From the NCBI GenBank assembly GCA_016215105.1, contig JACRLJ010000037.1, positions 1 to 64,000 on the forward strand: DNA of 64,000 nucleotides, written 5' to 3'. Below the pieces are notes generated by a model. It was not told where the DNA came from, ran no database searches, and was given only the letters and a program-made list of their open reading frames with translations. This stretch comes from Candidatus Hydrogenedentota bacterium (GTDB lineage Bacteria; Hydrogenedentota; Hydrogenedentia; Hydrogenedentales; SLHB01). Made by a program: the position numbers and the translations under genes. How positions within the stretch are numbered: position 1 is the first letter of the stretch; every line of letters starts with the position of its first letter. Positions 1 through 64,000 of the stretch are shown in pieces.

Positions 1-3
1 TTA

Positions 4-25
4 CCGCGAAACGACTACTTCGCGG
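4..25 (-). terminator. Hairpin overlapping the aconitase stop codon
   Basis: Seven-base arms (positions 4-10 and 19-25) form a perfect inverted repeat. The aconitase stop codon (15-17) lies in the loop. The window ends before any following T-run can be seen on the minus strand, so calling it an intrinsic terminator is tentative. Confidence 0.3.
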
Positions 26-2285
26 TTTGCTGTTGTTTGATCAGGTTCAGGGCGCTTCCTGCTTTGAACCATTCGATTTGGCCAGAGTTGTACGTGTGAT
101 TCGCCTTGATGGTGTGGCTCGTGCCGTCGCTGTGATGGAGTACGACGGTGAGGGGCTGGCCTTCTCTGAAATTCGTAAGCCCTTGGATATCGACCGTGTC
201 GTCCTCCTGAACCAAGTCGTAGTCGGCCTTGTTGGCGAACGTAAGCGCGAGCATTCCCTGTTTCTTGAGGTTGGTCTCATGGATGCGGGCGAACGACCGG
301 ACAAGAATCGCGCGCACCCCAAGGTGCCGCGGCTCCATCGCCGCATGCTCACGTGACGAGCCCTCACCGTAGTTTTCATCGCCTACCACCACGGAACTGA
401 TGCCCGCCTTCTTGTACGCGCGCTGGGTACTGGGTACCGGGCCGTATTCGCCGGTTAGCTGGTTCTTGACGAGATCTGCTTTGTCGTTGAATGCGTTGAT
501 GGCCCCAATAAAGCAATTGTCGGAGATTTTATCGAGGTGGCCGCGGAACTTGAGCCATGGACCGGCCATCGAGATGTGGTCCGTGGTACACTTGCCCTTG
601 GCCTTTAGCAGTAGTTTCAAGCCGGTGTAGTCGTTGCCGCTCCATGCAGAGAACGGATCGAGTAATTGCAGGCGCTTTGATGCGGGGTCAACGAGTACTT
701 GAACCGCCGAACCGTCTTTGGCTGGCGCCTGATAGCCCGGATCCTTCACGTCAAATCCCTTGGGCGGAAGTTCGCTGCCCCTTGGCTCATCCAACTTGAC
801 CGATTGGCCGTCCTCGTTGGTGAGCGAATCCGTCAACGGATTAAAAGTGAGCTTGCCGGCGATGGCTAACGCGGTCACGATTTCCGGAGACGCGACAAAA
901 GCGTGAGTGTTGGGGTTGCCGTCGGCGCGTTTGGCGAAGTTGCGGTTATATGAGGTGATAATCGAATTCTTCGGTTGCTTATCGCTGCCGGCGCGCGCCC
1001 ATTGACCGATGCAGGGTCCGCACGCGTTCGCGAGCACGAGACCGCCGATCTTCGCGAACGCATCGAGTTGACCGTCGCGCGCGATGGTGTAGCGAATCAT
1101 TTCCGAGCCGGGCGTGACGATGAATTCCGACTTGGCCTTGAGCTTCTTAGCTTCGGCTTGCTTGGCCAACGACGCGGCGCGATCGAGATCCTCGTAGGAG
1201 GAGTTGGTGCATGAGCCGATAAGGCCCGCATCGAGTTTCTCCGGCCAGCCCTTTTCGCGGACGGCCGCGGCGAATTTCGAGATGGGCCACGCCAGATCGG
1301 GAGTGAATGGACCGTTGACGTGGGGTTCAAGCTCGGAAAGATTGATTTCGATGACTTGGTCATAGTATTTGGCGGGGTCCGCATAGACTTCCGCATCGCT
1401 CCGCAGATGCTCGCGAATGGCGTCGGCGGCCGCCGCGACATCCGCCCGGCTGGTGGACTTGAGGTAATCGGCCATATGGCTGTCGTATGCGAAAACGGAC
1501 GTGGTCGCCCCAATTTCCGCGCCCATATTGCAGATGGTGCCCTTGCCCGTAGCGGAGAGGGTCTCCGCGCCTTCGCCGAAGTACTCGAGGATACATCCAG
1601 TGCCACCCTTGACAGTCAGAATGCCGGCCACCTTCAAGATGATGTCTTTAGGGGCTGCCCACCCGCTGAGTTTACCGGTGAGTTTTACGCCAATCATCTT
1701 CGGGAACTTCAGTTCCCACGCCATTCCCGCCATGACGTCGACCGCGTCCGCGCCGCCCACGCCAATGGCGATCATGCCCAGACCGCCCGCATTGGGCGTA
1801 TGCGAGTCCGTCCCGATCATCATGCCGCCCGGGAACGCGTAGTTCTCGATGACGACTTGGTGAATGATTCCGGCGCCGGGCTTCCAAAAGCCGATTCCGT
1901 ACTTGTTCGATACCGAGGCGAGGAAATCGTAGACTTCTTTGTTGATATCGACCGCTGCGGCCAAATCGTTGTCCGCGCCGACTCGGGCCTGAATCAGGTG
2001 ATCGCAGTGTACCGTTGAAGGGACCGCGGTCTGCGCTTTACCGGCGTGCATGAACTGCAGAAGCGCCATCTGAGCGGTGGCGTCCTGCATCGCGACACGA
2101 TCCGGCGCAAAATCGACGTATGACTCGCCTCGGGCAAACGCGGTTGTCGGCGATCCTTCGTAAAGGTGCGCGTACAAGATCTTCTCAATCAGCGTCAAGG
2201 GTTTGCCGACTGCCTTCCGCGCCGCGCGAATCCGGTCTGGAATGCGGGCGTATACCGCCTTGATCATGTCGATATCGAATGCCAT
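15..2285 (-). CDS. acn: Aconitate hydratase (mitochondrial-type aconitase)
   Basis: This is a TCA-cycle enzyme converting citrate to isocitrate with a [4Fe-4S] cluster; it is cytosolic and about 756 residues long. The three cluster cysteines are visible: Cys359 in LIGSCTNSS, and Cys422 and Cys425 in [10 protein letters not shown]. The positions match the mitochondrial enzyme almost residue for residue. The C-terminal swivel domain carries [15 protein letters not shown]. An upstream in-frame ATG would add 27 residues, but it lies inside the predicted promoter. The start at 2285 has an AGGTAGGA-like ribosome site and gives the conserved N-terminus ([12 protein letters not shown]). It stands alone, divergent from the next gene. 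Confidence 0.97.
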
Positions 2286-2336
2286 GGGTCCTACCTCGGG
2301 TTGAGTTTGCGCTTCGAAGACTACTAGGAGAACAGA

Positions 2337-2366
2337 AGTATACTCCGCCGCCAATTGGATTGGCAA
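2337..2366 (-). promoter_or_regulatory. Sigma-70-like promoter of aconitase
   Basis: Read on the minus strand there is a -35 TTGCCA (2366-2361), an 18-base spacer and a -10 TATACT (2342-2337). Transcription would start near 2330, leaving a leader of roughly 45 bases before the ATG at 2285. This supports the shorter aconitase start. It is a pattern match only. Confidence 0.55.
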
Positions 2367-2563
2367 ACGGAGAGGAAATCACACGAGAAACGGAGCAGGA
2401 TTTGGTTGTGCTATCGTACTGGGGCGACCAAGCACGAACCAAAAGCAATGACTCGGCTCGATGCGAGGTAGCGGCGAAGGGACCCGCGGTCGTCCACTTC
2501 TCACTGAACCGGGACAGATGGACAAGGGTCATCACTATGCCGGTAGATAGGAGGAACGATTGG

Positions 2564-4462
2564 ATGAATGAATCGGTCGGCAGTGCGCGCTGGGGAAAGC
2601 TCATGGTTGTGCTCGGCGCGTTATGGTGGGTGATGTTCAGCGCACTGGCGGTCGTGTTGCGCGGGGTACGATGGGACGATAGCTACGAGTATGCCCAAGT
2701 GCTGCTCAACCTCATCCACTATCCTGACGGTCACCCCATGTTGTTGAATAGCCGAAACTCCTTTTGCCTGCAGACGTACATTACGGCGGCCATCATGTGG
2801 ATACTCCCCGGCCCTTCCGCCGCGTGCGGCTTCCGCAACGTTCTGTACATTCTTTCTGGAACATTGCCTGCCTATCTCTTGGGCTCGCTTGTTTCCCGCA
2901 GGGCGATAGCCGGGCATGCGGCTGCCCTGCTCGCGTTCATGCTGGCTCCGGGCTTTACAGACGCGTACCCCACGGAGTCATGGCCGATCCTTTCGGGCTA
3001 TGGCGTAATCGGTCTCGGATTTGCTCTTTGCACCCTCTGCTTCGTGGCGATAGACCGTCCCGGGGCCGCGTTCTTCATGGTGGGATTGATGCCCGCGATC
3101 CACCTTGGCCAATTTCCGCCGATCCTGGTCATCGCATGCCTGTATGCGGCGGATGCGTGCTGGCGTGGCCGCCGCGATGTGGTGCGCAGCGCCTTGGCGG
3201 GAGGCTGCGCCGGACTCGCAGTAACAGGGGGGAGCCTACTGATCCTGCTCTTCGTCTCCGTCGCTCCGCCTGTTTCCGGCCCCTACTCTTCGAGCATTCC
3301 CTGGATCGCGGTGTGGCAAGGCTACTTGGCCCATTTCAATTACCACCGCATACTGCACGTGGGTATCGACCAGCTCGTTCTATTCTGGGCCGTCTTGCTG
3401 GGTTCGGTACTAATCATTGTCGAACGCCGGCGTTCTATTTGTGGCCCCGGATCGTGGTTGGGAATCTACGGCTGGGCCATCGCCCTTATCGTATGGGGCG
3501 CTATGGCCATTCACTGCTATCTAGGTAACCAAATGCCGCCCTCATTGCTTGCCTGGATGCCGTACCGCCTGCCCAACCACCTCGCCCCCCTTCTGGTTGC
3601 GTTGATGGCGAGTCTGCTGACCACGGTCCGGTCGGCGCCCGGGCTGGGACTGCTGCTAGTGCCTGCGATTGTGTGCGCTGGTCTGGGCATTGATAAGAAG
3701 ACCATCTTTCTAGTCCTTTGCGGGGCAACGGTTCACGCCGTCTTCGTCATGACGCGGGAAGATCGATGGGTTGCGCGCCTGTGGCTGCTTGCGTGTGTTA
3801 CGGGATGCTATGGCCTTTCCAGAACCTTGGGGGATTATTATGCGCTTGTCGCGCTAGGTGGTTGGCTCGCCGCCGTTGCGGCCGCGTGGGCGGATAGAAT
3901 GGCGGGATATCGGCGATGGACGGAGGCATACTCCTTGTGGTTGACGGGAATCGCTGTACTCGTAACGGCGACCGGGCTCTTGTACGGACAGTGGCAACAC
4001 AGGGCTGACGCGCCGCAGGAACTTCTCACGATCAACCCGTTTGAGGAAGAGGTGACGAGTTACCTGTATGATCGTAATGAACAAGACGCGATGATCGCTG
4101 TTCCACCACTGCAAGTGCGGTCGCAGGAGCGTTTGAACCACCCTGTGACGGGCGACGCGTCCACGATACCTTGGGTACCGTATCACAAGTCCGTCGCCCC
4201 AATCATTGCCAAGTTCTTCAAGGACCTGTACGGCATCGACCTGACGCGTCCGCCTGGTAAGATCTCGACGCTGGACTTTTCTCTGATTCTCAAATATGGA
4301 GATGTCTGGAGGCGCCGCAGCGTACAGGAATGGCAAACCATCGGAGGCGAGTACGGGTTTCGATATGTCATTATGCTGTCAGATGTCCCGCTTCAGCTTC
4401 CCGTGGCTGTGGACGGATCTCCTTTCCGAATGTATGCCATTCCCGCCAAAGACGGTAGTTAG
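2564..4462 (+). CDS. Polytopic membrane protein, possible GT-C-type glycosyltransferase
   Basis: About 632 residues with roughly eleven hydrophobic segments and a soluble C-terminal part of about 150 residues. An acidic WDDSYEYAQ motif (around residues 37-45) just after the first membrane segment resembles the catalytic first-loop Asp of GT-C enzymes that use polyprenyl-linked sugars. That assignment is inference, because no diagnostic C-terminal motif was recognised. The frame is open from 2279, but AGGAGG at 2549-2554 sits nine bases before the ATG at 2564. Earlier starts would overlap the aconitase promoter. It is single and divergent from aconitase. Confidence 0.75.
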   Translation: MNESVGSARWGKLMVVLGALWWVMFSALAVVLRGVRWDDSYEYAQVLLNLIHYPDGHPMLLNSRNSFCLQTYITAAIMWILPGPSAACGFRNVLYILSGTLPAYLLGSLVSRRAIAGHAAALLAFMLAPGFTDAYPTESWPILSGYGVIGLGFALCTLCFVAIDRPGAAFFMVGLMPAIHLGQFPPILVIACLYAADACWRGRRDVVRSALAGGCAGLAVTGGSLLILLFVSVAPPVSGPYSSSIPWIAVWQGYLAHFNYHRILHVGIDQLVLFWAVLLGSVLIIVERRRSICGPGSWLGIYGWAIALIVWGAMAIHCYLGNQMPPSLLAWMPYRLPNHLAPLLVALMASLLTTVRSAPGLGLLLVPAIVCAGLGIDKKTIFLVLCGATVHAVFVMTREDRWVARLWLLACVTGCYGLSRTLGDYYALVALGGWLAAVAAAWADRMAGYRRWTEAYSLWLTGIAVLVTATGLLYGQWQHRADAPQELLTINPFEEEVTSYLYDRNEQDAMIAVPPLQVRSQERLNHPVTGDASTIPWVPYHKSVAPIIAKFFKDLYGIDLTRPPGKISTLDFSLILKYGDVWRRRSVQEWQTIGGEYGFRYVIMLSDVPLQLPVAVDGSPFRMYAIPAKDGS

Positions 4463-4535
4463 CTTCTGTCCGCAGCTTCCATATTATTCGCGTAGATGTT
4501 GCGGACAAAGAAATCACGCCACTAACTACGCCTTT

Positions 4536-4558
4536 GCGGCTCAGCCGCCTTAGGCGGC
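4536..4558 (+). terminator. Terminator-like hairpin after the membrane protein gene
   Basis: Arms GCCGCC (4544-4549) and GGCGGC (4553-4558) enclose three bases. A competing overlapping hairpin GCGGCT/AGCCGC lies at 4536-4548. No T-run follows, so a termination role is weak. Confidence 0.3.
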
Positions 4559-4635
4559 GTGACTCCGACTACGCAACGACGCAAGGCCACAGTCTGACTC
4601 CAATATGAATGTTGACGTCGCCTCACAAAGCGCCC

Positions 4636-4707
4636 GTAAGCTGTCTGATACCAGCGATCTCTTTTGCCGAGTCTAGGTAAACGGAGGCCTTCCGGCCGCG
4701 CCTCTAG
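4636..4707 (+). repeat. 72-base intergenic repeat, copy 1
   Basis: It aligns with 27785-27856 at about three quarters of positions by eye. The 3' end is best conserved, with GGAGGC pairing to GCCTCT around a short loop. Both copies lie directly upstream of a forward gene. It could be a mobile hairpin repeat or a leader RNA element. Confidence 0.6.
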
Positions 4708-4784
4708 CGGACAACTGCGCGAATCCGGTAGAATGACGCGACACGTCCCATGCGGGGCGATGCGGAAAACGGAGGAAATTTGAA

Positions 4785-5165
4785 GTGAGTCGCACTATCG
4801 CAATCATCGGCGCATCCACCGATCGCCGTAAGTACGGAAACAAAGCTGTCCGCGCGTTTCAGCAAGGCGGATGGACTGTCTACCCCGTCAATGCCAAGGC
4901 CAATGAAGTCGAAGGACTCAAATGCTATTCTTCGATTTCCGACGTTCCTGAGCCTATTGACCGTGTATCCATGTACGTTGCGCCGGCCATCGGGAAGGGA
5001 CTGCTGAAGGATATCGCTGCGAAGAAACCGGGTGAAGTCTATTTCAATCCCGGCTCCGAGGACGACGAGATTCTGAGTCAGGCAGAGGCGCTTGGACTGA
5101 ACGCCATCAACGCATGCAGCATTGTGAACATTGGTTTGCGTCCCGAAATGTTTGGTGACGATTGA
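4785..5165 (+). CDS. CoA-binding domain protein (YccU/YneT-like)
   Basis: A 126-residue single-domain Rossmann protein. The N-terminal nucleotide loop reads IIGASTDRRKYGNKA, followed by conserved YPVNAKANEVEG and, near the end, FNPGSEDDE and NACSIVN segments typical of the CoA_binding_2 family. The cellular role of this family is not established. The start is GTG at 4785, preceded by a strong GGAGGAAAT ribosome site. The gene stands alone behind the 72-base repeat. Confidence 0.88.
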   Translation: MSRTIAIIGASTDRRKYGNKAVRAFQQGGWTVYPVNAKANEVEGLKCYSSISDVPEPIDRVSMYVAPAIGKGLLKDIAAKKPGEVYFNPGSEDDEILSQAEALGLNAINACSIVNIGLRPEMFGDD

Positions 5166-5202
5166 AGTTGAGTGAAGAGTCCGCCGATTGTCGCCGCGCC
5201 GC

Positions 5203-6090
5203 TTAGCCGGAGACGTAGTTCAAGGCCCATTGCTTCCAATAGTATTGTAACGAGTCGGGCGCCGGCCATCGGCTATAGATCTTTTCCCAGGACAGACCAA
5301 AGCCGGCCATGTGTGGCTCCATCGAATCGGGATGAATCGGTTCCGACAGTGGTTGATAGCGGTAGTCCACCGACAGTCTGAGGGCGTCCTGCGTGGAATT
5401 GTCGCGGCCCTGGTGGATTGTCAGACTGTGGAATAGCAATACGTCGCCGCAATGCATTGGACTTGCCGCCCATTCCGCGTCGTCAGGCACATTGACTTGT
5501 TGCCCGCCGGCGCCTTTGCCGGGGTGCGAGGGAAGAAAACCGCCTCTATGAGAGCCGGGAATGAGCGCCAGGCCGCCCAGGTCGGCCGGGCAGTCCCCAA
5601 GCGGGATCCAACAGGTCCAGGTGTTCTCTGAACCGCGAATATACAAGTAGTCCTGATGCGGTGGCGTCGTGTACTCCTGAGTCTGTGGAAACATGACGCG
5701 GCAGATGTTGCGGCTGTGAGTAACCACAGCCTCACCGAACAGTTGGCTGAGCGCGTAGTGGATCGGCGGCTCCATCGCCAGCGCGTGGAAACTCCGCTGA
5801 CACAGGATCTCCTTGTAGACGGTAATCCATCGAGGGTCTCCGGATTCCAGTACCAGTACGTCCGGACACCGAATACCCGCCTCGATTGGATGCTTTGACG
5901 ACATCCAGCCGTGCCGCGCGCAGATTTCGAGCACTTGGCGGCGAACGCTGAGTACCTTACCGGGATCCAAGAGGCCGCGGAACAGAAGATAGCCGTCTCG
6001 GTCCGCTTGACGCCAAAGCGCCGGGGCATCATCCAGTGTGGCGTTCGCTTCCGAGAGAGATACCGTCTTCCGCATGGGCGCCATTGCCAT
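5203..6090 (-). CDS. Phytanoyl-CoA dioxygenase (PhyH) family protein
   Basis: 295 residues. It is a non-haem Fe(II)/2-oxoglutarate-dependent oxygenase fold. The metal triad is visible as His145-x-Asp147 (PPHQDYLY) and His226 (LTIHQGRDN). Arg238 fits the 2-oxoglutarate carboxylate-binding position. Family members hydroxylate diverse small molecules and the substrate here cannot be told. No signal peptide is seen, so it is probably cytosolic. The start at 6090 has a GGAGAC-like site; a second in-frame ATG follows two codons later. It converges with the CoA-binding gene. Confidence 0.88.
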   Translation of the reverse strand: MAMAPMRKTVSLSEANATLDDAPALWRQADRDGYLLFRGLLDPGKVLSVRRQVLEICARHGWMSSKHPIEAGIRCPDVLVLESGDPRWITVYKEILCQRSFHALAMEPPIHYALSQLFGEAVVTHSRNICRVMFPQTQEYTTPPHQDYLYIRGSENTWTCWIPLGDCPADLGGLALIPGSHRGGFLPSHPGKGAGGQQVNVPDDAEWAASPMHCGDVLLFHSLTIHQGRDNSTQDALRLSVDYRYQPLSEPIHPDSMEPHMAGFGLSWEKIYSRWPAPDSLQYYWKQWALNYVSG

Positions 6091-6261
6091 AATTCGCCGT
6101 CTCCGCTTTTGTCCGCCGCAGGTTATCAGGCGTGAGTATACGTCACGGAGGGCAATGCGGCAATGATGAGTTATCGCACTGGCGCGGCCCGGGCGGCCTG
6201 GCCCGGGCTACGCCAAGGCGCACGACCGTTCAGAGCGATGGCAAACTGAAGCCGCGGCGGG

Positions 6262-6519
6262 TCAGGTCAGATAGAAGTCAATTGTGTCACCGTCTTTCAG
6301 GGCGAGCGTCTGAGAGTCAGATTTGGAGCCGTTGGTGGCATTGCACGTATACGTGGCTTGCTGAAGCGCCGCACTGGCGTGAGGCGTAGACGCGCACGAG
6401 GTGGTAACCGTTCTTTCGACATTTCCGTTTCGAACGAACTGAACGGTCGTGGCGTTAAGGCAAGTTGTTGATGGCGAAGGTCCGTCCCAGCAATACACAT
6501 CTACGTTAATTGATGGCAT
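6262..6519 (-). CDS. Small four-cysteine hypothetical protein
   Basis: 85 residues with no recognised family. Four cysteines (10, 20, 42, 59), a Thr/Ser/Asn-rich body and regular short beta-like stretches suggest a small disulfide-containing or metal-binding beta domain. There is no signal peptide. A GGAGG ribosome site sits nine bases before the ATG, which is the main reason to accept the gene. It lies just downstream of the large kinase-WD40 gene on the same strand (195-base gap) and could be co-transcribed with it. Confidence 0.6.
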   Translation of the reverse strand: MPSINVDVYCWDGPSPSTTCLNATTVQFVRNGNVERTVTTSCASTPHASAALQQATYTCNATNGSKSDSQTLALKDGDTIDFYLT

Positions 6520-6714
6520 CGATTCATTCCTCCGTCTTTTGTTGTACCCTCAGTTATTCACATATCACGAGGCGCCCGCCCCGCTCGATTGCGAGAAGGA
6601 ACCACACGAGTATCTGCGTTGTGGTCCGAAGATCAGGACGACATATTCTCCCTGCGGCAGTTGGCGCCCGCAGAAGTCTCCCGGCGTGAGGCAGTTCCAT
6701 TGTGAACTACTACC

Positions 6715-9700
6715 CTAGGAGGCGTTCCAGACTTGGGCGATATCGCCGGAAGTCGTAATGACCGTCAACCCGTCTGACGTAAAAAGTCCATTCCGAACTG
6801 CTCCGGGCGGCAGCGGAAGGGCGGCCATTTCGGCGCCCGACCGGACATCCCAGAGCTTGGCGGCTCCGGTGCTGGACGAAGTGAGGATGCGTTGACCGTC
6901 GGGGCTGAAACATAATCCACTCACATCAAAATGATAGGCGGGCAGCGAGAGAATCTCCTGCCCATCGAGCGACCAAATCTTCACGAAGCCATCCGAGGAG
7001 CGCGTCGCTATTTCCTCTTGATTGGGGGAGAACACGGCCCCGAGGACGTCGTTCCTGTGGCCGCGCAGCGTCGCCAACTCCTTCCCTGAATCGACATCCC
7101 ACAGTTTGGCGGTCATATCGCCCGATGTGGTTACCACTTGCCTACCGTCGGGACTGAAGATCGCCGCTGAGAGTCCACGTGTGTGGCCCGACAAGACACG
7201 AAGCTCGCGTCCTGACGCGGCATCCCAAATTCGCGCCGTCAGATCACCCGATGAAGTGACTATCTTTGTCCCAGACGGGTCGAAACTCGCGCTTCCTACG
7301 CCCTCAGTGTGTGCTATTAGCGTTTGTAGCTCCGCGCCCGTGGTCGTATCCCAGAGCTTTGCGGTGGCGTCGAGAGAGGCGGTCACGACGCGGGTTCCGT
7401 CGGGGCTGAATTCGGCGTCAGTTAGCTGTTTGGTATGCCCTTTCAACGTGAGAAGCGCCTGACCTGTCGTGGCATCCCAAACAATGGCCGTGGTGTCGCT
7501 GGACGAGGTCACAATGCGAGACTCGTCGGCGCTGAAATGAGCTGTGACGATGTTGTGACTATGGCCGGAGAGGGTCAGAAGCTCGCGCCCCGTTCGCGGC
7601 TCCCAAACCTTTGCCGAACCGCTCTGATAGGCCGTGATGAGGCGGCTTCCATCTCGATTCACGGCGAGTGCGGTGGCGTCGCCGGCGTTTCCGTTCAACC
7701 TGCGCTGTTCGGGCGTCGCCGGATGGAGGACGCTCCAAATCTTTGCGGTTCCGTCCGTTGACGCCGTCACAATATGGGCGGCGTCGGGGCTGAAGTCCGC
7801 GGCGTTGATCGCGTTCGAATGGCCATGCAGTGTGGCTAGTTTTGAGCCGGATTCGGCGTCCCACAGGCAGGCCGAATTGTCCGTTGACGCCGTCACAATA
7901 TTGGCGCCATCCGGACTGTACCGCGCTTTCATGCCCCCTTCTTGATGACCGGGCAGCGTCAAGAGCTCCGCGCCGGTTTGTGCGTCGAACACTTTTGCGT
8001 AGCCGGCGCGGAAAGCTGCGGCAATTCGGGTACCATCCGGACTGAATGTTGCGTCACAAAGTTTTCCATCCCGGCCATCAATAACGATTAGGTTTTCGCC
8101 GGAGTCAGCGTCCCAAATGTGAACCGTATTGTCCGCCGCCCGAGTAAGCATACGGGCTCCATCGGCGGTGAAGCTGGCGCTCATGACCGCGCCGCCATGG
8201 CTAAGCGAACGAACCTGTTGCCCTGTCGAGGCGTCCCAAACTTTGGCCGTCGCGTCAGCAGACACGGTGATAATGTCCCTGCCATCCGGATAGAACCTAG
8301 CCATCCTGAGTCCGGCCGTGTGGCCAACCAGGGTGAACATTTCCTTTCCTGAAGCCGCATCCCATACTTTCGCAGTCTTGTCATCGGAGGCCGTTACGAC
8401 ACGTGTCGCGTCTGGGCTGAACTCAGCAGTCATGACCCAGTCTGTGTGGCCGGTCAGTGCGACACGCTCATTGCCAGACGCCGCATCCCAGATCTTCGCG
8501 GTCTTGTCATAGGAGCAAGTAACGATCTTGGTTCCGTCGGAACTGAAATGGGCTTGCTCAACCGGGTCGGTGTGACCCGTGAGTGTGCACAATACGGCTC
8601 CAGACGCTACGTCCCACACTTTCGCGGTGGAATCGTCCGACGCGGTCAATATGCGTTTTCCGTTCGGGCTGTACTCGGCCCACGGCACGGCGTTTCCATG
8701 CCCGGCGAGCGTGCGTTCGTCGAGGTGGCAGAGGCGATAGTAGAACTTCCACTCCCAGTTCCGCAGTTGTTCCGGCGCCCGTTCCAGCGCCTGCATGGCT
8801 ACATCGTAGCGTCTGCTATCGACACTTTCCCGCGCGAGAAAGATGCACGAGATGTACAGTTGCCGTTCGGCCGCCTCGCGCTGTTGTGCTTCCTGGTCGC
8901 GCGCCACGACGGCATCGTTTCGGGCTGCTACTGCGTCGTTGCGCGCAACGACCGCGCGATCACGTTCCTGCCGGACTTGGACGTACGAGACCGCGGCGAC
9001 CACGATCAGAGCGGCGATGCCTGCCGCCGCTGTCACCAGCTTGGTTTTGTGGCGTCGCACAAACCGGTTTAGGTGTTCGCTGAATCGGTACGCATATGCC
9101 TGAACCAGCGCGCCCTCCTGGAATCGCCGGATCTCCTCCGCGAGTTGCTTTGCATTCGCATAGCGATTGGCGGGAAGCGAGTCCATAGCCTTCTCGCAGA
9201 TGGCGATTAATTCGGGCGGCGCGTCCGAAACGTGGTCGCGGATGGGTTTCGGACGCTCGTTGGCGGCTTGGGCCAGGATGGCCTTGACGGTCTTTCCATC
9301 GAGTGGCAATGCGCCCGTCAACAACTCGTACAATACCGCCCCGAGTGAATACACGTCGGAACGTTCATCCACTGACTCCAGTTGACCCCGTGCTTGCTCG
9401 GGCGCCATATAGACCGGCGTTCCCAGCGCTTCTCCATAGTGCGTCTTCACCGGGCTAGGCGAATCGTCAATTTGCATGGCGCGAATTGTCTCTTCGAGCG
9501 TGCCCAGATGGACGTCCTCCTTGTCGATTACCTTCGCGAGGCCCCAATCAATGACTACAGTTTCCCCGAAGTCGCCAATCATCACGTTATCCGGCTTAAT
9601 GTCGCGATGAATTACTTTGCGGGCATGGGCGTACGCGATGGCTTGGCAAAGATCGAGGTAGTGGGGGAGATAGGCCAGGCGTTTTTCAAGGCTTGTGCTT

Positions 9701-10401
9701 TCGTGCAGCGCCTTGCCGAGGGTCATCCCGCGGACGAGTTTCATCGTGTAGTATAGATGCCCGTCCCGCCGCCGGCCCATCTCGTATACGGGGACGATAG
9801 AGGGATGCTCCAACTGACCGGTGATCCGCGCTTCCTGAAGGAATCGGTGTACCACGGGCATTAGGTTCCGTACCGGCGTGTTCGGCATAACGGTGGTAGC
9901 GTCAGACGAGACTGATGGCAGCAACTCTTTTAGCGCGATATCCCGGCCCAGGTGTTGATCGTGGGCCAGCAGCACGCGGCCCATACCCCCGTGGCCGTAT
10001 TGGCTGATATGCGTATAACGCCCCGGGGTTTCTTCGACCGCTGGAAGCATGCCCAACTCGCTATCGGCAATCTCGCTGGAGGTGCTCGGGATATATCGGA
10101 AACCACCGTCTGGCGTGAGCGAGATTACATTCGAGAAGCAGCGACGAATCTGATCCTCGCCGCCAAAGCTTGCCAACGCGTCAGAGTCAATGCCGTTGTG
10201 CGCGCGAATCGCCGCCTCCACAAGGGTCTGGAGCAGCGTACTGTCTTTAGTGGACAGGAGATTTCGGGTGAGCAGGTGGCTATGCAACGGTTGGCTCGGA
10301 TCCGAGGCCCACACTTCCGCCGCTTCGGCGAGCTGGAGCGGAGTTATCTTGTCGAGCTGGACAGCCAGTACGCCAAACAGCAGATTTCGATCTCGGCTCA
10401 C
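6715..10401 (-). CDS. Membrane Ser/Thr protein kinase with WD40 repeats
   Basis: 1228 residues. In order: an N-terminal helical domain (about 1-120); a Hanks-type kinase (about 128-430) with glycine loop GHGGMG (136-141), Lys158, HRDIKPDN (265-272), DWG (285-287) in place of DFG, and MAPEQARG; one membrane segment (about 455-475) followed by a repetitive coiled stretch (RDRAVVARNDAVAARNDA); then about fourteen WD40 repeats from about residue 565 to the end. All catalytic residues are present. The WD40 propeller(s) would lie across the membrane from the kinase and may sense a ligand or scaffold partners. A GAGGGG site precedes the ATG, and a good promoter lies 50-80 bases upstream. Confidence 0.95.
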   Translation of the reverse strand: MSRDRNLLFGVLAVQLDKITPLQLAEAAEVWASDPSQPLHSHLLTRNLLSTKDSTLLQTLVEAAIRAHNGIDSDALASFGGEDQIRRCFSNVISLTPDGGFRYIPSTSSEIADSELGMLPAVEETPGRYTHISQYGHGGMGRVLLAHDQHLGRDIALKELLPSVSSDATTVMPNTPVRNLMPVVHRFLQEARITGQLEHPSIVPVYEMGRRRDGHLYYTMKLVRGMTLGKALHESTSLEKRLAYLPHYLDLCQAIAYAHARKVIHRDIKPDNVMIGDFGETVVIDWGLAKVIDKEDVHLGTLEETIRAMQIDDSPSPVKTHYGEALGTPVYMAPEQARGQLESVDERSDVYSLGAVLYELLTGALPLDGKTVKAILAQAANERPKPIRDHVSDAPPELIAICEKAMDSLPANRYANAKQLAEEIRRFQEGALVQAYAYRFSEHLNRFVRRHKTKLVTAAAGIAALIVVAAVSYVQVRQERDRAVVARNDAVAARNDAVVARDQEAQQREAAERQLYISCIFLARESVDSRRYDVAMQALERAPEQLRNWEWKFYYRLCHLDERTLAGHGNAVPWAEYSPNGKRILTASDDSTAKVWDVASGAVLCTLTGHTDPVEQAHFSSDGTKIVTCSYDKTAKIWDAASGNERVALTGHTDWVMTAEFSPDATRVVTASDDKTAKVWDAASGKEMFTLVGHTAGLRMARFYPDGRDIITVSADATAKVWDASTGQQVRSLSHGGAVMSASFTADGARMLTRAADNTVHIWDADSGENLIVIDGRDGKLCDATFSPDGTRIAAAFRAGYAKVFDAQTGAELLTLPGHQEGGMKARYSPDGANIVTASTDNSACLWDAESGSKLATLHGHSNAINAADFSPDAAHIVTASTDGTAKIWSVLHPATPEQRRLNGNAGDATALAVNRDGSRLITAYQSGSAKVWEPRTGRELLTLSGHSHNIVTAHFSADESRIVTSSSDTTAIVWDATTGQALLTLKGHTKQLTDAEFSPDGTRVVTASLDATAKLWDTTTGAELQTLIAHTEGVGSASFDPSGTKIVTSSGDLTARIWDAASGRELRVLSGHTRGLSAAIFSPDGRQVVTTSGDMTAKLWDVDSGKELATLRGHRNDVLGAVFSPNQEEIATRSSDGFVKIWSLDGQEILSLPAYHFDVSGLCFSPDGQRILTSSSTGAAKLWDVRSGAEMAALPLPPGAVRNGLFTSDGLTVITTSGDIAQVWNAS

Positions 10402-10757
10402 GGTTCCCCTCTATAACGCAGTGATGATGAACTGCCGCGACTGCCAGTGTATCGTATGTCCTGGACTGCGCTTTTGTCAATGGCTCAAGGTTTGTGCCAG
10501 AATCTGGCCCGCGCCACGGCGTTCCCGCGGATACCGCCGCAAGAGCTCTGCGCCAGGAAACTTACGCGGATCTCTTCCGCTTATTACCGGAAGCATTTCG
10601 CCTGAGGGCGCGCAAGAATTGTGCGTTCCTGAGTGATCTTTGGACAGGATCTCGGCGTAGTGAGCGTCTCTTCGTGTTTTCAGCGGGAGAAGGAATACAG
10701 CCCTCACCAACGGTTAGCTCCGGAACTCCCGGACCTGCCAACGACAAGGAATGAAGA
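10402..10757. other. Divergent promoter region between kinase and hisK
   Basis: I found no credible gene. The left end holds the kinase promoter (10451-10480). A short inverted repeat, CTTCCG/CGGAAG with an 8-base gap (10574-10593), lies in the middle and could be a weak operator. An AAGGAA-like ribosome site precedes hisK. Confidence 0.5.
10451..10480 (-). promoter_or_regulatory. Near-consensus promoter of the kinase-WD40 gene
   Basis: On the minus strand there is a perfect -35 TTGACA (10480-10475), an 18-base spacer and a -10 TACGAT (10456-10451). The start codon follows about 50 bases later. This is a pattern match in a non-coding gap. Confidence 0.6.
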
Positions 10758-11648
10758 ATGCATAACCATATGCGTCGACCCTGGAAGGTCTCGCTGCACG
10801 GTGGCCACAGCGGCGAGTTCTGTGACCACGCGAAGGGAACGCTACGCGAGGTCATCGAGGCCGCCATCGCTTGTGGTTACCACACCTTTGGCGTAAGTGA
10901 GCACGCGCCGAGATTGGGCGAACGCTATCTCTACCCGACCGAACGGGACATGGGCTGGGACGTCGCCAAAATCGCTACCGATTTCGACGCATACGGACGA
11001 TCTATCGGTGTCCTTGCCGAGGAGTATGCCGACCGCATCACCATCCTGCGCGGGTTTGAGATTGAAGTTGTGCCTGGTGATCGATACGTCGAAATCATGT
11101 CGAATTATCGCCGCCAGTACGAGTTCGAATACATCGTCGGCTCGGTGCATTACCTTCACGACATTAGCATCGACAGCTCGCAGGAGGAATACGTGAGCGC
11201 GATGGAAATTGCGGGCGGGCTTGAGGCCCTCACGATTGAGTACTACGAGGCCGTCACGAGCATGATTAAGGCACTCAAACCAGAAGTGGTCGGCCATCTC
11301 GATCTGATGCGAAAGAACGCTGGACCCCACGGACCTGTTGACACACCGCCGATTCGCCGCGCCGCCTTGCGGGCGCTCGAGGCCGCGCGCGAATTCGGGG
11401 GCATCCTCGATCTCAACACAGCCGGCTACCGGAAGGGGTTGGGTACGCCGTATCCCGCGCCGTGGCTCGTTCGTGAAGCCAATCGCATGGGCGTTCCCTT
11501 CTGTATTGGTGACGATAGCCACGGGCCAGATGACGTTGGGGCGGGGCTCGACGCAGCGCGCGCGTACCTGCTTGAAAACGGGGTGAACAGCGTAACCGTA
11601 TTGACCAAAGAGGATGGTGAACTTGTCCGCAAGACGGTTCCGCTGTAG
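10758..11648 (+). CDS. hisK: Histidinol-phosphatase, PHP family (HisK-type)
   Basis: 296 residues. It dephosphorylates L-histidinol phosphate, the penultimate step of histidine synthesis. PHP metal-binding signatures appear in order: SLHGGHS (His14, His17), VSEHAP, GFEIEVV, VGSVHYLHD, GHLDLM and a final GDDSHGP. Length and motif order fit monofunctional HisJ/HisK enzymes. No other his gene is present here. A different PHP phosphoesterase activity cannot be excluded. The start ATG at 10758 follows a purine-rich AAGGAATGA. Confidence 0.85.
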   Translation: MHNHMRRPWKVSLHGGHSGEFCDHAKGTLREVIEAAIACGYHTFGVSEHAPRLGERYLYPTERDMGWDVAKIATDFDAYGRSIGVLAEEYADRITILRGFEIEVVPGDRYVEIMSNYRRQYEFEYIVGSVHYLHDISIDSSQEEYVSAMEIAGGLEALTIEYYEAVTSMIKALKPEVVGHLDLMRKNAGPHGPVDTPPIRRAALRALEAAREFGGILDLNTAGYRKGLGTPYPAPWLVREANRMGVPFCIGDDSHGPDDVGAGLDAARAYLLENGVNSVTVLTKEDGELVRKTVPL

Positions 11649-11703
11649 CGGCATGGTGTGCGTGCGCCTGCGCGCATTGGGAAGGCCGCGGGGCAATCGG
11701 TTC

Positions 11704-12381
11704 TCAGCGGAGCATTGACCCCTTGTCCAGGCGATGCGTGATGGTTGCGTACGTAGATGCCTTCGGGTCGTGGGTGACCATGATCACCGTCTTCCCGAAG
11801 TCGCGGTTCAGCTTGCGAAGAATGGTGAGGACTTCCTCAGCCGAATGCGCATCCAAATCTCCAGTCGGTTCATCAGCGAGAATCATATTGGGATCGGTGA
11901 TCAGTGCGCGCGCGATAGCCACGCGCTGTTCCTGTCCGCCCGAAAGCTGCCGTGGATAGTGGGTCATACGGTCGCTCAACCCCACAATGTCCAGCGCGGT
12001 CCGCACGTGCTCCTCGCGTTCACGCCTGCTCAGGCTCGTTAGCAGTAGCGGCATCTCAACGTTTTCGAACGCCGTCAGCACCGGAATAAGGTTGAACGAC
12101 TGGAACACGAACCCAATGTGCTCGATACGCCATTCCGATAGCTCTTCTTCGTTCATGTCGCTGATTTCGTGATCCAACACCCAGCAGTCTCCGCTGGTGG
12201 GGTGATCGATCCCCGCAATGATATGAAGCAAGGTTGATTTGCCCGATCCCGATGGTCCCATCAGTGAGACGAACTCACCGGCCACGATGTCTAGATCGAT
12301 ATTGTCCAACGCGACGACATCCGTGCCGCCGTGAATGAAGGTCTTGCGCAAGTTCCGGATTTGAACGATTGGTCGTGCCAT
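11704..12381 (-). CDS. ABC transporter ATP-binding protein (MacB/LolD type)
   Basis: 225 residues. Walker [10 protein letters not shown] (42-50), ABC signature LSGGQEQR and Walker [13 protein letters not shown] are all intact. The GDLD after Walker B is typical of the MacB/LolD/FtsE group, whose permeases work by mechanotransmission. It is the last gene of a four-gene minus-strand operon, 18 bases after the adaptor gene, and supplies ATP hydrolysis for the two FtsX-like permeases. Confidence 0.95.
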
Positions 12382-12399
12382 GAATTCGAGCTATCCGTT

Positions 12400-13749
12400 C
12401 TACGGCGTTGCGACGACGCGGACGCCGTCCTTCAGCTTGTCGGTGGGGGACACAATCAGTGTTTCCGATCCGTCAAGTCCTTGTATGACTTCCATTCCTT
12501 GTGCGGCGTCGATCCCAAGTCTTACGGCTTTGGCTTTAGCTTTGCCGTCCGCGAGGATGTATACGATGGAATCCTTGTCGTTTTGTACTAGGGCGGTCTT
12601 GGGAATCCAGAGGCGCGATTGTCCTTTGGAGTTTGACGCAGTTGACGCATCCCCGAGGAACGTGACACGCGCGTTCACCTCCGTCGTAATTGAATCGTCT
12701 GGGTCAACTACACGGACTTTGACTTGGACTGTTCCCTTTTGGCGGTCGGCCTGTGGTGAAATATCGTCGACCTCACCCGAATATACTTTGCCGGGACGTG
12801 AATCAAGCCGAATCTCGGATTGCTGGCGCAGCTTGATCTTCGAGAGTTCAGTCTCGTTGAGGTCGATCTCGACCTGCAGGTCGCTTAAGTCCGCCATCGT
12901 AACGACCGAACTCTTGGCGCCGCGTGTGCCACCGAAATTGGTGTTGGTGACCAGTTCGCCTTGTTCCGCCAATTTCTCCAGAATTGTGCCGCTGATGGGC
13001 GCGCAAATCACGGTGTACGCCAATTCCGTCTGCGCCAATTCGAGATTTCCTTCGGCCTCATGCAATTGCGCTTCCGCGGCGTCGATCTGTTCCTTGCGCG
13101 GCCCGATGGCCACGAGTTCCGCGGCCTTGCGATCCGAGTCCAACTTCGCTCTAGCCACGTCGCATGTGGTTGTGGCGCGGTCAAGTTCCTGTTGAGACAC
13201 CGCCCCGCGTCTACGCAGGTTCTTCAAGCGGTCAACGTCGAGTTCCGCGTTGCGCAGTGTTGCTTCCGAGGATGCGACGTTTGCTTTGGCGGCGGCGATT
13301 TCCTGTGGGCGCGAGCCTGCGCGCAGCTCTGCGAGCCGGGCGCGCAACGTGACTACTTGCGCCTGCGCCGACTTTACCCGCGCCTGATAATCGGCGTCGT
13401 CAATTCGTAGCAGCACATCGCCGGCTTTTACCCGGTCGCCGCGCTTGATCCGCAGTTCCTGAACCCGTCCGACGATCATCGAGCTTACCTCGACTTTGTG
13501 CCGAGGCGTTATATAACCGCTTGCCGTTACCAAGGCAGGCCCCTTGCCCGTAGCGGTGTCTTCCTGTTGAATTCGCGCGGTCGTGACAGGAATCGGCGCG
13601 TTCCGCATTGCATGTATTCCGAACGCGCCGCCGGCGAACGCCAGCACGGCAATGGTCCAGGTTGCGATCCCTCGCCGCCGGCGAGGACGCTTTCTTTCGT
13701 TCGCGATTCGTAGTTTCGAGAGTTGGTTATCCAGATTGGGGTTGGTCAT
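12400..13749 (-). CDS. HlyD/MacA-like periplasmic adaptor of ABC exporter
   Basis: 449 residues. A short cytoplasmic N-terminus precedes one membrane anchor (about 28-48, IATWTIAVLAFAGGAFGI). Then come a lipoyl-type half motif (GRVQELRIKRGDRVKAGDVL), a long helical hairpin rich in Ala/Glu/Arg, the second lipoyl half (AYTVICAPISGTIL) and beta-barrel domains. It would link the inner-membrane permease to an outer-membrane channel. No outer-membrane factor lies in this operon; the RND operon's channel at 59 kb is one candidate partner. Spacing to neighbours is 34 and 18 bases. Confidence 0.92.
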   Translation of the reverse strand: MTNPNLDNQLSKLRIANERKRPRRRRGIATWTIAVLAFAGGAFGIHAMRNAPIPVTTARIQQEDTATGKGPALVTASGYITPRHKVEVSSMIVGRVQELRIKRGDRVKAGDVLLRIDDADYQARVKSAQAQVVTLRARLAELRAGSRPQEIAAAKANVASSEATLRNAELDVDRLKNLRRRGAVSQQELDRATTTCDVARAKLDSDRKAAELVAIGPRKEQIDAAEAQLHEAEGNLELAQTELAYTVICAPISGTILEKLAEQGELVTNTNFGGTRGAKSSVVTMADLSDLQVEIDLNETELSKIKLRQQSEIRLDSRPGKVYSGEVDDISPQADRQKGTVQVKVRVVDPDDSITTEVNARVTFLGDASTASNSKGQSRLWIPKTALVQNDKDSIVYILADGKAKAKAVRLGIDAAQGMEVIQGLDGSETLIVSPTDKLKDGVRVVATP

Positions 13750-13783
13750 CGTTGCCCTCTTACATCTACCGTTTGTGCCGTCA

Positions 13784-14944
13784 TCACACGGACCTCAAGG
13801 CGGAAAGAACCGGCTGCTTCGAGGCCGACCACGCGGGTGGCAATCCTCCCGCGGCGCCCATGGCGGCTGCGAAGAGCATACCTTTTAGCATTAGTTGCGG
13901 GGTAATCGAGAACAGAAACACGATTTCGCTGAAGGAATCGAAATTGGTGGTGCCAGTCGCCAACCCGTTGATTGGCAGCGCAAGGACGCAGCCCAGCGCG
14001 CCGCCCAGCAATGCGAGGCACACGGATTCGATCAAGAAGCTCACAAGGATCGCGCGCGGGGAGAAGCCCATAATGCGCAGCGTTCCAATCTCACGAACGC
14101 GGTTTGCCACATTTCCGTACATCGTATTCATGCCGGCAAAGCACGCGCCAATCGCCATGGTCATCGCCAAGAATGCCGCGAAAGCCTTGACCGGTTTCGC
14201 GGTCTTGGTTTGTTGTTGGTAGTACTCCACTTCATCTTTCGCGATCAACTTCAGGCGTTTATCTTGATCTACATAATTCCGGATGGCCGAGACAGCGTCA
14301 CGGTCGCGCGCGCGAACCACAACGGTGCTGTAATTTACCCGGTCGAATTCCTGCATTACCTCTCTGCCATCCGCCCATATCTCCGAGTTATATGCAGTTC
14401 CCTGCGCGTCGAAGATGCCCACAACGGTGAACTCGCCCCGGCCAAGCCTGGGGTGATCTCCCAGGCGGAGTCCTTGATAGCGGTCAGACACTGGACGCGC
14501 CACGATCATTTCGCGTAGACCGGGGCGCATCATTCGCCCGTCAACGAGCCGTACCGCCGGCCGCAACCGAAACGCGTTCGCGTGTACACCGCGAATCATT
14601 ATGTTCGCCGTGCGTCCGTCCCTGCGCGGTTTGTTGATCAGGGTGATAATCTCAGGGGCGGCCAGTGGCTCGCCGTTGTCTGCGGACGCTACGCCGGGGA
14701 TGTTCCGGGCGAGTTGGTATTGCTCCATGCTGATTTCACTCTGGCTGTCGGCCTGGGCTCCGGACCGCATGATGATGACGTTAAGGGGATTGCCCGTTGT
14801 TGTAAGGGCGCGGTCAATACCCTGCGCAAGAGACATCACGATCACAAATGTCGCCACGACCAAAGAAAACGTCGCCGCAGTCAAAGTCGTGCTCTTCCAC
14901 CGGGTCATCAGGTACCGAATGTTGTAGCGCAACGGAATCAGCAT
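13784..14944 (-). CDS. ABC exporter permease (FtsX/MacB-like), second copy
   Basis: 386 residues. The N-terminal membrane segment (LTAATFSLVVATFVIVMSL) is followed by a large periplasmic MacB-type domain and three C-terminal membrane helices of the FtsX family. It begins two bases after the upstream permease gene ends, so the two are translationally coupled. They probably form a heterodimeric permease working with the ATPase at 11704. The exported substrate is unknown; lipids, lipoproteins, peptides or antibiotics are all known for the family. Confidence 0.9.
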   Translation of the reverse strand: MLIPLRYNIRYLMTRWKSTTLTAATFSLVVATFVIVMSLAQGIDRALTTTGNPLNVIIMRSGAQADSQSEISMEQYQLARNIPGVASADNGEPLAAPEIITLINKPRRDGRTANIMIRGVHANAFRLRPAVRLVDGRMMRPGLREMIVARPVSDRYQGLRLGDHPRLGRGEFTVVGIFDAQGTAYNSEIWADGREVMQEFDRVNYSTVVVRARDRDAVSAIRNYVDQDKRLKLIAKDEVEYYQQQTKTAKPVKAFAAFLAMTMAIGACFAGMNTMYGNVANRVREIGTLRIMGFSPRAILVSFLIESVCLALLGGALGCVLALPINGLATGTTNFDSFSEIVFLFSITPQLMLKGMLFAAAMGAAGGLPPAWSASKQPVLSALRSV

Positions 14945-14946
14945 CG

Positions 14947-16086
14947 TCAGTCCAGATGGCGCATTGCGGCGCTGATGTTCAGGCGTACGGCCTGCCGGGC
15001 AGGGAAGAAGCCGGACAGAATACCGATGGCTAGCCCGGTTCCCAATACGACGGCGTACGTCATCGCAGTGGGGCTGAATCGCGTGATGAACCCCTGCGTC
15101 ATTCGATTGAGGTCGGCGAAGCGCAACGCGGCGCCCATTGCGATGCCCAATCCAGCTCCTGTCATCGAGATCGACAACGCCTCCCCCATGACGAGCGAAA
15201 GGATAGTCCTCCGCGGAAACCCAATCGTCTTGAGAATTGCGACTTCTTTTACGCGTTCACGCATTGTCATTGCCATGGTGCTGACGGCGACCAGAAGCAT
15301 GGTGAACACGACGACTCCAGCAACCGAACTGATAATGGTCTGAATGTTGCCCAGCATCGAGACGAAACCCAGCACAAATGCTTTTTCCGTGGTCGTTTTT
15401 GTTTCCGCGGGTGAGTTCCGGAACATGGTGTCGATGGCCTCGGCAACTCTTGGCACGGCCGCGGCGCTCGACGCTTTCACTGCGAACGTGCCCGATATTC
15501 CGGGATTGCCCAGGGCTTCCTCCAGATAGTCGTGACGAAGGTACAGCATTTCAGCGGAAGTCGGTTCGGTGAAAATGCCCACGATCTTGAGTTCGAGGTC
15601 TACCGGAAAAATCGTTCCCTGAAGCGTGATTGTGTCGCCGACCTTCCACCCAAACCGAGCGGCCAGCTTCTCACTGGCGGTTGCTCCGCTGCGTGTCGCG
15701 GCGAACGCGGCCTTCTGTTCCGGGCTTATCTTCTGCTCGGAGTAGATTTCCCATATTCCTTTCGGATCAACGGAAAAATTCGCGAAGAGATAGTCCGGGT
15801 CCTTGTAGATGCCGTTGACCCACTGGAAGGGGATAACTTTCTCGACTTCGGGTATCCGTTTGATCTTGTCGAGATAGGCCAAGGGAAGTATATCGGCCAG
15901 CGACGTAGAGCGCGCCACAATGAGCCGGAGCGCTGATTCGTCCTGGATCACGGGATGCAGAAGCACATCCATGAAGGTGAGCAAAGCCAGGAGCAGGAAC
16001 AGCGAAAAGCCAATACTGAGAACAGTGAGCCCGGTGCGCCGCTTGTTTCGCAGGGCGTTCTTCCAGATATAGCGTGCAAGACTCAT
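14947..16086 (-). CDS. ABC exporter permease (FtsX/MacB-like), first copy
   Basis: About 379 residues from the chosen start (MSLARYIWKNALRNKRRTG). That is the usual N-terminus of this family, with basic residues before the first helix (LTVLSIGFSLFLLLALLTF). The reading frame is open to 16182, but the extra residues look non-homologous. A TAGGAG lies somewhat far (about 15 bases) upstream of 16086, so the start is not certain. A periplasmic domain and three C-terminal membrane helices follow. It is the first gene of the exporter operon. Confidence 0.88.
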   Translation of the reverse strand: MSLARYIWKNALRNKRRTGLTVLSIGFSLFLLLALLTFMDVLLHPVIQDESALRLIVARSTSLADILPLAYLDKIKRIPEVEKVIPFQWVNGIYKDPDYLFANFSVDPKGIWEIYSEQKISPEQKAAFAATRSGATASEKLAARFGWKVGDTITLQGTIFPVDLELKIVGIFTEPTSAEMLYLRHDYLEEALGNPGISGTFAVKASSAAAVPRVAEAIDTMFRNSPAETKTTTEKAFVLGFVSMLGNIQTIISSVAGVVVFTMLLVAVSTMAMTMRERVKEVAILKTIGFPRRTILSLVMGEALSISMTGAGLGIAMGAALRFADLNRMTQGFITRFSPTAMTYAVVLGTGLAIGILSGFFPARQAVRLNISAAMRHLD

Positions 16087-16200
16087 GCGACCGACCCGGC
16101 GATCTCCTACCGTTCGAAGTCCATCCGCCAAATATAGTATCGCGGTGTGGAACGGATATCCACTCGAATCCGATTTCCCCAAAGTGAGAGAACTGAAGAG

Positions 16201-16226
16201 CCGGGACGGACTGCTGTCCGCCCCGG
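16201..16226 (-). terminator. Strong hairpin between hsp20 and the exporter operon
   Basis: Eleven-base arms (16201-16211 and 16216-16226) around a TGCT loop. In minus-strand RNA the single mismatch becomes a G-U pair. It lies 64 bases past the hsp20 stop and could end that transcript, although a pyrimidine-rich stretch rather than a clear U-run follows. Confidence 0.4.
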
Positions 16227-16289
16227 TCTCGCGCTATTCCTGCTATTGATCGACACCCGGCCTTGTCCGGGTAAAATGGCGTAATCCCG

Positions 16290-16730
16290 TTAGTTCACGG
16301 ACACTTCGACCTTGCGGGGCTGTACCTGTTCTGGTTTCGGCAGAAGTACACGCAGGACACCGTTCTCGAACTTCGCTTCCACCTTGGCCGCGTCGATTTT
16401 CTCGGCAAAGCGGAATGTGCGCTCGAACGCGCCATAGCGCCGCTCGGACTGCCGATACTGTCCCGATTCAGGCGCTGGTTCGCTCTTCCGTTCGCCCTTA
16501 ATGGTGAGCGTGTTGGCGATGACTTCCAGTTCGAAGTCTTCGCGTTTCAAGCCGGGCAAATCTACTTCCAGCGTGAACGCGCCGGGCGTTTCCAGAATGT
16601 CCACCGCGGGCGCCCAATCCGATGGCCGCGCTGTTTCCTTGGCGGCGCCATCCGAGAAACTGCGATTCAGTTCGTTTACGATCTGCCACAAGGCGGCGGG
16701 TTGAAAACCAGTTCTGCACGCATATGTCAT
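16290..16730 (-). CDS. Small heat shock protein (Hsp20/alpha-crystallin)
   Basis: 146 residues. It is an ATP-independent chaperone holding unfolded proteins in the cytosol. The alpha-crystallin domain runs from about residue 40 (APAVDILETPGAFTLEVDLPG) to the conserved C-terminal GVLRVLLPKPE motif; the tail carries no clear IxI/V motif. The frame opens at 16748, but AAGGAG falls ten bases before the ATG at 16730, so the shorter start (MTYACRTGF) is preferred. No CIRCE element was found upstream. Confidence 0.93.
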   Translation of the reverse strand: MTYACRTGFQPAALWQIVNELNRSFSDGAAKETARPSDWAPAVDILETPGAFTLEVDLPGLKREDFELEVIANTLTIKGERKSEPAPESGQYRQSERRYGAFERTFRFAEKIDAAKVEAKFENGVLRVLLPKPEQVQPRKVEVSVN

Positions 16731-17100
16731 GGGGTAATTCTCCTTCATTCTTGGGTTTCGGATCTGTCAGCCGGTTCAAAGACCGATACTGCTCTATGGA
16801 GCAACCGCTGTGCCATGACGCATTGCGCCCGGGAAGACCGAAATCATGCGCGTTTTGTTCGTAATCCTGCTCGCCGGGCGCTTCCGCGCGATCCGGTTGT
16901 TCGGTTTTGAAACCAATCGTCTGATTCATATTGAAGCGGCGGCAGATCGAATCGTATCGCACACCGGCCTCACTATCTGGTACGATAGGGTCCTTCGCTG
17001 AGTTTGCCCAGCGGACTTCTTTAGCGCTTCTGAGACATCTGGATGACTCTGTCTTGATCCTGCCTCGAAAGAATATTTCCTTCACTCACGTTCAGTCCGC
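16731..17100. other. Divergent intergenic region, hsp20 / MFS
   Basis: Long frames cross this gap on the minus strand but run into hsp20 out of frame and lack ribosome sites and recognisable motifs. I see no CIRCE-type inverted repeat and no convincing -35/-10 pair. It presumably holds promoters for both flanking genes. Confidence 0.4.
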
Positions 17101-18369
17101 ATGATGGAACTGGAATCGAGAGCGCCGGCGCTTGTGCCCCGCGCCACACATTGGTGGAACTTCTGGATTTGCGGATGGGAGGCGGCCATTTATATTGCGG
17201 CCGCCCAGATGATGGGGCCGATGACGCTTATCCCGTTTCTTTTCAAACAGACGGGAATTGACGACGCCTGGCTCGGCCTATTTACGATTTCTGCCCTTAT
17301 CGCCGCGGTGGGGGGACCTATTGGTTCCGCGTGGGGCGGTAATCGCGCGTACAAGCTTCCGTTCTGTCTGCCGGTGTGCTTTGTGCAGCGGCTTCCGTTC
17401 TTTGCGGTTCCCCTCGGCGTGTGGCTGTTGTTCTCGCACCCGGCGGCGCTTCTTTGGGTGCTGGTTGGCGCCTGGGTCGCGAGCAGCTTTCTCGGCGGCG
17501 TTGTCGAGCCTGTCTACCACGCGATGCTCACGCACAGTACGCGCGAACGCTGGTGGGGACGGTTGATCGGTACGCGGAATGTTCTTGCTGCGGCCGCGGG
17601 GCTGGCTACCGCCGTGTTGGTGTGGCGAGTGAACCTGGCGTTCACTGTCCCACAGAACTATATCGTATTGGGTTGGCTCGGTGTCGTCCTGTTGTTTGTC
17701 TCATACTATCTGATATCGCGCATTCGTGAAATTCCGGCGCCAATTGCCTGGCGCGGGGAACGTCAGTCCCTCGGCTCCGCGCTCCTATCGACGTGGAGCA
17801 TCTATCGCGAAAATACCCACGTGCGATGGCTGGTCATCGCGCGGGTGGTGCGCAGCGCAGGTTTTGTCATGGGCACGTATCTCCCGGCATTCTTCATCAG
17901 CCGTTGCGGCTTGACCGAGGCGCAGATGTGGGCGCCATTGGCGCTGACCAGCATTTCCGAGATTACCGCGTACACCGTCGGCGGTTGGATCGTGGATCGA
18001 TTCGGCGCCAAGGCGGCGCTGGTGATGTCCGGATCGCTTATTTTCGTCAACTCCTTTTTGCTCATGCACTGTTATTCGATGACGGCGTTTATTCTGCTGT
18101 ATCCGAGTCTGTCCCTCGGTGGAAGTCTGCTCACCATCGGTTGGCCGACGTACATTCTCAAGTTTGCCCCGGGCGAACAGCGCTCGGCGTATTGGTCTGC
18201 GATAGGGCTGGCCTCCGCGCCGGGCAGCGTCGTTGCCAGCATCGCGGGCGTCGTACTTGTGCGAATGTACGGGTTCGAGTATATCTTCTACCTTAGCGCG
18301 CTCGGCGGACTCGGTTCCGCCGTCTTGTTCTACCTGAAGGTTCCGCGGGTTCGCTCGGCGGCGGTGTAG
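17101..18369 (+). CDS. Major facilitator superfamily transporter
   Basis: 422 residues with about twelve hydrophobic helices in two halves. The central cytoplasmic loop falls around residues 195-225 (REIPAPIAWRGERQSLGSA). The inter-helix TM2-3 motif is degenerate, so substrate class cannot be read. It is similar in style to uncharacterised sugar or drug MFS proteins of PVC bacteria. Two consecutive ATGs open the frame and neither has a clear ribosome site. It converges with the following membrane protein gene. Confidence 0.88.
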   Translation: MMELESRAPALVPRATHWWNFWICGWEAAIYIAAAQMMGPMTLIPFLFKQTGIDDAWLGLFTISALIAAVGGPIGSAWGGNRAYKLPFCLPVCFVQRLPFFAVPLGVWLLFSHPAALLWVLVGAWVASSFLGGVVEPVYHAMLTHSTRERWWGRLIGTRNVLAAAAGLATAVLVWRVNLAFTVPQNYIVLGWLGVVLLFVSYYLISRIREIPAPIAWRGERQSLGSALLSTWSIYRENTHVRWLVIARVVRSAGFVMGTYLPAFFISRCGLTEAQMWAPLALTSISEITAYTVGGWIVDRFGAKAALVMSGSLIFVNSFLLMHCYSMTAFILLYPSLSLGGSLLTIGWPTYILKFAPGEQRSAYWSAIGLASAPGSVVASIAGVVLVRMYGFEYIFYLSALGGLGSAVLFYLKVPRVRSAAV

Positions 18370-18413
18370 AGCACGAAAGCGGCACGACCACTCGTCATCC
18401 TTTGTGTAAGGCG

Positions 18414-19895
18414 CTAAGGTTTCTCGGAACTACGCGCCGCTTCATCTACGCCGCGCAATCCGAGCGCCAATCCGGTTAGCGCCAGGACGCATACCGTGAA
18501 GATGATTCCGTTCGGCGTGCGCGAGGTCCATGTGGTCCAAGGCCAGGGGAAGCGGAAGACCGCCCAGTTCAGGATAAAGTAGGTCCACACGCTGAGCAGC
18601 AGCGCCCGGCGCGCGAATTCGCGGCCGGTCAGGGCTGTCGAATGCGCGATGAACCAGATCGCCAAGAGCAGGCCGATTGCTATTGGGATGATCCCATAGA
18701 TGGTCCATCCGGACGCGAAGTCGATCGCCGAATTCTCGTACACCAGGATCAAGACCGTCTTTCCCGCAATGGGGATCAGCGTCACGAGAAATACCATCAG
18801 ATAGGGCGCCCAACGTCCGTTTATTACGGCGGCGATGGGGAGTATGCCCATGGCGATGCCGATGCCATACATCTGGCCGGGAATCTTCGCGTTCAGGAAC
18901 TCCGCGTTGAGCAGCAAGGTGACATGCGCGGTGATGAGGACCAGTTCGGCGGGGATGGGCAGTACGTCCGCTTCGGCGATTTCGGCGGGTCGAATCCGCC
19001 TTCGGTTGAGCCAGAGGCCAAGGCCAAGCGCGGCGCCCATGGTGGTTCCGAAGGTGGTCTCCATCATGTTCCACCAGTTTACTCCATCTTTCGGCGATGA
19101 CCATTCTATGTGCGAACAGAGCGTATTCCATAGGCCATTCTGAAAGACCTCGGGGTTCCAGGCGTGGTAGGCCTGGAGGCATTGTCCGAGCGGAAAACCG
19201 ATGGCGCCGCCGAGCAGTCCCCAGAGCGCAAGCCGCCAGGCCAGTCCATCCTTCTTCCAGAGCCCGGCGTAGGCAATCGTCATTACGAGGGCAAACAATA
19301 TACCGCCCCAGACTTCGGGGCGCGGCTTGAGCGTGGCTGCGTCGGCGTCGGGACTCCAATACCAGCTTGCAGAAAAGTAGATCGCTGGGAGCGCTTTTTG
19401 CTGCGGGTCAAAGGGCCTGTTGAGGAGATAGACACCGAGCGTGTGTATGCCTACCGCGGCGATGAGAAGTAGAAACAACTCCCAGTACCGGTAGCGCGTG
19501 CCGCTTAATCCCATCCCAAGAAAGACGCCGGCAAACCCAATCCACAGCGCGCCCTTGATGGACAGGCCGAGCATGCCCCAGCGCAGGGCTTCCCAATTGC
19601 CGATGACGGGCGCGTTCTGCGTCAGACCAATGGTCTGGCCGTATGTCATCGAGCCGCCGAATCCGATTGCGATTGTGCCTAAGGCGACCGCACGCACGAT
19701 CTCCAGCGCACTGGCCTTCGGACACAGCAGCAAGGTCAACGTCAGGCTGACGAGGAGTCCGGCGATCATCGCTCCGGTTTCGTGGCCGTACTGGCCGCGA
19801 ATGCCCCACCCCATTCCGCCCGCCAAAGCGGCAAACAGTACCGGCTGCCACCAGGGGACATTCAGGTTGGCGTCACTCTCTATCGAATTGCTCAC
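18414..19895 (-). CDS. Conserved polytopic membrane protein, function unknown
   Basis: 493 residues with about thirteen hydrophobic segments. A striking glycine-rich N-terminal segment (GGMGWGIRGQYGHETGAMIA, from about residue 26) and a second Gly-rich stretch (IGFGGSMTYGQTIGLTQ) recall transporter or channel cores. I recognise this as a type seen in PVC-like genomes but know of no assigned function. It sits between the MFS gene and the secreted phosphodiesterase. The latter shares its strand with a 104-base gap, so they may be expressed together. Confidence 0.8.
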   Translation of the reverse strand: MSNSIESDANLNVPWWQPVLFAALAGGMGWGIRGQYGHETGAMIAGLLVSLTLTLLLCPKASALEIVRAVALGTIAIGFGGSMTYGQTIGLTQNAPVIGNWEALRWGMLGLSIKGALWIGFAGVFLGMGLSGTRYRYWELFLLLIAAVGIHTLGVYLLNRPFDPQQKALPAIYFSASWYWSPDADAATLKPRPEVWGGILFALVMTIAYAGLWKKDGLAWRLALWGLLGGAIGFPLGQCLQAYHAWNPEVFQNGLWNTLCSHIEWSSPKDGVNWWNMMETTFGTTMGAALGLGLWLNRRRIRPAEIAEADVLPIPAELVLITAHVTLLLNAEFLNAKIPGQMYGIGIAMGILPIAAVINGRWAPYLMVFLVTLIPIAGKTVLILVYENSAIDFASGWTIYGIIPIAIGLLLAIWFIAHSTALTGREFARRALLLSVWTYFILNWAVFRFPWPWTTWTSRTPNGIIFTVCVLALTGLALGLRGVDEAARSSEKP

Positions 19896-19999
19896 GGCGC
19901 TCCTCCCTTTTCTCCTGCGCCTACTCTAGAGGATGAGGCGTCGGGAAACCAGTCGGAGCGAGATGCCGCCCTCAGCGAGCGCGGTAGTTCGACTTTCGG

Positions 20000-21541
20000 C
20001 TACGGGGTGCGGTCTACTTTGGTGGAGTCGAGGTAGTCGGTGTTGGCGACTCGGGCGGTGGTCATGGTGAGGTGGTAGCGGACTCCGTTGTTGGTGGCTT
20101 GGGTTTCGGTGGTTTGGCGTTTGACGGGGACGGACTTGGGGTCGGGGCCGTCTTTGAGGAGTTCGTGGAGGATGCGTCCGTTCATGGTGAGCGGGGTGGC
20201 GATCTGATTGAGGAAGCAGAGGGTGGGGGCGAGATCGATGTTGCCGGTGGGCGCGGGGTTGTGGGTCTTGGCTTTGATTTCGGGGCCGGCGGCGATGAGC
20301 ACGTTGTGGATTTCGTAGGGGCTGGAGGTCCCGTGGCCGGCGGGGCCGGGCAGGGTGGTGCGGCCTTTGTATGCGAATTCGTTGGCGTCATCGGTCCAAT
20401 TCGCGGAGACGAGGATGTCGCCGGCGCGGGGATGGTTCCAGTGGATGGCGGATTGGGACAGGGTTCCGGGGATAACGCCCTGGGGCGAACCGGGCGCGGC
20501 CTCTTTGGTGAAAATGGCTCCGGCCCAAGGGGTGGCCTGCAACAGTTTGACAATCTTCGCGATGATCTCGGGGTCGTGGTTCTTGACGTAGATGGCGCCT
20601 TCGGCGACGATGACGTCGCCGCTGTCCTTACTCGCTTTCAGCTTGTTTTCGATGAGGAGCGCGGGAATGTCCGCGGGACCGTTCTGGGTTGCGAATCCGT
20701 GGTCGGATGCGACGAACACGTTGACCTTGGTGGTGAGACCTTTCTGTTTGAGGGTATCGAGAATGCGTCCGAATTCGGTGTCGACAGCGCGCAAGGCGTC
20801 GTTCGTCAATGGCGATCCAATGCCGGATTCGTGGGCGGTATGGTCCGGGTCCGATATCCAGAGAATTGTGACGGCGGGGTGGAATTCGTCGAGTCCAAAT
20901 TTGAGGTAAGCGTCTACGGCGCGGGCGTTGAGCGCTTTGTTGGGCATGGTCTCGGGCGGGACAGGGCCTTGAAGCTGCAGGATGCGGGGTTCGAGTGACG
21001 CGGGCAGAGTCAGCTCGCAATTGAGTATGGCGCCGCCGCTGATCTTGTGATTCAGCAGGAACGCCGAGCCGGGCGAGCCGGAACTCGCGATGAGCAGCTT
21101 CTGGCCGCGTTGCTGGAGCAGCTCTCCGAGCGTGACCGCCGTAATGAGTTTGCCTCCGGTCGCTTCATCGGCCTTCTTCATCCTGTCGGCTGAGCCGGTG
21201 CTGATCCCGGCGGTTGGGTTCGCTTCCGGGACATAGATGCTGTTTCCGAGAATGCCGTGGGTGGCCGGATAGGCTCCCGTGGAAAACGAGGTGGCGTTGA
21301 GGCGTGTTACGGTCGGGAATACCGAGTGATGATCGTCGCACACGAAGCTTTCTTCGCTGAAGGCGTAGAGACGGGGCATGAGGTCCGGGGTGATGTAGTC
21401 CGGCCGCAGCCCGTCCATGACGATGAGCAGACAGGTGTGGTCCTTGGGCATGGGGGCGGCGTTGGCTGAGACGGCAAGGATGATGGCGGTGGCGCAGACA
21501 ATAACTCTACGAGCGAGGACTCTTGCAGTGACGTGTCTCAT
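20000..21541 (-). CDS. Secreted type I phosphodiesterase/nucleotide pyrophosphatase family protein
   Basis: 513 residues of the alkaline-phosphatase superfamily. A signal peptide (about 1-28, ending SANAA) is followed by metal Asp43 in VMDGLRPDY, nucleophile Thr79 in FPTVTRLNATS, a WISDPDHTAHESG metal motif and VASDHGF. The organisation matches ectonucleotide pyrophosphatase/phosphodiesterases, which hydrolyse nucleotides, phospholipid headgroups or sulfated compounds. The substrate is not evident. The gene lies upstream of the unknown membrane protein on the same strand. Confidence 0.9.
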   Translation of the reverse strand: MRHVTARVLARRVIVCATAIILAVSANAAPMPKDHTCLLIVMDGLRPDYITPDLMPRLYAFSEESFVCDDHHSVFPTVTRLNATSFSTGAYPATHGILGNSIYVPEANPTAGISTGSADRMKKADEATGGKLITAVTLGELLQQRGQKLLIASSGSPGSAFLLNHKISGGAILNCELTLPASLEPRILQLQGPVPPETMPNKALNARAVDAYLKFGLDEFHPAVTILWISDPDHTAHESGIGSPLTNDALRAVDTEFGRILDTLKQKGLTTKVNVFVASDHGFATQNGPADIPALLIENKLKASKDSGDVIVAEGAIYVKNHDPEIIAKIVKLLQATPWAGAIFTKEAAPGSPQGVIPGTLSQSAIHWNHPRAGDILVSANWTDDANEFAYKGRTTLPGPAGHGTSSPYEIHNVLIAAGPEIKAKTHNPAPTGNIDLAPTLCFLNQIATPLTMNGRILHELLKDGPDPKSVPVKRQTTETQATNNGVRYHLTMTTARVANTDYLDSTKVDRTP

Positions 21542-21698
21542 GTGAAGCTCGCCTTCTGTGCTTGATTCGCCACAATTGCTGATTAGAAGAAATCAGGGTT
21601 TGCAATAGAAGTTCAGGGCTCGGATTGTGGCATGGACGGGCGGCAATGTAAAGTGTGGGCGTGGTTAGAACAGAGGCAATACGAGAGGAGACCGGTTC

Positions 21699-22508
21699 AT
21701 GGCCGCTGGGCGAGAACTTCTGATTGCCGGGGCGCTTGCGTGCGCGATGCTGCTGGGGCCGATGGGAGATGCGATGGGACAAGTGGATACACGAGAGGAC
21801 GATGCGCACAAGTCAGCGGCGCAAGTCGCGTGGGAGAAGAAGCTTACTGTTGCGGAGCGGGCGCAACCGGGATTCGCGTTTGTGGAGGAGGACCCGAAGC
21901 TGCCGCGCGCGCTGTTGATAGGGGACTCGATCTCGATTGGATATACCCCTGTGGTGCGGGAGTTGCTGAAGGGGAAGGCGAACGTATTGCGTATTCCAGC
22001 GAATGGCGGCTCGACGCGGACCGGGATCGCGAACATCGAGCAGTGGCTGGGATCGGGTAAGTGGGACGTGATTCATTTCAACTGGGGGCTACATGATATC
22101 AAGCACGTGAAGGCGGGGAAGTTGGACGTGGCAGGAAGACGCCAGGTCAGCGCAGAACGATATGAGAAGAACTTGGACAAGCTCGTTCGCCGTCTCAAGT
22201 CCACAGGCGCCGCCATCATTTGGGCGACGACAACTCCGGTTCCGGAGGGGGCGGGGGGGCGGTTCAAGGGTGACGAGGTCGAGGTCAACAAGATTGCGGC
22301 GAAGGTGATGAAGAAGCACGGCGTTCCGAGCGATGACTTGTACGCGCACGTATTCCCGCATTTGGCGGCGTACCAGACGCCGAGGAATGTGCATTTTGCC
22401 AAGGAGGGGTATGCCTTTCTGGGGAAGCAGGTAGCGGCGGCGATCTTGGACGCGCTCGATTTGAGGAAGGGCGCGACAGCGCGACAGAGCGCCGAAAAAG
22501 ACAAATAG
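21699..22508 (+). CDS. Secreted SGNH/GDSL-family hydrolase
   Basis: 269 residues. A signal peptide (about 1-27) precedes block I (LLIGDSISIGY) with the nucleophilic serine. The block III Asn is in HFNWGLHD, and a terminal His is in NVHFAKEGYAFLG. The fold performs ester hydrolysis, commonly deacetylation of polysaccharides. With sialate O-acetylesterase nearby it may trim acetylated glycans; this is inference. AGGAGA lies nine bases before the ATG. Confidence 0.88.
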   Translation: MAAGRELLIAGALACAMLLGPMGDAMGQVDTREDDAHKSAAQVAWEKKLTVAERAQPGFAFVEEDPKLPRALLIGDSISIGYTPVVRELLKGKANVLRIPANGGSTRTGIANIEQWLGSGKWDVIHFNWGLHDIKHVKAGKLDVAGRRQVSAERYEKNLDKLVRRLKSTGAAIIWATTTPVPEGAGGRFKGDEVEVNKIAAKVMKKHGVPSDDLYAHVFPHLAAYQTPRNVHFAKEGYAFLGKQVAAAILDALDLRKGATARQSAEKDK

Positions 22509-22610
22509 AACGCCGGCGCGCTGATTTGCGATGTTGGGATTTCGGTGTAGTGAATCACGATGTTGGCGTCTTAACATTCAGGCACCGCTCAGGAAATGCA
22601 TAGAGTTCTT

Positions 22611-22700
22611 TCGCCCTTACAGGGCTGGTGTTTGAACGTGGTCTGATCCCACGGTTTGCACCGTGGGCTATCCTCTTGCGCCCCTTCCGGGGCTGAAAGC
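22611..22700 (+). repeat. Triple-hairpin intergenic repeat, copy 1
   Basis: Three successive perfect small hairpins: GCCCTTACAGGGC, CCCACGG..CCGTGGG and GCCCCTTCCGGGGC, followed by TGAAAGC. The last two modules recur at 62704-62754 in the same order. This resembles hairpin-rich dispersed repeats seen in PVC-group genomes. Confidence 0.65.
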
Positions 22701-22769
22701 GGCGGAAGCGCGGAGCACGAAGTGGATTCCGCAAGGGTGACCTGTCAAGAGGATTTGAGACTCGACACG

Positions 22770-23081
22770 CTAGGTCTGGGGCGTGTCTTGGGGGGCGGTG
22801 AACGGTTCGTTGAGGTTGCGGACTCTTACCAACTCGTTTCCGATTCGATCGTACTCACCAAAGACGATGACGTCGCGGTAGTCCAGCTTGGCGATGTCGC
22901 AGGCATAGGTGTAGCGTTCGAGGTCTCCGGCGGCGTATTGGACGATACATCGCAGGAGGCGGTCGGAAGACTCCGCGCCGCGCATGCGCGCGAGGTCGGC
23001 GAGAATCTCGTCGTGGATGATGGGGTCGAAGTCCGCGCGGACCTTTTCGACAATGTCTTGAGGAAGGGGTGTTTCATTCAT
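22770..23081 (-). CDS. Small hypothetical protein
   Basis: 103 residues from the start at 23081 (MNETPLPQDIVEKVRADF). The frame is open further upstream, but those residues look like translated repeat-rich intergenic DNA. The protein is acidic and largely helical (IIHDEILADLARMRGAESSDRLLRCIVQYAAGD split over two helices), then LDYRDVIVFGEYD. I recognise no family. The ribosome site is weak (GAAGGCG). It is isolated between repeats. Confidence 0.65.
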   Translation of the reverse strand: MNETPLPQDIVEKVRADFDPIIHDEILADLARMRGAESSDRLLRCIVQYAAGDLERYTYACDIAKLDYRDVIVFGEYDRIGNELVRVRNLNEPFTAPQDTPQT

Positions 23082-23606
23082 GGTAATGCGCCTTCGGTCC
23101 GTGCGGAAGCAACAGAGAACCAAACTCGTGCGCGCCGGGCCCTCCGCATAAGGCGCGCGGCCTTTGCACGTTGGTAGTAGATTCTTCGCTTTCGCTCCTA
23201 AGAAACAAACTTTGTAAGTCGTTGATAATAAACGATCGAGACCTTTGGCAAAATGGACAAGATAACGGGCCGACGCAGCCATGTTTCTTGTCATAAACAG
23301 CTCCGTCCCGGGGTTCTTCGCTCAGAATGACATGACACGTTGGTCGCGCTGTCACCGATTGAGAAACTTAGGCACGTCCTGTGCGCCAATCAAGAACCTT
23401 CGGTTTTGTCCGGTGTTGCTGATTCATCTGCATCGAGGCGGACAGGATATCACAACGCCGTGTGGCGGGTGTGGAAATGCTGTATCCGCGGGGGCTATAG
23501 TTTCTGAGCCTTGCTTCAGTGAGGCGCGATGGAACTGCGGCAGACGGTTGACGTACTGGGCTGGTTCGCGTGTGGATAATCGGGAACACATGGAAGGGAG
23601 AGTATC
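23082..23606. other. Repeat-bearing intergenic region
   Basis: A long minus-strand frame runs across it but is a shadow of the following gene. The region contains a degenerate (about 23177-23200) and a clearer (about 23313-23335) copy of the dispersed HSERSEE-type repeat. The clearer copy has downstream sequence shared with the copy at 48430. A GGGAG ribosome site precedes the next GTG. Confidence 0.55.
23313..23335 (-). repeat. HSERSEE-type dispersed repeat, copy 1
   Basis: It shares the core TTCTTCGCTCAGAATGACA (a shortened form) with 30078, 35555 and 48430. The reverse complement translates to the familiar spurious peptide CHSERSEE found in many genomes. Similarity to the 48430 copy continues about 80 bases downstream (TTGGT..GCGC, CCGATTG.GAAA, GTTGCTGATT). 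Confidence 0.6.
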
Positions 23607-25034
23607 GTGAGCAAGATTTCGATGAGCCGGAGGTCGTTCCTGGCGGCGAGTACGGCAGGGACAGTGATGACTTTGGCGGGCGCGGCGCCGGCGGCCAAGA
23701 AAGCGGCCGAAGCGCCTGCGGTGACGCCGAATACGGCCAAGGTCGTGCCGAGGAAGTTGTCGCCGAATGAGAAGTTGAACGTGGCGGCGATTGGCGCGGG
23801 CGGCAAGGGCTCGAGCGACATCATGAACTGTTCCAAGGAGAACGTCGTGGCGTTGTGCGACGTGGACTGGGAGCGCGCGGCGAAAACGTTCGAGCAATTC
23901 CCGAACGTGCCCAAGTACCGCGATTACCGCGTCATGCTCGAGAAGCATCCGGAGATTGACGCGGTGACGATTTCCACGCCGGACCATACGCATGCGCCGG
24001 CGGCGTACATGGCGATGAAGCTTGGCAAGCACGTCTATGTGCAGAAGCCGCTGACCCACACGGTGGCAGAGGCGCGCTTGTTGACCAATACGGCGCGCGA
24101 GATGGGCGTGGCGACGCAGATGGGGAACCAGGGCCATTCCGGCGACGGGGTCCGTGAGTTGTGCGAGATGATTGGGAAGGGGACGATTGGGCAGGTGCGC
24201 GAGGCGCACGTGTGGACGCATAGGCCGGTGTGGAAGAACCAAGGGTTTGGCGAACCGTTCCCGCCGCAAGTGACACCGGAGAACCTGGATTGGGACCGGT
24301 GGATCGGCGCGGCGCCGTGGCGTCCATACAACCATGCGTACTGTCCGCACGACTGGCGCGCGTGGCAGGACTTCGGCGGCGGATCGCTGGGTGACATGGC
24401 ATGTCATATCATGGATGCGGCCTACATGTCCTTGAAGCTCAAGGACGCGAAATTCTTCACGGTGGAAGTGGTCATGCAAAAGGGGCAGAACAAGCAGACG
24501 TTCCCGCTGACCTCGACGATCAAGTATTCGTTTCCGGCGCGAGGCGAGATGGGGCCGGTGGATGTGTACTGGTACGACGGTCACTGGCCGGGTCCGGACG
24601 GCAAAGAGATTTATAACCGTCCCAAGCGGCCCGCAGGCATTCCCGACAATTGCATCCTGGGCGACGACAACGCCAACGGGTCGTTCCTGGTGGGCGAGAA
24701 GGGCATCATCACGCAGGGCGAGTACGGCGGTAACCCGCGTCTTGTGCCGGATGACAAGATGAAAGACTTCAAGAAGCCCGATCCGTACTTGCCGCGCATA
24801 CCGGGTCAGGACCACGCGCAGAACTGGATCGCCGCGTGCAAGGGTGGCGAGCCGTCGTGCTCGAACTTCGACTACGCCGGGCCATTCACGGAGATGGTCA
24901 ATTTCGGAAACCTGGTGGTGAAGTCCGGCAAGAAACTGCGCTGGGACAACGTCAAAGGCGTGGTCACCAACGTGCGTCATGCGTCGGAGATCGTGAGTAA
25001 GGAATATCGCAAGGGCTGGGAGTTGCCGATATAG
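23607..25034 (+). CDS. Tat-exported Gfo/Idh/MocA family oxidoreductase
   Basis: 475 residues. A twin-arginine signal (MSRRSFLAASTAGTVMTL) starts the protein, so it should be exported folded with NAD(P) bound. The Rossmann domain follows (VAAIGAGGKGSSDIMN), then the conserved lysine motif (HVYVQKPLTH) in a slightly unusual Q-K-P form, and a C-terminal alpha/beta domain. The family oxidises sugar hydroxyls, often C3 of glycosides. It begins at GTG 23607 with GGGAG upstream. A DUF1080 protein and another Tat oxidoreductase follow, suggesting a 3-keto-glycoside route. Confidence 0.93.
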   Translation: MSKISMSRRSFLAASTAGTVMTLAGAAPAAKKAAEAPAVTPNTAKVVPRKLSPNEKLNVAAIGAGGKGSSDIMNCSKENVVALCDVDWERAAKTFEQFPNVPKYRDYRVMLEKHPEIDAVTISTPDHTHAPAAYMAMKLGKHVYVQKPLTHTVAEARLLTNTAREMGVATQMGNQGHSGDGVRELCEMIGKGTIGQVREAHVWTHRPVWKNQGFGEPFPPQVTPENLDWDRWIGAAPWRPYNHAYCPHDWRAWQDFGGGSLGDMACHIMDAAYMSLKLKDAKFFTVEVVMQKGQNKQTFPLTSTIKYSFPARGEMGPVDVYWYDGHWPGPDGKEIYNRPKRPAGIPDNCILGDDNANGSFLVGEKGIITQGEYGGNPRLVPDDKMKDFKKPDPYLPRIPGQDHAQNWIAACKGGEPSCSNFDYAGPFTEMVNFGNLVVKSGKKLRWDNVKGVVTNVRHASEIVSKEYRKGWELPI

Positions 25035-25097
25035 GAAGTCTCGCGCGCGCCGGTTTGCTGCACGCAGGCCGGCGCGCGGATGGAATTGAGAACAGAC

Positions 25098-25124
25098 AAT
25101 TAAGAATTAAGAATTAAGAATTAG
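25098..25124 (+). repeat. 7-base tandem repeat (AATTAAG, about 3.5 units)
   Basis: Three exact AATTAAG units and a partial fourth lie immediately before the ribosome site of the DUF1080 gene. The A+T-rich tract stands out in GC-rich DNA and may act as an upstream enhancer of translation or transcription. This is speculative. Confidence 0.6.
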
Positions 25125-25146
25125 GGGAGTGGGAGGGTCTGTGAGC

Positions 25147-26244
25147 ATGCTGGTTTCGCTGGTGGCGACTCTTGTGGCGTTGAGCGCGGCTCCGGAGGCG
25201 CCGTATCGCGATCTGCTCCAATCGATGGACGCCTGGGACCGTGTGGGCGGCGATGATGGTTCCTTCAAGTTCGATAACGGGGTGGTGAACTTTATTCAGA
25301 CCGGAAGCGAGCCCGCCGCGTTGTTGACGAAAGAGGACTACGAGAATTTCGAAATCGAGTTCGACTTTGAGTTCGGCGATTGGGTGGAATCCGGCCTGTA
25401 TATTCATGCGCCGCGTAATGGGGCGTATCGGGCTGGAATCGAAGTCGAGTTGGAGAGCCATCTTGGCGGCGTGACACCGATTAGCACGGGCGCAATCTTC
25501 CGTGTCGTGCCGCCCAAGGCCGCGTGGACGAAGAAGGACGATTGGAACACGTGTCACGTGTTGATGGACTGGCCGCGCTTGGTCGTTCATATCAATGGCA
25601 CGCTGATGCAGGACATAGACCTATCGACCCATGCCGATTTGCGGTATACGCTGCGCCGTGGCGCAATCGGGTTTCAGCACCAGGGGTGGAAGTTTGCGGT
25701 GCGCAACGTGCGTGTAAAGGCATTGCCGGATACCGAGCATGGCATCGCGTTGTTCAACGGCAAAGATTTGACCGGTTGGAAGCCGGTCGAGGGCAATGCC
25801 CAATGGCAGACGGACAATGGCGTTCTGTCGGTGACCAAAGGAAGCGGCTATCTCCAGCACGAAAAGGTCTGCAAGGATTTTGATTTGCGGTTGTACGTGC
25901 GCACGAAGCCAAACGCTAATGGCGGGGTGTTCTTCCGGTGGCCCGAAGGAGAACCCAAGGAACGCGGGCAGGAAGTTCAGATATTCGATTTCGTGGGCGC
26001 ATCCATGTGTACGGGGAGTGTGTACGGCGTGGCGCGGGCGGACGACCTCGGGTTGACGCCGGGGAAGTGGGAATTGCTGCAAGTACTTGCTCGGGGGAGT
26101 CACGTGGTGACGTTTATCAATGGCGTCAAAGGCGCGGAGACCGATAAGGTAACGGCATTGCAGCCCGGACATATTGTGCTGCAGGCGCATAAGGATGGGG
26201 CCACACTGGAGCACAAAGATATTGTGTTGGTTCCAGTGGAGTAA
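25147..26244 (+). CDS. Secreted protein with two DUF1080 (3-keto-disaccharide hydrolase-like) domains
   Basis: About 365 residues. A short hydrophobic leader (LVSLVATLVALSA) suggests export. Two concanavalin-like beta-sandwich units follow. The first runs about 17-195 (FEIEFDFEFGDWVESGLYIHAP). The second, about 200-365, starts with the family hallmark LFNGKDLTGWKP and includes GGVFFRWPEGEP. DUF1080 proteins include 3-keto-glycoside hydrolases or lyases working with Gfo/Idh/MocA oxidases. GTG starts at 25129 or 25141 are also possible. ATG 25147 was chosen because GGGAGGG lies nine bases upstream. Confidence 0.88.
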   Translation: MLVSLVATLVALSAAPEAPYRDLLQSMDAWDRVGGDDGSFKFDNGVVNFIQTGSEPAALLTKEDYENFEIEFDFEFGDWVESGLYIHAPRNGAYRAGIEVELESHLGGVTPISTGAIFRVVPPKAAWTKKDDWNTCHVLMDWPRLVVHINGTLMQDIDLSTHADLRYTLRRGAIGFQHQGWKFAVRNVRVKALPDTEHGIALFNGKDLTGWKPVEGNAQWQTDNGVLSVTKGSGYLQHEKVCKDFDLRLYVRTKPNANGGVFFRWPEGEPKERGQEVQIFDFVGASMCTGSVYGVARADDLGLTPGKWELLQVLARGSHVVTFINGVKGAETDKVTALQPGHIVLQAHKDGATLEHKDIVLVPVE

Positions 26245-26253
26245 TCAAATAGA

Positions 26254-26325
26254 TCGGACGCGTCTGACCAGTCTGACCAGTCAGACAAGTCAGACAAGTC
26301 AGACAGATCAGACGGCTCAGACAGA
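26254..26325 (+). repeat. 9-base tandem repeat (TCAGACAAG family, about 8 units)
   Basis: Contiguous 9-base units: TCTGACCAG twice, TCAGACAAG twice, then TCAGACAGA, TCAGACGGC, TCAGACAGA, with a degenerate first unit. It lies in the gap between the DUF1080 and second oxidoreductase genes. The 9-base period would be translated as a three-residue repeat, but no gene starts here. Confidence 0.85.
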
Positions 26326-26480
26326 TCTGCGGGGGGTGCCCGTTCTCCGAGGCGGCGTAAACATACCGGACGCATGGACCGGAGCGCGGCTCCGGACGTT
26401 GCATTTACGTTCCGCGATGGGCGATGCTGTGAGGCGATTTGTGGGGCGCATGCAGTTCGGAACGGACAAGGAGAGTACGG

Positions 26481-27668
26481 ATGGCGGGCACACGAAATCT
26501 GAGTCGGCGGACCTTTCTGGGAAATCTCGGCAAGACGGTGATCGGTGGCGCAGGCATCGCCGCTCTTGCGCCCGCGCGCAAGGCCCGGGCGGCGCGCGTG
26601 GGAACGAATGAGAAGGTTCGAATCGCGCTGATTGGGTGCGGGGGGATGGGGACTCGGCACCTTGAGGCGCTTGCTGTCAATCCTCAGTGCACTCTAGCCG
26701 CGGTGTGCGACGTGTTTACACCCCGCTACGAAGCGGCCATGAAAAAAGTCGAAGAAATGAGCGGAAAGAAACCCGACGGCTATCAAGACTTCCGCCGTGT
26801 TCTCGAGCGCGACGACATCGACGCGATATTCGCGCCCACGCCGGACCATTGGCACCCGCTGTTGACGATTCTGGGCTGCCAGGCCGGCAAGGACGTGTAC
26901 GTCGAAAAGCCGGCGTGTCCGACGGTGAAGGAAGGCCGCGCGATGGTTGAGGCGGCGCGGCGCTACGGACGCGTGGTGCAGGTGGGCACGCAGCAGCGGT
27001 CGATGCCGATATTCCAGAAGGCCATGGAAATTGTGCGCGGCGGACAGCTCGGTCCGATCACGTCGGCGACGGCGTGGGTGGGCGTCAACGCGTGGGGCGT
27101 GGGGGAAACGCCGGGGCCAATTCCGGACGGCCTGGATTGGGACCTCTGGCTTGGTCCGGCGCCGAAAGTGCCCTATTCGAAAGAACGCCAATTCGGGTTC
27201 ATGGGCTGGCACGACTACGCGCGGGGCGGGCAACTTACGAATTGGGGCGTTCATCTGATGGACATCGTTCAGTGGGGAATCGGCCAGGATCGGCCGCTCA
27301 GCGTTCAAGCCATTGGTGGCAGCTATCGTGGTGGCGCCGGGGCGCAGAATTACGAGACCATCGAGGCGATCTTTGAATACAAAGGCTGCAATGTGACGTG
27401 GGAGCAGCGGCACTCGAATTTATACCAGGACGGCCGTGGGTACGGGATGAAGTTCCAAGGAACCAAGGGACAACTGCTCGTGGATCGCAACACGTTCGAG
27501 GTGATCGCGGCCGAATCTCCGATTCCGAAGTATGTGGGCGAGCCGGAACGCAGCTGGGCGTGTCCGGAACACCACATCCACGACTGCCCCGTTGCTAGCG
27601 GGGATCGCGCTGAAGGTTCACCGGAAGTTGAATTGGGACGGGGACAGCGAAACGGTCATCGGCGATGA
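26481..27668 (+). CDS. Tat-exported Gfo/Idh/MocA oxidoreductase, C-terminus disrupted
   Basis: 395 residues as read from ATG 26481 (AAGGAG upstream). Tat signal LSRRTFLGNLGKTVIGG, Rossmann motif IALIGCGGMGTRH, and lysine motif VYVEKPACP are intact. After PEHHIHD (to about 27585) the frame departs from the family and stops at 27666-27668. The expected ending continues in another frame from about 27600 to the stop at 27718-27720, starting LAGIALKVHRKLNW and ending TRTYRAPWHL. Roughly 25 codons normally between these parts are missing, so the gene has suffered a deletion plus frameshift. The catalytic core may survive but the C-terminal strand exchange is lost. Full remnant: 26481-27720. Confidence 0.85.
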   Translation: MAGTRNLSRRTFLGNLGKTVIGGAGIAALAPARKARAARVGTNEKVRIALIGCGGMGTRHLEALAVNPQCTLAAVCDVFTPRYEAAMKKVEEMSGKKPDGYQDFRRVLERDDIDAIFAPTPDHWHPLLTILGCQAGKDVYVEKPACPTVKEGRAMVEAARRYGRVVQVGTQQRSMPIFQKAMEIVRGGQLGPITSATAWVGVNAWGVGETPGPIPDGLDWDLWLGPAPKVPYSKERQFGFMGWHDYARGGQLTNWGVHLMDIVQWGIGQDRPLSVQAIGGSYRGGAGAQNYETIEAIFEYKGCNVTWEQRHSNLYQDGRGYGMKFQGTKGQLLVDRNTFEVIAAESPIPKYVGEPERSWACPEHHIHDCPVASGDRAEGSPEVELGRGQRNGHRR

Positions 27669-27738
27669 GGAAGCGAATCGTTATCTTACTCGGACCTATC
27701 GGGCGCCTTGGCATCTGTAAACTCGACGGCTAGCAGTT

Positions 27739-27856
27739 CGGCCAGAAAGTCGGCTTTTTGACGCGGCGCGGCCAGAAAGTATCTGTAAGATGTTTAACAC
27801 CAGTGATCGTTTTTGTAGGGTTTTGGTAAGCGGAGGCTTTCTGGCCGCGCCTCTAG
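27739..27856 (+). repeat. Inverted-repeat element containing repeat copy 2
   Basis: A perfect 15-base inverted repeat has arms GGCGCGGCCAGAAAG (27765-27779) and its complement (27837-27851). A 12-base direct repeat of CGGCCAGAAAGT lies at 27739-27750 and 27769-27780. The enclosed part and right arm (27785-27856) match copy 1 at 4636-4707. The geometry could be a MITE-like element or a long RNA stem-loop. It ends 21 bases before the HEAT-repeat gene. Confidence 0.65.
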
Positions 27857-27877
27857 TGACTCAAGGGAGTCTTTTCA

Positions 27878-29965
27878 ATGAGCAAACGTTTTCGATTTGA
27901 GTGCGCAATACTCGCGCTGGCTGCGCTGATGGCGGTTGCGGCGCGAGGAGCCGATGTTGATGGGCTTGTGCAGGCGTTGGGCGGGGATGATGAAATCGCC
28001 CGTTCGCAAGCGCGGCAATTCCTGGCGCGTGAAGGCGCCAACGCCGTTCCCAAGGTGCTTCCACTGCTCAGCAGTCCAGACGCGAATGTCTGGAACGCGG
28101 CGTTCAATGTGCTCGCTGACTTGGCCACCGCGGTGTCGACGCCGGGCCGTGAAGAAGAACGCGAGGCGGTTACGAACGATTTGATGACACTGGTGGCGCC
28201 GAGTCAGTCCGCCGAGATCAAGGAGCGCGGTCTGCGACTTTTACCGTTGGTGATTCCGGAGGGGCATAGTGTTGCGCCCGTAGCGGCTCTATTGAAGGAT
28301 CCGGAGTTGAAGGAGAAGGCTCGGGCGGCATTGCAGGAATCGGGCACGGCCGTGGCGTGTAAGGCGCTTGTCGCGGCGCTTTCCAAGGCGGGACCCGACT
28401 TCCAGTGCGCGCTGCTCAATTCGATTGGCGCGCTGCACAATGAGAAATCCGTATCGGCCGTGGCGCGGTATACGAAGAGTAAAGACGCGAAGGTTCGGGC
28501 CGCGGCGGCGCGGGCGTTGTCGTGGACCGGGTCCGCGGCGCGCGCCAAATCCGTCGAGACGGTCTATGGTAACGCGACACCGGATACCGCATTCGATGCG
28601 GCGGACGCGATGATTCGTCTGGCGGACGCGGCGGCGGTACGGCGGTCCGATCTTCAAACCGCGAATCGCATTTACCAGACGGTGCTGAAGACGGGAAAAG
28701 ACCGGACGGTACGTGGCGCGGCCTTGGTAGGCATGGCGCGTCATGGCGATGACGCCGCGGCCGAGGCAATTGTGTCCGCGTTGCGCGGGGACGACGGCCG
28801 CGAATTGGAGCCGATGGTTCTTGCGGCGTACGAGAATGCCAAGGGGCCAGCCGTCGTCAAATCCGCATTGGCGATTTATCCTCAGGTGTCGCGCGAGATG
28901 AAGATAGGCCTGCTTGGGGTGTTTGGACGCGCGCGCGCGCCGGAGTTTCTCGACGTGCTGAAGACGGCCTCGCAAGACGGCGACGCGACGGTACGGCGGA
29001 CGGCGTATGTGGCGCTCGCGGACTCGCAATTACCCGAGGCGGTGAACGCGCTGGCCAGCGCGGCAGGCACGGCGAATGTGGACGACAAATCGGTGGCGGT
29101 GAACGAACTCAAGCGCCTCGCGGCCACGCTGGAGGCCTCCGGTCACGATCAGGCCGCGGGCGCCGCTTACCTTGCGCTGTATCGTGTGGCGAACTCGAGC
29201 GAAATGCAGAAATTGGCGCTGATTGGCGTGGCGCGGCATCCGACGGCGGATTCCTCCGATACGCTCATAAAGGCAGCCATTGCGGGGGAATTAAAGGACG
29301 TCTCCGCGGCGACGTTGGCAAGTCTGGCGAAGAATCTGGCTGACGCCAAACGGACCGAGGAGGCAAACCAGATCGTGGCTCAATTGATGAACAAGGCGGT
29401 ATCGCCGGAAGCGATTGCCGACATCATCAAAGTCACGCAAGCGACGAAATCGGTACCGGACGTGGGACACCGTCTCGGGTTCGTGATGAAATGGACGCTC
29501 ACAGGCCCGTTCCCGTGGTCTCAGGCCGATGGATTCAAAGTGATTCGCGTGAATGAGCCGAACGTTGACCTGAAGGCGTCGTACAAGAGCGGCGGGAAAG
29601 ATATCGCGTGGAAGAAGTTCGACACGGCCGATCCCTCGGGTATCGTGGATCTCACGACGGCGCTGGGGGTGCAAGCCAACGCAACCGGATACGGTGTCGC
29701 GACGGTGACGGTTCCCGTCCCTACGGACGCCGTGGCGCGCATGGGATCGGACGATGGGATTAAGCTGTGGGTGAATAGCGCCGTGGCTCACGAGAACAAC
29801 ACGGACCGCGGAACACAGATAGACCAGGACAAGGCCCCGGTGAAGTTGAAAGCGGGCGTGAACACGCTGCTTGTCGAGGTTACCCAGGGCGGCGGTGGAT
29901 GGAACTTCTGTCTGCGGCTGACTGACAAGGACGGCAAGCCGCTCGCGTTCACGGAAGCTCCGTAG
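27878..29965 (+). CDS. Secreted HEAT-repeat protein with C-terminal beta-sandwich
   Basis: 695 residues. A signal peptide (about 1-24, ending AARGA) is followed by a long array of HEAT/armadillo-type helical pairs (about 25-530; for example AKVRAAAARALSWTGSAARAK and DATVRRTAYVALADS). The C-terminal domain (about 540-695) reads VARMGSDDGIKLWVNSAVAH and LKAGVNTLLVEVTQGGGGW, a PA14/jelly-roll-like pattern often sensing or binding glycans. No catalytic residues are evident. AAGGGAG precedes the ATG. The gene ends at a strong terminator. It may be a scaffold for the neighbouring exported enzymes. Confidence 0.88.
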   Translation: MSKRFRFECAILALAALMAVAARGADVDGLVQALGGDDEIARSQARQFLAREGANAVPKVLPLLSSPDANVWNAAFNVLADLATAVSTPGREEEREAVTNDLMTLVAPSQSAEIKERGLRLLPLVIPEGHSVAPVAALLKDPELKEKARAALQESGTAVACKALVAALSKAGPDFQCALLNSIGALHNEKSVSAVARYTKSKDAKVRAAAARALSWTGSAARAKSVETVYGNATPDTAFDAADAMIRLADAAAVRRSDLQTANRIYQTVLKTGKDRTVRGAALVGMARHGDDAAAEAIVSALRGDDGRELEPMVLAAYENAKGPAVVKSALAIYPQVSREMKIGLLGVFGRARAPEFLDVLKTASQDGDATVRRTAYVALADSQLPEAVNALASAAGTANVDDKSVAVNELKRLAATLEASGHDQAAGAAYLALYRVANSSEMQKLALIGVARHPTADSSDTLIKAAIAGELKDVSAATLASLAKNLADAKRTEEANQIVAQLMNKAVSPEAIADIIKVTQATKSVPDVGHRLGFVMKWTLTGPFPWSQADGFKVIRVNEPNVDLKASYKSGGKDIAWKKFDTADPSGIVDLTTALGVQANATGYGVATVTVPVPTDAVARMGSDDGIKLWVNSAVAHENNTDRGTQIDQDKAPVKLKAGVNTLLVEVTQGGGGWNFCLRLTDKDGKPLAFTEAP

Positions 29966-29986
29966 AGCAATTCAGTATTGGGAGTA

Positions 29987-30019
29987 GAAGAGGCGTCCAG
30001 GTTGGACGCCTCTTCTTTG
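29987..30019 (+). terminator. Intrinsic terminator of the HEAT-repeat gene
   Basis: A perfect 13-base-pair stem (29987-29999 with 30003-30015) around GGT is followed by TTTGT. It starts 22 bases after the stop codon at 29965. This is the most convincing terminator in the window. Confidence 0.85.
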
Positions 30020-30077
30020 TGAGCGCCGGATCTGCCGGCTTCTTTACGCGATGATAGGGCGTTTGGTTTGTGCGGGG

Positions 30078-30106
30078 CAGATTCTTCGCTTCGCTCAGAA
30101 TGACAT
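30078..30106 (-). repeat. HSERSEE-type dispersed repeat, copy 2
   Basis: The full-length form of the repeat, with its CAGATTCTTCGCTTCGCTCA core followed by GAATGACATG. It lies between the terminator at 29987 and the convergent transporter gene. The complement encodes CHSERSEES when translated, a common sign of this repeat family rather than of a protein. Confidence 0.75.
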
Positions 30107-30141
30107 GTACGCAGCGCCTGATCCATTTTGGGTGGTGGCGA

Positions 30142-32628
30142 CTACTTTTCGGATTCGTAATGGACCCACGTGCGAGAGATTCGCAATTGAAGCAGGGTCA
30201 ACGCGAGGACGATGGCGAATAAGACCCAGCCCAGCGCGGAGGCGTAGCCCATCTTCATGTAGCGGAATGCATTGTTGAACAGGTAGTAGACATAGAACAG
30301 CGACGAGTCGACCGGGCCGCCTTGGGTCATGATGAAGGCCTGGGTGAACATCTGGAACGTGCCGATAACGCCGACGATCAAGTTGAACAGAATGTAGGGA
30401 CTGAGCATGGGGATGGTGATGTGGATGAACTTGCGCCGGGCCCCTGCGCCGTCGAGTTCCGCGGCCTCGTACAACTGAACGGGGATGGCCTTGAGTCCGG
30501 CCAGCCAAATGATCATGCCGCCTCCCGCGCCCCAGAGGCCCATCAGAATCAGGGCGGGCTTGGACCAGTTTGGGTCGAGCAACCATGAGGGGCCGGGGAG
30601 GCCGGCCTTGGCCAGCAAGGTGTTGAGTATTCCCTCCCTCGGATTGAAGATCCAAATCCACAAGATCGAGCCGGCGACGGCGGGAAGGATCGAGGGGAGA
30701 TAGAAGAAGGTTCGGTAGATCGCGATCCCCTTGATTTCGCGGCTGAGCAGCATCGCCATTCCCAAACCGACGATCATTCCCAACGGGATACCCGCGACCA
30801 TAAACAGCGTATTCCCCATGGATTTATAGAACAGCGGATCACCGGAAAACATGGTGATGTAGTTGCGCAGTCCCGCGAACTTGGGCGGAGAAAGTACATC
30901 GTATTCCGAGAAACTCATGAGCAGTGAGAAGCATAACGGTCCGGCGCCGAACACCAGGAATCCAACAAACCATGGCGCGGCAAAGGCGTAACCGGCGTAC
31001 GCCTCGCGCCGGAAGTATCCATGCTGGCGAGGCCGGCCGAGGCGCCAGTAGGCGATGGCAAGCAGTGTCAGTACGACAGTAACATAGCACCAGACCAAGG
31101 GCTCCCAATGAATGACGGGCAGTTCTTCCGGATGGTAGAAGCGGTCCAGTTCGGCCTGCACCGGTGAAGTGTTCATATCGAGCGCAATCTGCGCGTTCCT
31201 GCCGATATCTAGCGGGTCGTACTTCTTATAGATGCCCTCGTTGAGCGCGCGCACCTGGGCCGTCCAGAGCATTTGGCCAACGGGGGTAATGGGAAGATGC
31301 TCCGAATAGGGCATGGCCTCTGAGAAAACGCGCATGGCGTTCTTATACTTGCCTTCGATTGTGGGGTCGTCGTAAAGATAGTGCGAGAACGCCCATTCGG
31401 TAATATCACGCCGTGCGCTGAACCAGGGGATGAATATCCTGCCTCCCGCTTGCGCAACCTGCCGGAGGGCGTCGGCGCGTATCTCGTACGCCCGCCGCGA
31501 CGCCATGTGCTTGATGAACTCCCAGGCGGCGTCGGGATGCTTCGCGCCTTTGGGCATGACCCACGACCAACCTGCGGACCAGCCGAGCGGTCTTTTCCCT
31601 TTCGGCGCGGGAGTCAGTACGACGCCGAATCGGAGGTCCCGTTTTTGCGCCGCAATCGTGTTCATGAATCCGTCGCCGTCGATTCGCATCGCGATTCGGC
31701 CTGAGAGAAACGGGTCGAGATCGCCGCCTTGGAGGCCGGTCTGGAAGGCGTTCACCTTCTGTGCGCCACCCATGAGATCGTAGATCTCGCTCATGAACAC
31801 CAGGGCCTCGACATTTTCCGTCGCGTTGAGGGTACAGGTTCTACCATCGGCGCTGAGGAAGGCGCCTCCGTTCAGCCAACTGAACATGTACAGCCATGAA
31901 TTGCCGAAGTTGGGGATGAAGCCGACGGACTGGAGGCGGCCATCGTTGTCCCGCTGCGTGAGGATTTCCGCGCAGGCTTTCAATTGGTCCCAGTCCCGCG
32001 GCGGGCCCGGTCTTGCGGGGTCGTCGCGTGACACGCATCCTGCCGCGATGAGTTGGGCGGCGTGCTTGTCGAAGATGTCCATGTTGTAGTAGAGGGCGCG
32101 ATTATCCGTGTCCGCGGGGATAGCGTAGACCTGTCCATCGAAGTTCACGTCGGCCCAGCAGGGCGCGAAGAATTGTTCGGGGCGCAGGGTGGCAGGATCG
32201 CCGGCGCGCTCGCGAATATCTCGGTCGAGAAACGGTTGTAGCGACTGGAACGCGCCTCGGGAGGCCATGCCGCCGACGGCGTAGCGGTTGAACCACACGA
32301 CGTCGGGCGGATCGCCACCGGCAATCGAGGTGAGAAGGCGTTGCGGATCGTCAATGTCGTTGATGGACGCCGTTTGCCCCATGATGACTTTGATGACGGG
32401 GGCGCCGTCCGAGCCGTCGTGGCGTTTTTCGAAATCCTGGATGATGTCGAGGGCGACGGCGTCCGACCCGCTGCCCCAGTAATACAAGGTCGTAGAATTG
32501 GCGGGCGAATTACTGGATTCGGCAAGGGCGCACAGGCAGCCGAATACCATCGCCACAGCCGCGAAGACCGATGAAAGGTATCGCGCCGCAGTCGAATTGC
32601 TCGGACTTACACACCTGTGGAAGCGCAT
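30142..32628 (-). CDS. ABC sugar importer: solute-binding protein fused to MalF-like permease
   Basis: 828 residues. A signal peptide or anchor (about 18-36) precedes a family-1 extracellular solute-binding domain (about 45-480; TLYYWGSGSDAVALDIIQDF, AWEFIKHMAS). A linker and membrane segment (VWCYVTVVLTLLAIAYW) follow. Then a complete MalF/UgpA-type permease (about 540-828) includes the EAA loop EAAELDGAGARRKFIHITIP, which contacts the ATPase. Normally the binding protein and permease are separate chains. No MalG-type partner or ATPase gene is adjacent, so these must come from elsewhere. The frame is continuous with no break at the junction. Confidence 0.93.
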   Translation of the reverse strand: MRFHRCVSPSNSTAARYLSSVFAAVAMVFGCLCALAESSNSPANSTTLYYWGSGSDAVALDIIQDFEKRHDGSDGAPVIKVIMGQTASINDIDDPQRLLTSIAGGDPPDVVWFNRYAVGGMASRGAFQSLQPFLDRDIRERAGDPATLRPEQFFAPCWADVNFDGQVYAIPADTDNRALYYNMDIFDKHAAQLIAAGCVSRDDPARPGPPRDWDQLKACAEILTQRDNDGRLQSVGFIPNFGNSWLYMFSWLNGGAFLSADGRTCTLNATENVEALVFMSEIYDLMGGAQKVNAFQTGLQGGDLDPFLSGRIAMRIDGDGFMNTIAAQKRDLRFGVVLTPAPKGKRPLGWSAGWSWVMPKGAKHPDAAWEFIKHMASRRAYEIRADALRQVAQAGGRIFIPWFSARRDITEWAFSHYLYDDPTIEGKYKNAMRVFSEAMPYSEHLPITPVGQMLWTAQVRALNEGIYKKYDPLDIGRNAQIALDMNTSPVQAELDRFYHPEELPVIHWEPLVWCYVTVVLTLLAIAYWRLGRPRQHGYFRREAYAGYAFAAPWFVGFLVFGAGPLCFSLLMSFSEYDVLSPPKFAGLRNYITMFSGDPLFYKSMGNTLFMVAGIPLGMIVGLGMAMLLSREIKGIAIYRTFFYLPSILPAVAGSILWIWIFNPREGILNTLLAKAGLPGPSWLLDPNWSKPALILMGLWGAGGGMIIWLAGLKAIPVQLYEAAELDGAGARRKFIHITIPMLSPYILFNLIVGVIGTFQMFTQAFIMTQGGPVDSSLFYVYYLFNNAFRYMKMGYASALGWVLFAIVLALTLLQLRISRTWVHYESEK

Positions 32629-32706
32629 AGGCCCTCCCTCGGGAGCATCCTACGAGGCGGGGCGAGTTAATGCAAGGATGCGCAGCACGCGGCGGCCGGA
32701 AATGGC

Positions 32707-32751
32707 ATGTAGGGCGTATAGGACCTATAGGACATATAAGACGTATAGGAA
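32707..32751 (+). repeat. 9-base tandem repeat (TATAGGAC family, about 5 units)
   Basis: Units GTATAGGAC, CTATAGGAC, ATATAAGAC and GTATAGGAA lie head to tail after a degenerate unit. They sit in the gap before the Nudix gene. The sequence differs from the 26254 array but the 9-base period is the same. Confidence 0.8.
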
Positions 32752-32819
32752 TACAGAGGATCGCGGTGCTTGGAGATCGGGAATAGACTTGGTATTCTGC
32801 GAGGAAGGAGGAGGGTATC

Positions 32820-33236
32820 GTGGAGTCAAAGCCGTTTGTGCTTTCGGTCAAGGCGCTCGTGCGGGATGCGGAAGGGCGCTATTTGGCGCTCAGGCGCGCT
32901 CCCGGATCGAATGCCAATGCGGGGAAGTGGGACTTTCCGGGGGGGAAGTTGGATGAGGGCGAAGGGCTGGAGGCGGGGTTGCTGCGTGAGGTCTTCGAGG
33001 AAACAGGACTCACGGTTTCGCTGGTACGGGTTGTGGGGGCGGCGCAATCGGATGCGCCGAAGCGCATCGTGGCGTACTTACTCATCGAGGCGCGGGTCGA
33101 GTCCGGCGAAGTCCGGCTGAGCGATGAGCACGACGAGTTCGCGTGGACACCGCGCGAGGAATTGCCCAAGGTGGACATGGTGGCGCAGTTCCGCGCCTTT
33201 GCAACGGAATTCGCGGTCCGGGCTCCGGGAGCATGA
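32820..33236 (+). CDS. Nudix hydrolase
   Basis: 138 residues. The Nudix box is complete at about 42-64: GKLDEGEGLEAGLLREVFEE followed by TGL. This fits hydrolases of nucleoside diphosphates linked to another moiety (MutT-like size). Substrate not evident. The start is GTG 32820, with GAAGGAGGAG immediately upstream. It converges with the sialate O-acetylesterase gene across a shared hairpin. Confidence 0.92.
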   Translation: MESKPFVLSVKALVRDAEGRYLALRRAPGSNANAGKWDFPGGKLDEGEGLEAGLLREVFEETGLTVSLVRVVGAAQSDAPKRIVAYLLIEARVESGEVRLSDEHDEFAWTPREELPKVDMVAQFRAFATEFAVRAPGA

Positions 33237-33243
33237 GTGGCGT

Positions 33244-33264
33244 GGCGTTCCGTGCGAGAACGCC
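33244..33264. terminator. Bidirectional terminator-like hairpin
   Basis: Arms GGCGTTC (33244-33250) and GAACGCC (33258-33264) enclose a 7-base loop, exactly between two convergent stop codons. There is no clear T-run on either strand. Confidence 0.45.
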
Positions 33265-35307
33265 CTAGCGTTTCCCTTCCGTCATGCCCGTCCACTGGTC
33301 TGTCCGGAATGGAGTTGCAGGGAGTCCTTCAGCGTTGAACAGATTGCACACGGGGTTAATCGACCACGCGTAGCGTACCGCGACGGGGTTTGGGACCTTT
33401 GAACTGCTTACGATTACCGTCGCGCCGTCAATGCGCGCGTCGGCCCAGTGGAACTTCTGATCCGAACCCGCAATGGCGAATCCCTGTAGCGACGCCCCCT
33501 TGCACTGGAGCCCGCCTCCCACAGAATCGAAGCGAATGCGGATAGTCTGTCCCTCGACGCGCGACGATTTGTATATCGGCCCGCTGTACACGAGGCGTTC
33601 GCCGTACGCGATTCCGCGCGCGGCCAGCGCGAGCCGGCGTCCGACGTCTTGCTTATTGCGCGGATGAATCGTGTCCGCCTCGCCGATATCAATCGTCACC
33701 GCCATGCCGGTCTTGGGAAGGCTTAGCGTCATCAACTGCGCTTCGCGCAATTCCGCCCATTGATCGGGGATTGGCTCCGAGTTTGGCTTTAGGAAATTCG
33801 CCAACTGCACGTACAAGAAGGGGAAGTCTCCCTGACCCCAATGGCTGCGCCAGTCCGTGATCATCGCGGGAAACAGCGCCCGATACTGATAGGCGCGGCC
33901 GGCGTTGGATTCGCCCTGATACCAGATCGCGCCCCGAATCCCGAATGGGACGAGCGGCGCGATCATGGCGTTGTACAGCACCGTCGGCGCGCTGTAGTTG
34001 CCTAGACGGAATTCGGGCGCCTGCGGTTTCGGGGGAATCTTCGCGAGGTCGAGGCCCGGTTTGCAGCGCCACTCGCCGGCGAGTGAAATGCCGCCGGACT
34101 TGGCTTGGGACGCGGGGCGCAGCCACATGTCGTTGGCGATACCGCAAATCCCGCCCTTGTTGCCGATATCGTAAACGCGCACCGCGATCACCGCGCGGCC
34201 TGGCTTCACCAACTCGCCCGGCACATCGTATTCGCGCGGCTTCATCCAACCGGCCAGTAGTTCAAATTTGCCGACGAGAGCGCCGTTGAACCACGCGCGG
34301 TCCATATCATTGATGGTTCCCAAGCCGAGTTTGAGCGGCTGTCCATTCCAGCCGGGCGGAATGTCTACTTCCTTGCGCAACCACATGAAGCCATCCAGAT
34401 TCGGATAGCCGGCGTCTTCCCAATGGGTGGGCAAGTTCATTGGCTTCCAGTCGCCCGCGTCCAGTTTGGGCGCCGCCCAGGCTGGTTTTCCGTCCGCATA
34501 GCCCGCGTCACGTCCGTCCAACGCGGCATCCCACGCCGCGACGGCCTTCTCATACTCGGCTACGGCGCCCGCCGACTGCCGAATCATTTCGGGCATGCGG
34601 ACGATCATGTCGTGGTAGTCAGGCAGCGCGCTCAACGCGTCCGCGCTGGTCCACGCTTCGGCCGGTGTGCCTCCCACCGAGCTATTGATTAGGCCAACGG
34701 GCACGCCGGTACGCGCTTGGAGTTCGCGGCCGAAGAAATAACCGACCGCCGAAAACACCTTCGCAGTTTCCGGGGTACACTCCCGCCAGGACACGCCCTG
34801 TAGGTCGTCCTTCGGCGTGAAACTCGTCGCGGGCGCGACCGTCATCAGCCGTATGGCAGGGTTGTTCGCCGTAGCCAGTTCCTTTTCTACGTTGAACACG
34901 GCCTCCGGCCCCGGCTGGAGGGTCATGGCCATGTTCGACTGGCCCGAACACAGCCAGACGTCGCCCACCATCACGTTCTTGAACGTCACGGTGTCTTGTC
35001 CGGAAACTGTTAGCGTGTACGGGCCGCCTGCGGACAAGGGGCCCAGTTTCGCTGTCCATTTTCCATCAGGGCCCGCTACCGCGCGCGCGGTGTGCGAGTC
35101 CAGTTGCACGGTGACCGAGCCACCTGGCGCGGCCCAGCCCCAGATGGGCGTCTTGATTCCTCGCTGAAGCACCATGTTGTCGGCGAAGATTCCCGCGACT
35201 CGTACGTTGGTTGCTGGTGCATTGCTGTGTGAGCCGGGCGTGGTTTGGCAAGCGGCGAATAGTACGGTCAGGATCACGCCTAGGGCTATCATTCGGTAAT
35301 TGCGCAT
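33265..35307 (-). CDS. Sialate O-acetylesterase-like lipoprotein
   Basis: 680 residues. A lipobox LFAAC places the lipidated Cys at residue 20, so it is probably periplasmic or outer-membrane attached. N-terminal beta domain; SGNH core with nucleophile Ser124 in [20 protein letters not shown], and a catalytic Asp/His in [10 protein letters not shown]. An inserted beta-sandwich ([18 protein letters not shown]) is typical of the long DUF303/SASA enzymes. It removes acetyl groups from sialic acids or other acetylated sugars. AAGGAAG precedes the ATG. Confidence 0.93.
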
Positions 35308-35458
35308 TGTATTCTTCCTTATGTCTTTTCCCGACTCGGGTAGGGACGGTTCGGCGATTCGTCCCGGTAAAGCGAAGAGACAGGCGCGTTCGGCGAAAGC
35401 GCCCTACCCCGTAGCCCAACCCCGTAGTGTGCTATAGTCGCGTTCGAGGAATCGTACC

Positions 35459-35581
35459 ATGTTAGCCAAGCAAACAGAAGCAGATTCTGACCAGTTATCC
35501 GGGCGCGACTATCCCATGTGGGGGATCGAATTTCGGGCTGTCGAACATCGGTCGCAGATTCTTCGCTTACGCTCAGAATGA
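35459..35581 (+). pseudogene. Possible 5' gene remnant cut by a repeat
   Basis: A 40-codon frame starts at ATG 35459 with AGGAA eight bases upstream and a TATAGT -10-like box about 26 bases upstream. Its first 30 residues (MLAKQTEADSDQLSGRDYP and following) do not resemble a known family to me. The end is formed by the dispersed repeat, so a longer gene may have been truncated there. Low certainty. Confidence 0.25.
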
Positions 35582-35584
35582 CAT
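35555..35584 (-). repeat. HSERSEE-type dispersed repeat, copy 3
   Basis: It matches the 30078 copy except for one inserted A (CGCTTACGCTCAGAATGACA). It lies 70 bases before the third Gfo/Idh gene. Confidence 0.7.
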
Positions 35585-35654
35585 GGTGGAAGGCGTTTCT
35601 TCGTTGTAGGGAAAGGCAGGGTGGCGAACGGAAGCTTCATGAGAGGAGCGGCAA

Positions 35655-36674
35655 ATGAGGAGCGTTGGACTGGGATTGATTGGCGCCGGGGGATGGGGGG
35701 CTATGCATGCGCGGACGTATGCGGCGGTTGACGGGGCGCGTTTGTACGGTGTGGCGGACCCGGCGGTTGATCGGGCGAGGGCGCTTGCGGAGCCATACCA
35801 GGCTCGCGCCTATGCTGACTACCATGAGCTACTGAAAGACGACCGCATCGAGGCCGTGTCGATTGTGACGCCGGACTTTGCGCACGAGGAACCGATCCTG
35901 GCAGCGGCGCGGGCGGGCAAACACATCTTGGCCGAGAAGCCGTTGGCGATGACCGTTGAGGCGTGCGAGCGGATACTCGAAGTGGTCGAAAAGGCCGGGG
36001 TAAAATTGATGGTGGATTTCCATGCGCGGTGGAGTCCGCCGCTGTATAAGGCGCGGGACGCGATACGCAACGGCGAACTGGGCGCGGTGCAGCATGTTTA
36101 CTATCGACTGAATGACCGTATCTTCGTGCCGACGGAGATGCTTTGGTGGGCCGCTAAGTCGACAGTGATGTGGTTTGTCGGCAGCCATACGATTGACACG
36201 GTGCGCTGGCTGCTGGGCGAGGAAGTGCGGCGGGTATACGCCGTATCTCGGAAAGAAGTGTTGAAGGCGCGGGGCATTGATACGCCCGACTATTATCTCG
36301 CCACCCTGGAATTCGCTTCGGGCGCCACAGCGGTCATTGAGAATTCGTGGATATTGCCGAATTCGACACCGAGCTTGGTTGATGTGAAATGCGAAGTCGC
36401 CGGCAGCAAAGGGGCGATCTACATCGACGCGACCCACAACCGCGCGTTGGAGAAGTACACGGAATCCGAGGCGGGCTTTCCGGACATCCTGGTCATGCCG
36501 TCGCTGTACGGCCGCCAGCAGGGCTTCGCGGCGGAGAGCATTCGTCATTTCATCGAGTGCGTGCGTGACGACCGTACGCCAATGGTTACCGGGCGCGACG
36601 GCCTGGAAGTGACCAAGGTGATCTGCGCCATCGAGGATTCAGTTCGATCGCGACAGCCGGTGGAGCTGGCATGA
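35655..36674 (+). CDS. Gfo/Idh/MocA family oxidoreductase (cytosolic)
   Basis: 339 residues with no Tat or other signal, unlike the two paralogues at 23607 and 26481. NAD-binding GLIGAGGWGAMHART starts at residue 7; the lysine motif is ILAEKPLAM. The substrate-domain motif FVGSHTIDTVRWLLG supplies the usual Asp/His pair. Probably an inositol or sugar dehydrogenase acting on imported monosaccharide. GAGAGGAG precedes the ATG. Confidence 0.92.
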   Translation: MRSVGLGLIGAGGWGAMHARTYAAVDGARLYGVADPAVDRARALAEPYQARAYADYHELLKDDRIEAVSIVTPDFAHEEPILAAARAGKHILAEKPLAMTVEACERILEVVEKAGVKLMVDFHARWSPPLYKARDAIRNGELGAVQHVYYRLNDRIFVPTEMLWWAAKSTVMWFVGSHTIDTVRWLLGEEVRRVYAVSRKEVLKARGIDTPDYYLATLEFASGATAVIENSWILPNSTPSLVDVKCEVAGSKGAIYIDATHNRALEKYTESEAGFPDILVMPSLYGRQQGFAAESIRHFIECVRDDRTPMVTGRDGLEVTKVICAIEDSVRSRQPVELA

Positions 36675-36862
36675 GGAGCGGATGCGACGTCGCGAAGTGT
36701 GGTGAACTTGAAATCGGATTTGTGGCGCAGGGAATCTTACGCCCCTGCCGGGGTTGCACTTGGACTTGGGTTTGTCGATTGACACCTTTCGACTAGGTGA
36801 CGGATACTGTTGCTAGCGCGCGAGTACGCGCGTGACAGATTGCGGCAATGAGGCGCGCGGCT

Positions 36863-37321
36863 ATGACTCCAGAAAACGTTACGAAGCAGATTAGCAATCT
36901 CGCGTTCATGTTTGATTTGAGCGAGCCGTTGAAGCCGGGGATCGTTTCGGCATTGAACGAGGTGTCTCAGATTGAACGTGTGGCGCCTGACACCGTGATC
37001 TTGTCCCCCGGCGAGTCGAGCTCGGACGCAGGATTCGTGTTGTTGGCGGGGAGCGTTGAAATTCAGAGTCCTGACGGGTTCACTCGCTCGCTCGATCCCC
37101 CGGTGATTCTGGGAGAAATGAAACAATTCCATTTTGACCCGTCTGGGAAGCGGATGGTCACGGTCCGAACGTTGTGCGAGGTCACCGTTCTGCGTTTTGT
37201 GTGGACGGATCTCTATGCGCTTCTAAGCAAACGGATATCCGCAAAGGAGGTCGAAGAATTCCGGTTGGCGTTGCAGGAGCACGCCTGGATGCACTACCTT
37301 GAATTGCAGGACGAACTGTAG
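36863..37321 (+). CDS. Cyclic-nucleotide-binding-like domain protein
   Basis: About 152 residues with one beta-roll domain resembling CRP/FNR sensor domains (ILSPGESSSDAGFVLLAGSVEIQ) and no DNA-binding helix-turn-helix. The phosphate-binding cassette expected after ILGE is not of the FGExAL..R.A type, so cAMP binding is doubtful. The start may be 36848, but GAGG is nine bases before ATG 36863. It could act as a stand-alone sensor. The full cNMP/HD-GYP protein at 47111 has a better cassette. Confidence 0.7.
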   Translation: MTPENVTKQISNLAFMFDLSEPLKPGIVSALNEVSQIERVAPDTVILSPGESSSDAGFVLLAGSVEIQSPDGFTRSLDPPVILGEMKQFHFDPSGKRMVTVRTLCEVTVLRFVWTDLYALLSKRISAKEVEEFRLALQEHAWMHYLELQDEL

Positions 37322-37434
37322 AAAAGCGAGAACTAAGATGACGGTTGCCGCCGGAGCGTCGGCGGACGGTTGGATGACAACCGCTGCGGATCGCTGGAAT
37401 ACGACGGAACGTAAAGCGTGAAAGGGTTGATTGA

Positions 37435-38397
37435 ATGATGATGCGGAAGTTGGGGCGTAGCGGGGTTTCGGTGAGTGGCATTGGGTTGGGATGCTGGGCT
37501 ATCGGCGGGGTGACGTGGCGTGATGGGAAACCGTGCGGTTGGGCGGGCGCCGACGATACAGCGGCGATAGCGGCGATACACGAAGCCCTCGAGCGTGGCG
37601 TGAATTTCCTGGACACGGCCGATGTCTATGGGTGTGGCCACAGCGAGCGGTTGATTGCCAAAGCCATTCGCGGACGACGGGATAAGCTGATCCTCGCGAC
37701 CAAGTTCGGTTTTCCGATTAACGAAGGCGACCGCACGACCAGTGGCGAGCGATGCGAGCCCGAATACATCCGGAGCGCCTGTGACGCGAGTTTGCGGCGT
37801 CTAGAGACGGACCACATTGATTTGTACCAGTTTCACCTGGGCGGTTCGTCGGACGGCGTAGCAGTGCGCGAGACCCTGGAGCAACTTGTCATCGAGGGCA
37901 AAATCCGCTACTACGGGTGGAGCACCGACCAGCCGGATAAGGCCCGGATTTTCGCGGAAGGCAAGCACTGCGTCGCGATACAACAGCACTTCAACGTCGT
38001 TAGCGGGAATGAAGAAACGTTGCGCGTGTGCGAGGAAAACGGTCTCGCCAGTATCAATCGCGGTCCGCTGGGTATGGGAATACTCACTGGAAAGTTCACT
38101 GCGGAGACGAAGTTTCCTCCTGACGACGTTCGCCACAGTTGGGACCTCGCCGCGGGAAACATTGCCGACCACCTCAAGAAGTTCGAAGCGGTGCGCGATA
38201 TTTTGACCACCGGCGGCCGCACCTTGTCGCAAGGCGCCATTTGCTGGCTTTGGGCCCGGAGCCCGGTGACGATCCCGATCCCGGGATTCAAGAACGTGGC
38301 CCAGGTGACTGACAACGCCGGGGCGCTGAAATTTGCGCCGCTCGCAGAGGACCAAATGCAGGAAATTGATCGCTTGCTTAGCCGCGCTGTTAGTTGA
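37435..38397 (+). CDS. Aldo/keto reductase
   Basis: 320 residues, a TIM-barrel NAD(P)H-dependent carbonyl reductase. The catalytic tetrad is visible: Asp60 and Tyr65 in FLDTADVYG, Lys90 in LATKFG, and His134 in YQFHLGG. The C-terminal nucleotide site (IPIPGFKNVAQVTDN) is the form seen in the AKR11/12-like group with a relaxed G-x-K-x3 motif. No signal peptide, so cytosolic. It may act on sugars delivered by the neighbouring uptake genes. Confidence 0.92.
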   Translation: MMMRKLGRSGVSVSGIGLGCWAIGGVTWRDGKPCGWAGADDTAAIAAIHEALERGVNFLDTADVYGCGHSERLIAKAIRGRRDKLILATKFGFPINEGDRTTSGERCEPEYIRSACDASLRRLETDHIDLYQFHLGGSSDGVAVRETLEQLVIEGKIRYYGWSTDQPDKARIFAEGKHCVAIQQHFNVVSGNEETLRVCEENGLASINRGPLGMGILTGKFTAETKFPPDDVRHSWDLAAGNIADHLKKFEAVRDILTTGGRTLSQGAICWLWARSPVTIPIPGFKNVAQVTDNAGALKFAPLAEDQMQEIDRLLSRAVS

Positions 38398-38593
38398 CGG
38401 CGCCCGGCACGGGTCGTGGTGGTGAGCGTTCTGAATGACGATGCCGGGTAGTGGTCGACACTGTGGTGAGGAATTCATGATCATCGCGAGTTCCCTAGGT
38501 ATATGATTGCTCTCTCGGGGATTTGAGCGCCGAAGTCTTGCGTTTGGGGTACTGAAGAAAAGATACGTCATCGCTACGGGAAGGAACGTCACT

Positions 38594-39640
38594 ATGCATG
38601 GCGGTGTTGCGATTTTGATGGCGGCCTATTTGCTCGGCGGCGCGGTCGCCGCGGTTCAGCCAAACGTGGAGCCCATCAAAGCGTTCTGCGTAGACTTCAA
38701 CTGGGGGCCGGATGGTTTTGCGCCGCCGGGGATGTACGCCAAGGCTTCGGCGAAAGAACACTTCGAGTGGTACCGCGCGTTGGGGGCGAATACCATTCAG
38801 ACCTTCTGTGTAAGCTGTCCGGGGTACGCGTGGTATCGCAGCGAAGTAGCGCCCGCGCAGCCGGGTATGGACGGCGACTTTCTGAAAGAGATTACCGCGT
38901 TGGGTCATGGCGCGGGTATGCGGGTGATGGGATACTTCTGTATCGGGGCCAACGCAAATTGGAGCAAGACGCATCCGGAGCTCACGCATAACCTTCCCAA
39001 CTCGATCTCGATTCCGTTCACGAACGAGTATCTGGACTACCTCGGCAAAATCATCACTGAAGCGCTCACGAAAACGGATATCGACGGGTTCATGATAGAT
39101 TGGGTGTACAACGCGTCGCATTTCTACCCGGACAAGAAGTACGCGTGGTTGGATTGCGAGAAGAAAATGTACCAGGAGTTGTTCAACGCCCCGTTTCCCG
39201 GTGACGCGGCCATGGACAAAGATAAGATCGATGAGTTCAACCGTCGAGCGCTCGAGCGGTGTTGGCAGCGGATTCACAGCGCGGCAAAAGCCGCCAAGCC
39301 CGGCTGCGTTATTTGGCTGACCTGCTTTGACCTACAGCATCCGCAACTGAAGAACTCGCGTATGCTCAAAGAGGTGGATTGGCTGATGAACGAGCACACG
39401 GACCCGCAGAAGCTGCTGGACGTGCAAAGCTCCGTGGGGCCTCAGACGAAGTTGATCCAGTGCGTGTGTGGCTGGGGTGACCAGCATAACGCCGCCAAAA
39501 TCATGAGTGACCCGCGCTTTGCCAACTGGGGCTGGTACGGTTACGCCAAAGCCGATCCTAATACCACGCTACCGCCTAACGACGACTCGGCCAATGCGAA
39601 GAATATCGCGTTCATGCGCGAGGCGTACGGGAAGAATTAG
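38594..39640 (+). CDS. Secreted TIM-barrel glycoside-hydrolase-like protein
   Basis: 348 residues from ATG 38594 (AAGGAA seven bases upstream). The longer frame from 38507 adds non-homologous residues before the signal peptide (GGVAILMAAYLLGGAVAA). The body resembles alpha-fucosidase-like or DUF4434-like barrels: CVDFNWGPDGFAPPGMY, HFEWYRALGANTIQTFC, DIDGFMIDWVYNASHFYP with a probable acidic active-site Asp on strand 4. Specific activity unknown. Confidence 0.8.
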   Translation: MHGGVAILMAAYLLGGAVAAVQPNVEPIKAFCVDFNWGPDGFAPPGMYAKASAKEHFEWYRALGANTIQTFCVSCPGYAWYRSEVAPAQPGMDGDFLKEITALGHGAGMRVMGYFCIGANANWSKTHPELTHNLPNSISIPFTNEYLDYLGKIITEALTKTDIDGFMIDWVYNASHFYPDKKYAWLDCEKKMYQELFNAPFPGDAAMDKDKIDEFNRRALERCWQRIHSAAKAAKPGCVIWLTCFDLQHPQLKNSRMLKEVDWLMNEHTDPQKLLDVQSSVGPQTKLIQCVCGWGDQHNAAKIMSDPRFANWGWYGYAKADPNTTLPPNDDSANAKNIAFMREAYGKN

Positions 39641-39797
39641 TTGGGGCGGCGTCATTTCTCCGGATGTCATCCGAAGCATGGGGAGTTTTTCGAACTTACG
39701 AAGTTGATGTTTTCAAGCGCGCCTAACTGGAATCAACTTGGTAGAATGAAGATAATCAAGGAAAGAGAAGATTCTTGCCCCGCTTTGGGAGGATACG

Positions 39798-40076
39798 GTG
39801 AGTTACCAATTCGAGTGGGATCCTATCAAGGCGGAAGCGAATTTGCTCAAACACGGCGTATCGTTCGATGAAGCGGCGACGGTGTTCGGCGACACTTTGG
39901 CGCTTAACATGCCGGATTCCCGTCACTCGTTAAATGAACGGCGGTATATACTGTTAGGGTATTCCGCTATGCGGCATTATGTTGTTGTGGCCTATACCGA
40001 ACGAGGCTTTCGGACACGTTTAATAAGCGCACGCCGTGCAACGCGTCAGGAACGGAGGCAGTATGAAGAAGGGTAA
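39798..40076 (+). CDS. brnT: BrnT-family type II toxin
   Basis: 92 residues matching BrnT throughout: FEWDPIKAEANLLKHGVSFD, then ATVFGD, HSLNERRYILLGYS, and a C-terminal ISARRATRQERRQYEEG. BrnT is a RelE-fold ribonuclease that inhibits translation. The start is GTG 39798 with GGGAGGA upstream. The toxin precedes and overlaps the antitoxin gene, the usual order of this system. Confidence 0.92.
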   Translation: MSYQFEWDPIKAEANLLKHGVSFDEAATVFGDTLALNMPDSRHSLNERRYILLGYSAMRHYVVVAYTERGFRTRLISARRATRQERRQYEEG

Positions 40077-40320
40077 GAAGGCAAAACCGGTCAAGTTGGC
40101 CGCCGACGAGGACGATCTTCTTCCAGAATATGACTTCTCGAGGGCGGTGCGCGGAGTCACGGCGAAGCGGTACGCCGAGGGAACCAACTTGATACTGCTC
40201 AGCCCGGATGTCGCAAAAGTGTTTCCCACGGGGGAAGCCGCCAACGAGGCGCTTCGTTCATTGATCGCGCTGGCCAAGCGAACGGCGCGTCCAAAGCGCC
40301 GAGCGGCCACGCGCTCGTAA
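40063..40320 (+). CDS. Antitoxin partner of BrnT-like toxin
   Basis: 85 residues. It starts at ATG 40063 inside the toxin's last codons (14-base overlap) with GGAGG nine bases ahead, so translation is coupled. A basic N-terminus (KKGKKAKPVKLA) is followed by an acidic stretch (DEDDLLPEYDFSRAVRG) and a short ribbon-helix-helix-like segment (NLILLSPDVAKVFPTGEAAN). It is expected to bind the toxin and the promoter. It is not a textbook BrnA, so no symbol is given. Confidence 0.82.
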   Translation: MKKGKKAKPVKLAADEDDLLPEYDFSRAVRGVTAKRYAEGTNLILLSPDVAKVFPTGEAANEALRSLIALAKRTARPKRRAATRS

Positions 40321-40421
40321 TGGATGTGTACACGATCTTTCTAGTTCCCAAAGTGCAACGTGGGAACGAGGGATAGAAAAAGGGGGGTGGTTCCAGTTCC
40401 CGCGGCTGAAAGGAAGACTGA

Positions 40422-40796
40422 TTGACTTCCGAGAGTACAGACGCATCTCAGGAACGCTGGGGCGGCGGTATGCGCTCTCTGCTGGCTCGTCACGTAATAC
40501 CCGTCATCAATGTCATTCTAGTTCTTGTATTCTTGGGCGAGAACGCGTTTTTTGCTCACCGCGCCCGAATCATTACCGAGAGCGCCAGCGCGCTCCTGGT
40601 CGAGCATGTGGAGAGTGCATCCGGCCTGATCGTAAGGTTAGATGGCCTTCATCCCCGCAAGACGCCGTCGCGCGAATCCACCCAAAATGAAGGGCGCCAG
40701 GAGTTCAGTCTCAAATTCCCGCCTACTTATGCGATGCATCTGTGGGTCGAATATGAACCGGCGTCCGATCGGATATCCAATTACGGGCTTGTCTAA
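40422..40796 (+). CDS. Small single-pass membrane protein, unknown
   Basis: 124 residues from a TTG start (GGAAG upstream). One membrane helix (about 24-46, VIPVINVILVLVFLGENAFF) and an extracytoplasmic domain with no recognised motif. The next small membrane gene starts three bases after its stop, implying a pair. Modest support: non-ATG start and no family recognised. Confidence 0.5.
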   Translation: MTSESTDASQERWGGGMRSLLARHVIPVINVILVLVFLGENAFFAHRARIITESASALLVEHVESASGLIVRLDGLHPRKTPSRESTQNEGRQEFSLKFPPTYAMHLWVEYEPASDRISNYGLV

Positions 40797-40799
40797 TTT

Positions 40800-41039
40800 G
40801 TGTCGGAAAAGGTGAATCTCATCACCCACGACGGCGCCGCTCTGCAATCCCCGGCTGGCGTTACGTTTATCTTTGCGCTCACTACTGCAATCTCCGTCTT
40901 TCTTTGGTATGTATCACCCTCTATGCGCCCCATCCCGCGAAAACTTTTAGGAACACTTGTCATTCTTGTATCGCTGCCGTTGGCGGTATGCGTCGTGTTG
41001 GGACTAGTCCATTTTGCCTTCGTCTTTTCTCTGGCCTAG
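40800..41039 (+). CDS. Small two-helix membrane protein, unknown
   Basis: 79 residues from GTG 40800 with two hydrophobic helices (GVTFIFALTTAISVFLWYV and LLGTLVILVSLPLAVCVVLG). It directly follows the 40422 gene and is probably co-translated with it. No family recognised. It converges with the antitoxin gene at 41067. Confidence 0.45.
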   Translation: MSEKVNLITHDGAALQSPAGVTFIFALTTAISVFLWYVSPSMRPIPRKLLGTLVILVSLPLAVCVVLGLVHFAFVFSLA

Positions 41040-41066
41040 CTGCGGACCGAAGGAAATGAACCGAAC

Positions 41067-41294
41067 TCATTTCAGCCTGCGATGGGCGTCCTCGAAAACC
41101 GCGGCGGCGGGCCTGGCCGTTATTTTGTCGGCGCGGTATTCCTGGTAGCGGCGCTCGGCTTCGTCCGCCCAGCGTTCCTCGCACAACCCGGTGGCGGTTT
41201 CCTCCGCCAGACTCGACAGGAGGAGTTGCGCGAGCGTGGCGCGCTCGTTTTCGGGAAGCTTGAGGGCCTCTTGCTCGATATCGGTAAAGGGCAT
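41067..41294 (-). CDS. Orphan addiction-module antitoxin (PF09720-like)
   Basis: 75 residues with the pattern of the putative addiction module component family: EQEALKLPENERATLAQLLL, then EERWADEAERRYQEYRA and an AxxVFEDAHRRLK end. Members normally sit directly upstream of a RelE/ParE toxin. Here the DNA after its stop codon holds the convergent membrane genes and no toxin, so the partner appears lost. Confidence 0.82.
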   Translation of the reverse strand: MPFTDIEQEALKLPENERATLAQLLLSSLAEETATGLCEERWADEAERRYQEYRADKITARPAAAVFEDAHRRLK

Positions 41295-41475
41295 CGCGTC
41301 ACCTTCACTTAAGATGATTCAGTCTACCACACGGGCTAACTCACTTCATTTGCGAACTCTCACCGATATCGCAATAATCGTGTTTTCGTGGTCTTCGCGC
41401 GTATGCCATCACTTGGGGACCGCCGCACCGTCCGAAACTTGCGTACATTTGCCTTCACAAAAGAGAGATCATGCT

Positions 41476-43575
41476 ATGCGATCAAACTTTCATATCGGCA
41501 TAATCGTTGTTCTGCTCGCTGCCTTCGCTGCTCCTGCCTCTTGGGGGGCTGGACCGGGGGTGGAGAAGCTCGAAAATGACGCGGTGCTCTTGGAGATCGA
41601 CCAGGCGCATGGGACATTCTTGAGATATCGTGACAAGGTTTCGGGGATCGAGCTGGCGCCTCCGCGCGAACTGGCGGAGAATTTCCGGCTCCTGATTCCG
41701 ACCGCAACCGAGCCGAGGAATTTGTTGCTCGGGCGCAAACAGAGACTGAGCGGCATGAAGTTGGACGGGCAGACTTTGAAGCTAGACTGGAAACGCCCGC
41801 TCGTGGATGAACACGGGGCTGCGCACAACATTGACGTTTCCATGCGCGTTTCGCTGAAGTCCGCGGGTATCGAGGTCTCGTGCTCCGTTCAGAACGATTC
41901 TGACGTTAGCGTCGAAGAAGTCAACTATCCGGTGATTGGCGGATTCCTTGGCATGGATGGAAAAGGGGCGGGCGCGAAGGTTACGTTGATGCCGGCGCCA
42001 CACGACGCCAAGTCGTTTGTCAGGCCGTTTGGCGATTATGCTGTCGGCTATCCCGCTAATAATATGTCGTACGTCGACCTCGCGGCAACGGCTCACCGCC
42101 GGGGCCTGTACTTCGGGGTCCACGATACCCTTGCCCGATACAAGCTGTTTCGATTCCGTGAGGCGGGCTCTAAGCCGGATTCGGAAGTTTTTGCGGAACT
42201 GTGCCACTTGCCTCTAACGAAGCCGGGTCAACGATTCGAGGGGGCGCCCGTGTGGCTCATGTTTCATGACGGGGACTGGGTGGCGGCGGGCAAGCAGTTC
42301 TATCGTCCTTGGTTCATCGATACCTTCGGTCTGAAAACGAAGGACAACGACTGGATTCGCCGCGAGGGCTTTTTCCAGATGATCATGATCATGCTGCCCG
42401 AGGGCAATATTAACTACCGGATAGACGAAATTCCGCAGTTGGCGCGGGACGGCCTGAAGTACGGCGTGACTTCGCTGCAGATCGCCGGGTGGCAGCGCGG
42501 CGGCCACGACAATGGCTATCCCTATTACGAGCCCGACCCGCGCCTTGGCACGTGGGAGGATCTCGAACGCGCAATTGCCGAGTGCCACAAGATGGGGGTG
42601 CGCGTATATTTCTTCGCCAACATTACGGTCGTGAACCTTGATACGGAGTGGTACAAGACCGAGTTGAAGGATTGTGGTTGGTCGAGCGCCAACGGCGCGG
42701 ACTATTGGGTCGCCGGCTGGGGCATGGGGACTCTTGCGGCTCGCATGGGGCACACCACGCCGCTCATGGGCTTCTATGACACCTCGTTTCCCGCCATGCA
42801 TAACGGGCATCTCAAGTATTTCAAGAAGCTGGCGGAAGTTGGGGCCGATGGACTCCACCTCGACAAGACGTTTCCTGGCTCAATGAATTTCAATCCGCGC
42901 GATTCCATGCCGCCGGATACAGCGCTGAATGAAGGCGCGGTCCGGTTGTCGAAAGACATCCTCGAGCAATGCAACGCCATTCACCCTGGGTTCGCCATTT
43001 CGTTCGAGTGCAACCTCGACCGCTTCTTGTCCTACGGCGCGGCGACGTGGTGGGCGGGAAATATGACCAAGGCAAAGGAGGTCTTTCCGGAACTGGTGGA
43101 GACGGTCGGTCTCTATCAGCCGTATGACTACTTTACGTTGAACGAGGCCGTACGCAACGGCTTTGTGATCATGATTTCGCCCTATCAATTCAATCGTTCC
43201 ATGGCGGAACCCGTGTGGCAAGGCCTTTCGGAATACATCGCCGAGGTGAAGAAGATTCGCGATGAATTGGCCGACATCGTTTTTTATGGCGAACACATTC
43301 CGGCGGACAAGGGAATCTTGCTGGAACAATTACTGCCCGCCGGCGTAGTCGCACAGAATTACAGGAGCATTCCGGGGGCGCGGCGAGGGTGCATCATGAC
43401 GAATAGCGGCTCCCAACCGGCGCAGCTGCGTTTGAAGGAATTCGCCGGAGACGCCGGGAAAAAGTGCGTGCTCTATGTCCCGGGTAGTCCACCGCAGCCT
43501 TTGACTCTGCCAGCGCCGATAATGATCGCCCCGGAACGTCTGGTGATGATTGCGCAACCGGGAGATGCGAAATGA
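41476..43575 (+). CDS. Secreted DUF6259-like glycoside hydrolase-type protein
   Basis: 699 residues from ATG 41476 (signal peptide to about residue 25, APASWGA). The frame is open from 41191, but only this start gives a secretion signal. An N-terminal beta-sandwich (about 28-290; GTFLRYRDKVSGIELA) is followed by a TIM barrel (about 300-600) and a C-terminal beta domain. Likely acidic catalytic residues are Asp463 in GADGLHLDKTF and Glu511 in AISFECNLD. The activity is not known. It overlaps the next paralogue by four bases (ATGA), so the two are translationally coupled. Confidence 0.82.
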   Translation: MRSNFHIGIIVVLLAAFAAPASWGAGPGVEKLENDAVLLEIDQAHGTFLRYRDKVSGIELAPPRELAENFRLLIPTATEPRNLLLGRKQRLSGMKLDGQTLKLDWKRPLVDEHGAAHNIDVSMRVSLKSAGIEVSCSVQNDSDVSVEEVNYPVIGGFLGMDGKGAGAKVTLMPAPHDAKSFVRPFGDYAVGYPANNMSYVDLAATAHRRGLYFGVHDTLARYKLFRFREAGSKPDSEVFAELCHLPLTKPGQRFEGAPVWLMFHDGDWVAAGKQFYRPWFIDTFGLKTKDNDWIRREGFFQMIMIMLPEGNINYRIDEIPQLARDGLKYGVTSLQIAGWQRGGHDNGYPYYEPDPRLGTWEDLERAIAECHKMGVRVYFFANITVVNLDTEWYKTELKDCGWSSANGADYWVAGWGMGTLAARMGHTTPLMGFYDTSFPAMHNGHLKYFKKLAEVGADGLHLDKTFPGSMNFNPRDSMPPDTALNEGAVRLSKDILEQCNAIHPGFAISFECNLDRFLSYGAATWWAGNMTKAKEVFPELVETVGLYQPYDYFTLNEAVRNGFVIMISPYQFNRSMAEPVWQGLSEYIAEVKKIRDELADIVFYGEHIPADKGILLEQLLPAGVVAQNYRSIPGARRGCIMTNSGSQPAQLRLKEFAGDAGKKCVLYVPGSPPQPLTLPAPIMIAPERLVMIAQPGDAK

Positions 43576-45914
43576 AGATACTCGGGACGGCCATTACGGC
43601 CTTGATTATGCTCGCCGGATGCGCAACCACGGCGTCGAAGCCGGAATCCAGACCGCCGATTCTCATCGATGACTTTGAGTCGGGGAATCTTGACAAATGG
43701 ATCGCTGACGCGAATTGGCGCGTGGACGATAATTCCGCGGGCGGTTGGTACAGCGGCTGGCAAGGAAGCCGCTTTGCGTGGAGCGGGCAGGGCGGCGAAA
43801 ACACGACGGGAAAACTGCGGTCGAGGAATTTCGTGCTGGAGCGCGACGGTGTCGAGGCGTGGGTCGCCGGATGGGCCGATATTCAGGGTCAGACGACGGA
43901 CCGTTGGAACTATGTGACCCTGAATCTTGCCGACGGGACCGAACTCGACCGTGTTTACGCGCCCAACACGACGACGTTCACGCAAAAATTCTTGCGCGGA
44001 AAAGGACACCAGGGAAAACAGGTCTATATCGAAGCGGTGGACAATGGCGCCGAGAGTGTCTACTCGATGATTTGTATTGACGGCGTCGCGCAGAGCGATG
44101 GGCCCGGATCTCTGCCAACGCCAACGTTTCGCCAAATCGGCGGTGTGCGGCTCGAAAATGATTTCTACCGCGTGGAGGTCTCGCGGCGAAACGGCGTGAT
44201 TACGCGGCTGTTGGACAAGAAGGCCGGCGTCGACTTCATTCGCGAACCGCGGCTGGCGGGCAACTTCAAATTCACCCTGCCGATTCGCGGAGAAGCTGCG
44301 TGGCAGGCGACGGAAGCCAATTACGTAATGGGCGAGCAGCAGAAGCTAAGCAGCGTCAAACGGGATGGCAAATCGCTGGAATTGATCTGGCGCGGTCCTT
44401 TGACGAGCGTTGTGGGACGCACGTACGATGCGGATGTAACCATGCGCGTTTCCCTCGTCGAAGATCAGATCGCGTTTACGCTCGCAGTCGACAATCGGAC
44501 CGATTTGGAGATAGGGGAGCTATTCTATCCCATGCTTGGCGGGACCATCGGGCTTGTCCCGAATTCGTCCGACTATTTTGTCGACCCGAAACAGACCGTA
44601 ATGGTCGTGCCCGGGCGAACCGGCGTTCAGTCCGCGCTTCCTTTCCAGAATTTCGTGAACCAATCCTGGCTGGGTATACACGGGCCCGAACAACATTACG
44701 GTTACCCAGATCAGCTTTGCATGCCGTGGTTGGATTTCTACCAGAATGATATTGACCGCGGCCTCTACATCGGCGCCGTCGACCCCATCGTCCGCTACAA
44801 AGTCATCCACGTCGAGATGTTCCCTGGGAGCAGCGGGCCGCGCGGCGGAGGCAACTGGCCGACGCCCGAGGAATTGGGTGACCGGGCCGCCGGACTGCGC
44901 GTGAGCCTGGTACATATGCCGTATAGCCCGCCGCACACCCGGTTCGACGCGTCACCGGTGATCGTCAAAGCGCACGCGGGCGACTGGCGGACCGCAGCGC
45001 GCCTGTATGGGGAGCTTGAACCCGTTGAGACCGGAACGGCAGCGCCCGCGTTACTGCTGGAGTGCGATGGACACGACTGGCCCCGTCTGCCGGAACTGGC
45101 GAAACGCGCGGTTGATGCGGGATTGAGCGGGATACTGGTGAGAAACTGGAGAACCATTCCGGATAACGCCGGGGAGCCTCTATTCGCTCTACCCGAGGAG
45201 GCGACGCAACGGGATGGGTTACGGGCAGCGATCGAACAGTGCCACAAACTTGGGGCTAAGGTGATTCTGTCCATCGGAATCGAGCACGCGTCGCAGCTAC
45301 GGCCGTCCTACGCAAGACTGCGGGATTTTGCCTGCATGGACCGCTGGGGCGTACTCGATACGGCCGCCGGGTGGGGTCCGGCGACAACGCACGCGCAAAG
45401 TCTCGCCGGTACCGAACGCCGGGTGGTATTGAATCCTGGCGCGCCTGCGTACCGGGCTATCCTCGCCGAGCAGACTGCGGCGTTGGCGTCGGCGGGCGCG
45501 GACGGCATACACGTGGCGAGGTTCTTTGGAAGGACGCTCGACTTCAACCCGAAGACGGAAATGGCGCCTGATCGCGCGGCGTGGGAAGGCGGTCTCAAGA
45601 CGCTGGGCGCCATGAGGAAAGCCGGTAGGAAAATGAATCCCGGTTTTGTCATGCTGACGGACGATTCGTTCGATCGCCTGGGCGCATACGCCGATGCGTG
45701 TGGAGGACCTGTGGAACATAGCGCGGTCGAGACGGCGTACCCTGAATGGCGAAAGTTACTTCGGATTGCTGATCCCGCGAAGGTAAAAGGGATCAATGAA
45801 ATGGACCTCGCGCGCACGACGGTAATCCTGGCGCCGGCCGCTGGCGTCGAGGCCCTCAATTCAGCCGAATGGAAAACACTGATACAACACGTTCGAGCCG
45901 GCATGAAGATGTGA
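43572..45914 (+). CDS. Lipoprotein paralogue of the DUF6259-like protein
   Basis: 780 residues. The lipobox LAGC puts the lipid at Cys17. An extra N-terminal beta-sandwich (about 30-190; DDFESGNLDKWIADANW) precedes the region homologous to the upstream gene (VITRLLDKKAGVDFIREPRL; KLSSVKRDGKSLELIWRGPL; MRVSL). In the barrel, Asp463 of the neighbour aligns with Ala649 (GADGIHVARFF) and Glu511 with Asp697. One putative catalytic acid is therefore lost, and the protein may bind rather than cleave glycan. Sequence is otherwise intact. Confidence 0.8.
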   Translation: MKILGTAITALIMLAGCATTASKPESRPPILIDDFESGNLDKWIADANWRVDDNSAGGWYSGWQGSRFAWSGQGGENTTGKLRSRNFVLERDGVEAWVAGWADIQGQTTDRWNYVTLNLADGTELDRVYAPNTTTFTQKFLRGKGHQGKQVYIEAVDNGAESVYSMICIDGVAQSDGPGSLPTPTFRQIGGVRLENDFYRVEVSRRNGVITRLLDKKAGVDFIREPRLAGNFKFTLPIRGEAAWQATEANYVMGEQQKLSSVKRDGKSLELIWRGPLTSVVGRTYDADVTMRVSLVEDQIAFTLAVDNRTDLEIGELFYPMLGGTIGLVPNSSDYFVDPKQTVMVVPGRTGVQSALPFQNFVNQSWLGIHGPEQHYGYPDQLCMPWLDFYQNDIDRGLYIGAVDPIVRYKVIHVEMFPGSSGPRGGGNWPTPEELGDRAAGLRVSLVHMPYSPPHTRFDASPVIVKAHAGDWRTAARLYGELEPVETGTAAPALLLECDGHDWPRLPELAKRAVDAGLSGILVRNWRTIPDNAGEPLFALPEEATQRDGLRAAIEQCHKLGAKVILSIGIEHASQLRPSYARLRDFACMDRWGVLDTAAGWGPATTHAQSLAGTERRVVLNPGAPAYRAILAEQTAALASAGADGIHVARFFGRTLDFNPKTEMAPDRAAWEGGLKTLGAMRKAGRKMNPGFVMLTDDSFDRLGAYADACGGPVEHSAVETAYPEWRKLLRIADPAKVKGINEMDLARTTVILAPAAGVEALNSAEWKTLIQHVRAGMKM

Positions 45915-46096
45915 CAGGGGAACTGCGGAATCTTCTTCCAGGGCCGTGCGACGTCTGCCAGCTTTTCCGGTGACTTTCACTTGGTCTTGACGCCGCCTCA
46001 CACCGGGCCTATTGTAGTTGCGTATCGGCGCGTGGACGCCACGAGTGTCCATGTGGGATGGTACTTCTTGCGCGAGGCGCACGGGAGGAGCACGCT

Positions 46097-47083
46097 ATGA
46101 CATTAACGAAGTTACGCAACTGGAATCTTCGACAGGCCTCGTTCCTTTCTTTCACGCTGGCGCTGGCCGCGACGCCCTTTCAGTGCCCGTGGCTCAATCA
46201 AGAAGCTCCGCCGCGGGACTACCGCCAAGACATGCGGGAGTTTGTGCAGAACATTGCCGGCTACGCCAAAGCGACTCATCCTTCCTTTGCAGTGATTCCG
46301 CAGAACGGTCAGGAACTACTCACGCAGGACGGTAATTCCGGCGGCGCCTTGGCGACGGCGTACGTTGCCGCTATCGACGGCGTCGGGCGCGAGGATCTGT
46401 TCTATGGGTATACTGCGGACGATCTCGCCACACCCCCGAGCGACCACGACTATCTTCTGGGGTTTATGCAGCGCGCGCACGCCCAAGGCCTGACAGTGTT
46501 GGTTGCCGACTACTGTTCAACCCCGAGCAAGGTGGACAATTCCTATGCACAGAACGCTGCGCTCGGCTTTATCTCGTTTGCGGCGAATCAGCGCAATCTC
46601 ACCAGCATTCCGCCGTATCCGGCCACTCCGTACAACGTTCATTCGGGGGACGTCACCGTCTTAGGTCAAGTCAAGAACTTCCTGTATCTCCTCAATCCCG
46701 GCGAGTTCGCATCGAAAGCAGGTTTCCTCGGCGCTCTGCAGGGAACCAATTACGACCTCATATTGATTGATGCGTTCTTCAACGGAGAGCAACTCACCAC
46801 TTCGGATATCGCGTCGCTGAAGACCAAAGCTAACGGCGGCCATCGCCTGGTGATTGCCTACATGAGCATCGGAGAAGCCGAAGACTACCGGTATTACTGG
46901 CAGAGTTCCTGGGCGGCTCATCCCCCCGCATGGCTTGACGCAGTGAATCCAAACTGGCCCGGCAACTATAAGGTCCGCTACTGGGACCCTGCCTGGCAGG
47001 CCATCATCTTCGGTAGCCAGACGGCCTATCTCGACCGCATCCTGGCGGCTGGATTTGACGGTGTATACTTGGACATTACGTAA
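46097..47083 (+). CDS. Secreted GH114/TM1410-like protein, shortened C-terminus
   Basis: 328 residues from ATG 46097 (GGAGGAG upstream). N-terminal hydrophobic leader (SFLSFTLALAAT). The core matches endo-alpha-1,4-polygalactosaminidase-like TIM barrels: LILIDAFF, VIAYMSIGEAEDYRYYW, YKVRYWDPAWQAI, and a final FDGVYLDIT. In the family the chain continues after the FDGVYLDI strand for the last barrel elements. Here it stops three bases later, so the end is probably truncated. It may cleave galactosaminogalactan-type polymers if active. Confidence 0.8.
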   Translation: MTLTKLRNWNLRQASFLSFTLALAATPFQCPWLNQEAPPRDYRQDMREFVQNIAGYAKATHPSFAVIPQNGQELLTQDGNSGGALATAYVAAIDGVGREDLFYGYTADDLATPPSDHDYLLGFMQRAHAQGLTVLVADYCSTPSKVDNSYAQNAALGFISFAANQRNLTSIPPYPATPYNVHSGDVTVLGQVKNFLYLLNPGEFASKAGFLGALQGTNYDLILIDAFFNGEQLTTSDIASLKTKANGGHRLVIAYMSIGEAEDYRYYWQSSWAAHPPAWLDAVNPNWPGNYKVRYWDPAWQAIIFGSQTAYLDRILAAGFDGVYLDIT

Positions 47084-47110
47084 GGAGGCCTGCGCAGGAC
47101 CGAACAGTGG

Positions 47111-48307
47111 ATGAAGAGGATGCGCGCGGAACGGAGCGCCAAGGACGGGCCTGGCGGCGGAAGTGGAGCGTCAATTGTGGACATTGCATCGTATCTCGGA
47201 CGCAGCGAGCTCTTTATGGGACTCGGGCTTCAGACCATCGATCGAATCGCGAAACAGTTCCAGTCGGTTGCTTTTACGTCCGGCGACACGATCATTACCG
47301 AGGGAAGCCGCGGACGATCGTTCTTTCTGATTGCGACCGGCGAAGCGACAGTTCTGAAAGGCAGCGGCGTCAGCCAGCGGGAACTGCAACGCTTGGGGCC
47401 GGGAGATGGCTTCGGCGAAATGGCGTTGGTGGCGGATGAACCGCGTTCCGCGACAGTCAGGGCGGCCTCCGACATGGAGCTCCTCTGCTTGGACCGCGAG
47501 CAGTTCACTGTGCTCATGGACGAAGACGAACGGTTCGCGCAGCGCATTCTGCGGCTTCTTTCGCAGCGGTTGCGGCAGGCGAATCAAGTCGCCACGATTG
47601 ACCTGCTTCGCGCGCATCAGGGGCTGATTATCTCTCTGGCGGAATTGGCGGAATCGCGGGACGCCGATACGGGCGCCCATCTCTATCGCGTGCGTGACCA
47701 CTGTACGCTTCTGGCGAGACTGATGGCCGAGGACGTTCGATTCAAGGATCTGGTGAGTCCTGACTTCATCGAAGCCATCTACTATGTCAGTCCGTTGCAC
47801 GACATTGGCAAGGTCAGTATTCCGGATAGCATACTGCGGAAACAGGGAAAGCTTACCAACGAGGAGTTTGAGGTAATCAAGACCCACACGGTGGTCGGCT
47901 CACGCGCGCTGGACACGGTGCTGCAGTATTGCGACCTACAGATGTTTCGTATCGCGCGAGACATTGTGCTGAGTCATCACGAGCGGTATGACGGGAAAGG
48001 GTACCCCGCCGGACTGCGAGGCGAGGATATCCCCTTGGCGGCGCGCATCATGAGCGTTGCCGACCATTATGATGCCCTCCGTTCCGAGCGCGTGTACAAG
48101 GCCGCATTTACCAGCAATGAGGCGGTTGAAGACCTCCGGGAAGAGACGGGAAAACGGTTTGATCCGGCGCTTACCGACATCATGCTCGCTCATATTAGCC
48201 AGTTTGAAGACATACACGAGCAGTATACGGACTTGGACAATCGCCCGGATCGATATGCGGAATTCGTATCGCATCGAGTTCGTCCCGACGAAGAGCTACT
48301 TCTTTGA
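47111..48307 (+). CDS. cNMP-binding domain fused to HD-GYP phosphodiesterase
   Basis: 398 residues. The N-terminal cyclic-nucleotide-binding domain (about 30-145) has an intact-looking cassette FGEMALVADEPRSATV. The HD-GYP domain (about 165-360) shows His230-Asp231 in LHDIGK and HHERYDGKGYP (289-299). HD-GYP proteins hydrolyse c-di-GMP through pGpG to GMP. The architecture suggests that cAMP/cGMP or a small ligand controls c-di-GMP breakdown. No GGDEF protein is encoded here. An AAGGAGG lies 22 bases before the ATG, just after the preceding stop. Confidence 0.93.
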   Translation: MKRMRAERSAKDGPGGGSGASIVDIASYLGRSELFMGLGLQTIDRIAKQFQSVAFTSGDTIITEGSRGRSFFLIATGEATVLKGSGVSQRELQRLGPGDGFGEMALVADEPRSATVRAASDMELLCLDREQFTVLMDEDERFAQRILRLLSQRLRQANQVATIDLLRAHQGLIISLAELAESRDADTGAHLYRVRDHCTLLARLMAEDVRFKDLVSPDFIEAIYYVSPLHDIGKVSIPDSILRKQGKLTNEEFEVIKTHTVVGSRALDTVLQYCDLQMFRIARDIVLSHHERYDGKGYPAGLRGEDIPLAARIMSVADHYDALRSERVYKAAFTSNEAVEDLREETGKRFDPALTDIMLAHISQFEDIHEQYTDLDNRPDRYAEFVSHRVRPDEELLL

Positions 48308-48429
48308 TTTCCCGTATGGTCAAGGACCTCAATGCATGGTCCAAGCCGGGGGAAATACCGGCCACGAAGGAACTGCGGCTACTAGGGGATGTCCACGCGC
48401 AATCAGTGGAGCGCTTAGTATGCACGGGG

Positions 48430-48457
48430 TAGATTCTTCACTTCGTTCAGAATGACA
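48430..48457 (-). repeat. HSERSEE-type dispersed repeat, copy 4
   Basis: A variant with two changes (TTCACTTCGTTCAGAATGACAC). Similarity to the 23313 copy continues downstream for about 80 bases, so these two copies belong to a longer version of the element. It lies in the 253-base gap before the convergent hexosaminidase-like remnant. Confidence 0.6.
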
Positions 48458-48560
48458 CATTGGTAGCGCCGTATCCGATTGGGAAATAGGGGCCGTCTTC
48501 AAACCGCCACCCCTGCCCGTGGTTGCTGATTGTGTCAGGCCGAGTTTTTACACTCGCTGG

Positions 48561-49991
48561 TTACCCGCCACAACGTCGCCCGATGCCGGGTAGAAGTACT
48601 CCAATTTCTGTTTCCAGCAATGTGAGTTTTGCGCGGAGCATGTCCGCGGCGTGCGGAAACTTGTGGTCCGTGCCGTAGTAGAAGTCCAGCCGCATGTCCT
48701 TCTCGACCAAAGGCAGCGCCGCTTCCGCATTGGCTTTCTCGTCGAGCAGAACGCGGTTCCAGCGACCGAGCATGTCCTGATGTTTCTGGATCGCTTCCGG
48801 CGTTCGTGTTTCTTGTTTGGCAAAGGCCAGCAGCGTGTCCCGCAGTTGGCATGACTCGTAGAAATTCGCCTCGGTTCGGGCGGTATGGTAGAACCACCGG
48901 ATGGGGGAAGCGTCCGCCTCGAAGGTCGTTCGGTACGGCTCTGGAACGAGCGGCGCCGCCGCTTCGAGTTCGGCCACGGCCTCTTTGAGGCACGACTCCA
49001 TCTTTCGGTAGAACGCGCCGAATACGGGAACGTTTCCCGTGGGCGAGGACACGAAAGTCGGCCTGAACATTAGCCCGTCCGCGTCGACGCTCTCCCCCAT
49101 GAACAAGAACTGGCCGTAGAAGACTTTGGGCAGCTCTGCCGCGGGGTCAACGCACATCGGGTGGGCTGGGCCCAAGTAGTAGGGGCCGGTGTAGTAGGAC
49201 GGCTGCTCCGGCGACCAATCAATGGATTCCGAGACGTGTTTCCAGGCGTTGCGAAGATGCGGTCCCGCTTTGACGCCGGCGATGCGCTTGGCCAAGCGGA
49301 GGAGCGCGTCTTTCTTATTGGTGACGGGCTCCCACCAAAAGGACTTGAAGACTTCCGCGGAGCTGCCTGCAAAGAACGGGCGGAAATAGGGGAAGACCCA
49401 TGCGCCGTTCGCGCCGCAGGCGACCAGCGCTTCGGCTCGGTCGGCCCATCGGTCCAGGCAAGGGATATAAGGCAGCCCTGGGGCCTCGAACCCCAACTCC
49501 GGCTCACTCTTGATGTAGATGGGCGCCCCCGCGGCACGGCATGCGGCGACCTGGCGCTTGGCGCGCTCGCCTGGTCCGATCAGGTCGATGCTGTAGTCCC
49601 CGATGTGCTTCATGACGCCATCGGGCTTTGCTATGGTTTCGTCCTTTTCGATCTCCGTGAAGATCCCTGCTCCGGGCTCGAGCTTCTTGATGACGCCCTC
49701 CTGATACCGGTCCGCGGACCAGACATGCTCGGCGGAATAGGGCCAGGCGATGATCTCGGCGCTTGGATTCACCTTTCGCGCGGCGGCGAGAAGGCGGTTG
49801 GACAGATTCGCGACGACGGTTTCCGCGCCCAGCGGCTCGCAACGCGGACAGTTGGTGTGGCCCTTGGCCGTACCGTAGGACCGCATGAAACAATGATAGA
49901 AGCTCTCTCCGCCATTGATGAAGAGCAGTCCGTCCAGGGGCGCAGACCGAAAGAGTCCCTCCGCGCTTTCTGCGAGGTACCGTTGTACCAA
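48561..49991 (-). CDS. C-terminal part of frameshifted hexosaminidase-like protein
   Basis: 476 residues from an apparent TTG start, but the open frame really extends upstream to 50096 (FPIDDPIFEAHPEIRGALT) and joins the 50081-50869 reading frame. It contains a TIM barrel (GLLFINGGESFYHCF, AEIIAWPYSAEHVW, APIYIKSEPELGFEAPG) and a helical tail (ALPLVEKDMRLDFYY). Together with the N-terminal part it resembles GH20/GH84-type beta-N-acetylhexosaminidases. A canonical Asp-Glu pair was not pinned down. It is probably not made as a separate active protein unless frameshifting occurs. Confidence 0.75.
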   Translation of the reverse strand: MVQRYLAESAEGLFRSAPLDGLLFINGGESFYHCFMRSYGTAKGHTNCPRCEPLGAETVVANLSNRLLAAARKVNPSAEIIAWPYSAEHVWSADRYQEGVIKKLEPGAGIFTEIEKDETIAKPDGVMKHIGDYSIDLIGPGERAKRQVAACRAAGAPIYIKSEPELGFEAPGLPYIPCLDRWADRAEALVACGANGAWVFPYFRPFFAGSSAEVFKSFWWEPVTNKKDALLRLAKRIAGVKAGPHLRNAWKHVSESIDWSPEQPSYYTGPYYLGPAHPMCVDPAAELPKVFYGQFLFMGESVDADGLMFRPTFVSSPTGNVPVFGAFYRKMESCLKEAVAELEAAAPLVPEPYRTTFEADASPIRWFYHTARTEANFYESCQLRDTLLAFAKQETRTPEAIQKHQDMLGRWNRVLLDEKANAEAALPLVEKDMRLDFYYGTDHKFPHAADMLRAKLTLLETEIGVLLPGIGRRCGG

Positions 49992-50080
49992 CGGGTGCTC
50001 CGTACACAGGACATACTCACCGTCTGCTTTCCAGGTGAGCGCCCCGCGAATTTCCGGGTGCGCCTCGAAGATGGGATCAT

Positions 50081-50869
50081 CTATGGGGAACTTCTTTCAG
50101 GGATTGCGTCGGAGCGCGAGATGGCGAAGAGGCTTTCCTCACCCTCAAAATAGGTGTTGAGGAGAACCGCGTTGTAGCCCATGAAAACCAGGTCACGGTA
50201 GGAACCCATCCAGGGAACGACCCCCAGCCGAACCGCCAGCCGCGGCTTGTATACCTGTTCGCCCCGTGACAGAATCGGCGCTTGCCTCGCGCCTATGAGG
50301 TCGACCAGTTTCACCACGCCATCGCGCAAGCCTTCCGCGTCTTGGCCGTGAATGGTGACCTTAAGCGGTTCCACCGAAATCGCAAAACTACCCGGAACCG
50401 CCGATGCGCCCCCGCCGGAATCCAGCAGGACCACTGCTCGCTCGATTCCCTGCGGCAACGCATCCGGCGAAATTCGCTCCACGCGGAGATTGACCGCCAT
50501 GCGCTGGGTTAGAAACTCCGCAAGATGTTTCCCCATCGTCTCCGTGAGCGGCTTGGCGTCGGTGGGAACAACGATCTTCCAGTCCGCTCCCAGCGCCATT
50601 TCGTCATCATCCGGACGCGCGTCCGCATCCCGATTGAAGCGCGCGAAATAATCTTTCGAAAGGAACGAGTAGGGGGAGTTCCGGTACGCATCGGCGGTTT
50701 CCGCGGCCAACCCGCTTTTGACTTGCGCCAATGTCGGCATTGAATTCTCCTCCTCAGCGTAACAAGGAAACAGACCAGTGGAGCACACACAGATAAGAAG
50801 TAGAAAGGAACTCACGCGGGCTATCCTGTCTCTGTCCACACGGGCCGGCGTATGCGATTTAGGGTACAC
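50081..50869 (-). CDS. N-terminal part of frameshifted hexosaminidase-like protein
   Basis: 262 codons from GTG 50869 (another GTG at 50839 is possible), with a signal peptide (VSSFLLLICVCSTGLFPCYA). The GH20b-like alpha/beta domain follows (ISVEPLKVTIHGQDAEGLRD, GVVKLVDLIGARQAPIL), then the barrel start (YKPRLAVRLGVVPWMG). The frame ends at ERSSP-stop. One extra A in the short A-run at 50095-50097 (T on the plus strand) would read on as PEKKFPIDDPIF into the next part. Full ancestral gene about 48561-50869, near 769 residues. Confidence 0.75.
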   Translation of the reverse strand: MYPKSHTPARVDRDRIARVSSFLLLICVCSTGLFPCYAEEENSMPTLAQVKSGLAAETADAYRNSPYSFLSKDYFARFNRDADARPDDDEMALGADWKIVVPTDAKPLTETMGKHLAEFLTQRMAVNLRVERISPDALPQGIERAVVLLDSGGGASAVPGSFAISVEPLKVTIHGQDAEGLRDGVVKLVDLIGARQAPILSRGEQVYKPRLAVRLGVVPWMGSYRDLVFMGYNAVLLNTYFEGEESLFAISRSDAIPERSSP

Positions 50870-51158
50870 AGTCGAGAATTTCCTCTGCGAGTAGACTGGA
50901 GAGATTCCAGATCTGCGGCGCGGATTTCACCGTCCTGGCCGGCTGCCAGCGCAGAACACGGCGCAAACGGTTTCGAGGCATGTTATGCCGTTGATGGTGT
51001 CCGGCTCAAGATAACCTGAAGGCTGCTGGATGCCCCTGTTCGTGCGAGGTCTGCAAATGAATCTGTCTGCGTCGCTGTGCTACGCTTTCGTCTCAATGCA
51101 CGCTCCGGCCCGGTTACTCTTGGGCCGGAAGAACCGAAAACGATAGCTGGAACACGTC

Positions 51159-51584
51159 ATGCCGGTAAAGCGCCAGGGTACACGAAAGCAGGGGGGAAGC
51201 AAGACGAAGTCGGCGGCCAAGAAGGTCTCGCGGACGCGCAAGCCGGACAACATGTCCGTGGAATACACGCAGATTGCGTTGCGGAGGGAATACGGGCGCA
51301 GCCAGTCCTTTTCGCTCAAGAATGTGGGCGATCACCCCGTCTTTTCGGACTTCCAGGTGACCAATCCCGCTACCGACCGTACGTACCGCGTGGCGATACG
51401 CGGTTCAAAGCCGGGGGAGAATTTCTGTTCGTGTCCTGACTTCACCGTCAACACGCTTGGGACTTGCAGGCACGTCGAGTTCGTGTTGGGCAAACTGGAA
51501 AAGAAGCGTGGCGCGAAGCTAGCGTTTCGCGACGGGTGTCGTCCGTCCTATTCGTCGGTGTATCTGCGTTACGGGGCGCAACGC
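51159..51584 (+). pseudogene. SWIM zinc-finger end of a degraded SNF2 helicase
   Basis: About 142 codons carry a basic N-terminus and a SWIM-type zinc-binding motif (FCSCPDF, then TCRHVEF, i.e. CxCx..CxH). The frame ends matching SNF2 proteins after YLRYGAQR at 51584. The reading frame continues to 51938 but encodes unrelated residues there. The SWIM domain normally precedes a large SNF2 ATPase, which is absent. Confidence 0.8.
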
Positions 51585-51610
51585 GCAGGTCGTCGAGGGA
51601 CTGCTGAACG

Positions 51611-52429
51611 GACCGCCGCCTACGCCAACTCATCCAGAGGCGTATCGAGGAACGGCCCTGGGGGCACGTCTTCTATCACGGTGGCGTTCCGAGCAAAGAT
51701 CGCAATGCGCTGGTGCAGCGGTTTAAGCAAGACCCCGCGTGCCGCTTGTTCCTGGCCACCGACGCCGGCGGGGTGGGACTTAATTTGCAGCACGCTTCGG
51801 TGGTTATCAATATGGACCAGCCGTGGAATCCCGCCGTGCTCGAACAACGCATCGGGCGCGTTCACCGGCTTGGCCAGCGGCGGAACGTGCAGGTATTTCA
51901 TTTCGTCTCGCAAGGGACCATCGAGCACGGCATGTTGAACGTGCTGTCGTTCAAGAAGTCCGTGTTTGCGGGTGTGCTCGACGGCGGCGAGAGCGAAGTG
52001 TTCCTGGGTGGAACCAAACTCAAGAAATTCATGGATACGGTCGAGGAGGTCAGCGGGAAAATACCCGAAGGCATGCCCCGGCAGGAAGTTGTCTCGGAAG
52101 GCGCTCCGGTGGAGGAAAGCGAGGACATCGCAGCGGCGGAGACCGTGTCCGAGACCGCCGCGCCGGAGGATCGTGGAGCCCAGCCGTGGGAGGAACTCAT
52201 TTCGCAGGGTTTGGCCTTGTTCGGCAAGTTTACGCAAGCCCTTCAGCCGCCCGCCGATGCGGCGAGAGGGCAGTCCAAGTCTCTCGCGGCCCTGTCCCCG
52301 GCCGCGTTCATCGCCAAGGACGAGCGGACCGGCGAAAGCTTCTTGAAGCTTCCCGTGCCGGATTCGGAGACCATCAAAGGTGTAGCCAATTTCCTGGGCG
52401 CGATAGCGAATGCGCTGACCAAATCCTGA
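51611..52429 (+). pseudogene. C-terminal end of the degraded SNF2 helicase
   Basis: In another frame from 51611 the sequence reads as the second RecA-like domain: HVFYHGGVPSKDRNALVQRF, LFLATDAGGVGLNLQHA (motif V) and QRIGRVHRLGQRR (motif VI). An acidic C-terminal tail reaches the stop at 52429. An ATG at 51713 opens a 238-residue frame. The Walker A and DEAH part is missing, so no helicase activity is possible. Together with 51159-51584 this is one gene with a central deletion of several hundred codons. Confidence 0.85.
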
Positions 52430-52502
52430 GCGAATGCGCCATGACTAGGAATTTCGTTGAAAGAACGTTACGGCATGAAGCACGCGTTTGCATGATCGAG
52501 AA

Positions 52503-52871
52503 ATGGATAGTTTCTACGTAAGCTGCAAGACTGAAAATCACGTCGACCGGGCGAAGTCCATCCTGGTCGCGAAGCTATTGGTCGATACGGGCAGTGAATA
52601 CACGTGGATTGCCGGCGCGAAACTGGAAAAGATCGCCGTCCGCCGTGAAAAGAAAGATATGCGCTTTGTCATGGCGAACGGCGAAATTATTACGCGAAAC
52701 ATTGGATTCGCCATTTTGCGCGTGGGTAAGAGCTTTACCATTGACGAGGTTGTATTCGCGGAACCGGGTGACTTGCTCTTACTCGGCGCGCGGACCCTTG
52801 AGGGATTGAACCTCACGGTTGACTCCGCGCGTAAGAAGCTCATCGCCAATGGCCCCCTGCCAGCCGCATAG
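52503..52871 (+). CDS. Retropepsin-like (clan AA) aspartic protease-like protein
   Basis: 122 residues from ATG 52503 (the frame is open from 52488). The hallmark LLVDTGSEYTWI near residue 29 supplies the catalytic Asp-Thr-Gly. A flap-like stretch follows (MRFVMANGEIITRN), then a hydrophobic LLLLGARTLEGLNL matching the second hydrophobic-hydrophobic-Gly element. Such single-domain proteins would act as dimers. Cytosolic; substrate unknown. It lies among degraded genes but looks intact. Confidence 0.82.
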   Translation: MDSFYVSCKTENHVDRAKSILVAKLLVDTGSEYTWIAGAKLEKIAVRREKKDMRFVMANGEIITRNIGFAILRVGKSFTIDEVVFAEPGDLLLLGARTLEGLNLTVDSARKKLIANGPLPAA

Positions 52872-52908
52872 ACTTCGGGCGCCAAGGCCGATACGCGGCT
52901 TCGGTTTC

Positions 52909-53124
52909 CTATCTCTGGTCGTAATCTGTGGAGCGCTCCCGGACAAGACCCTCTTGCAGCCCGATCTTTCGGGGTGTCCTCGAAACGAGCTTGGCGCCGT
53001 GGCGGATCTGCGACTCTTGAAGGCGCGCGGCGAGCTTGCGCACGTCATACCCACTCTAGCGTGCGAGCTCTTCACGCACCGCGCGCACCTCTTCAACAAT
53101 AGGATCAACCCATATCGTCTTCAT
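52909..53124 (-). pseudogene. Small antitoxin-like gene with in-frame TAG
   Basis: From ATG 53124, with AGAGGAG eight bases upstream, the frame reads MKTIWVDPIVEEVRAVREEL then AR, meets TAG at 53058-53056, and continues SGYDVRKLAARLQESQIRHG. I recognise the pattern of a small uncharacterised protein often found near toxin-antitoxin genes. The family normally has a codon such as CAG where TAG now stands. TAG is used as a normal stop elsewhere in the window, so this is a nonsense mutation rather than recoding. The frame then runs to a stop at 52909. Confidence 0.6.
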
Positions 53125-53433
53125 ACTGCAACTCCTCTGGGTTTGCTCCGTCGGGAGGCCGAGAATCTCGAAAGCCTCAAGACGTGTGTCCCCCGCATTT
53201 TACGCTAACGGAGGGACCTCAGCAACGGCTTCCTCTGCATCGACTCTGCAGACATCCGGAATAATCGCCAACTCGTCTCCCAAATGAGATGTCATGAGGT
53301 AACATATTCATAATAAATGCCTTGTGACCTGGAGGGAATGCGCCTCATTGCCAAATATCCAGAGTAACTTGACGGATTGCCTGGCTTTGCGTTACTATAC
53401 CGTCTGGATGGTATAGTAACTGATGGGTTGTCC
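53125..53433. other. Intergenic region with TetR promoter/operator
   Basis: Apart from a 31-codon minus-strand frame without homology (about 53295 downward), I see no gene. The right end carries the tetR promoter and palindromic operator described separately. Confidence 0.5.
53369..53420 (+). promoter_or_regulatory. Promoter and palindromic operator of tetR-RND operon
   Basis: -35 TTGACG (53369-53374), 18-base spacer, -10 TACTAT (53393-53398). A perfect 11-base inverted repeat GTTACTATACC (53391-53401) / GGTATAGTAAC (53410-53420) with an 8-base spacer covers the -10 and start region. A TetR dimer bound here would block RNA polymerase. The tetR start codon is 14 bases past the palindrome. Confidence 0.85.
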
Positions 53434-53988
53434 ATGTCGCGTCTGAGCTGCAAACACCTGATTCTGGAAGCCGCCGAAGCCGTCGTTCGCGACGGTGGCG
53501 CCGCTCATTTGACCCTCGATGCCGTCGCGGACAAGGCCGGGGTGAGCAAAGGGGGCCTTCTCTACCATTTCCCCACCAAAGAGGCTCTGATTGAAGGCAT
53601 GATTGCGCAGGTTATCGAGCGCGGGCAGGAGCGGCGCGCGGTGGCGCTCGAGCAGTTGCCGGCCACTCCGTCGCGTGGGCTCAAAGCCGAGATCATTTCG
53701 TTGTTGGTGACTCACGACGTTGATCATCGGGTTAGCACTGCCCTTCTGGCGGCCGTCGCCAATGAACCGAAGCATACGAGCCGGTTTCGGGAGCTTCACC
53801 GCGAACGATTTGCCGCGCATACCGAGAACGCCCCGCATCCGGAGCGGGTCGAGATTGTGCTGCTTGCGGCGTATGGACTTTTTTTCTTGGATCTCTTGCA
53901 GGGCTCGCCATTTGACGCGCGGCAGCGCGCGGCGTTAGTCGAGGAATTGCTGCGGTTGTCCGAAGAAGCGACCCTGGATCGTCGTTAG
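53434..53988 (+). CDS. TetR-family repressor of the RND efflux operon
   Basis: 184 residues from ATG 53434. The frame is open from 53377, but that start would lie inside the operator. The helix-turn-helix (about 24-45; LDAVADKAGVSKGGLLYHF) is of the TetR type. The C-terminal ligand domain resembles TetR_C33-like sequences (ISLLVTHDVDHRVSTALLAA). It is the first gene before a MFP-RND-OMF set. The palindrome over its own promoter indicates autorepression and probably control of the pump. Confidence 0.93.
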   Translation: MSRLSCKHLILEAAEAVVRDGGAAHLTLDAVADKAGVSKGGLLYHFPTKEALIEGMIAQVIERGQERRAVALEQLPATPSRGLKAEIISLLVTHDVDHRVSTALLAAVANEPKHTSRFRELHRERFAAHTENAPHPERVEIVLLAAYGLFFLDLLQGSPFDARQRAALVEELLRLSEEATLDRR

Positions 53989-54147
53989 CATGTCAAGCCC
54001 TCGTGATATCCGTTGTGCGGTCGCGAGAGGGAAGAATCATCTGCCCTTGGCGCGTTACGCTTTTGTTTCGGTTTGTATGCATGGCTACCGGAGTTAGAAA
54101 CCAGCGACTCAGATTGTTCTGACGACCATACCGCAGGAATACCGACA

Positions 54148-55305
54148 ATGAGATTTCTCACATTTGCGCTACCCCTTTTTTTTCTTCTTGGACTGGGTTG
54201 CTCCGGCGCGCGGGCGCCGCAAGGCCCCCCGCGAGGCGCGCCGCCTCCGCCCGAAGTCACGCTCGTGTCGGTGGAAGCGAAGTCGGTGCCGATATTCTTC
54301 GACTACGTCGCTACCACCGAAGCGTCGAAGATTGTTGAAGTGCGTTCGCGCGTTCGAGGATTTCTGCAAACGCGCGATTTTGAGGAAGGGGCGGTGGTCA
54401 AGGAAGGCGCGACGCTTTTCACTATTGATCAGCGCTCGTTCAAGGCGGACCAGCAGATCGCCGTGGCGCGCGTCGAGCAGGCCGAGGCCCGGTTGAAGCT
54501 CGCGGAACACGAGGTTAAGCGGCTGGAGTCCGTCAAGACGCCCGGCGCCGTCGCGCAGACCGATCTCGACAAACAAATCTGGGAGCGGGAAGACGCCCAG
54601 GCCTCATTGCGTCTCTCCAAGGCGCAGCGTGATAAGACGGACTTGGAATTGGGGTACACGACCGTGCAGGCCCCACTAACAGGCTATATTGGCAAGGCGA
54701 TCAAAGAGATCGGAAGCTACGTGGATGACGCCCAGAACAGCCTGCTCGCTGAAATGCGGCAGGTTGATCCCATCTATGTCAGTTTCCGCATGAGCGAGCG
54801 CGACTACCTGGCATGGCGGAGAGAAATCTCGAGCGGCGCGCTGGTTCTGACGGATACGTCCGAACCTTACGTTGAGATAACGCTGTTGGACGGAACCAAG
54901 TACGACAAACGCGGGAGTCTGAACTTCGAGTCGGCGGTCGTGGACGTGAAGACGGGCACGGTAGAACTGCGCGCGTCATTGCCCAACCCCGATCTGAAGC
55001 TCAAGCCGGGCCAATTCGTCAATGCCCACATGAATGGCTGGCAGCGCCCGAACACCCTGGCCATTCCGCAGCGCGCTGTCAGCCAGTCGCCTCAAGGGCC
55101 GTACGTCTACGTGGTTGGCGCGGACAACAAGGCCGAATTGCGTCCCATTACGCCCGGGAAGTGGAGCGGCCAGGAGTGGATCGTCGAGAGCGGTCTTAAA
55201 GCCGGCGAGCAGATCGTCGTTGAGGGAATCATCAAAGTGCAGCCGGGAATCGAGGTGAAACCCGTTGCCGCCATTCAAGCGCCCGCGGACGCCACAGCGA
55301 AGTAA
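54148..55305 (+). CDS. RND efflux periplasmic adaptor (AcrA/MexA-like lipoprotein)
   Basis: 385 residues from ATG 54148 (CAGGAA upstream). Lipobox LGLGC gives a lipidated Cys18. Lipoyl halves (SRVRGFLQTRDFEEGAVVKE and YTTVQAPLTGYIGKAI) flank a helical hairpin, followed by beta-barrel and membrane-proximal domains. It joins the pump at 55315 to the channel at 59071. It starts 159 bases after tetR and ends nine bases before the pump gene. Confidence 0.96.
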   Translation: MRFLTFALPLFFLLGLGCSGARAPQGPPRGAPPPPEVTLVSVEAKSVPIFFDYVATTEASKIVEVRSRVRGFLQTRDFEEGAVVKEGATLFTIDQRSFKADQQIAVARVEQAEARLKLAEHEVKRLESVKTPGAVAQTDLDKQIWEREDAQASLRLSKAQRDKTDLELGYTTVQAPLTGYIGKAIKEIGSYVDDAQNSLLAEMRQVDPIYVSFRMSERDYLAWRREISSGALVLTDTSEPYVEITLLDGTKYDKRGSLNFESAVVDVKTGTVELRASLPNPDLKLKPGQFVNAHMNGWQRPNTLAIPQRAVSQSPQGPYVYVVGADNKAELRPITPGKWSGQEWIVESGLKAGEQIVVEGIIKVQPGIEVKPVAAIQAPADATAK

Positions 55306-55314
55306 GGGACTATC

Positions 55315-58300
55315 ATGATCTCACGATTCTTCATTGACCGTCCCGTCTTCGCATCGGTGCTGTCCATCATCATTGCGTTGTGCGGACTGGCGTCTCTGTT
55401 TAGTCTGCCCGTCGAGCAATCGCCGCAGATTACGCCACCGACCGTTATCGTGAATGCGGTGTATCCCGGCGCCAACGCCGAGACCGTGTCCGAATCGCTT
55501 GCCGCCCCCATCGAACAGGAATTGAGCGGAATCGACAATCTGCTCTACTACCAATCGCAAAGCGCCAACGATGGCAGTCTCTCCATTACGGTCACCTTTG
55601 AAATCGGGGCGAACCTGGATATCGCCGCGGTCGAAGTGCAGAACCGGCTGAAGCGGGCCGAGCCGCGGCTTCCACAAGAAGTGATTCGCCAGGGCATCGC
55701 CGTCAACAAGCAGTCCACCAATATTCTCAACGTGATCGCGCTCAACTCCGACGATCCCCAATACGACTCGGTCTACCTCAGCAACTACGCCACCATCCAC
55801 ATGATTGATACGCTCAAGCGCGTTCCCGGCGTGGGCGACGTGATGGTCTTTGGCTCCAAAGACTATTCGATGCGGATATGGCTCAACCCCAACCGGCTCG
55901 CGGTGAAAAAGCTCACCGTGACCGACGTGGCCGACGCCATCCGTGAGCAGAATGGCCTCTACGCCGCCGGACGCATTGGCTCCGCTCCGAGCAAGGACGG
56001 CGTCGAATTTACCATACCCGTCATCACGCACGGACGTTTGAACGAGCCCAAGGAGTACGAAGACATTATCCTGCGCGCCGAGCCGGATGGTTCGGTGGTT
56101 CGACTCAAAGACGTGGGCCGTGTCGAGCTCGGCTCGCTCAGCTATGACTCGGTGGGCCGCCTCAACGGCAAGCCGACCACGCTCATGCTGATTTTCTCAC
56201 TGCCCGACGCCAATGCGCTCAACACCATCGCGGGCGTAAAGGCTGCCCTGGACCAAATGCAGAGCAGCCTTCCCAAAGGCGTCAAGTACGACATTCCCTT
56301 CGACACCACGAAATTCATCGACGTCTCGATTGATGAAGTGCGGACGACCTTCATACAAGCCGTGCTGCTCGTCATGGCGGTGGTCTTCGTATTTCTTGGC
56401 AGTTGGCGCGCTACTTTAATTCCCCTGCTCGCGGTGCCCGTCGCCATCATCGGGACTTTCACCGGGATGCTGGCCTTCGGCTTCTCGATCAACTCGTTGA
56501 CCTTGTTCGGCCTGGTGCTCGCCATAGGAATCGTCGTGGACGACGCCATCGTCGTCGTCGAAAACGTCGAACGCATCATGCACGAGGAAGGGTTGCAGGT
56601 GCGCGAGGCCACTATCAAGGCCATGGATCAGGTAACGGGGCCCGTCATTGCAATTGTGCTGGTATTGTCCGCTGTCTATCTCCCCGTGGCTTTCTTGGGT
56701 GGCATTACCGGCGTGATGTACCGCCAGTTTGCCGTGACCATTGCGATATCGGTCGCGATTTCCGGCTTAGTCGCGTTGACGCTGAGCCCGGCGCTGTGCC
56801 GCCTCTTGCTCAAGCCGACGGACAAAAAGATATTCGTCTTCCGCTGGTTTGACGATGCGTTCACATTCCTGACCGGAACGTATACCCGTTCCGTTCGCGT
56901 CGCGATTCGTTTGGGCGTGATTTCCGTCCTCGTGTTCGGTGTCTTAATGTGGGCGACTTTCGACTTATTCAAGAGGGTCCCCAGCGCGTTCATCCCGCAG
57001 GAAGATCAGGGCTACTTCAACGTCGTAACCATGCTGCCGCAGGGCGCGTCCATCGAGCGCACCAGCAAAGTCATGCGCGAGGTCGAGGACTTTCTACTCG
57101 CCCAGCCGGAGATCGAGCGCGTCGTGTCCTTGGGCGGCGTAGACTTCCTGGCGGGGCGATCCGCCAGCACCAGCGCGGGCGCGATGTTCATTAATCTGAA
57201 GCCGTGGGACGAGCGCCCGACTCAGGACAAGAGTGTCGACGCCATGGTGGGACGCGTTTTCGCCCATTTCGGCGCGTTGAAAGAGGCCCGTGTCATTGCC
57301 TTCAATCCGCCGGCGATTCGCGGACTCGGTATGCGCGCCGGATTTGAAGTGCAGCTCGAAAGCCGGGGCATTAGCGATATCCGCAAGCTGGCCCAGGTTA
57401 CGGACCAGTTTATCGGCGAATTGCGCAAGGACCCCTCGCTGGTGGGTGTCGCCGGGGTGATGAACGTCAACCAACCCCAACTCTATGTTGATCTCGACCG
57501 CTACCGCGCCAAGGCCATGGGGCTTCCTATCGGCGACATCTACAATAGTTTGCAGGCGTATCTTGGCGCGCTGTACGTGAACGACTTCAACAAGTTCGGA
57601 CGCATCTACCGCGTGCAGGTGCAAGCTGAACCTGAGTTCCGCTCGAAACCCGAAGACATACGGAAAATCTTCGTGCGCAACAAGACCGGCGATATGGTCG
57701 AATTGTCGGGTGTGCTCGACATCAAGTATCAATCCGGCCCCAACGTCGTCAGCCGATTCAACAGCTTTCCATCGGTGCAGATTTCCGGTGCGCCCGCGCT
57801 TGGTTCGAGCACCGGGCAGGCCATGCAGCGGCTCTCCGATGTGGCCGCCAAGGTCTTGCCCGCCGGATACGAGCTCGAATGGAGCGGCGCGTCCTATCAA
57901 GAAGCCAAAGCCGGCAACCATGCTCCTTACGTTGTTGCCTTCGGATTGGTCGTGGTATTCCTCGTGTTGGCTGCGCAATACGAAAAGTGGTCGCTGCCGT
58001 TCGCGGTACTGCTGGCCGTGCCCTTCGGAATCTTTGGCGCCATTCTCGCCGTGTACCTGCGCGGACTCGAGCGGGATATCTACTTCCAGATCGGTCTGCT
58101 CACGCTGGTGGGGCTGGCCGCGAAAAACGCCATCCTGATCGTCGAGTTCTGCTCCAAACAACACGAAGAAGGCAAGGGCGTTGTGGAAGCCGCACTCGAA
58201 GCCGCGCGCCTGCGCTTGCGCCCGATTGTGATGACCTCGCTCGCATTCATTCTCGGCGTGTTGCCGCTGGTATTCAGCCACGGGGCGGGCGCCTCGGGGC

Positions 58301-58482
58301 GTCACTCCATCGGTACGGGCGTGATGGGAGGGATGTTGGCCGCCACCTTCCTGGCCGTACTGTTTGTGCCGCTTTTCTTCGTGATTATTCAGAAGATAAG
58401 TGAGTTTCGGCCCTGGAGGCGGCACACGCCGTCTGCGGCGCCTCAATCCCCCACGGACGAGACACAGGCTCATAGGCGGTGA
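55315..58482 (+). CDS. RND multidrug efflux pump (AcrB/HAE1 family)
   Basis: 1055 residues, full length for the family: two repeats of one plus five membrane helices and two large periplasmic loops. The proton-relay pair Asp409-Asp410 (GIVVDDAIVV) is present, and the lysine partner is in LAAKNAILIVEF. N-terminal MISRFFIDRPVFASVLS is typical. It exports hydrophobic drugs or toxic compounds, powered by the proton gradient. The stop is two bases before the Nudix start codon. Confidence 0.97.
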   Translation: MISRFFIDRPVFASVLSIIIALCGLASLFSLPVEQSPQITPPTVIVNAVYPGANAETVSESLAAPIEQELSGIDNLLYYQSQSANDGSLSITVTFEIGANLDIAAVEVQNRLKRAEPRLPQEVIRQGIAVNKQSTNILNVIALNSDDPQYDSVYLSNYATIHMIDTLKRVPGVGDVMVFGSKDYSMRIWLNPNRLAVKKLTVTDVADAIREQNGLYAAGRIGSAPSKDGVEFTIPVITHGRLNEPKEYEDIILRAEPDGSVVRLKDVGRVELGSLSYDSVGRLNGKPTTLMLIFSLPDANALNTIAGVKAALDQMQSSLPKGVKYDIPFDTTKFIDVSIDEVRTTFIQAVLLVMAVVFVFLGSWRATLIPLLAVPVAIIGTFTGMLAFGFSINSLTLFGLVLAIGIVVDDAIVVVENVERIMHEEGLQVREATIKAMDQVTGPVIAIVLVLSAVYLPVAFLGGITGVMYRQFAVTIAISVAISGLVALTLSPALCRLLLKPTDKKIFVFRWFDDAFTFLTGTYTRSVRVAIRLGVISVLVFGVLMWATFDLFKRVPSAFIPQEDQGYFNVVTMLPQGASIERTSKVMREVEDFLLAQPEIERVVSLGGVDFLAGRSASTSAGAMFINLKPWDERPTQDKSVDAMVGRVFAHFGALKEARVIAFNPPAIRGLGMRAGFEVQLESRGISDIRKLAQVTDQFIGELRKDPSLVGVAGVMNVNQPQLYVDLDRYRAKAMGLPIGDIYNSLQAYLGALYVNDFNKFGRIYRVQVQAEPEFRSKPEDIRKIFVRNKTGDMVELSGVLDIKYQSGPNVVSRFNSFPSVQISGAPALGSSTGQAMQRLSDVAAKVLPAGYELEWSGASYQEAKAGNHAPYVVAFGLVVVFLVLAAQYEKWSLPFAVLLAVPFGIFGAILAVYLRGLERDIYFQIGLLTLVGLAAKNAILIVEFCSKQHEEGKGVVEAALEAARLRLRPIVMTSLAFILGVLPLVFSHGAGASGRHSIGTGVMGGMLAATFLAVLFVPLFFVIIQKISEFRPWRRHTPSAAPQSPTDETQAHRR

Positions 58483-58483
58483 G

Positions 58484-58996
58484 ATGGAAGAGTCTTGGGA
58501 CATCTATGATGCCGATAGGAAGAAGACGGGGGAGACTCATCTTCGAGGTCAAAAGCTCTTAGATGGACAGTTTCATCTAGCAGTCGAGATTTGGACGATT
58601 AACTCTAGTGGTAAGATATTGCTCACAAGGAGACATTCCTGCAAACCATTTCCCGGCCAGTGGGAATGCACGGCAGGATCCGCAATCTCTGGTGAAGACA
58701 GCAGAGAAGCCGCGCAACGAGAGCTGGAAGAGGAAGTCGGAATAACCATTGTTGACGCGGAACTGGAATTGGTGGACGCATACAGGGCAACAGATTCTTT
58801 TTGCGATGTCTGGCTTGCCCGAAAAGACGTAAGAATCAGCGAGTTAAGGCTACAGCCTGGGGAAGTTTCCGCTGCAAAATGGGTAACAATAGAAGAATTC
58901 AGAGGAATGTACGAGCAGAAGAGAATAGTACCGAGGCTGAGCTATCTATACCGACTAATTGATAGCGGAAAAATACCAATCGCAGGTTGCACTTAA
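58484..58996 (+). CDS. IDI-like Nudix hydrolase, inserted in the RND operon
   Basis: 170 residues from ATG 58484. The N-terminus (WDIYDADRKKTGETHLRG) and layout match the Nudix proteins similar to isopentenyl-diphosphate isomerase. The Nudix box reads SAISGEDSREAAQRELEEEV with the Gly start slightly altered, then GI. The DNA is visibly richer in A+T (many AGA, ATA, TTA codons) than the genes on either side. It is followed within 15 bases by a long hairpin. No role in efflux is expected; a laterally acquired gene is likely. Confidence 0.9.
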   Translation: MEESWDIYDADRKKTGETHLRGQKLLDGQFHLAVEIWTINSSGKILLTRRHSCKPFPGQWECTAGSAISGEDSREAAQRELEEEVGITIVDAELELVDAYRATDSFCDVWLARKDVRISELRLQPGEVSAAKWVTIEEFRGMYEQKRIVPRLSYLYRLIDSGKIPIAGCT

Positions 58997-59006
58997 CAAC
59001 CGCCTC

Positions 59007-59041
59007 AACCTGACAAATCCTTCGTCACGGATTTGCAGGTT
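59007..59041 (+). repeat. Long imperfect hairpin after the Nudix gene (attC-like?)
   Basis: Arms AACCTGACAAATCC (59007-59020) and GGATTTGCAGGTT (59029-59041) pair with one bulge around an 8-base loop. ACTTAAC (matching RYYYAAC) is 10 bases before the stem and GTTTAGC (one mismatch to GTTRRRY) overlaps its end. These are weak attC-like marks. No U-run follows, so an intrinsic terminator is less likely. Confidence 0.45.
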
Positions 59042-59070
59042 TAGCGCAAATTGCAGGAGTTCTGGTACCC

Positions 59071-60681
59071 ATGCCACGACACTACATGATGGCTCTCGTT
59101 CTTGCCGGAGGCGTTCTGGCGGGCTGCAAGACCGGACCCGATTACGTCCGTCCGAATGTGGACGTCCCATCGAAGTGGAGTTCCGCGCGAGAAGGCGGCG
59201 AGGCAGATAAGCCGGCGGCTGTCACCGAGTGGTGGACCACGCTCAATGACCCGGTCCTGAACGATCTCATCGGCCGCAGCGTCGAGGCGAACTTCGATTT
59301 GCGCATGGCCGAGGCGCGCGTGCGCGAAGCTCGCGCCGCGCGAGGAATTGTCGCTGCCGATTTGTGGCCCAACGTTGGCATCTCGGGTTCGTACGCGCAC
59401 AGCCAGTCCACAGAATCGAAATCGCAAAGCGGCGGTGTGGCGACGACGCTTGGCGCCGGGCTTAGTCCCTTGGGAGTCAATCGCAACGTGACCTTGCGTA
59501 ATCAGAATGCGTCGGTTACGCGATCCGTCACGGGTTTCGGCGCGGGCGCTGCCCGGGCGACGAGCGTTAGCCTTACTCCGAACAGTTCGCAAACTCCGGG
59601 GCGTACCTCGGACCTTTTCCAGGCGTGGTTTGACGCCAGTTGGGAGCTGGATATTTTCGGGGGGAACCGCCGCGCAGTAGAAGCCGCGGACGCCACCATA
59701 GACGCGGCCGAAGATGCGCGCCGGGGCGTCGTGCTATCGCTCCTGTCCGAGGTGGCCCTCAATTACATTGATCTCCGCGCCACGCAGAGCCGGCTGGCCA
59801 TCACCCACAAGAATATCGCCGCGCAGGCCGCCTCGGTGACGTTGACCCGCGACCGGTTCCAGGCCGGCCTGACCAGCGAACTCGATGCGGTTCGCGCCGA
59901 ATCGCTGCTCGCCACGACCCAATCCCAGTTGCCCGCGCTCGAATCGCACATCCAAGGTGCGATCCATGGATTGGGTGTGCTCATGGGCAAAGATCCCGGC
60001 GCCTTGCTCGAAGAACTCAGCACGGCCGCGCCCATGCCGGCCGCGCCCGGGGAAGTTCCCGTCGGACTGCCTTCGGACTTGTTGCGGCGCCGCCCGGACA
60101 TCCGCCAATCCGAACGCGAACTCGCGGCGGCGACCGCGCGTATCGGTGAAGCCATGGCCGATCTGTTTCCGAAGTTCTCGCTGACCGGCGCGTTTGGCGG
60201 GAAGAGCGGCGACCTTGGCAATGTGTTCAGCAACGCCAACCAACTCTGGTCGCTTGGCTCGACCGTCCGCTGGCCCCTGTTCGACGCGGGCCGCATCCGG
60301 GCCAACATCAACGTGCAGAACGCCCGGCAAGAACAAGCCGCCATCGCGTACGAGAAGAGCATCATGACCGCGCTCGAGGACGTAGAGAATGCGCTCGTCG
60401 CCTTCGCGAAAGAACAAGTGCGCCGTGACTTGCTCGACAAAGCGGTCAAAGCAAATGAGCACGCCGTGCGCCTTGCCAACGAGCGCTACGTCCAGGGCCT
60501 CGAATCGTTCCTCAGCGTCCTTACGGCCCAGCAACAACTCTTCCAAACCGAGGACCAACTGGTCCAAAGCCAAAGCTTTGTGCTGACGGACTTGGTGTCA
60601 CTCTACAAAGCTCTCGGGGGCGGCTGGGAAACTCACGAGCCTCAAGAACCCGATACAGCCAAGTCCAAACCCACACGATAA
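59071..60681 (+). CDS. Outer-membrane efflux channel lipoprotein (NodT/OprM-like)
   Basis: 536 residues. Lipobox VLAGC places the lipid at Cys19. Two OEP (TolC-type) repeats follow: WWTTLNDPVLNDLIGRSVEA and ARGIVAADLWPN in the first; LLRRRPDIRQSERELAAATA and IGEAMADLFPKFSLTGAFG in the second. It completes the tripartite pump. A glycine/Ser-rich insertion (about 115-180) is longer than usual. AGGAG lies somewhat far (15 bases) before the ATG; ATG 59086 is an alternative. Confidence 0.95.
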   Translation: MPRHYMMALVLAGGVLAGCKTGPDYVRPNVDVPSKWSSAREGGEADKPAAVTEWWTTLNDPVLNDLIGRSVEANFDLRMAEARVREARAARGIVAADLWPNVGISGSYAHSQSTESKSQSGGVATTLGAGLSPLGVNRNVTLRNQNASVTRSVTGFGAGAARATSVSLTPNSSQTPGRTSDLFQAWFDASWELDIFGGNRRAVEAADATIDAAEDARRGVVLSLLSEVALNYIDLRATQSRLAITHKNIAAQAASVTLTRDRFQAGLTSELDAVRAESLLATTQSQLPALESHIQGAIHGLGVLMGKDPGALLEELSTAAPMPAAPGEVPVGLPSDLLRRRPDIRQSERELAAATARIGEAMADLFPKFSLTGAFGGKSGDLGNVFSNANQLWSLGSTVRWPLFDAGRIRANINVQNARQEQAAIAYEKSIMTALEDVENALVAFAKEQVRRDLLDKAVKANEHAVRLANERYVQGLESFLSVLTAQQQLFQTEDQLVQSQSFVLTDLVSLYKALGGGWETHEPQEPDTAKSKPTR

Positions 60682-60964
60682 TCCATAGTCCTTCGCCGAG
60701 GAAGGGGCCAACGGGGCCGCTTTAGGGCATGGACCTCTTTCGCACTTCCAAGGCTGCGACTTGGGCTTGGGCTGATCCCTGCATATTCCGGGCACGGTCA
60801 TGTAGTGATTCCGGTGTAAATCGGCTACCACTTACGACGAGGCGCCACCGGGGGGCGATTCTATCCCAAGGACAAAAGAGGCTGGCGCGTCTTATCGAGG
60901 ACGACCGAACCTTTTTGTCTCGCAATACGTCCAGTGATTAGAGTGTTAGTGCAGGAGAGACTGG
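60682..60964. other. Upstream region of the ECF sigma-pseudokinase gene
   Basis: No credible gene is present. It carries the ECF-like promoter at 60907-60931 and an AGGAGAG ribosome site before ATG 60965. Confidence 0.5.
60907..60931 (+). promoter_or_regulatory. ECF-type promoter (GAACC-N16-CGTC)
   Basis: GAACC at 60907-60911, a 16-base spacer and CGTC at 60928-60931, 34 bases before the ECF gene. GAAC/CGTC spaced by about 16 bases is the usual architecture for ECF-group sigma factors, many of which transcribe their own genes. I checked GAACC sites elsewhere in non-coding parts of the window by eye and saw no second match. Confidence 0.45.
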
Positions 60965-62590
60965 ATGCACAGGCTGGTGGAGAGGGCCAGGAACGGCGAC
61001 CTGGATGCCTTTGGGGTGCTGGTCAACCGTTACAAGGACATGGCGTACGCGGCGTCTTATGCCATCCTGAGCAACTTCCACGACGCGCAGGACACGGCCC
61101 AGGAAGCGTTCATTCAGGCGTGGCGGAAACTGGACACGCTGAAGGATAATCAGAAGTTTCCGGGCTGGCTGTACCAGATCACACGCAACCTCTCCCTGGA
61201 CCAGCTTCGCCGGGCACGGCCGGAATCCGGGTCCCTCGACGACGTTGTCGAGACCGCGGCCGACGCCGGAGACCGTGATCCCGCACATTGCGCGGAACGG
61301 CGAGAGCTTCAGGAGACTGTTCACGAGGCGGTCCGGTCGCTCTCCGAGGCGAATCGGCTGGCGACGTCTCTGTTCTACATCAACGGATACAGCATCGATG
61401 AAGTCGCGGAGTTTCTGGAAGTGCCGGCGGGTACGGTGAAACGGCGGCTGCACGACGCGCGAGTCAAACTGCGAGAAAGGATGGCCGATATGGTAGAGAA
61501 GGCGCTAAAGAGCAACGCGCTGCCTCAAGGCTTTACCTTGGAGACAGTGATGAAGATAGGGGATTTTGCATGCTTCAAGATAATCGGATACGGGCCAATG
61601 GGCAGCGTGTACATCGCCGAGCACCCGGCATTGAAGCGCAATGTGGCGGTGAAGATCCTCACGGCGGCCTCGCCCGAGGCCTTGGAACGTACCGCTGAGG
61701 AAGTTCTTGTGTATGGCAAACTCGGCCATCCCGGCTTCGTCAAAATCCTCTCGACCGGGGAACACGAAGGGCGCCCGTACGTCGTCACTGAACTTCTTTC
61801 GGGCGGGAGTCTACTGGGGTGGTTGGATGCGCACGAACCAGTCTCGGTGTGGGAAATCCTGCGCATCATGGTACAAGCGGTCGACGCGGTCTGCTATGCC
61901 CACGGCCGCGGGATTGTCATCGGCTGCGCGCGACCGCACCAAATCATGATGTCGACGACCGGCGACGTAGTCATCGTGGATGCCATGTTCAAAATTTCAC
62001 CGGAGGCGCGCAAACGGCTGGGGAGACGGTTGGCGCCGGAATGTCGTGCCAAAGGTCAGCCTGGAACGGCTGCGGACATCTGGGACTTGGGCCTCCTCAC
62101 GTACGAGATGCTGACCGGAAAACCGCTTTTCAGCGAAGACCCGAAAGAAGTGACGCGGGGGGGCAGCCGTGCTTCGCGCGCGACCGACTTGAGGGCACTC
62201 AAAGGTCGCGCGTCGACATGTGTTACGGCTATCGTTGCGAAGTGCCTACAGGAGGCGCCCGAGAACAGATACTCAAGCTCGACGGAGCTGCTCGAAGCAT
62301 TGCGGGAGGCGCAGTTCGCCGAGCTGGCTAAGCTTTCGGATTACGATACGGAGCGGCTACTTCGGGATGTCGATGAGGATAGGTTGGCGGCGGCGTTGGA
62401 CGGTGCGGGCAAGGAAATCGCGAAACATTTGCTCGGGCGCCTGAATAAAGTGGCCGCCGAACGGGTCCGGCAGGAGAGGGCGAACAAACTAGCGAACCAA
62501 GACGCAGCCCGTGCGGCACGCGGCGCGATCGTGGCGACCGCCGACCGGTTGCTCAGGGAAGATCGCATTCGCTTCAGTAGGGTGAGATAG
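60965..62590 (+). CDS. ECF sigma factor fused to a Ser/Thr pseudokinase domain
   Basis: 541 residues. Sigma region 2 (about 8-78; AQDTAQEAFIQAWRKL, FPGWLYQITRN) and region 4 (about 115-172; YSIDEVAEFLEVPAGTVKRR) are complete. A kinase-fold domain (about 197-445) follows: glycine loop IGYGPMGSVY (207-216), VAVK with Lys230, and DIWDLG (371-376). The catalytic loop reads IGCARPHQI where HRDxKxxN is expected, so Asp becomes Cys321, Lys becomes Arg323 and Asn becomes Gln326. DFG is DAM (339-341). It should bind nucleotide at most, not phosphorylate. A basic helical tail (about 455-541) ends it. AGGAGAG precedes the ATG. Confidence 0.93.
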   Translation: MHRLVERARNGDLDAFGVLVNRYKDMAYAASYAILSNFHDAQDTAQEAFIQAWRKLDTLKDNQKFPGWLYQITRNLSLDQLRRARPESGSLDDVVETAADAGDRDPAHCAERRELQETVHEAVRSLSEANRLATSLFYINGYSIDEVAEFLEVPAGTVKRRLHDARVKLRERMADMVEKALKSNALPQGFTLETVMKIGDFACFKIIGYGPMGSVYIAEHPALKRNVAVKILTAASPEALERTAEEVLVYGKLGHPGFVKILSTGEHEGRPYVVTELLSGGSLLGWLDAHEPVSVWEILRIMVQAVDAVCYAHGRGIVIGCARPHQIMMSTTGDVVIVDAMFKISPEARKRLGRRLAPECRAKGQPGTAADIWDLGLLTYEMLTGKPLFSEDPKEVTRGGSRASRATDLRALKGRASTCVTAIVAKCLQEAPENRYSSSTELLEALREAQFAELAKLSDYDTERLLRDVDEDRLAAALDGAGKEIAKHLLGRLNKVAAERVRQERANKLANQDAARAARGAIVATADRLLREDRIRFSRVR

Positions 62591-62703
62591 CGGAATCCCG
62601 CAGCGGGGGTACACCATCGCTGATGGCCAACTTCCCTGCGCAACACCCCCGGCCGCGATACTTCGTAACACGTGGCCGATTTGGCCGAAATACGCAACTT
62701 CGC

Positions 62704-62754
62704 GGGTTGGCGCCGTGGGCTGCCGTCTTGCGCCCCCTAATCGGGGCTGAAAGC
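62704..62754 (+). repeat. Triple-hairpin intergenic repeat, copy 2 (partial)
   Basis: It contains the GCCGTGGGCT and TTGCGCCCC..CGGGGCTGAAAGC modules in the same order as copy 1 at 22611-22700. The first module is missing and the last loop differs (CCTAAT for TTCC). It lies between the ECF gene and a toxin remnant. Confidence 0.55.
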
Positions 62755-62840
62755 GCATTTGACGCATGCGCAAATGCCGGGCTGATTGTGAGTCGACGCA
62801 ATCGGAGACGTCCAGGGCCGCTCATGCTTTGCTTGCTCAG

Positions 62841-63058
62841 TTACGCGTACGTGTCGCGCCGGTTATCCACCGATACAATGAAGACAATCTGCTTGGTCTG
62901 ATCAACCAGATAGAACACGCGAAAATCGCCGATGCGATACCGCCACGTAGCCGGCGTGTACCCGTAAATCTTCGGATGTTAGGACCAAGGAATAGGTTTC
63001 CGCGAAACTGACGGTAGACGTACTCGTGAAGTCTTCCTGACGGAGGACGGTCGTGCAA
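62841..63058 (-). pseudogene. RelE/ParE-type toxin remnant
   Basis: On the minus strand one frame encodes EYVYRQFRGNLFLGPNIR. After a one-base shift near 62972 another encodes KIYGYTPATWRYRIGDFRVF, YLVDQTKQIVFIVSVDNRRD and TYA-stop (62841). The joined sequence matches the GPNIKKLxGY...WRYRIGDYR signature of a RelE-family toxin group. A lost A in CGAAAG would explain the shift. The N-terminus and an antitoxin are not recognisable upstream, so it is decayed. Confidence 0.72.
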
Positions 63059-63132
63059 ATCCGAGCGGAGACTCTAGCGCCAATTCATTTGCAGCTTCCT
63101 GGCGCGCGCACAGGGCCGGTCTATCTCATATT

Positions 63133-63162
63133 TTGTTCCTGAACCATGAGTACGGGTAGAAT
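63133..63162 (+). promoter_or_regulatory. Possible promoter of the CheY-like gene
   Basis: -35 TTGTTC (63133-63138), 18-base spacer, -10 TAGAAT (63157-63162), about 75 bases before the receiver gene. A moderate match only. Confidence 0.35.
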
Positions 63163-63237
63163 CGGGGACAGCGAGCGTTCCTGGACATACGTGAGCCGAT
63201 CGGAAGACCGGGGTGACGGGTCTGAAAGGACAGTGAT

Positions 63238-63633
63238 ATGAGTGGGAAGAAGATCCTGGTGATAGACGACGAGAAGCCTATTCGGGATATGCTCGATAGG
63301 GCGTTTTCACGCGCGGGCTACGTGGTGCAGACGGCCGACAGCGCCGAGTCGGCGTTGGACGCGATGGAGACGAACCCCTGCTGGGTGTTGTTCGTCGATC
63401 TGAATCTGCCCGGAATGAGCGGCGTGGAGTTCTGCAAGCGAATCCGCAATGAATACCCGATGGCCATACTCGTCGCATTTACCGGACAAGCTACGCTCTT
63501 TGAACTGACGGATTGCCGAAACGCGGGATTCGAGGACTACTTCACCAAACCCGCTGAGCTTTCGGAACTGCTTGCCGCGGCCGAGCATGCCTTCGGCAAG
63601 CTCGAACGCTGGACAAAGCGGCAACGCGCGTAA
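63238..63633 (+). CDS. CheY-like response regulator receiver protein
   Basis: 131 residues, one receiver domain and no output domain. The acidic pair is in VIDDE, the phospho-acceptor Asp in LFVDLNLPGMSG (about residue 54), the switch Thr in AFTGQ and the Lys in FTKPAE. It is expected to be phosphorylated by an unlinked histidine kinase and act through protein contact. GAAAGGAC precedes the ATG. Stand-alone; possible link to the adjacent ECF regulator is only positional. Confidence 0.93.
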   Translation: MSGKKILVIDDEKPIRDMLDRAFSRAGYVVQTADSAESALDAMETNPCWVLFVDLNLPGMSGVEFCKRIRNEYPMAILVAFTGQATLFELTDCRNAGFEDYFTKPAELSELLAAAEHAFGKLERWTKRQRA

Positions 63634-63747
63634 CCCCAAACCCGTCGCTTGGCGTCCCTCTTTGCCGCCTCATTATCTCCTCCGCGCGCCGCGCCAAGAA
63701 GCCGGCCTTTTGGCCGGATTCCTGGCTTCCGTGAATCCGTGAAAAAG

Positions 63748-63776
63748 TTGATTCCGGGCGGGCGGTCTGCTAAAGT
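63748..63776 (+). promoter_or_regulatory. Promoter of rpsT
   Basis: -35 TTGATT (63748-63753), 17-base spacer, -10 TAAAGT (63771-63776). The expected transcript starts about 40 bases before the rpsT ATG. A GC-rich hairpin (63702-63717) just upstream may separate it from the receiver gene. Confidence 0.6.
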
Positions 63777-63823
63777 ACGCCGCTGCCAACGGGTTACTTG
63801 TATCCATTTTTCGGAGAAATTGC

Positions 63824-64000
63824 ATGGCGAATATTAAGTCGGTTAAGAAGCGCATCGTCACCAGTGAACGTCGGCGTCAACGCAACATTGCGGTCAAGTC
63901 GCGCGTGAAGACATACTACAAGCAGGCAATGACGGCGCTTGAGGCGAAGGACAAGGACCAGGTAAAGGCGGTACTTCCGCAAGCCTTGTCGGAAATTGAC
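63824..64000 (+). CDS. rpsT: 30S ribosomal protein S20, 5' part (cut by window end)
   Basis: The first 59 codons are visible, running off the window. MANIKSVKKRIVTSERRRQR and NIAVKSRVKTYYKQAM are diagnostic of bS20, which binds 16S rRNA early in 30S assembly. GGAGA lies seven bases before the ATG. It was too short and truncated for a complete frame but is secure. Confidence 0.95.
   Translation, partial: MANIKSVKKRIVTSERRRQRNIAVKSRVKTYYKQAMTALEAKDKDQVKAVLPQALSEID

Follow-up and report, generated by a model that had tools for sequence, protein, structure and literature searches.

A binding protein–MalF fusion of Hydrogenedentota that may draw on a shared MalG

CUT1 sugar importers operate by capture, docking and ATP-driven import, the standard cycle established for MalEFGK2; in E. 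coli the P2 loop of MalF docks the binding protein. Fused importers of the GlnPQ/OpuA type carry an SBP_bac_3 or OpuAC binding domain and have a homodimeric permease with two receptor copies. Fusions of a solute-binding protein (SBP) to a permease are already known, as the available excerpts on GlnPQ and OpuA describe, and excerpts of PMC7658222 report that ATPase sharing among CUT1 importers is experimentally established for MsmX and MsmK. In the accessible text of the open PubMed Central literature (subscription journals lie outside it) we found no description of a MalG shared by several SBP–MalF fusions, nor of a CUT1 SBP–MalF fusion, a long MalG insert or MalG-less copies. Neither such a fusion nor a shared MalG is named in the excerpts of PMC8276074, PMC3654945, PMC10866078 and PMC7658222.

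The fused chain and its surroundings

The gene lies in a 64-kb window, the whole stretch of 64,000 nucleotides analysed, from a Hydrogenedentota assembly (G000) that is 95.2% complete in 171 contigs. According to an earlier note, a single chain combines a binding domain with a full MalF-type permease, the linker between them containing a membrane helix; Pfam, hydropathy, the AlphaFold2 model and the EAA loop all bear this out (Table 1).

Table 1. The fusion gene and its parts, in window positions
Feature	Residues	Positions	Strand	Basis or remark
SBP–MalF fusion gene	828 aa	30142..32628	(-)	ATG at 32628, stop at 30142; profile searches
Signal peptide-like N-terminal segment	1-36	32521..32628	(-)	Hydropathy
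Sugar-binding domain	~45-466	31231..32496	(-)	Pfam, AF2, Foldseek
Added transmembrane helix TM0	~508-530	31039..31107	(-)	Hydropathy, AF2; links N-out binding domain to N-in permease
MalF-type permease domain	~538-819	30172..31017	(-)	Pfam, NCBIfam, PDB search, AF2
EAA loop	712-740	30409..30495	(-)	E721 A722 A723, G727 and P740 nearly invariant

Pfam places SBP_bac_1 on residues 87-380 (E 2e-31) and BPD_transp_1 on residues 613-815 (E 1.1e-12). The binding-domain families among its matches are SBP_bac_1 and SBP_bac_8 only, neither SBP_bac_3 nor OpuAC being present; the chain thus holds the SBP_bac_1/8-type binding domain and the MalF-type permease with EAA loop of a CUT1 importer. The closest NCBIfam models are UgpA, GlcT and MalF, every one below its equivalog cut-off. 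In a PDB search the N-terminal half resembles MBP1 (4r9f, E 2.9e-27; the entry title gives a mannobiose complex) and the C-terminal half mycobacterial SugA (7cad) and MalF. The top Foldseek match of the binding domain is also 4r9f (CpMnBP1 with mannobiose).

Hydropathy shows a signal-like segment at residues 18-36 and then, ahead of six permease helices, a single extra helix at 510-528; the order of parts in the AF2 model (pLDDT 79.7, alignment of 38 sequences) agrees, with weak stretches in the MalF region. The linker, whose topology the earlier note had marked for checking, has by these predictions one added helix. On our reading of the sequence the signal peptide would be cut after ALA, and helix count would place the EAA loop and the positively charged stretch after TM0 on the cytoplasmic side.

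The permease profile finds no permease domain in the 64-kb window besides that of the fusion, in keeping with the claim that no MalG is encoded beside it; of the 30 permease seed loci, nine were left out for stops in the excised stretch and three (L016, L027, L028) by choice. The same holds for MalK: the window ABC ATPase examined (11704-12387) is LolD/MacB-like, and the only OB_MalK of the genome sits on another contig (C154, L051:6004-7107). Two single permeases elsewhere were rejected as partners; that at C159:93570, ~61 kb off, is SsuC/TauC/SaoP-like and that on C130 is ModB-like. A promoter and terminator scan of 29900-32900 gave no usable match. Upstream of the fusion, and encoded on its strand, is a carbohydrate esterase of SASA type that also has a GH2 sugar-binding domain (33265-35307, (-)), with a NUDIX gene on the opposite strand in between. 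Three GFO/IDH/MocA oxidoreductases and one 3-keto-disaccharide hydrolase family protein are also found near the fusion (23607-27668 and 35655-36674).

Occurrence of the fusion and of its MalG

Other proteins of the same order were sought in a one-per-species scan of named public genomes, and SBP and permease share one frame at 50 of the 61 loci. The remaining 11 comprise a fragment at a contig end (L169), a broken frame (L174) and nine loci where the domains lie in separate genes or just one of them occurs (L173, L175-L182). Independent reads with a stop/start between the two parts were named by the earlier note as the observation that would overturn the fusion. The 828-aa frame has no internal stops; since the relatives carry the same fusion in one frame, a sequencing or assembly artefact joining two genes is ruled out, practically beyond doubt. 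By the labels of the MAG records, matching loci occur in Hydrogenedentota, Kiritimatiellota, Verrucomicrobiota, Lentisphaerota, Planctomycetota, Omnitrophota, Poribacteria, Chlamydiota, Fibrobacterota and others. Within the phylum itself 61 of 68 genomes match the fusion query at E 1e-10, many through the permease half alone, and all 40 long-frame loci picked there are fusions. Directly downstream of these 40 is a MalG-type gene (30), a contig edge (6) or neither (4). For the 53 fusions of the named loci, an overlapping set, the corresponding numbers are 29, 18 and 6, with L160 counted among the six because its MalG frame is broken. Judged by these sequences, the fusion belongs to a family that is widespread across Hydrogenedentota and PVC-like lineages and whose members usually have a MalG gene next to them. 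The earlier interpretation therefore stands as to architecture and partner-less locus and was incomplete in missing this family and its usual neighbour.

The MalG adjoining close relatives of the fusion has ~557-560 aa: TM1 is followed by a conserved periplasmic insert of ~290 aa (residues ~45-330), after which the permease continues from TM2. Pfam recognises the permease part and, in three proteins searched, gives no match on the insert at E up to 10. In the AF2 model of the MalG from genome G044 (pLDDT 82.7, 27 sequences) the insert is helical at residues 81-163 and beta-rich at 168-324. The framework of this model resembles E. coli MalG (VIA Z 17.5, rmsd 3.5, 260 aligned), and for the whole model the best 50 Foldseek and best 50 VIA-align matches are permease domains.

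Profile matches in the genome of the window number 54 for PF00528, 26 for PF01547 and one for OB_MalK. Its other fused SBP–permease frames are 64% (contig C85), 59% (C4) and 41% (C96) identical to the window copy (contig C159), and that on C15 is 39% identical over the aligned part. A MalG lies downstream of the C85, C96 and C15 fusions; none follows the window copy or the C4 copy. The C85 fusion, its 5′ end cut by the contig start, has a stop that overlaps the start of a 557-aa MalG (L033:1598-3271), which is the only long MalG among the matches listed, against three close fusions. The genome-wide search for partners that the earlier note had proposed thus yields one matching long MalG and, on C154, one UgpC/MalK-like ATPase adjoining a frame read as galactokinase; a MalG-type partner and a MalK-type ATPase with OB regulatory domain, as in a CUT1 importer, are both encoded outside the locus. 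One OB_MalK ATPase per genome appears to be the rule in the phylum despite many CUT1 systems (n = 68: one in 54, two in 2, none in 12 including G044). We also note on C160 (L032:4303-8940) a 1522-aa chain with binding domain, MalF-like and MalG-like parts, nearly a complete importer in one polypeptide.

Nineteen genomes, picked from the named loci, were searched for the arrangement of fusion and long MalG. In 12 one fusion adjoins one long MalG (its frame broken in G082), and in G074 the fusion adjoins a MalG and is cut. The sole close fusion and sole long MalG of G068 are on different contigs, as are fusion and MalG in G073, possibly by a contig break; in G069 ~10 kb separates the two, which are encoded on opposite strands. 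In G070, G071 and G072 one MalG lies between two fusions, and G071 has an additional pair. In G041 and G040 a more distantly related fusion subfamily is likewise located away from its MalG. The loci L149, L151 and L158, from MAGs labelled Chlamydiota or unclassified, show one long MalG between two SBP–MalF fusions.

Clades of fusions lacking an adjacent MalG

We took as close fusions those of at least 53% identity and as long MalGs those of at least 45% identity reaching into the insert. Counted by eye among the matches listed, close fusions occur in at least 27 genomes, 26 of which also have a long MalG, and no genome has the MalG alone; the exception, G019, has its fusion as a fragment at a contig end. 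Three close fusions and one long MalG are listed for each of G000, G044 and G046, the latter two each having one MalG-linked and two MalG-less fusions. G049 and G065 are each listed with two close fusions and one long MalG; in both, the second copy is truncated where its contig stops. As the genomes are fragmented assemblies (~1130 contigs in G044), a second MalG may be absent from them by incompleteness.

A tree of 38 rows, built by a quick method with SH-aLRT support only, groups the MalG-less copies in two clades, O1 (G044_C407, G046_C499, G049_C308 and G000_C4; SH-aLRT 99) and O2 (the window copy, G044_C252 and G046_C449; SH-aLRT 97). G049_C308, cut at the contig end, is counted as an orphan on the ground that only one long MalG is listed for G049. 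The ends of G049:C110 and G049:C308 share 37 identical bases and then diverge (61 bases at 92%); C110 is, from this overlap, likely the continuation of C308. On this tree the orphan clades are common to three genera, or four with the copy cut by a contig end. The permease and long-MalG profiles matched only the fusion itself in the window and the orphan loci. For G044_C252, 1.4 kb is available downstream and is filled by an opposite-strand frame. The window orphan and its G044 orthologue have no neighbours in common. In G046 a GH9-type gene with beta-propeller repeats (L124:4497-7973) lies ~21 bases upstream of the O2 orphan; a MalK gene and frames that we interpret as galE and galK are nearby.

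The MalF part is 74-76% identical whether copies are compared inside O1, O2 and a set of four linked copies or from one of these groups to another, and for the binding domain (residues 46-400) the figure is 59-70%. Near-invariant columns were defined on 25 MalG-linked rows (two of them, G065_C275 and G018_C88, are cut and their partner is unseen). In an orphan clade, 9 of 130 such columns are shifted in the binding domain and 0 of 128 in MalF, a difference with a pooled Fisher p of 0.003 that is not significant per clade (p 0.12 and 0.06). Eight MalG-linked control groups show 0 to 4 MalF shifts (zero in two of the eight), and the absence of shifts in the orphans is thus compatible with ordinary conservation. 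Between the window copy and its G044 orthologue dN/dS is ~0.13 for the binding domain (dN 0.19, dS 1.44) and ~0.12 for MalF (dN 0.165, dS 1.34), with dS near saturation in both. By this measure the orphan fusion is under purifying selection. As these comparisons read, the oddity of the window copy is its MalG-less status, conserved in orthologues, more than the fusion itself.

Proposed assembly and known systems

It seems to us fairly probable that the fusion is an exchangeable SBP–MalF half-transporter whose MalG and MalK partners are supplied in trans and are shared. Export of the N terminus would put the binding domain in the periplasm, and the added helix would lead the chain back across the membrane, leaving the six-helix MalF core in its normal N-in orientation. 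This half of a CUT1-type sugar importer would pair with a MalG from elsewhere, most likely the long MalG of C85, and import would be powered by the single MalK of C154 as MalK2. Substrate, which we infer to be an oligosaccharide (the nearest structural neighbour of the binding domain binds mannobiose, at only 25% identity), would be captured in the periplasm by the tethered domain, which would dock on MalF/MalG before ATP-driven import. The periplasmic insert of the C85 MalG probably helps this docking, comparable to the MalF P2 loop. If the partner is MalG there would be one tethered binding domain per transporter. For access to this MalG the fusion would have rivals in its close paralogues on C85 and C4, each with a binding specificity of its own. 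That MalG is supplied in trans and shared is suggested by copy number, clade persistence and the conserved MalF; the window copy, with no adjacent MalG gene, probably borrows its other half and its motor from elsewhere in the genome. The fusions and MalGs that lie apart in other genomes, the fusions paired around one MalG and the established sharing of CUT1 ATPases also speak for this reading; against it count the fragmented assemblies, the lack of an OB_MalK match in G044 and 11 other genomes, the differing gene neighbours of the window and G044 orphans, and the weak stretches in the MalF region of the model.

The orphan could instead form a homodimer, (SBP–MalF)2 with MalK2; each transporter would then carry two binding domains, like GlnPQ and OpuA, and have no need of MalG. 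Such an assembly would account for the absence of MalG beside the orphan, and importers with fused receptors exist, as the excerpts on GlnPQ and OpuA attest. We nevertheless think it unlikely, as the MalF columns are neither relaxed nor shifted relative to MalG-linked copies and every orphan-bearing genome has, among the matches listed, a matching MalG, whose presence argues against a homodimeric permease with two receptor copies. Pairing with an ordinary short MalG of another CUT1 operon has a similarly low likelihood: several short MalG-like permeases are present in the genome, but where a close fusion has a permease beside it, that permease is the long-insert MalG, and the short ones go with more distant MalF types. 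That the orphan has ceased to be a transporter, and is now a sugar sensor anchored in the membrane or a duplicate in decay, appears very improbable. Its separation from the partner gene fits this; set against it are the complete EAA loop, the intact frame, dN/dS of ~0.12-0.13, persistence in three genera and the lack of any signalling domain in the Pfam search of the fusion.

We return to the shared half-transporter. A broader proposal, to which we give even weight for and against, is that the Hydrogenedentota importer is modular: several SBP–MalF halves would compete for a single MalG bearing a periplasmic docking domain and for the one MalK that serves the whole genome, and substrate range would change when the fused subunit is swapped. 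The MalG insert is a concrete candidate for that docking domain. If sharing is true, half of the CUT1 translocation pathway would be exchangeable, which to our knowledge has not been shown before; the seemingly incomplete transporters of many uncultured genomes would then have an explanation, and such loci would be annotated differently.

The system resembles CUT1 importers (MalEFGK2, UgpBAEC, LpqY-SugABC) in its SBP_bac_1 domain, its MalF/UgpA-type permease with EAA loop, its MalG and its MalK with OB domain. It differs in that an added helix joins the binding domain covalently to MalF, MalG has a periplasmic TM1-TM2 insert and the genes are scattered. Covalent fusion of binding domain and permease, tethering the receptor, is shared with GlnPQ, OpuA and EgtU, whereas here the binding domain is of another family and a MalF/MalG heterodimer, with one such domain per transporter, is expected. 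As with the multitask ATPases MsmX and MsmK, one MalK-type ATPase would serve many CUT1 systems; here the permease subunit MalG seems to be shared as well. Group II ECF transporters, with exchangeable substrate-binding membrane subunits on one shared module, offer an analogy only, their architecture being unrelated and homology not claimed; if the modular reading is true, the Hydrogenedentota system would be their type I importer analogue.

Follow-up and report, generated by a model that had tools for sequence, protein, structure and literature searches.

An ECF sigma factor joined to a pseudokinase and a FliG_C domain in Candidatus Hydrogenedentota

In a 64,000-nucleotide stretch of Candidatus Hydrogenedentota DNA (hereafter the window), one gene encodes an ECF sigma factor, a kinase domain that has lost its catalytic motifs and a FliG_C domain in a single 541-aa chain. 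The architecture is conserved in a second genus and a promoter is conserved upstream of the family genes, which have no conserved neighbours. Control of ECF sigma factors by kinases is known, with the kinase as a separate enzyme; in this protein a kinase fold has been taken up by the sigma factor and has lost catalysis. We favour, with some reserve, the reading that this ECF sigma factor works by itself, regulates its own gene and carries its regulator in the same chain.

Domain architecture and homologues

The gene occupies positions 60965–62590 of the + strand, on which all the features described below for this gene also lie. It starts with ATG, and a ribosome-binding site, AGGAG (60953–60957), is found seven bases before it. 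The assignment is based on the open reading frame, Pfam matches and the orthologue L021/L023. Four Pfam domains were matched in the 541-aa protein, all above the curated cut-offs. Sigma-70 region 2 spans aa 19–85 (61019–61219; PF04542 Sigma70_r2, 1.2e-15) and sigma-70 region 4 spans aa 118–169 (61316–61471; PF08281 Sigma70_r4_2, 3.3e-10). They are followed by the pseudokinase domain at aa 204–439 (61574–62281; PF00069 Pkinase, 2.4e-25) and the FliG_C domain at aa 442–536 (62288–62572; PF01706, 5.7e-11, and 1.9e-11 in the genome search). The DxxDxxQE motif of region 2, which contacts RNA polymerase, is intact as DAQDTAQE (aa 40–47). Neither sigma3 nor region 1 had a Pfam match in this protein, which has sigma2 and sigma4 alone, both complete; by domain content it classes as an ECF (group 4) sigma factor. 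The extension past the sigma part, made of pseudokinase and FliG_C, is ~345 residues long.

The first-pass annotation had described both complete sigma regions and a kinase fold in one chain. The single open reading frame and the Pfam matches bear this out, including the kinase HMM check of the C-terminal segment that it had proposed. It did not see the FliG_C domain at 442–536, the shared promoter or the domain-swapping sigma clade.

The triple fusion of sigma, pseudokinase and FliG_C was found in 2 of 68 genomes of the phylum, namely its own and that of another genus of the same family (G009). The collection scan was keyed on sigma motifs of the window-sigma clade, and ECF-kinase fusions in other ECF groups would escape it. 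The G009 protein is encoded by one 536-aa open reading frame, is 52–53% identical over residues 1–538 and has the same Pfam domains (FliG_C, 2e-14). The homologue search suggested earlier for the full architecture thus yielded a full-length orthologue. Amino acid identity between the window and G009 proteins is 63% in sigma2, 73% in sigma4, 59% in the kinase N-lobe and 54% in FliG_C, with 26% in the catalytic and activation region and 36% in the rest of the C-lobe. In the sigma part, the N-lobe and FliG_C, second-position change is low, indicating purifying selection.

The source genome, which is of metagenome type (6.7 Mb, 171 contigs), also has a paralogue on contig C15 (L002:1483-3164; C15:8299-9893). 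Its sigma part is 68% and its kinase-FliG_C part 48% identical to the window protein. This copy consists of two overlapping frames, sigma and pseudokinase-FliG_C, which a net loss of 34 nt at the join has separated. The sigma frame stops just before the kinase, the ATG of the second frame is 15 nt past the first stop, and both frames are open. The tree of the sigma part is (window,(G009,C15)), with support of 99/94; therefore the fusion predates the duplication, and the C15 copy is a secondary split. Since the C15 copy makes separate chains with its frames still open, the covalent sigma-pseudokinase linkage may not be essential.

A search of viral contigs found no relatives of the fusion. No full-length fusion was found among 195 genomes of the phylum of G095, in a search that had no positive control there.

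Predicted promoter and the sigma clade

A predicted ECF-type promoter, AACCTTTTTGTCTCGCAATACGTC, is located at 60908–60931, with AACC as the -35 element, an N16 spacer, CGTC as the -10 element and 34 nt between the -10 element and the ATG. AACC-N16-CGTC precedes all three family genes, 57–58 nt from the ATG, and its extended form is GAACCTTT. In L024 and L027, the planctomycete relatives fused to HEAT repeats, AACCTTT-N13-CGAC lies upstream, so that AACCTTT-N13-CGWC is common to the three family genes and these two relatives. By chance, ~0.01 occurrences of the motif would be expected in an upstream stretch of 160 nt. Among the upstream regions of other ECF genes that were examined, one had a match, at L019, which is a doubtful site.

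ECF sigma factors generally recognize an AAC/CGT promoter consensus and regulate their own genes (PMC3426412); the predicted site matches this consensus. Because an ECF-type promoter is shared by the family genes and the HEAT relatives, self-activation of the window sigma factor through the predicted promoter is likely. The extended site is intergenic in the source genome essentially only before its two family members, which also suggests that the sigma factor probably feeds back on itself. No regulon was visible from the extended promoter in that genome: the remaining matches lie almost all within genes, and their number equals that of a reversed-pattern control. Further targets, if any, would have weaker sites.

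In the sigma tree, the window sigma groups (96/99) with ECF factors fused to a PheS core and with planctomycete ECF factors fused to HEAT repeats. One plain-looking, long-branch ECF also falls within the clade. In the members with fusions, a soluble domain is joined after the same sigma4 tail. The PheS-core and HEAT fusions share their clade and linker position with the window protein but have other C-terminal domains. The HEAT relatives carry a promoter like that of the window gene, whereas the PheS-fused genes lack this motif. The presence of a tRNA-synthetase core or HEAT in the same position in close relatives suggests a sigma chassis that swaps ligand- or protein-binding folds as sensors.

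The planctomycete ECF-HEAT fusions, of the same clade and with the AACCTTT-N13-CGAC promoter, are L024:7953-9056 and L027:7956-9026. The fusions to tRNA-synt_2d, the phenylalanyl-tRNA-synthetase alpha core, were observed in three genomes of the family: L004:1372-2727 (contig C97 of the source genome), L022:847-2088 (G016) and L187 (G011). The tRNA-synt_2d E-values are 7e-29 for L004 and 2e-38 for L022, and L187 was recognized by its full-length match to L022. An aminoacyl- or Phe-sensing role is possible for such a sigma factor, and we consider these fusions at least as striking as the sigma-pseudokinase fusion. The source genome also has many ECF factors in open reading frames of 450–1210 aa (L143–L160), several of them with an apparent membrane stretch and a long C-terminal extension (ECF57-like).

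The pseudokinase and FliG_C domains

We aligned the kinase part of the window protein with active kinases from its own genome and one viral contig. The Gly-rich loop GYGPMGSV (aa 208–215, 61586–61609), the beta-3 lysine Lys230 (61652–61654), the alpha-C Glu246 and Asp339 are all present in the window protein. HRDxKxxN is replaced by the degenerate catalytic loop IGCARPHQ (aa 319–326, 61919–61942) and DFG by DAM (aa 339–341, 61979–61987). Compared with the active kinases, the stretch from DFG to APE is ~10 residues short. The residues listed by the first-pass annotation (K230, C321, R323, Q326, D339 and DAM for DFG) were right on re-reading the sequence, and its account of the motif losses stands; the shortened activation segment had been overlooked.

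HRD is absent from all three homologues, and an intact HRD motif in most members had been named as evidence against a dead kinase. Judged by its motifs, with HRDxKxxN and DFG missing in all three, the fused kinase is catalytically dead. The replacements of HRD differ (GCARPHQ, GIAP-IH and GYIEPNNH), and in one homologue the catalytic loop is one residue shorter. Conservation of the Cys/Arg/Gln substitutions, which had been suggested as a point to check, was therefore rejected, and these changes are not a designed motif.

An AlphaFold2 model of the C-terminal part is a two-lobe kinase with a mean pLDDT of 71, in which the FliG_C portion is of low confidence. The best Foldseek matches of the kinase model were to M. 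tuberculosis PknB, with a TM of ~0.81 over the target. PknB, a Hanks-type kinase, is thus alike in fold, and the closest solved relatives of the 197–445 segment are of this kind. Unlike PknB, the segment lacks the catalytic motifs and the activation loop, and it has no transmembrane or PASTA parts. The full-length AlphaFold2 model had a pLDDT of 53 and was poor outside sigma; an intramolecular interface is not visible in it. The sequence comparisons fit a binding module in which catalysis is lost and the catalytic/activation region drifts, with the N-lobe and FliG_C maintained.

What such a module binds could be a nucleotide. The pseudokinase would hold ATP or ADP through the Gly loop, Lys230 and Asp339, and occupancy would switch the sigma domains; we regard this as possible but not likely. 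The Gly loop (GxGxMGSV), the lysine and the DFG Asp are retained in all three homologues, and the N-lobe is kept at its 59% identity while the catalytic loop drifts, although this conservation could equally mean a protein-binding surface. However, G009 has Thr in place of the alpha-C Glu, and in C15 this residue has been lost. The metal-binding Asn is lost in the window protein and unalignable in the other homologues, and the short activation segment also speaks against nucleotide gating. A broader proposal is that the pseudokinase binds a nucleotide and thereby gates the attached sigma factor allosterically, that FliG_C connects the protein with some other structure of the cell, possibly the flagellar switch, and that the sigma clade takes up dead enzyme domains (kinase, PheRS core) to serve as sensors. 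We regard this proposal as doubtful.

The FliG rotor protein has FliG_N and FliG_M with EHPQ, plus FliG_C with a charged torque region. The window protein has a FliG_C-like domain alone; FliG_N and FliG_M are missing. Alignment with the genome's own FliG showed that its FliG_C has neither the GPxR motif nor the acidic pair, so a rotor role is unlikely. The domain might still tie the sigma factor to the flagellar motor/switch complex by docking to FliM, FliF or the stator, and so report assembly or motor state. All three homologues have a FliG_C score that exceeds the Pfam cut-off. FliG_C matches, most of them true FliG, also occur in the source genome and in 46 of the 68 genomes of the phylum. 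We nevertheless think this link unlikely. The torque-region residues are not retained, no flagellar genes were found among the neighbours, and close relatives have HEAT alpha-solenoids in the same place, which suggests a general interaction domain.

Proposed regulation in cis

NUDIX and outer-membrane efflux genes lie upstream of the window gene and a response regulator lies downstream. No anti-sigma gene was found among the neighbours examined, in agreement with the earlier statement that none is nearby, and no kinase gene was found among the adjoining genes. The neighbours of the three family copies are mutually unrelated, with none conserved, which argues that the gene acts alone.

In ECF41, ECF42, ECF57 and CorE-type factors, a C-terminal extension replaces the anti-sigma factor (PMC8999054). 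By analogy with these extensions, the window sigma factor is most likely controlled in cis by its pseudokinase-FliG_C module, which would respond to a partner protein or ligand. ECF factors with regulatory C-terminal extensions likewise have sigma2-sigma4 and then a soluble domain, no anti-sigma gene nearby and an extension thought to be cis-regulatory (PMC8999054; PMC3426412). The window gene shares the fused C-terminal domain and the lack of a nearby anti-sigma gene. Compared with the known extensions (SnoaL, TPR, WD40, Cys-rich), its own differs in consisting of a pseudokinase and FliG_C.

In the mechanism that we propose, the sigma half (regions 2 and 4) would activate AACC-N16-CGTC promoters, chiefly that of its own gene, giving positive feedback. 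The other half, made of the pseudokinase and the alpha-helical FliG_C-type domain, would stand in for the anti-sigma factor and keep the sigma domains inactive or restrained; binding of a partner protein or small ligand would release them. The working surfaces would be the kinase N-lobe and FliG_C, and phosphotransfer would be unused. We infer autoregulation, restraint in cis and the nature of the signal from the promoter, the domain pattern and the analogy above; the extension might instead activate the sigma factor or merely localize it.

The same domain pattern could be left by a once-active kinase fusion that is losing its function, with the degenerate motifs as a symptom and the C15 copy as a further step. 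The frameshifting deletion at the C15 join, the almost unconstrained catalytic/activation region and the presence of the fusion in just two phylum genomes are what such decay would give. But both fused copies are open over 536–541 codons, the sigma part, N-lobe and FliG_C are under purifying selection, and a conserved promoter lies at a constant distance from the gene, which makes decay quite unlikely.

It is very improbable that the domain is an atypical active kinase which uses displaced catalytic residues to phosphorylate the sigma half of its chain. Lys230 and Asp339 are retained, and phosphorylation by a separate Hanks kinase does occur in ECF43 sigma factors: in EcfP/PknT and EcfK/PknS, a separate active kinase acts on a sigma factor without the acidic motif (PMC13147305). 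In this class phosphorylatable residues replace the acidic DxxD of sigma2.2. The ECF43 factors linked to Ser/Thr kinases resemble the window protein in pairing a Hanks-type kinase fold with an ECF sigma (PMC13147305). In contrast, the window kinase is fused and, by its motifs, dead, its sigma keeps DxxDxxQE and no separate active Hanks kinase is encoded next door, so activation of the ECF43 type would not apply. With the acidic motif kept, the sigma factor needs no charge from phosphorylation. The catalytic-loop Asp, Lys and Asn are replaced, differently in each homologue, and the activation loop is shortened.

That two genes were joined artificially in assembly or annotation, for which the metagenome-assembled genomes and the split C15 copy might be cited, has negligible probability. 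This reading was rejected, since the single-frame join recurs with the same linker in the independently assembled genome of another genus.

With one protein and one predicted self-promoter, this is a compact system in which the effect of the pseudokinase on transcription is directly measurable. The literature searched contained no description of an ECF-pseudokinase or ECF-FliG_C fusion; the main ECF classification and the planctomycete domain-fusion papers were outside its scope, and an earlier mention is possible.

Two other features of the window were recorded. On the - strand, a short frame at ~62846–62985, YGYTPATWRYRIGDFRVFYLVDQTKQIVFIVSVDNRRDTYA, resembles the end of a RelE/ParE-type toxin and is apparently a remnant. 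Also on the - strand, positions 6715–10401 encode a 1228-aa protein that has a kinase domain with intact HRD/D-W-G and C-terminal WD40-like repeats.
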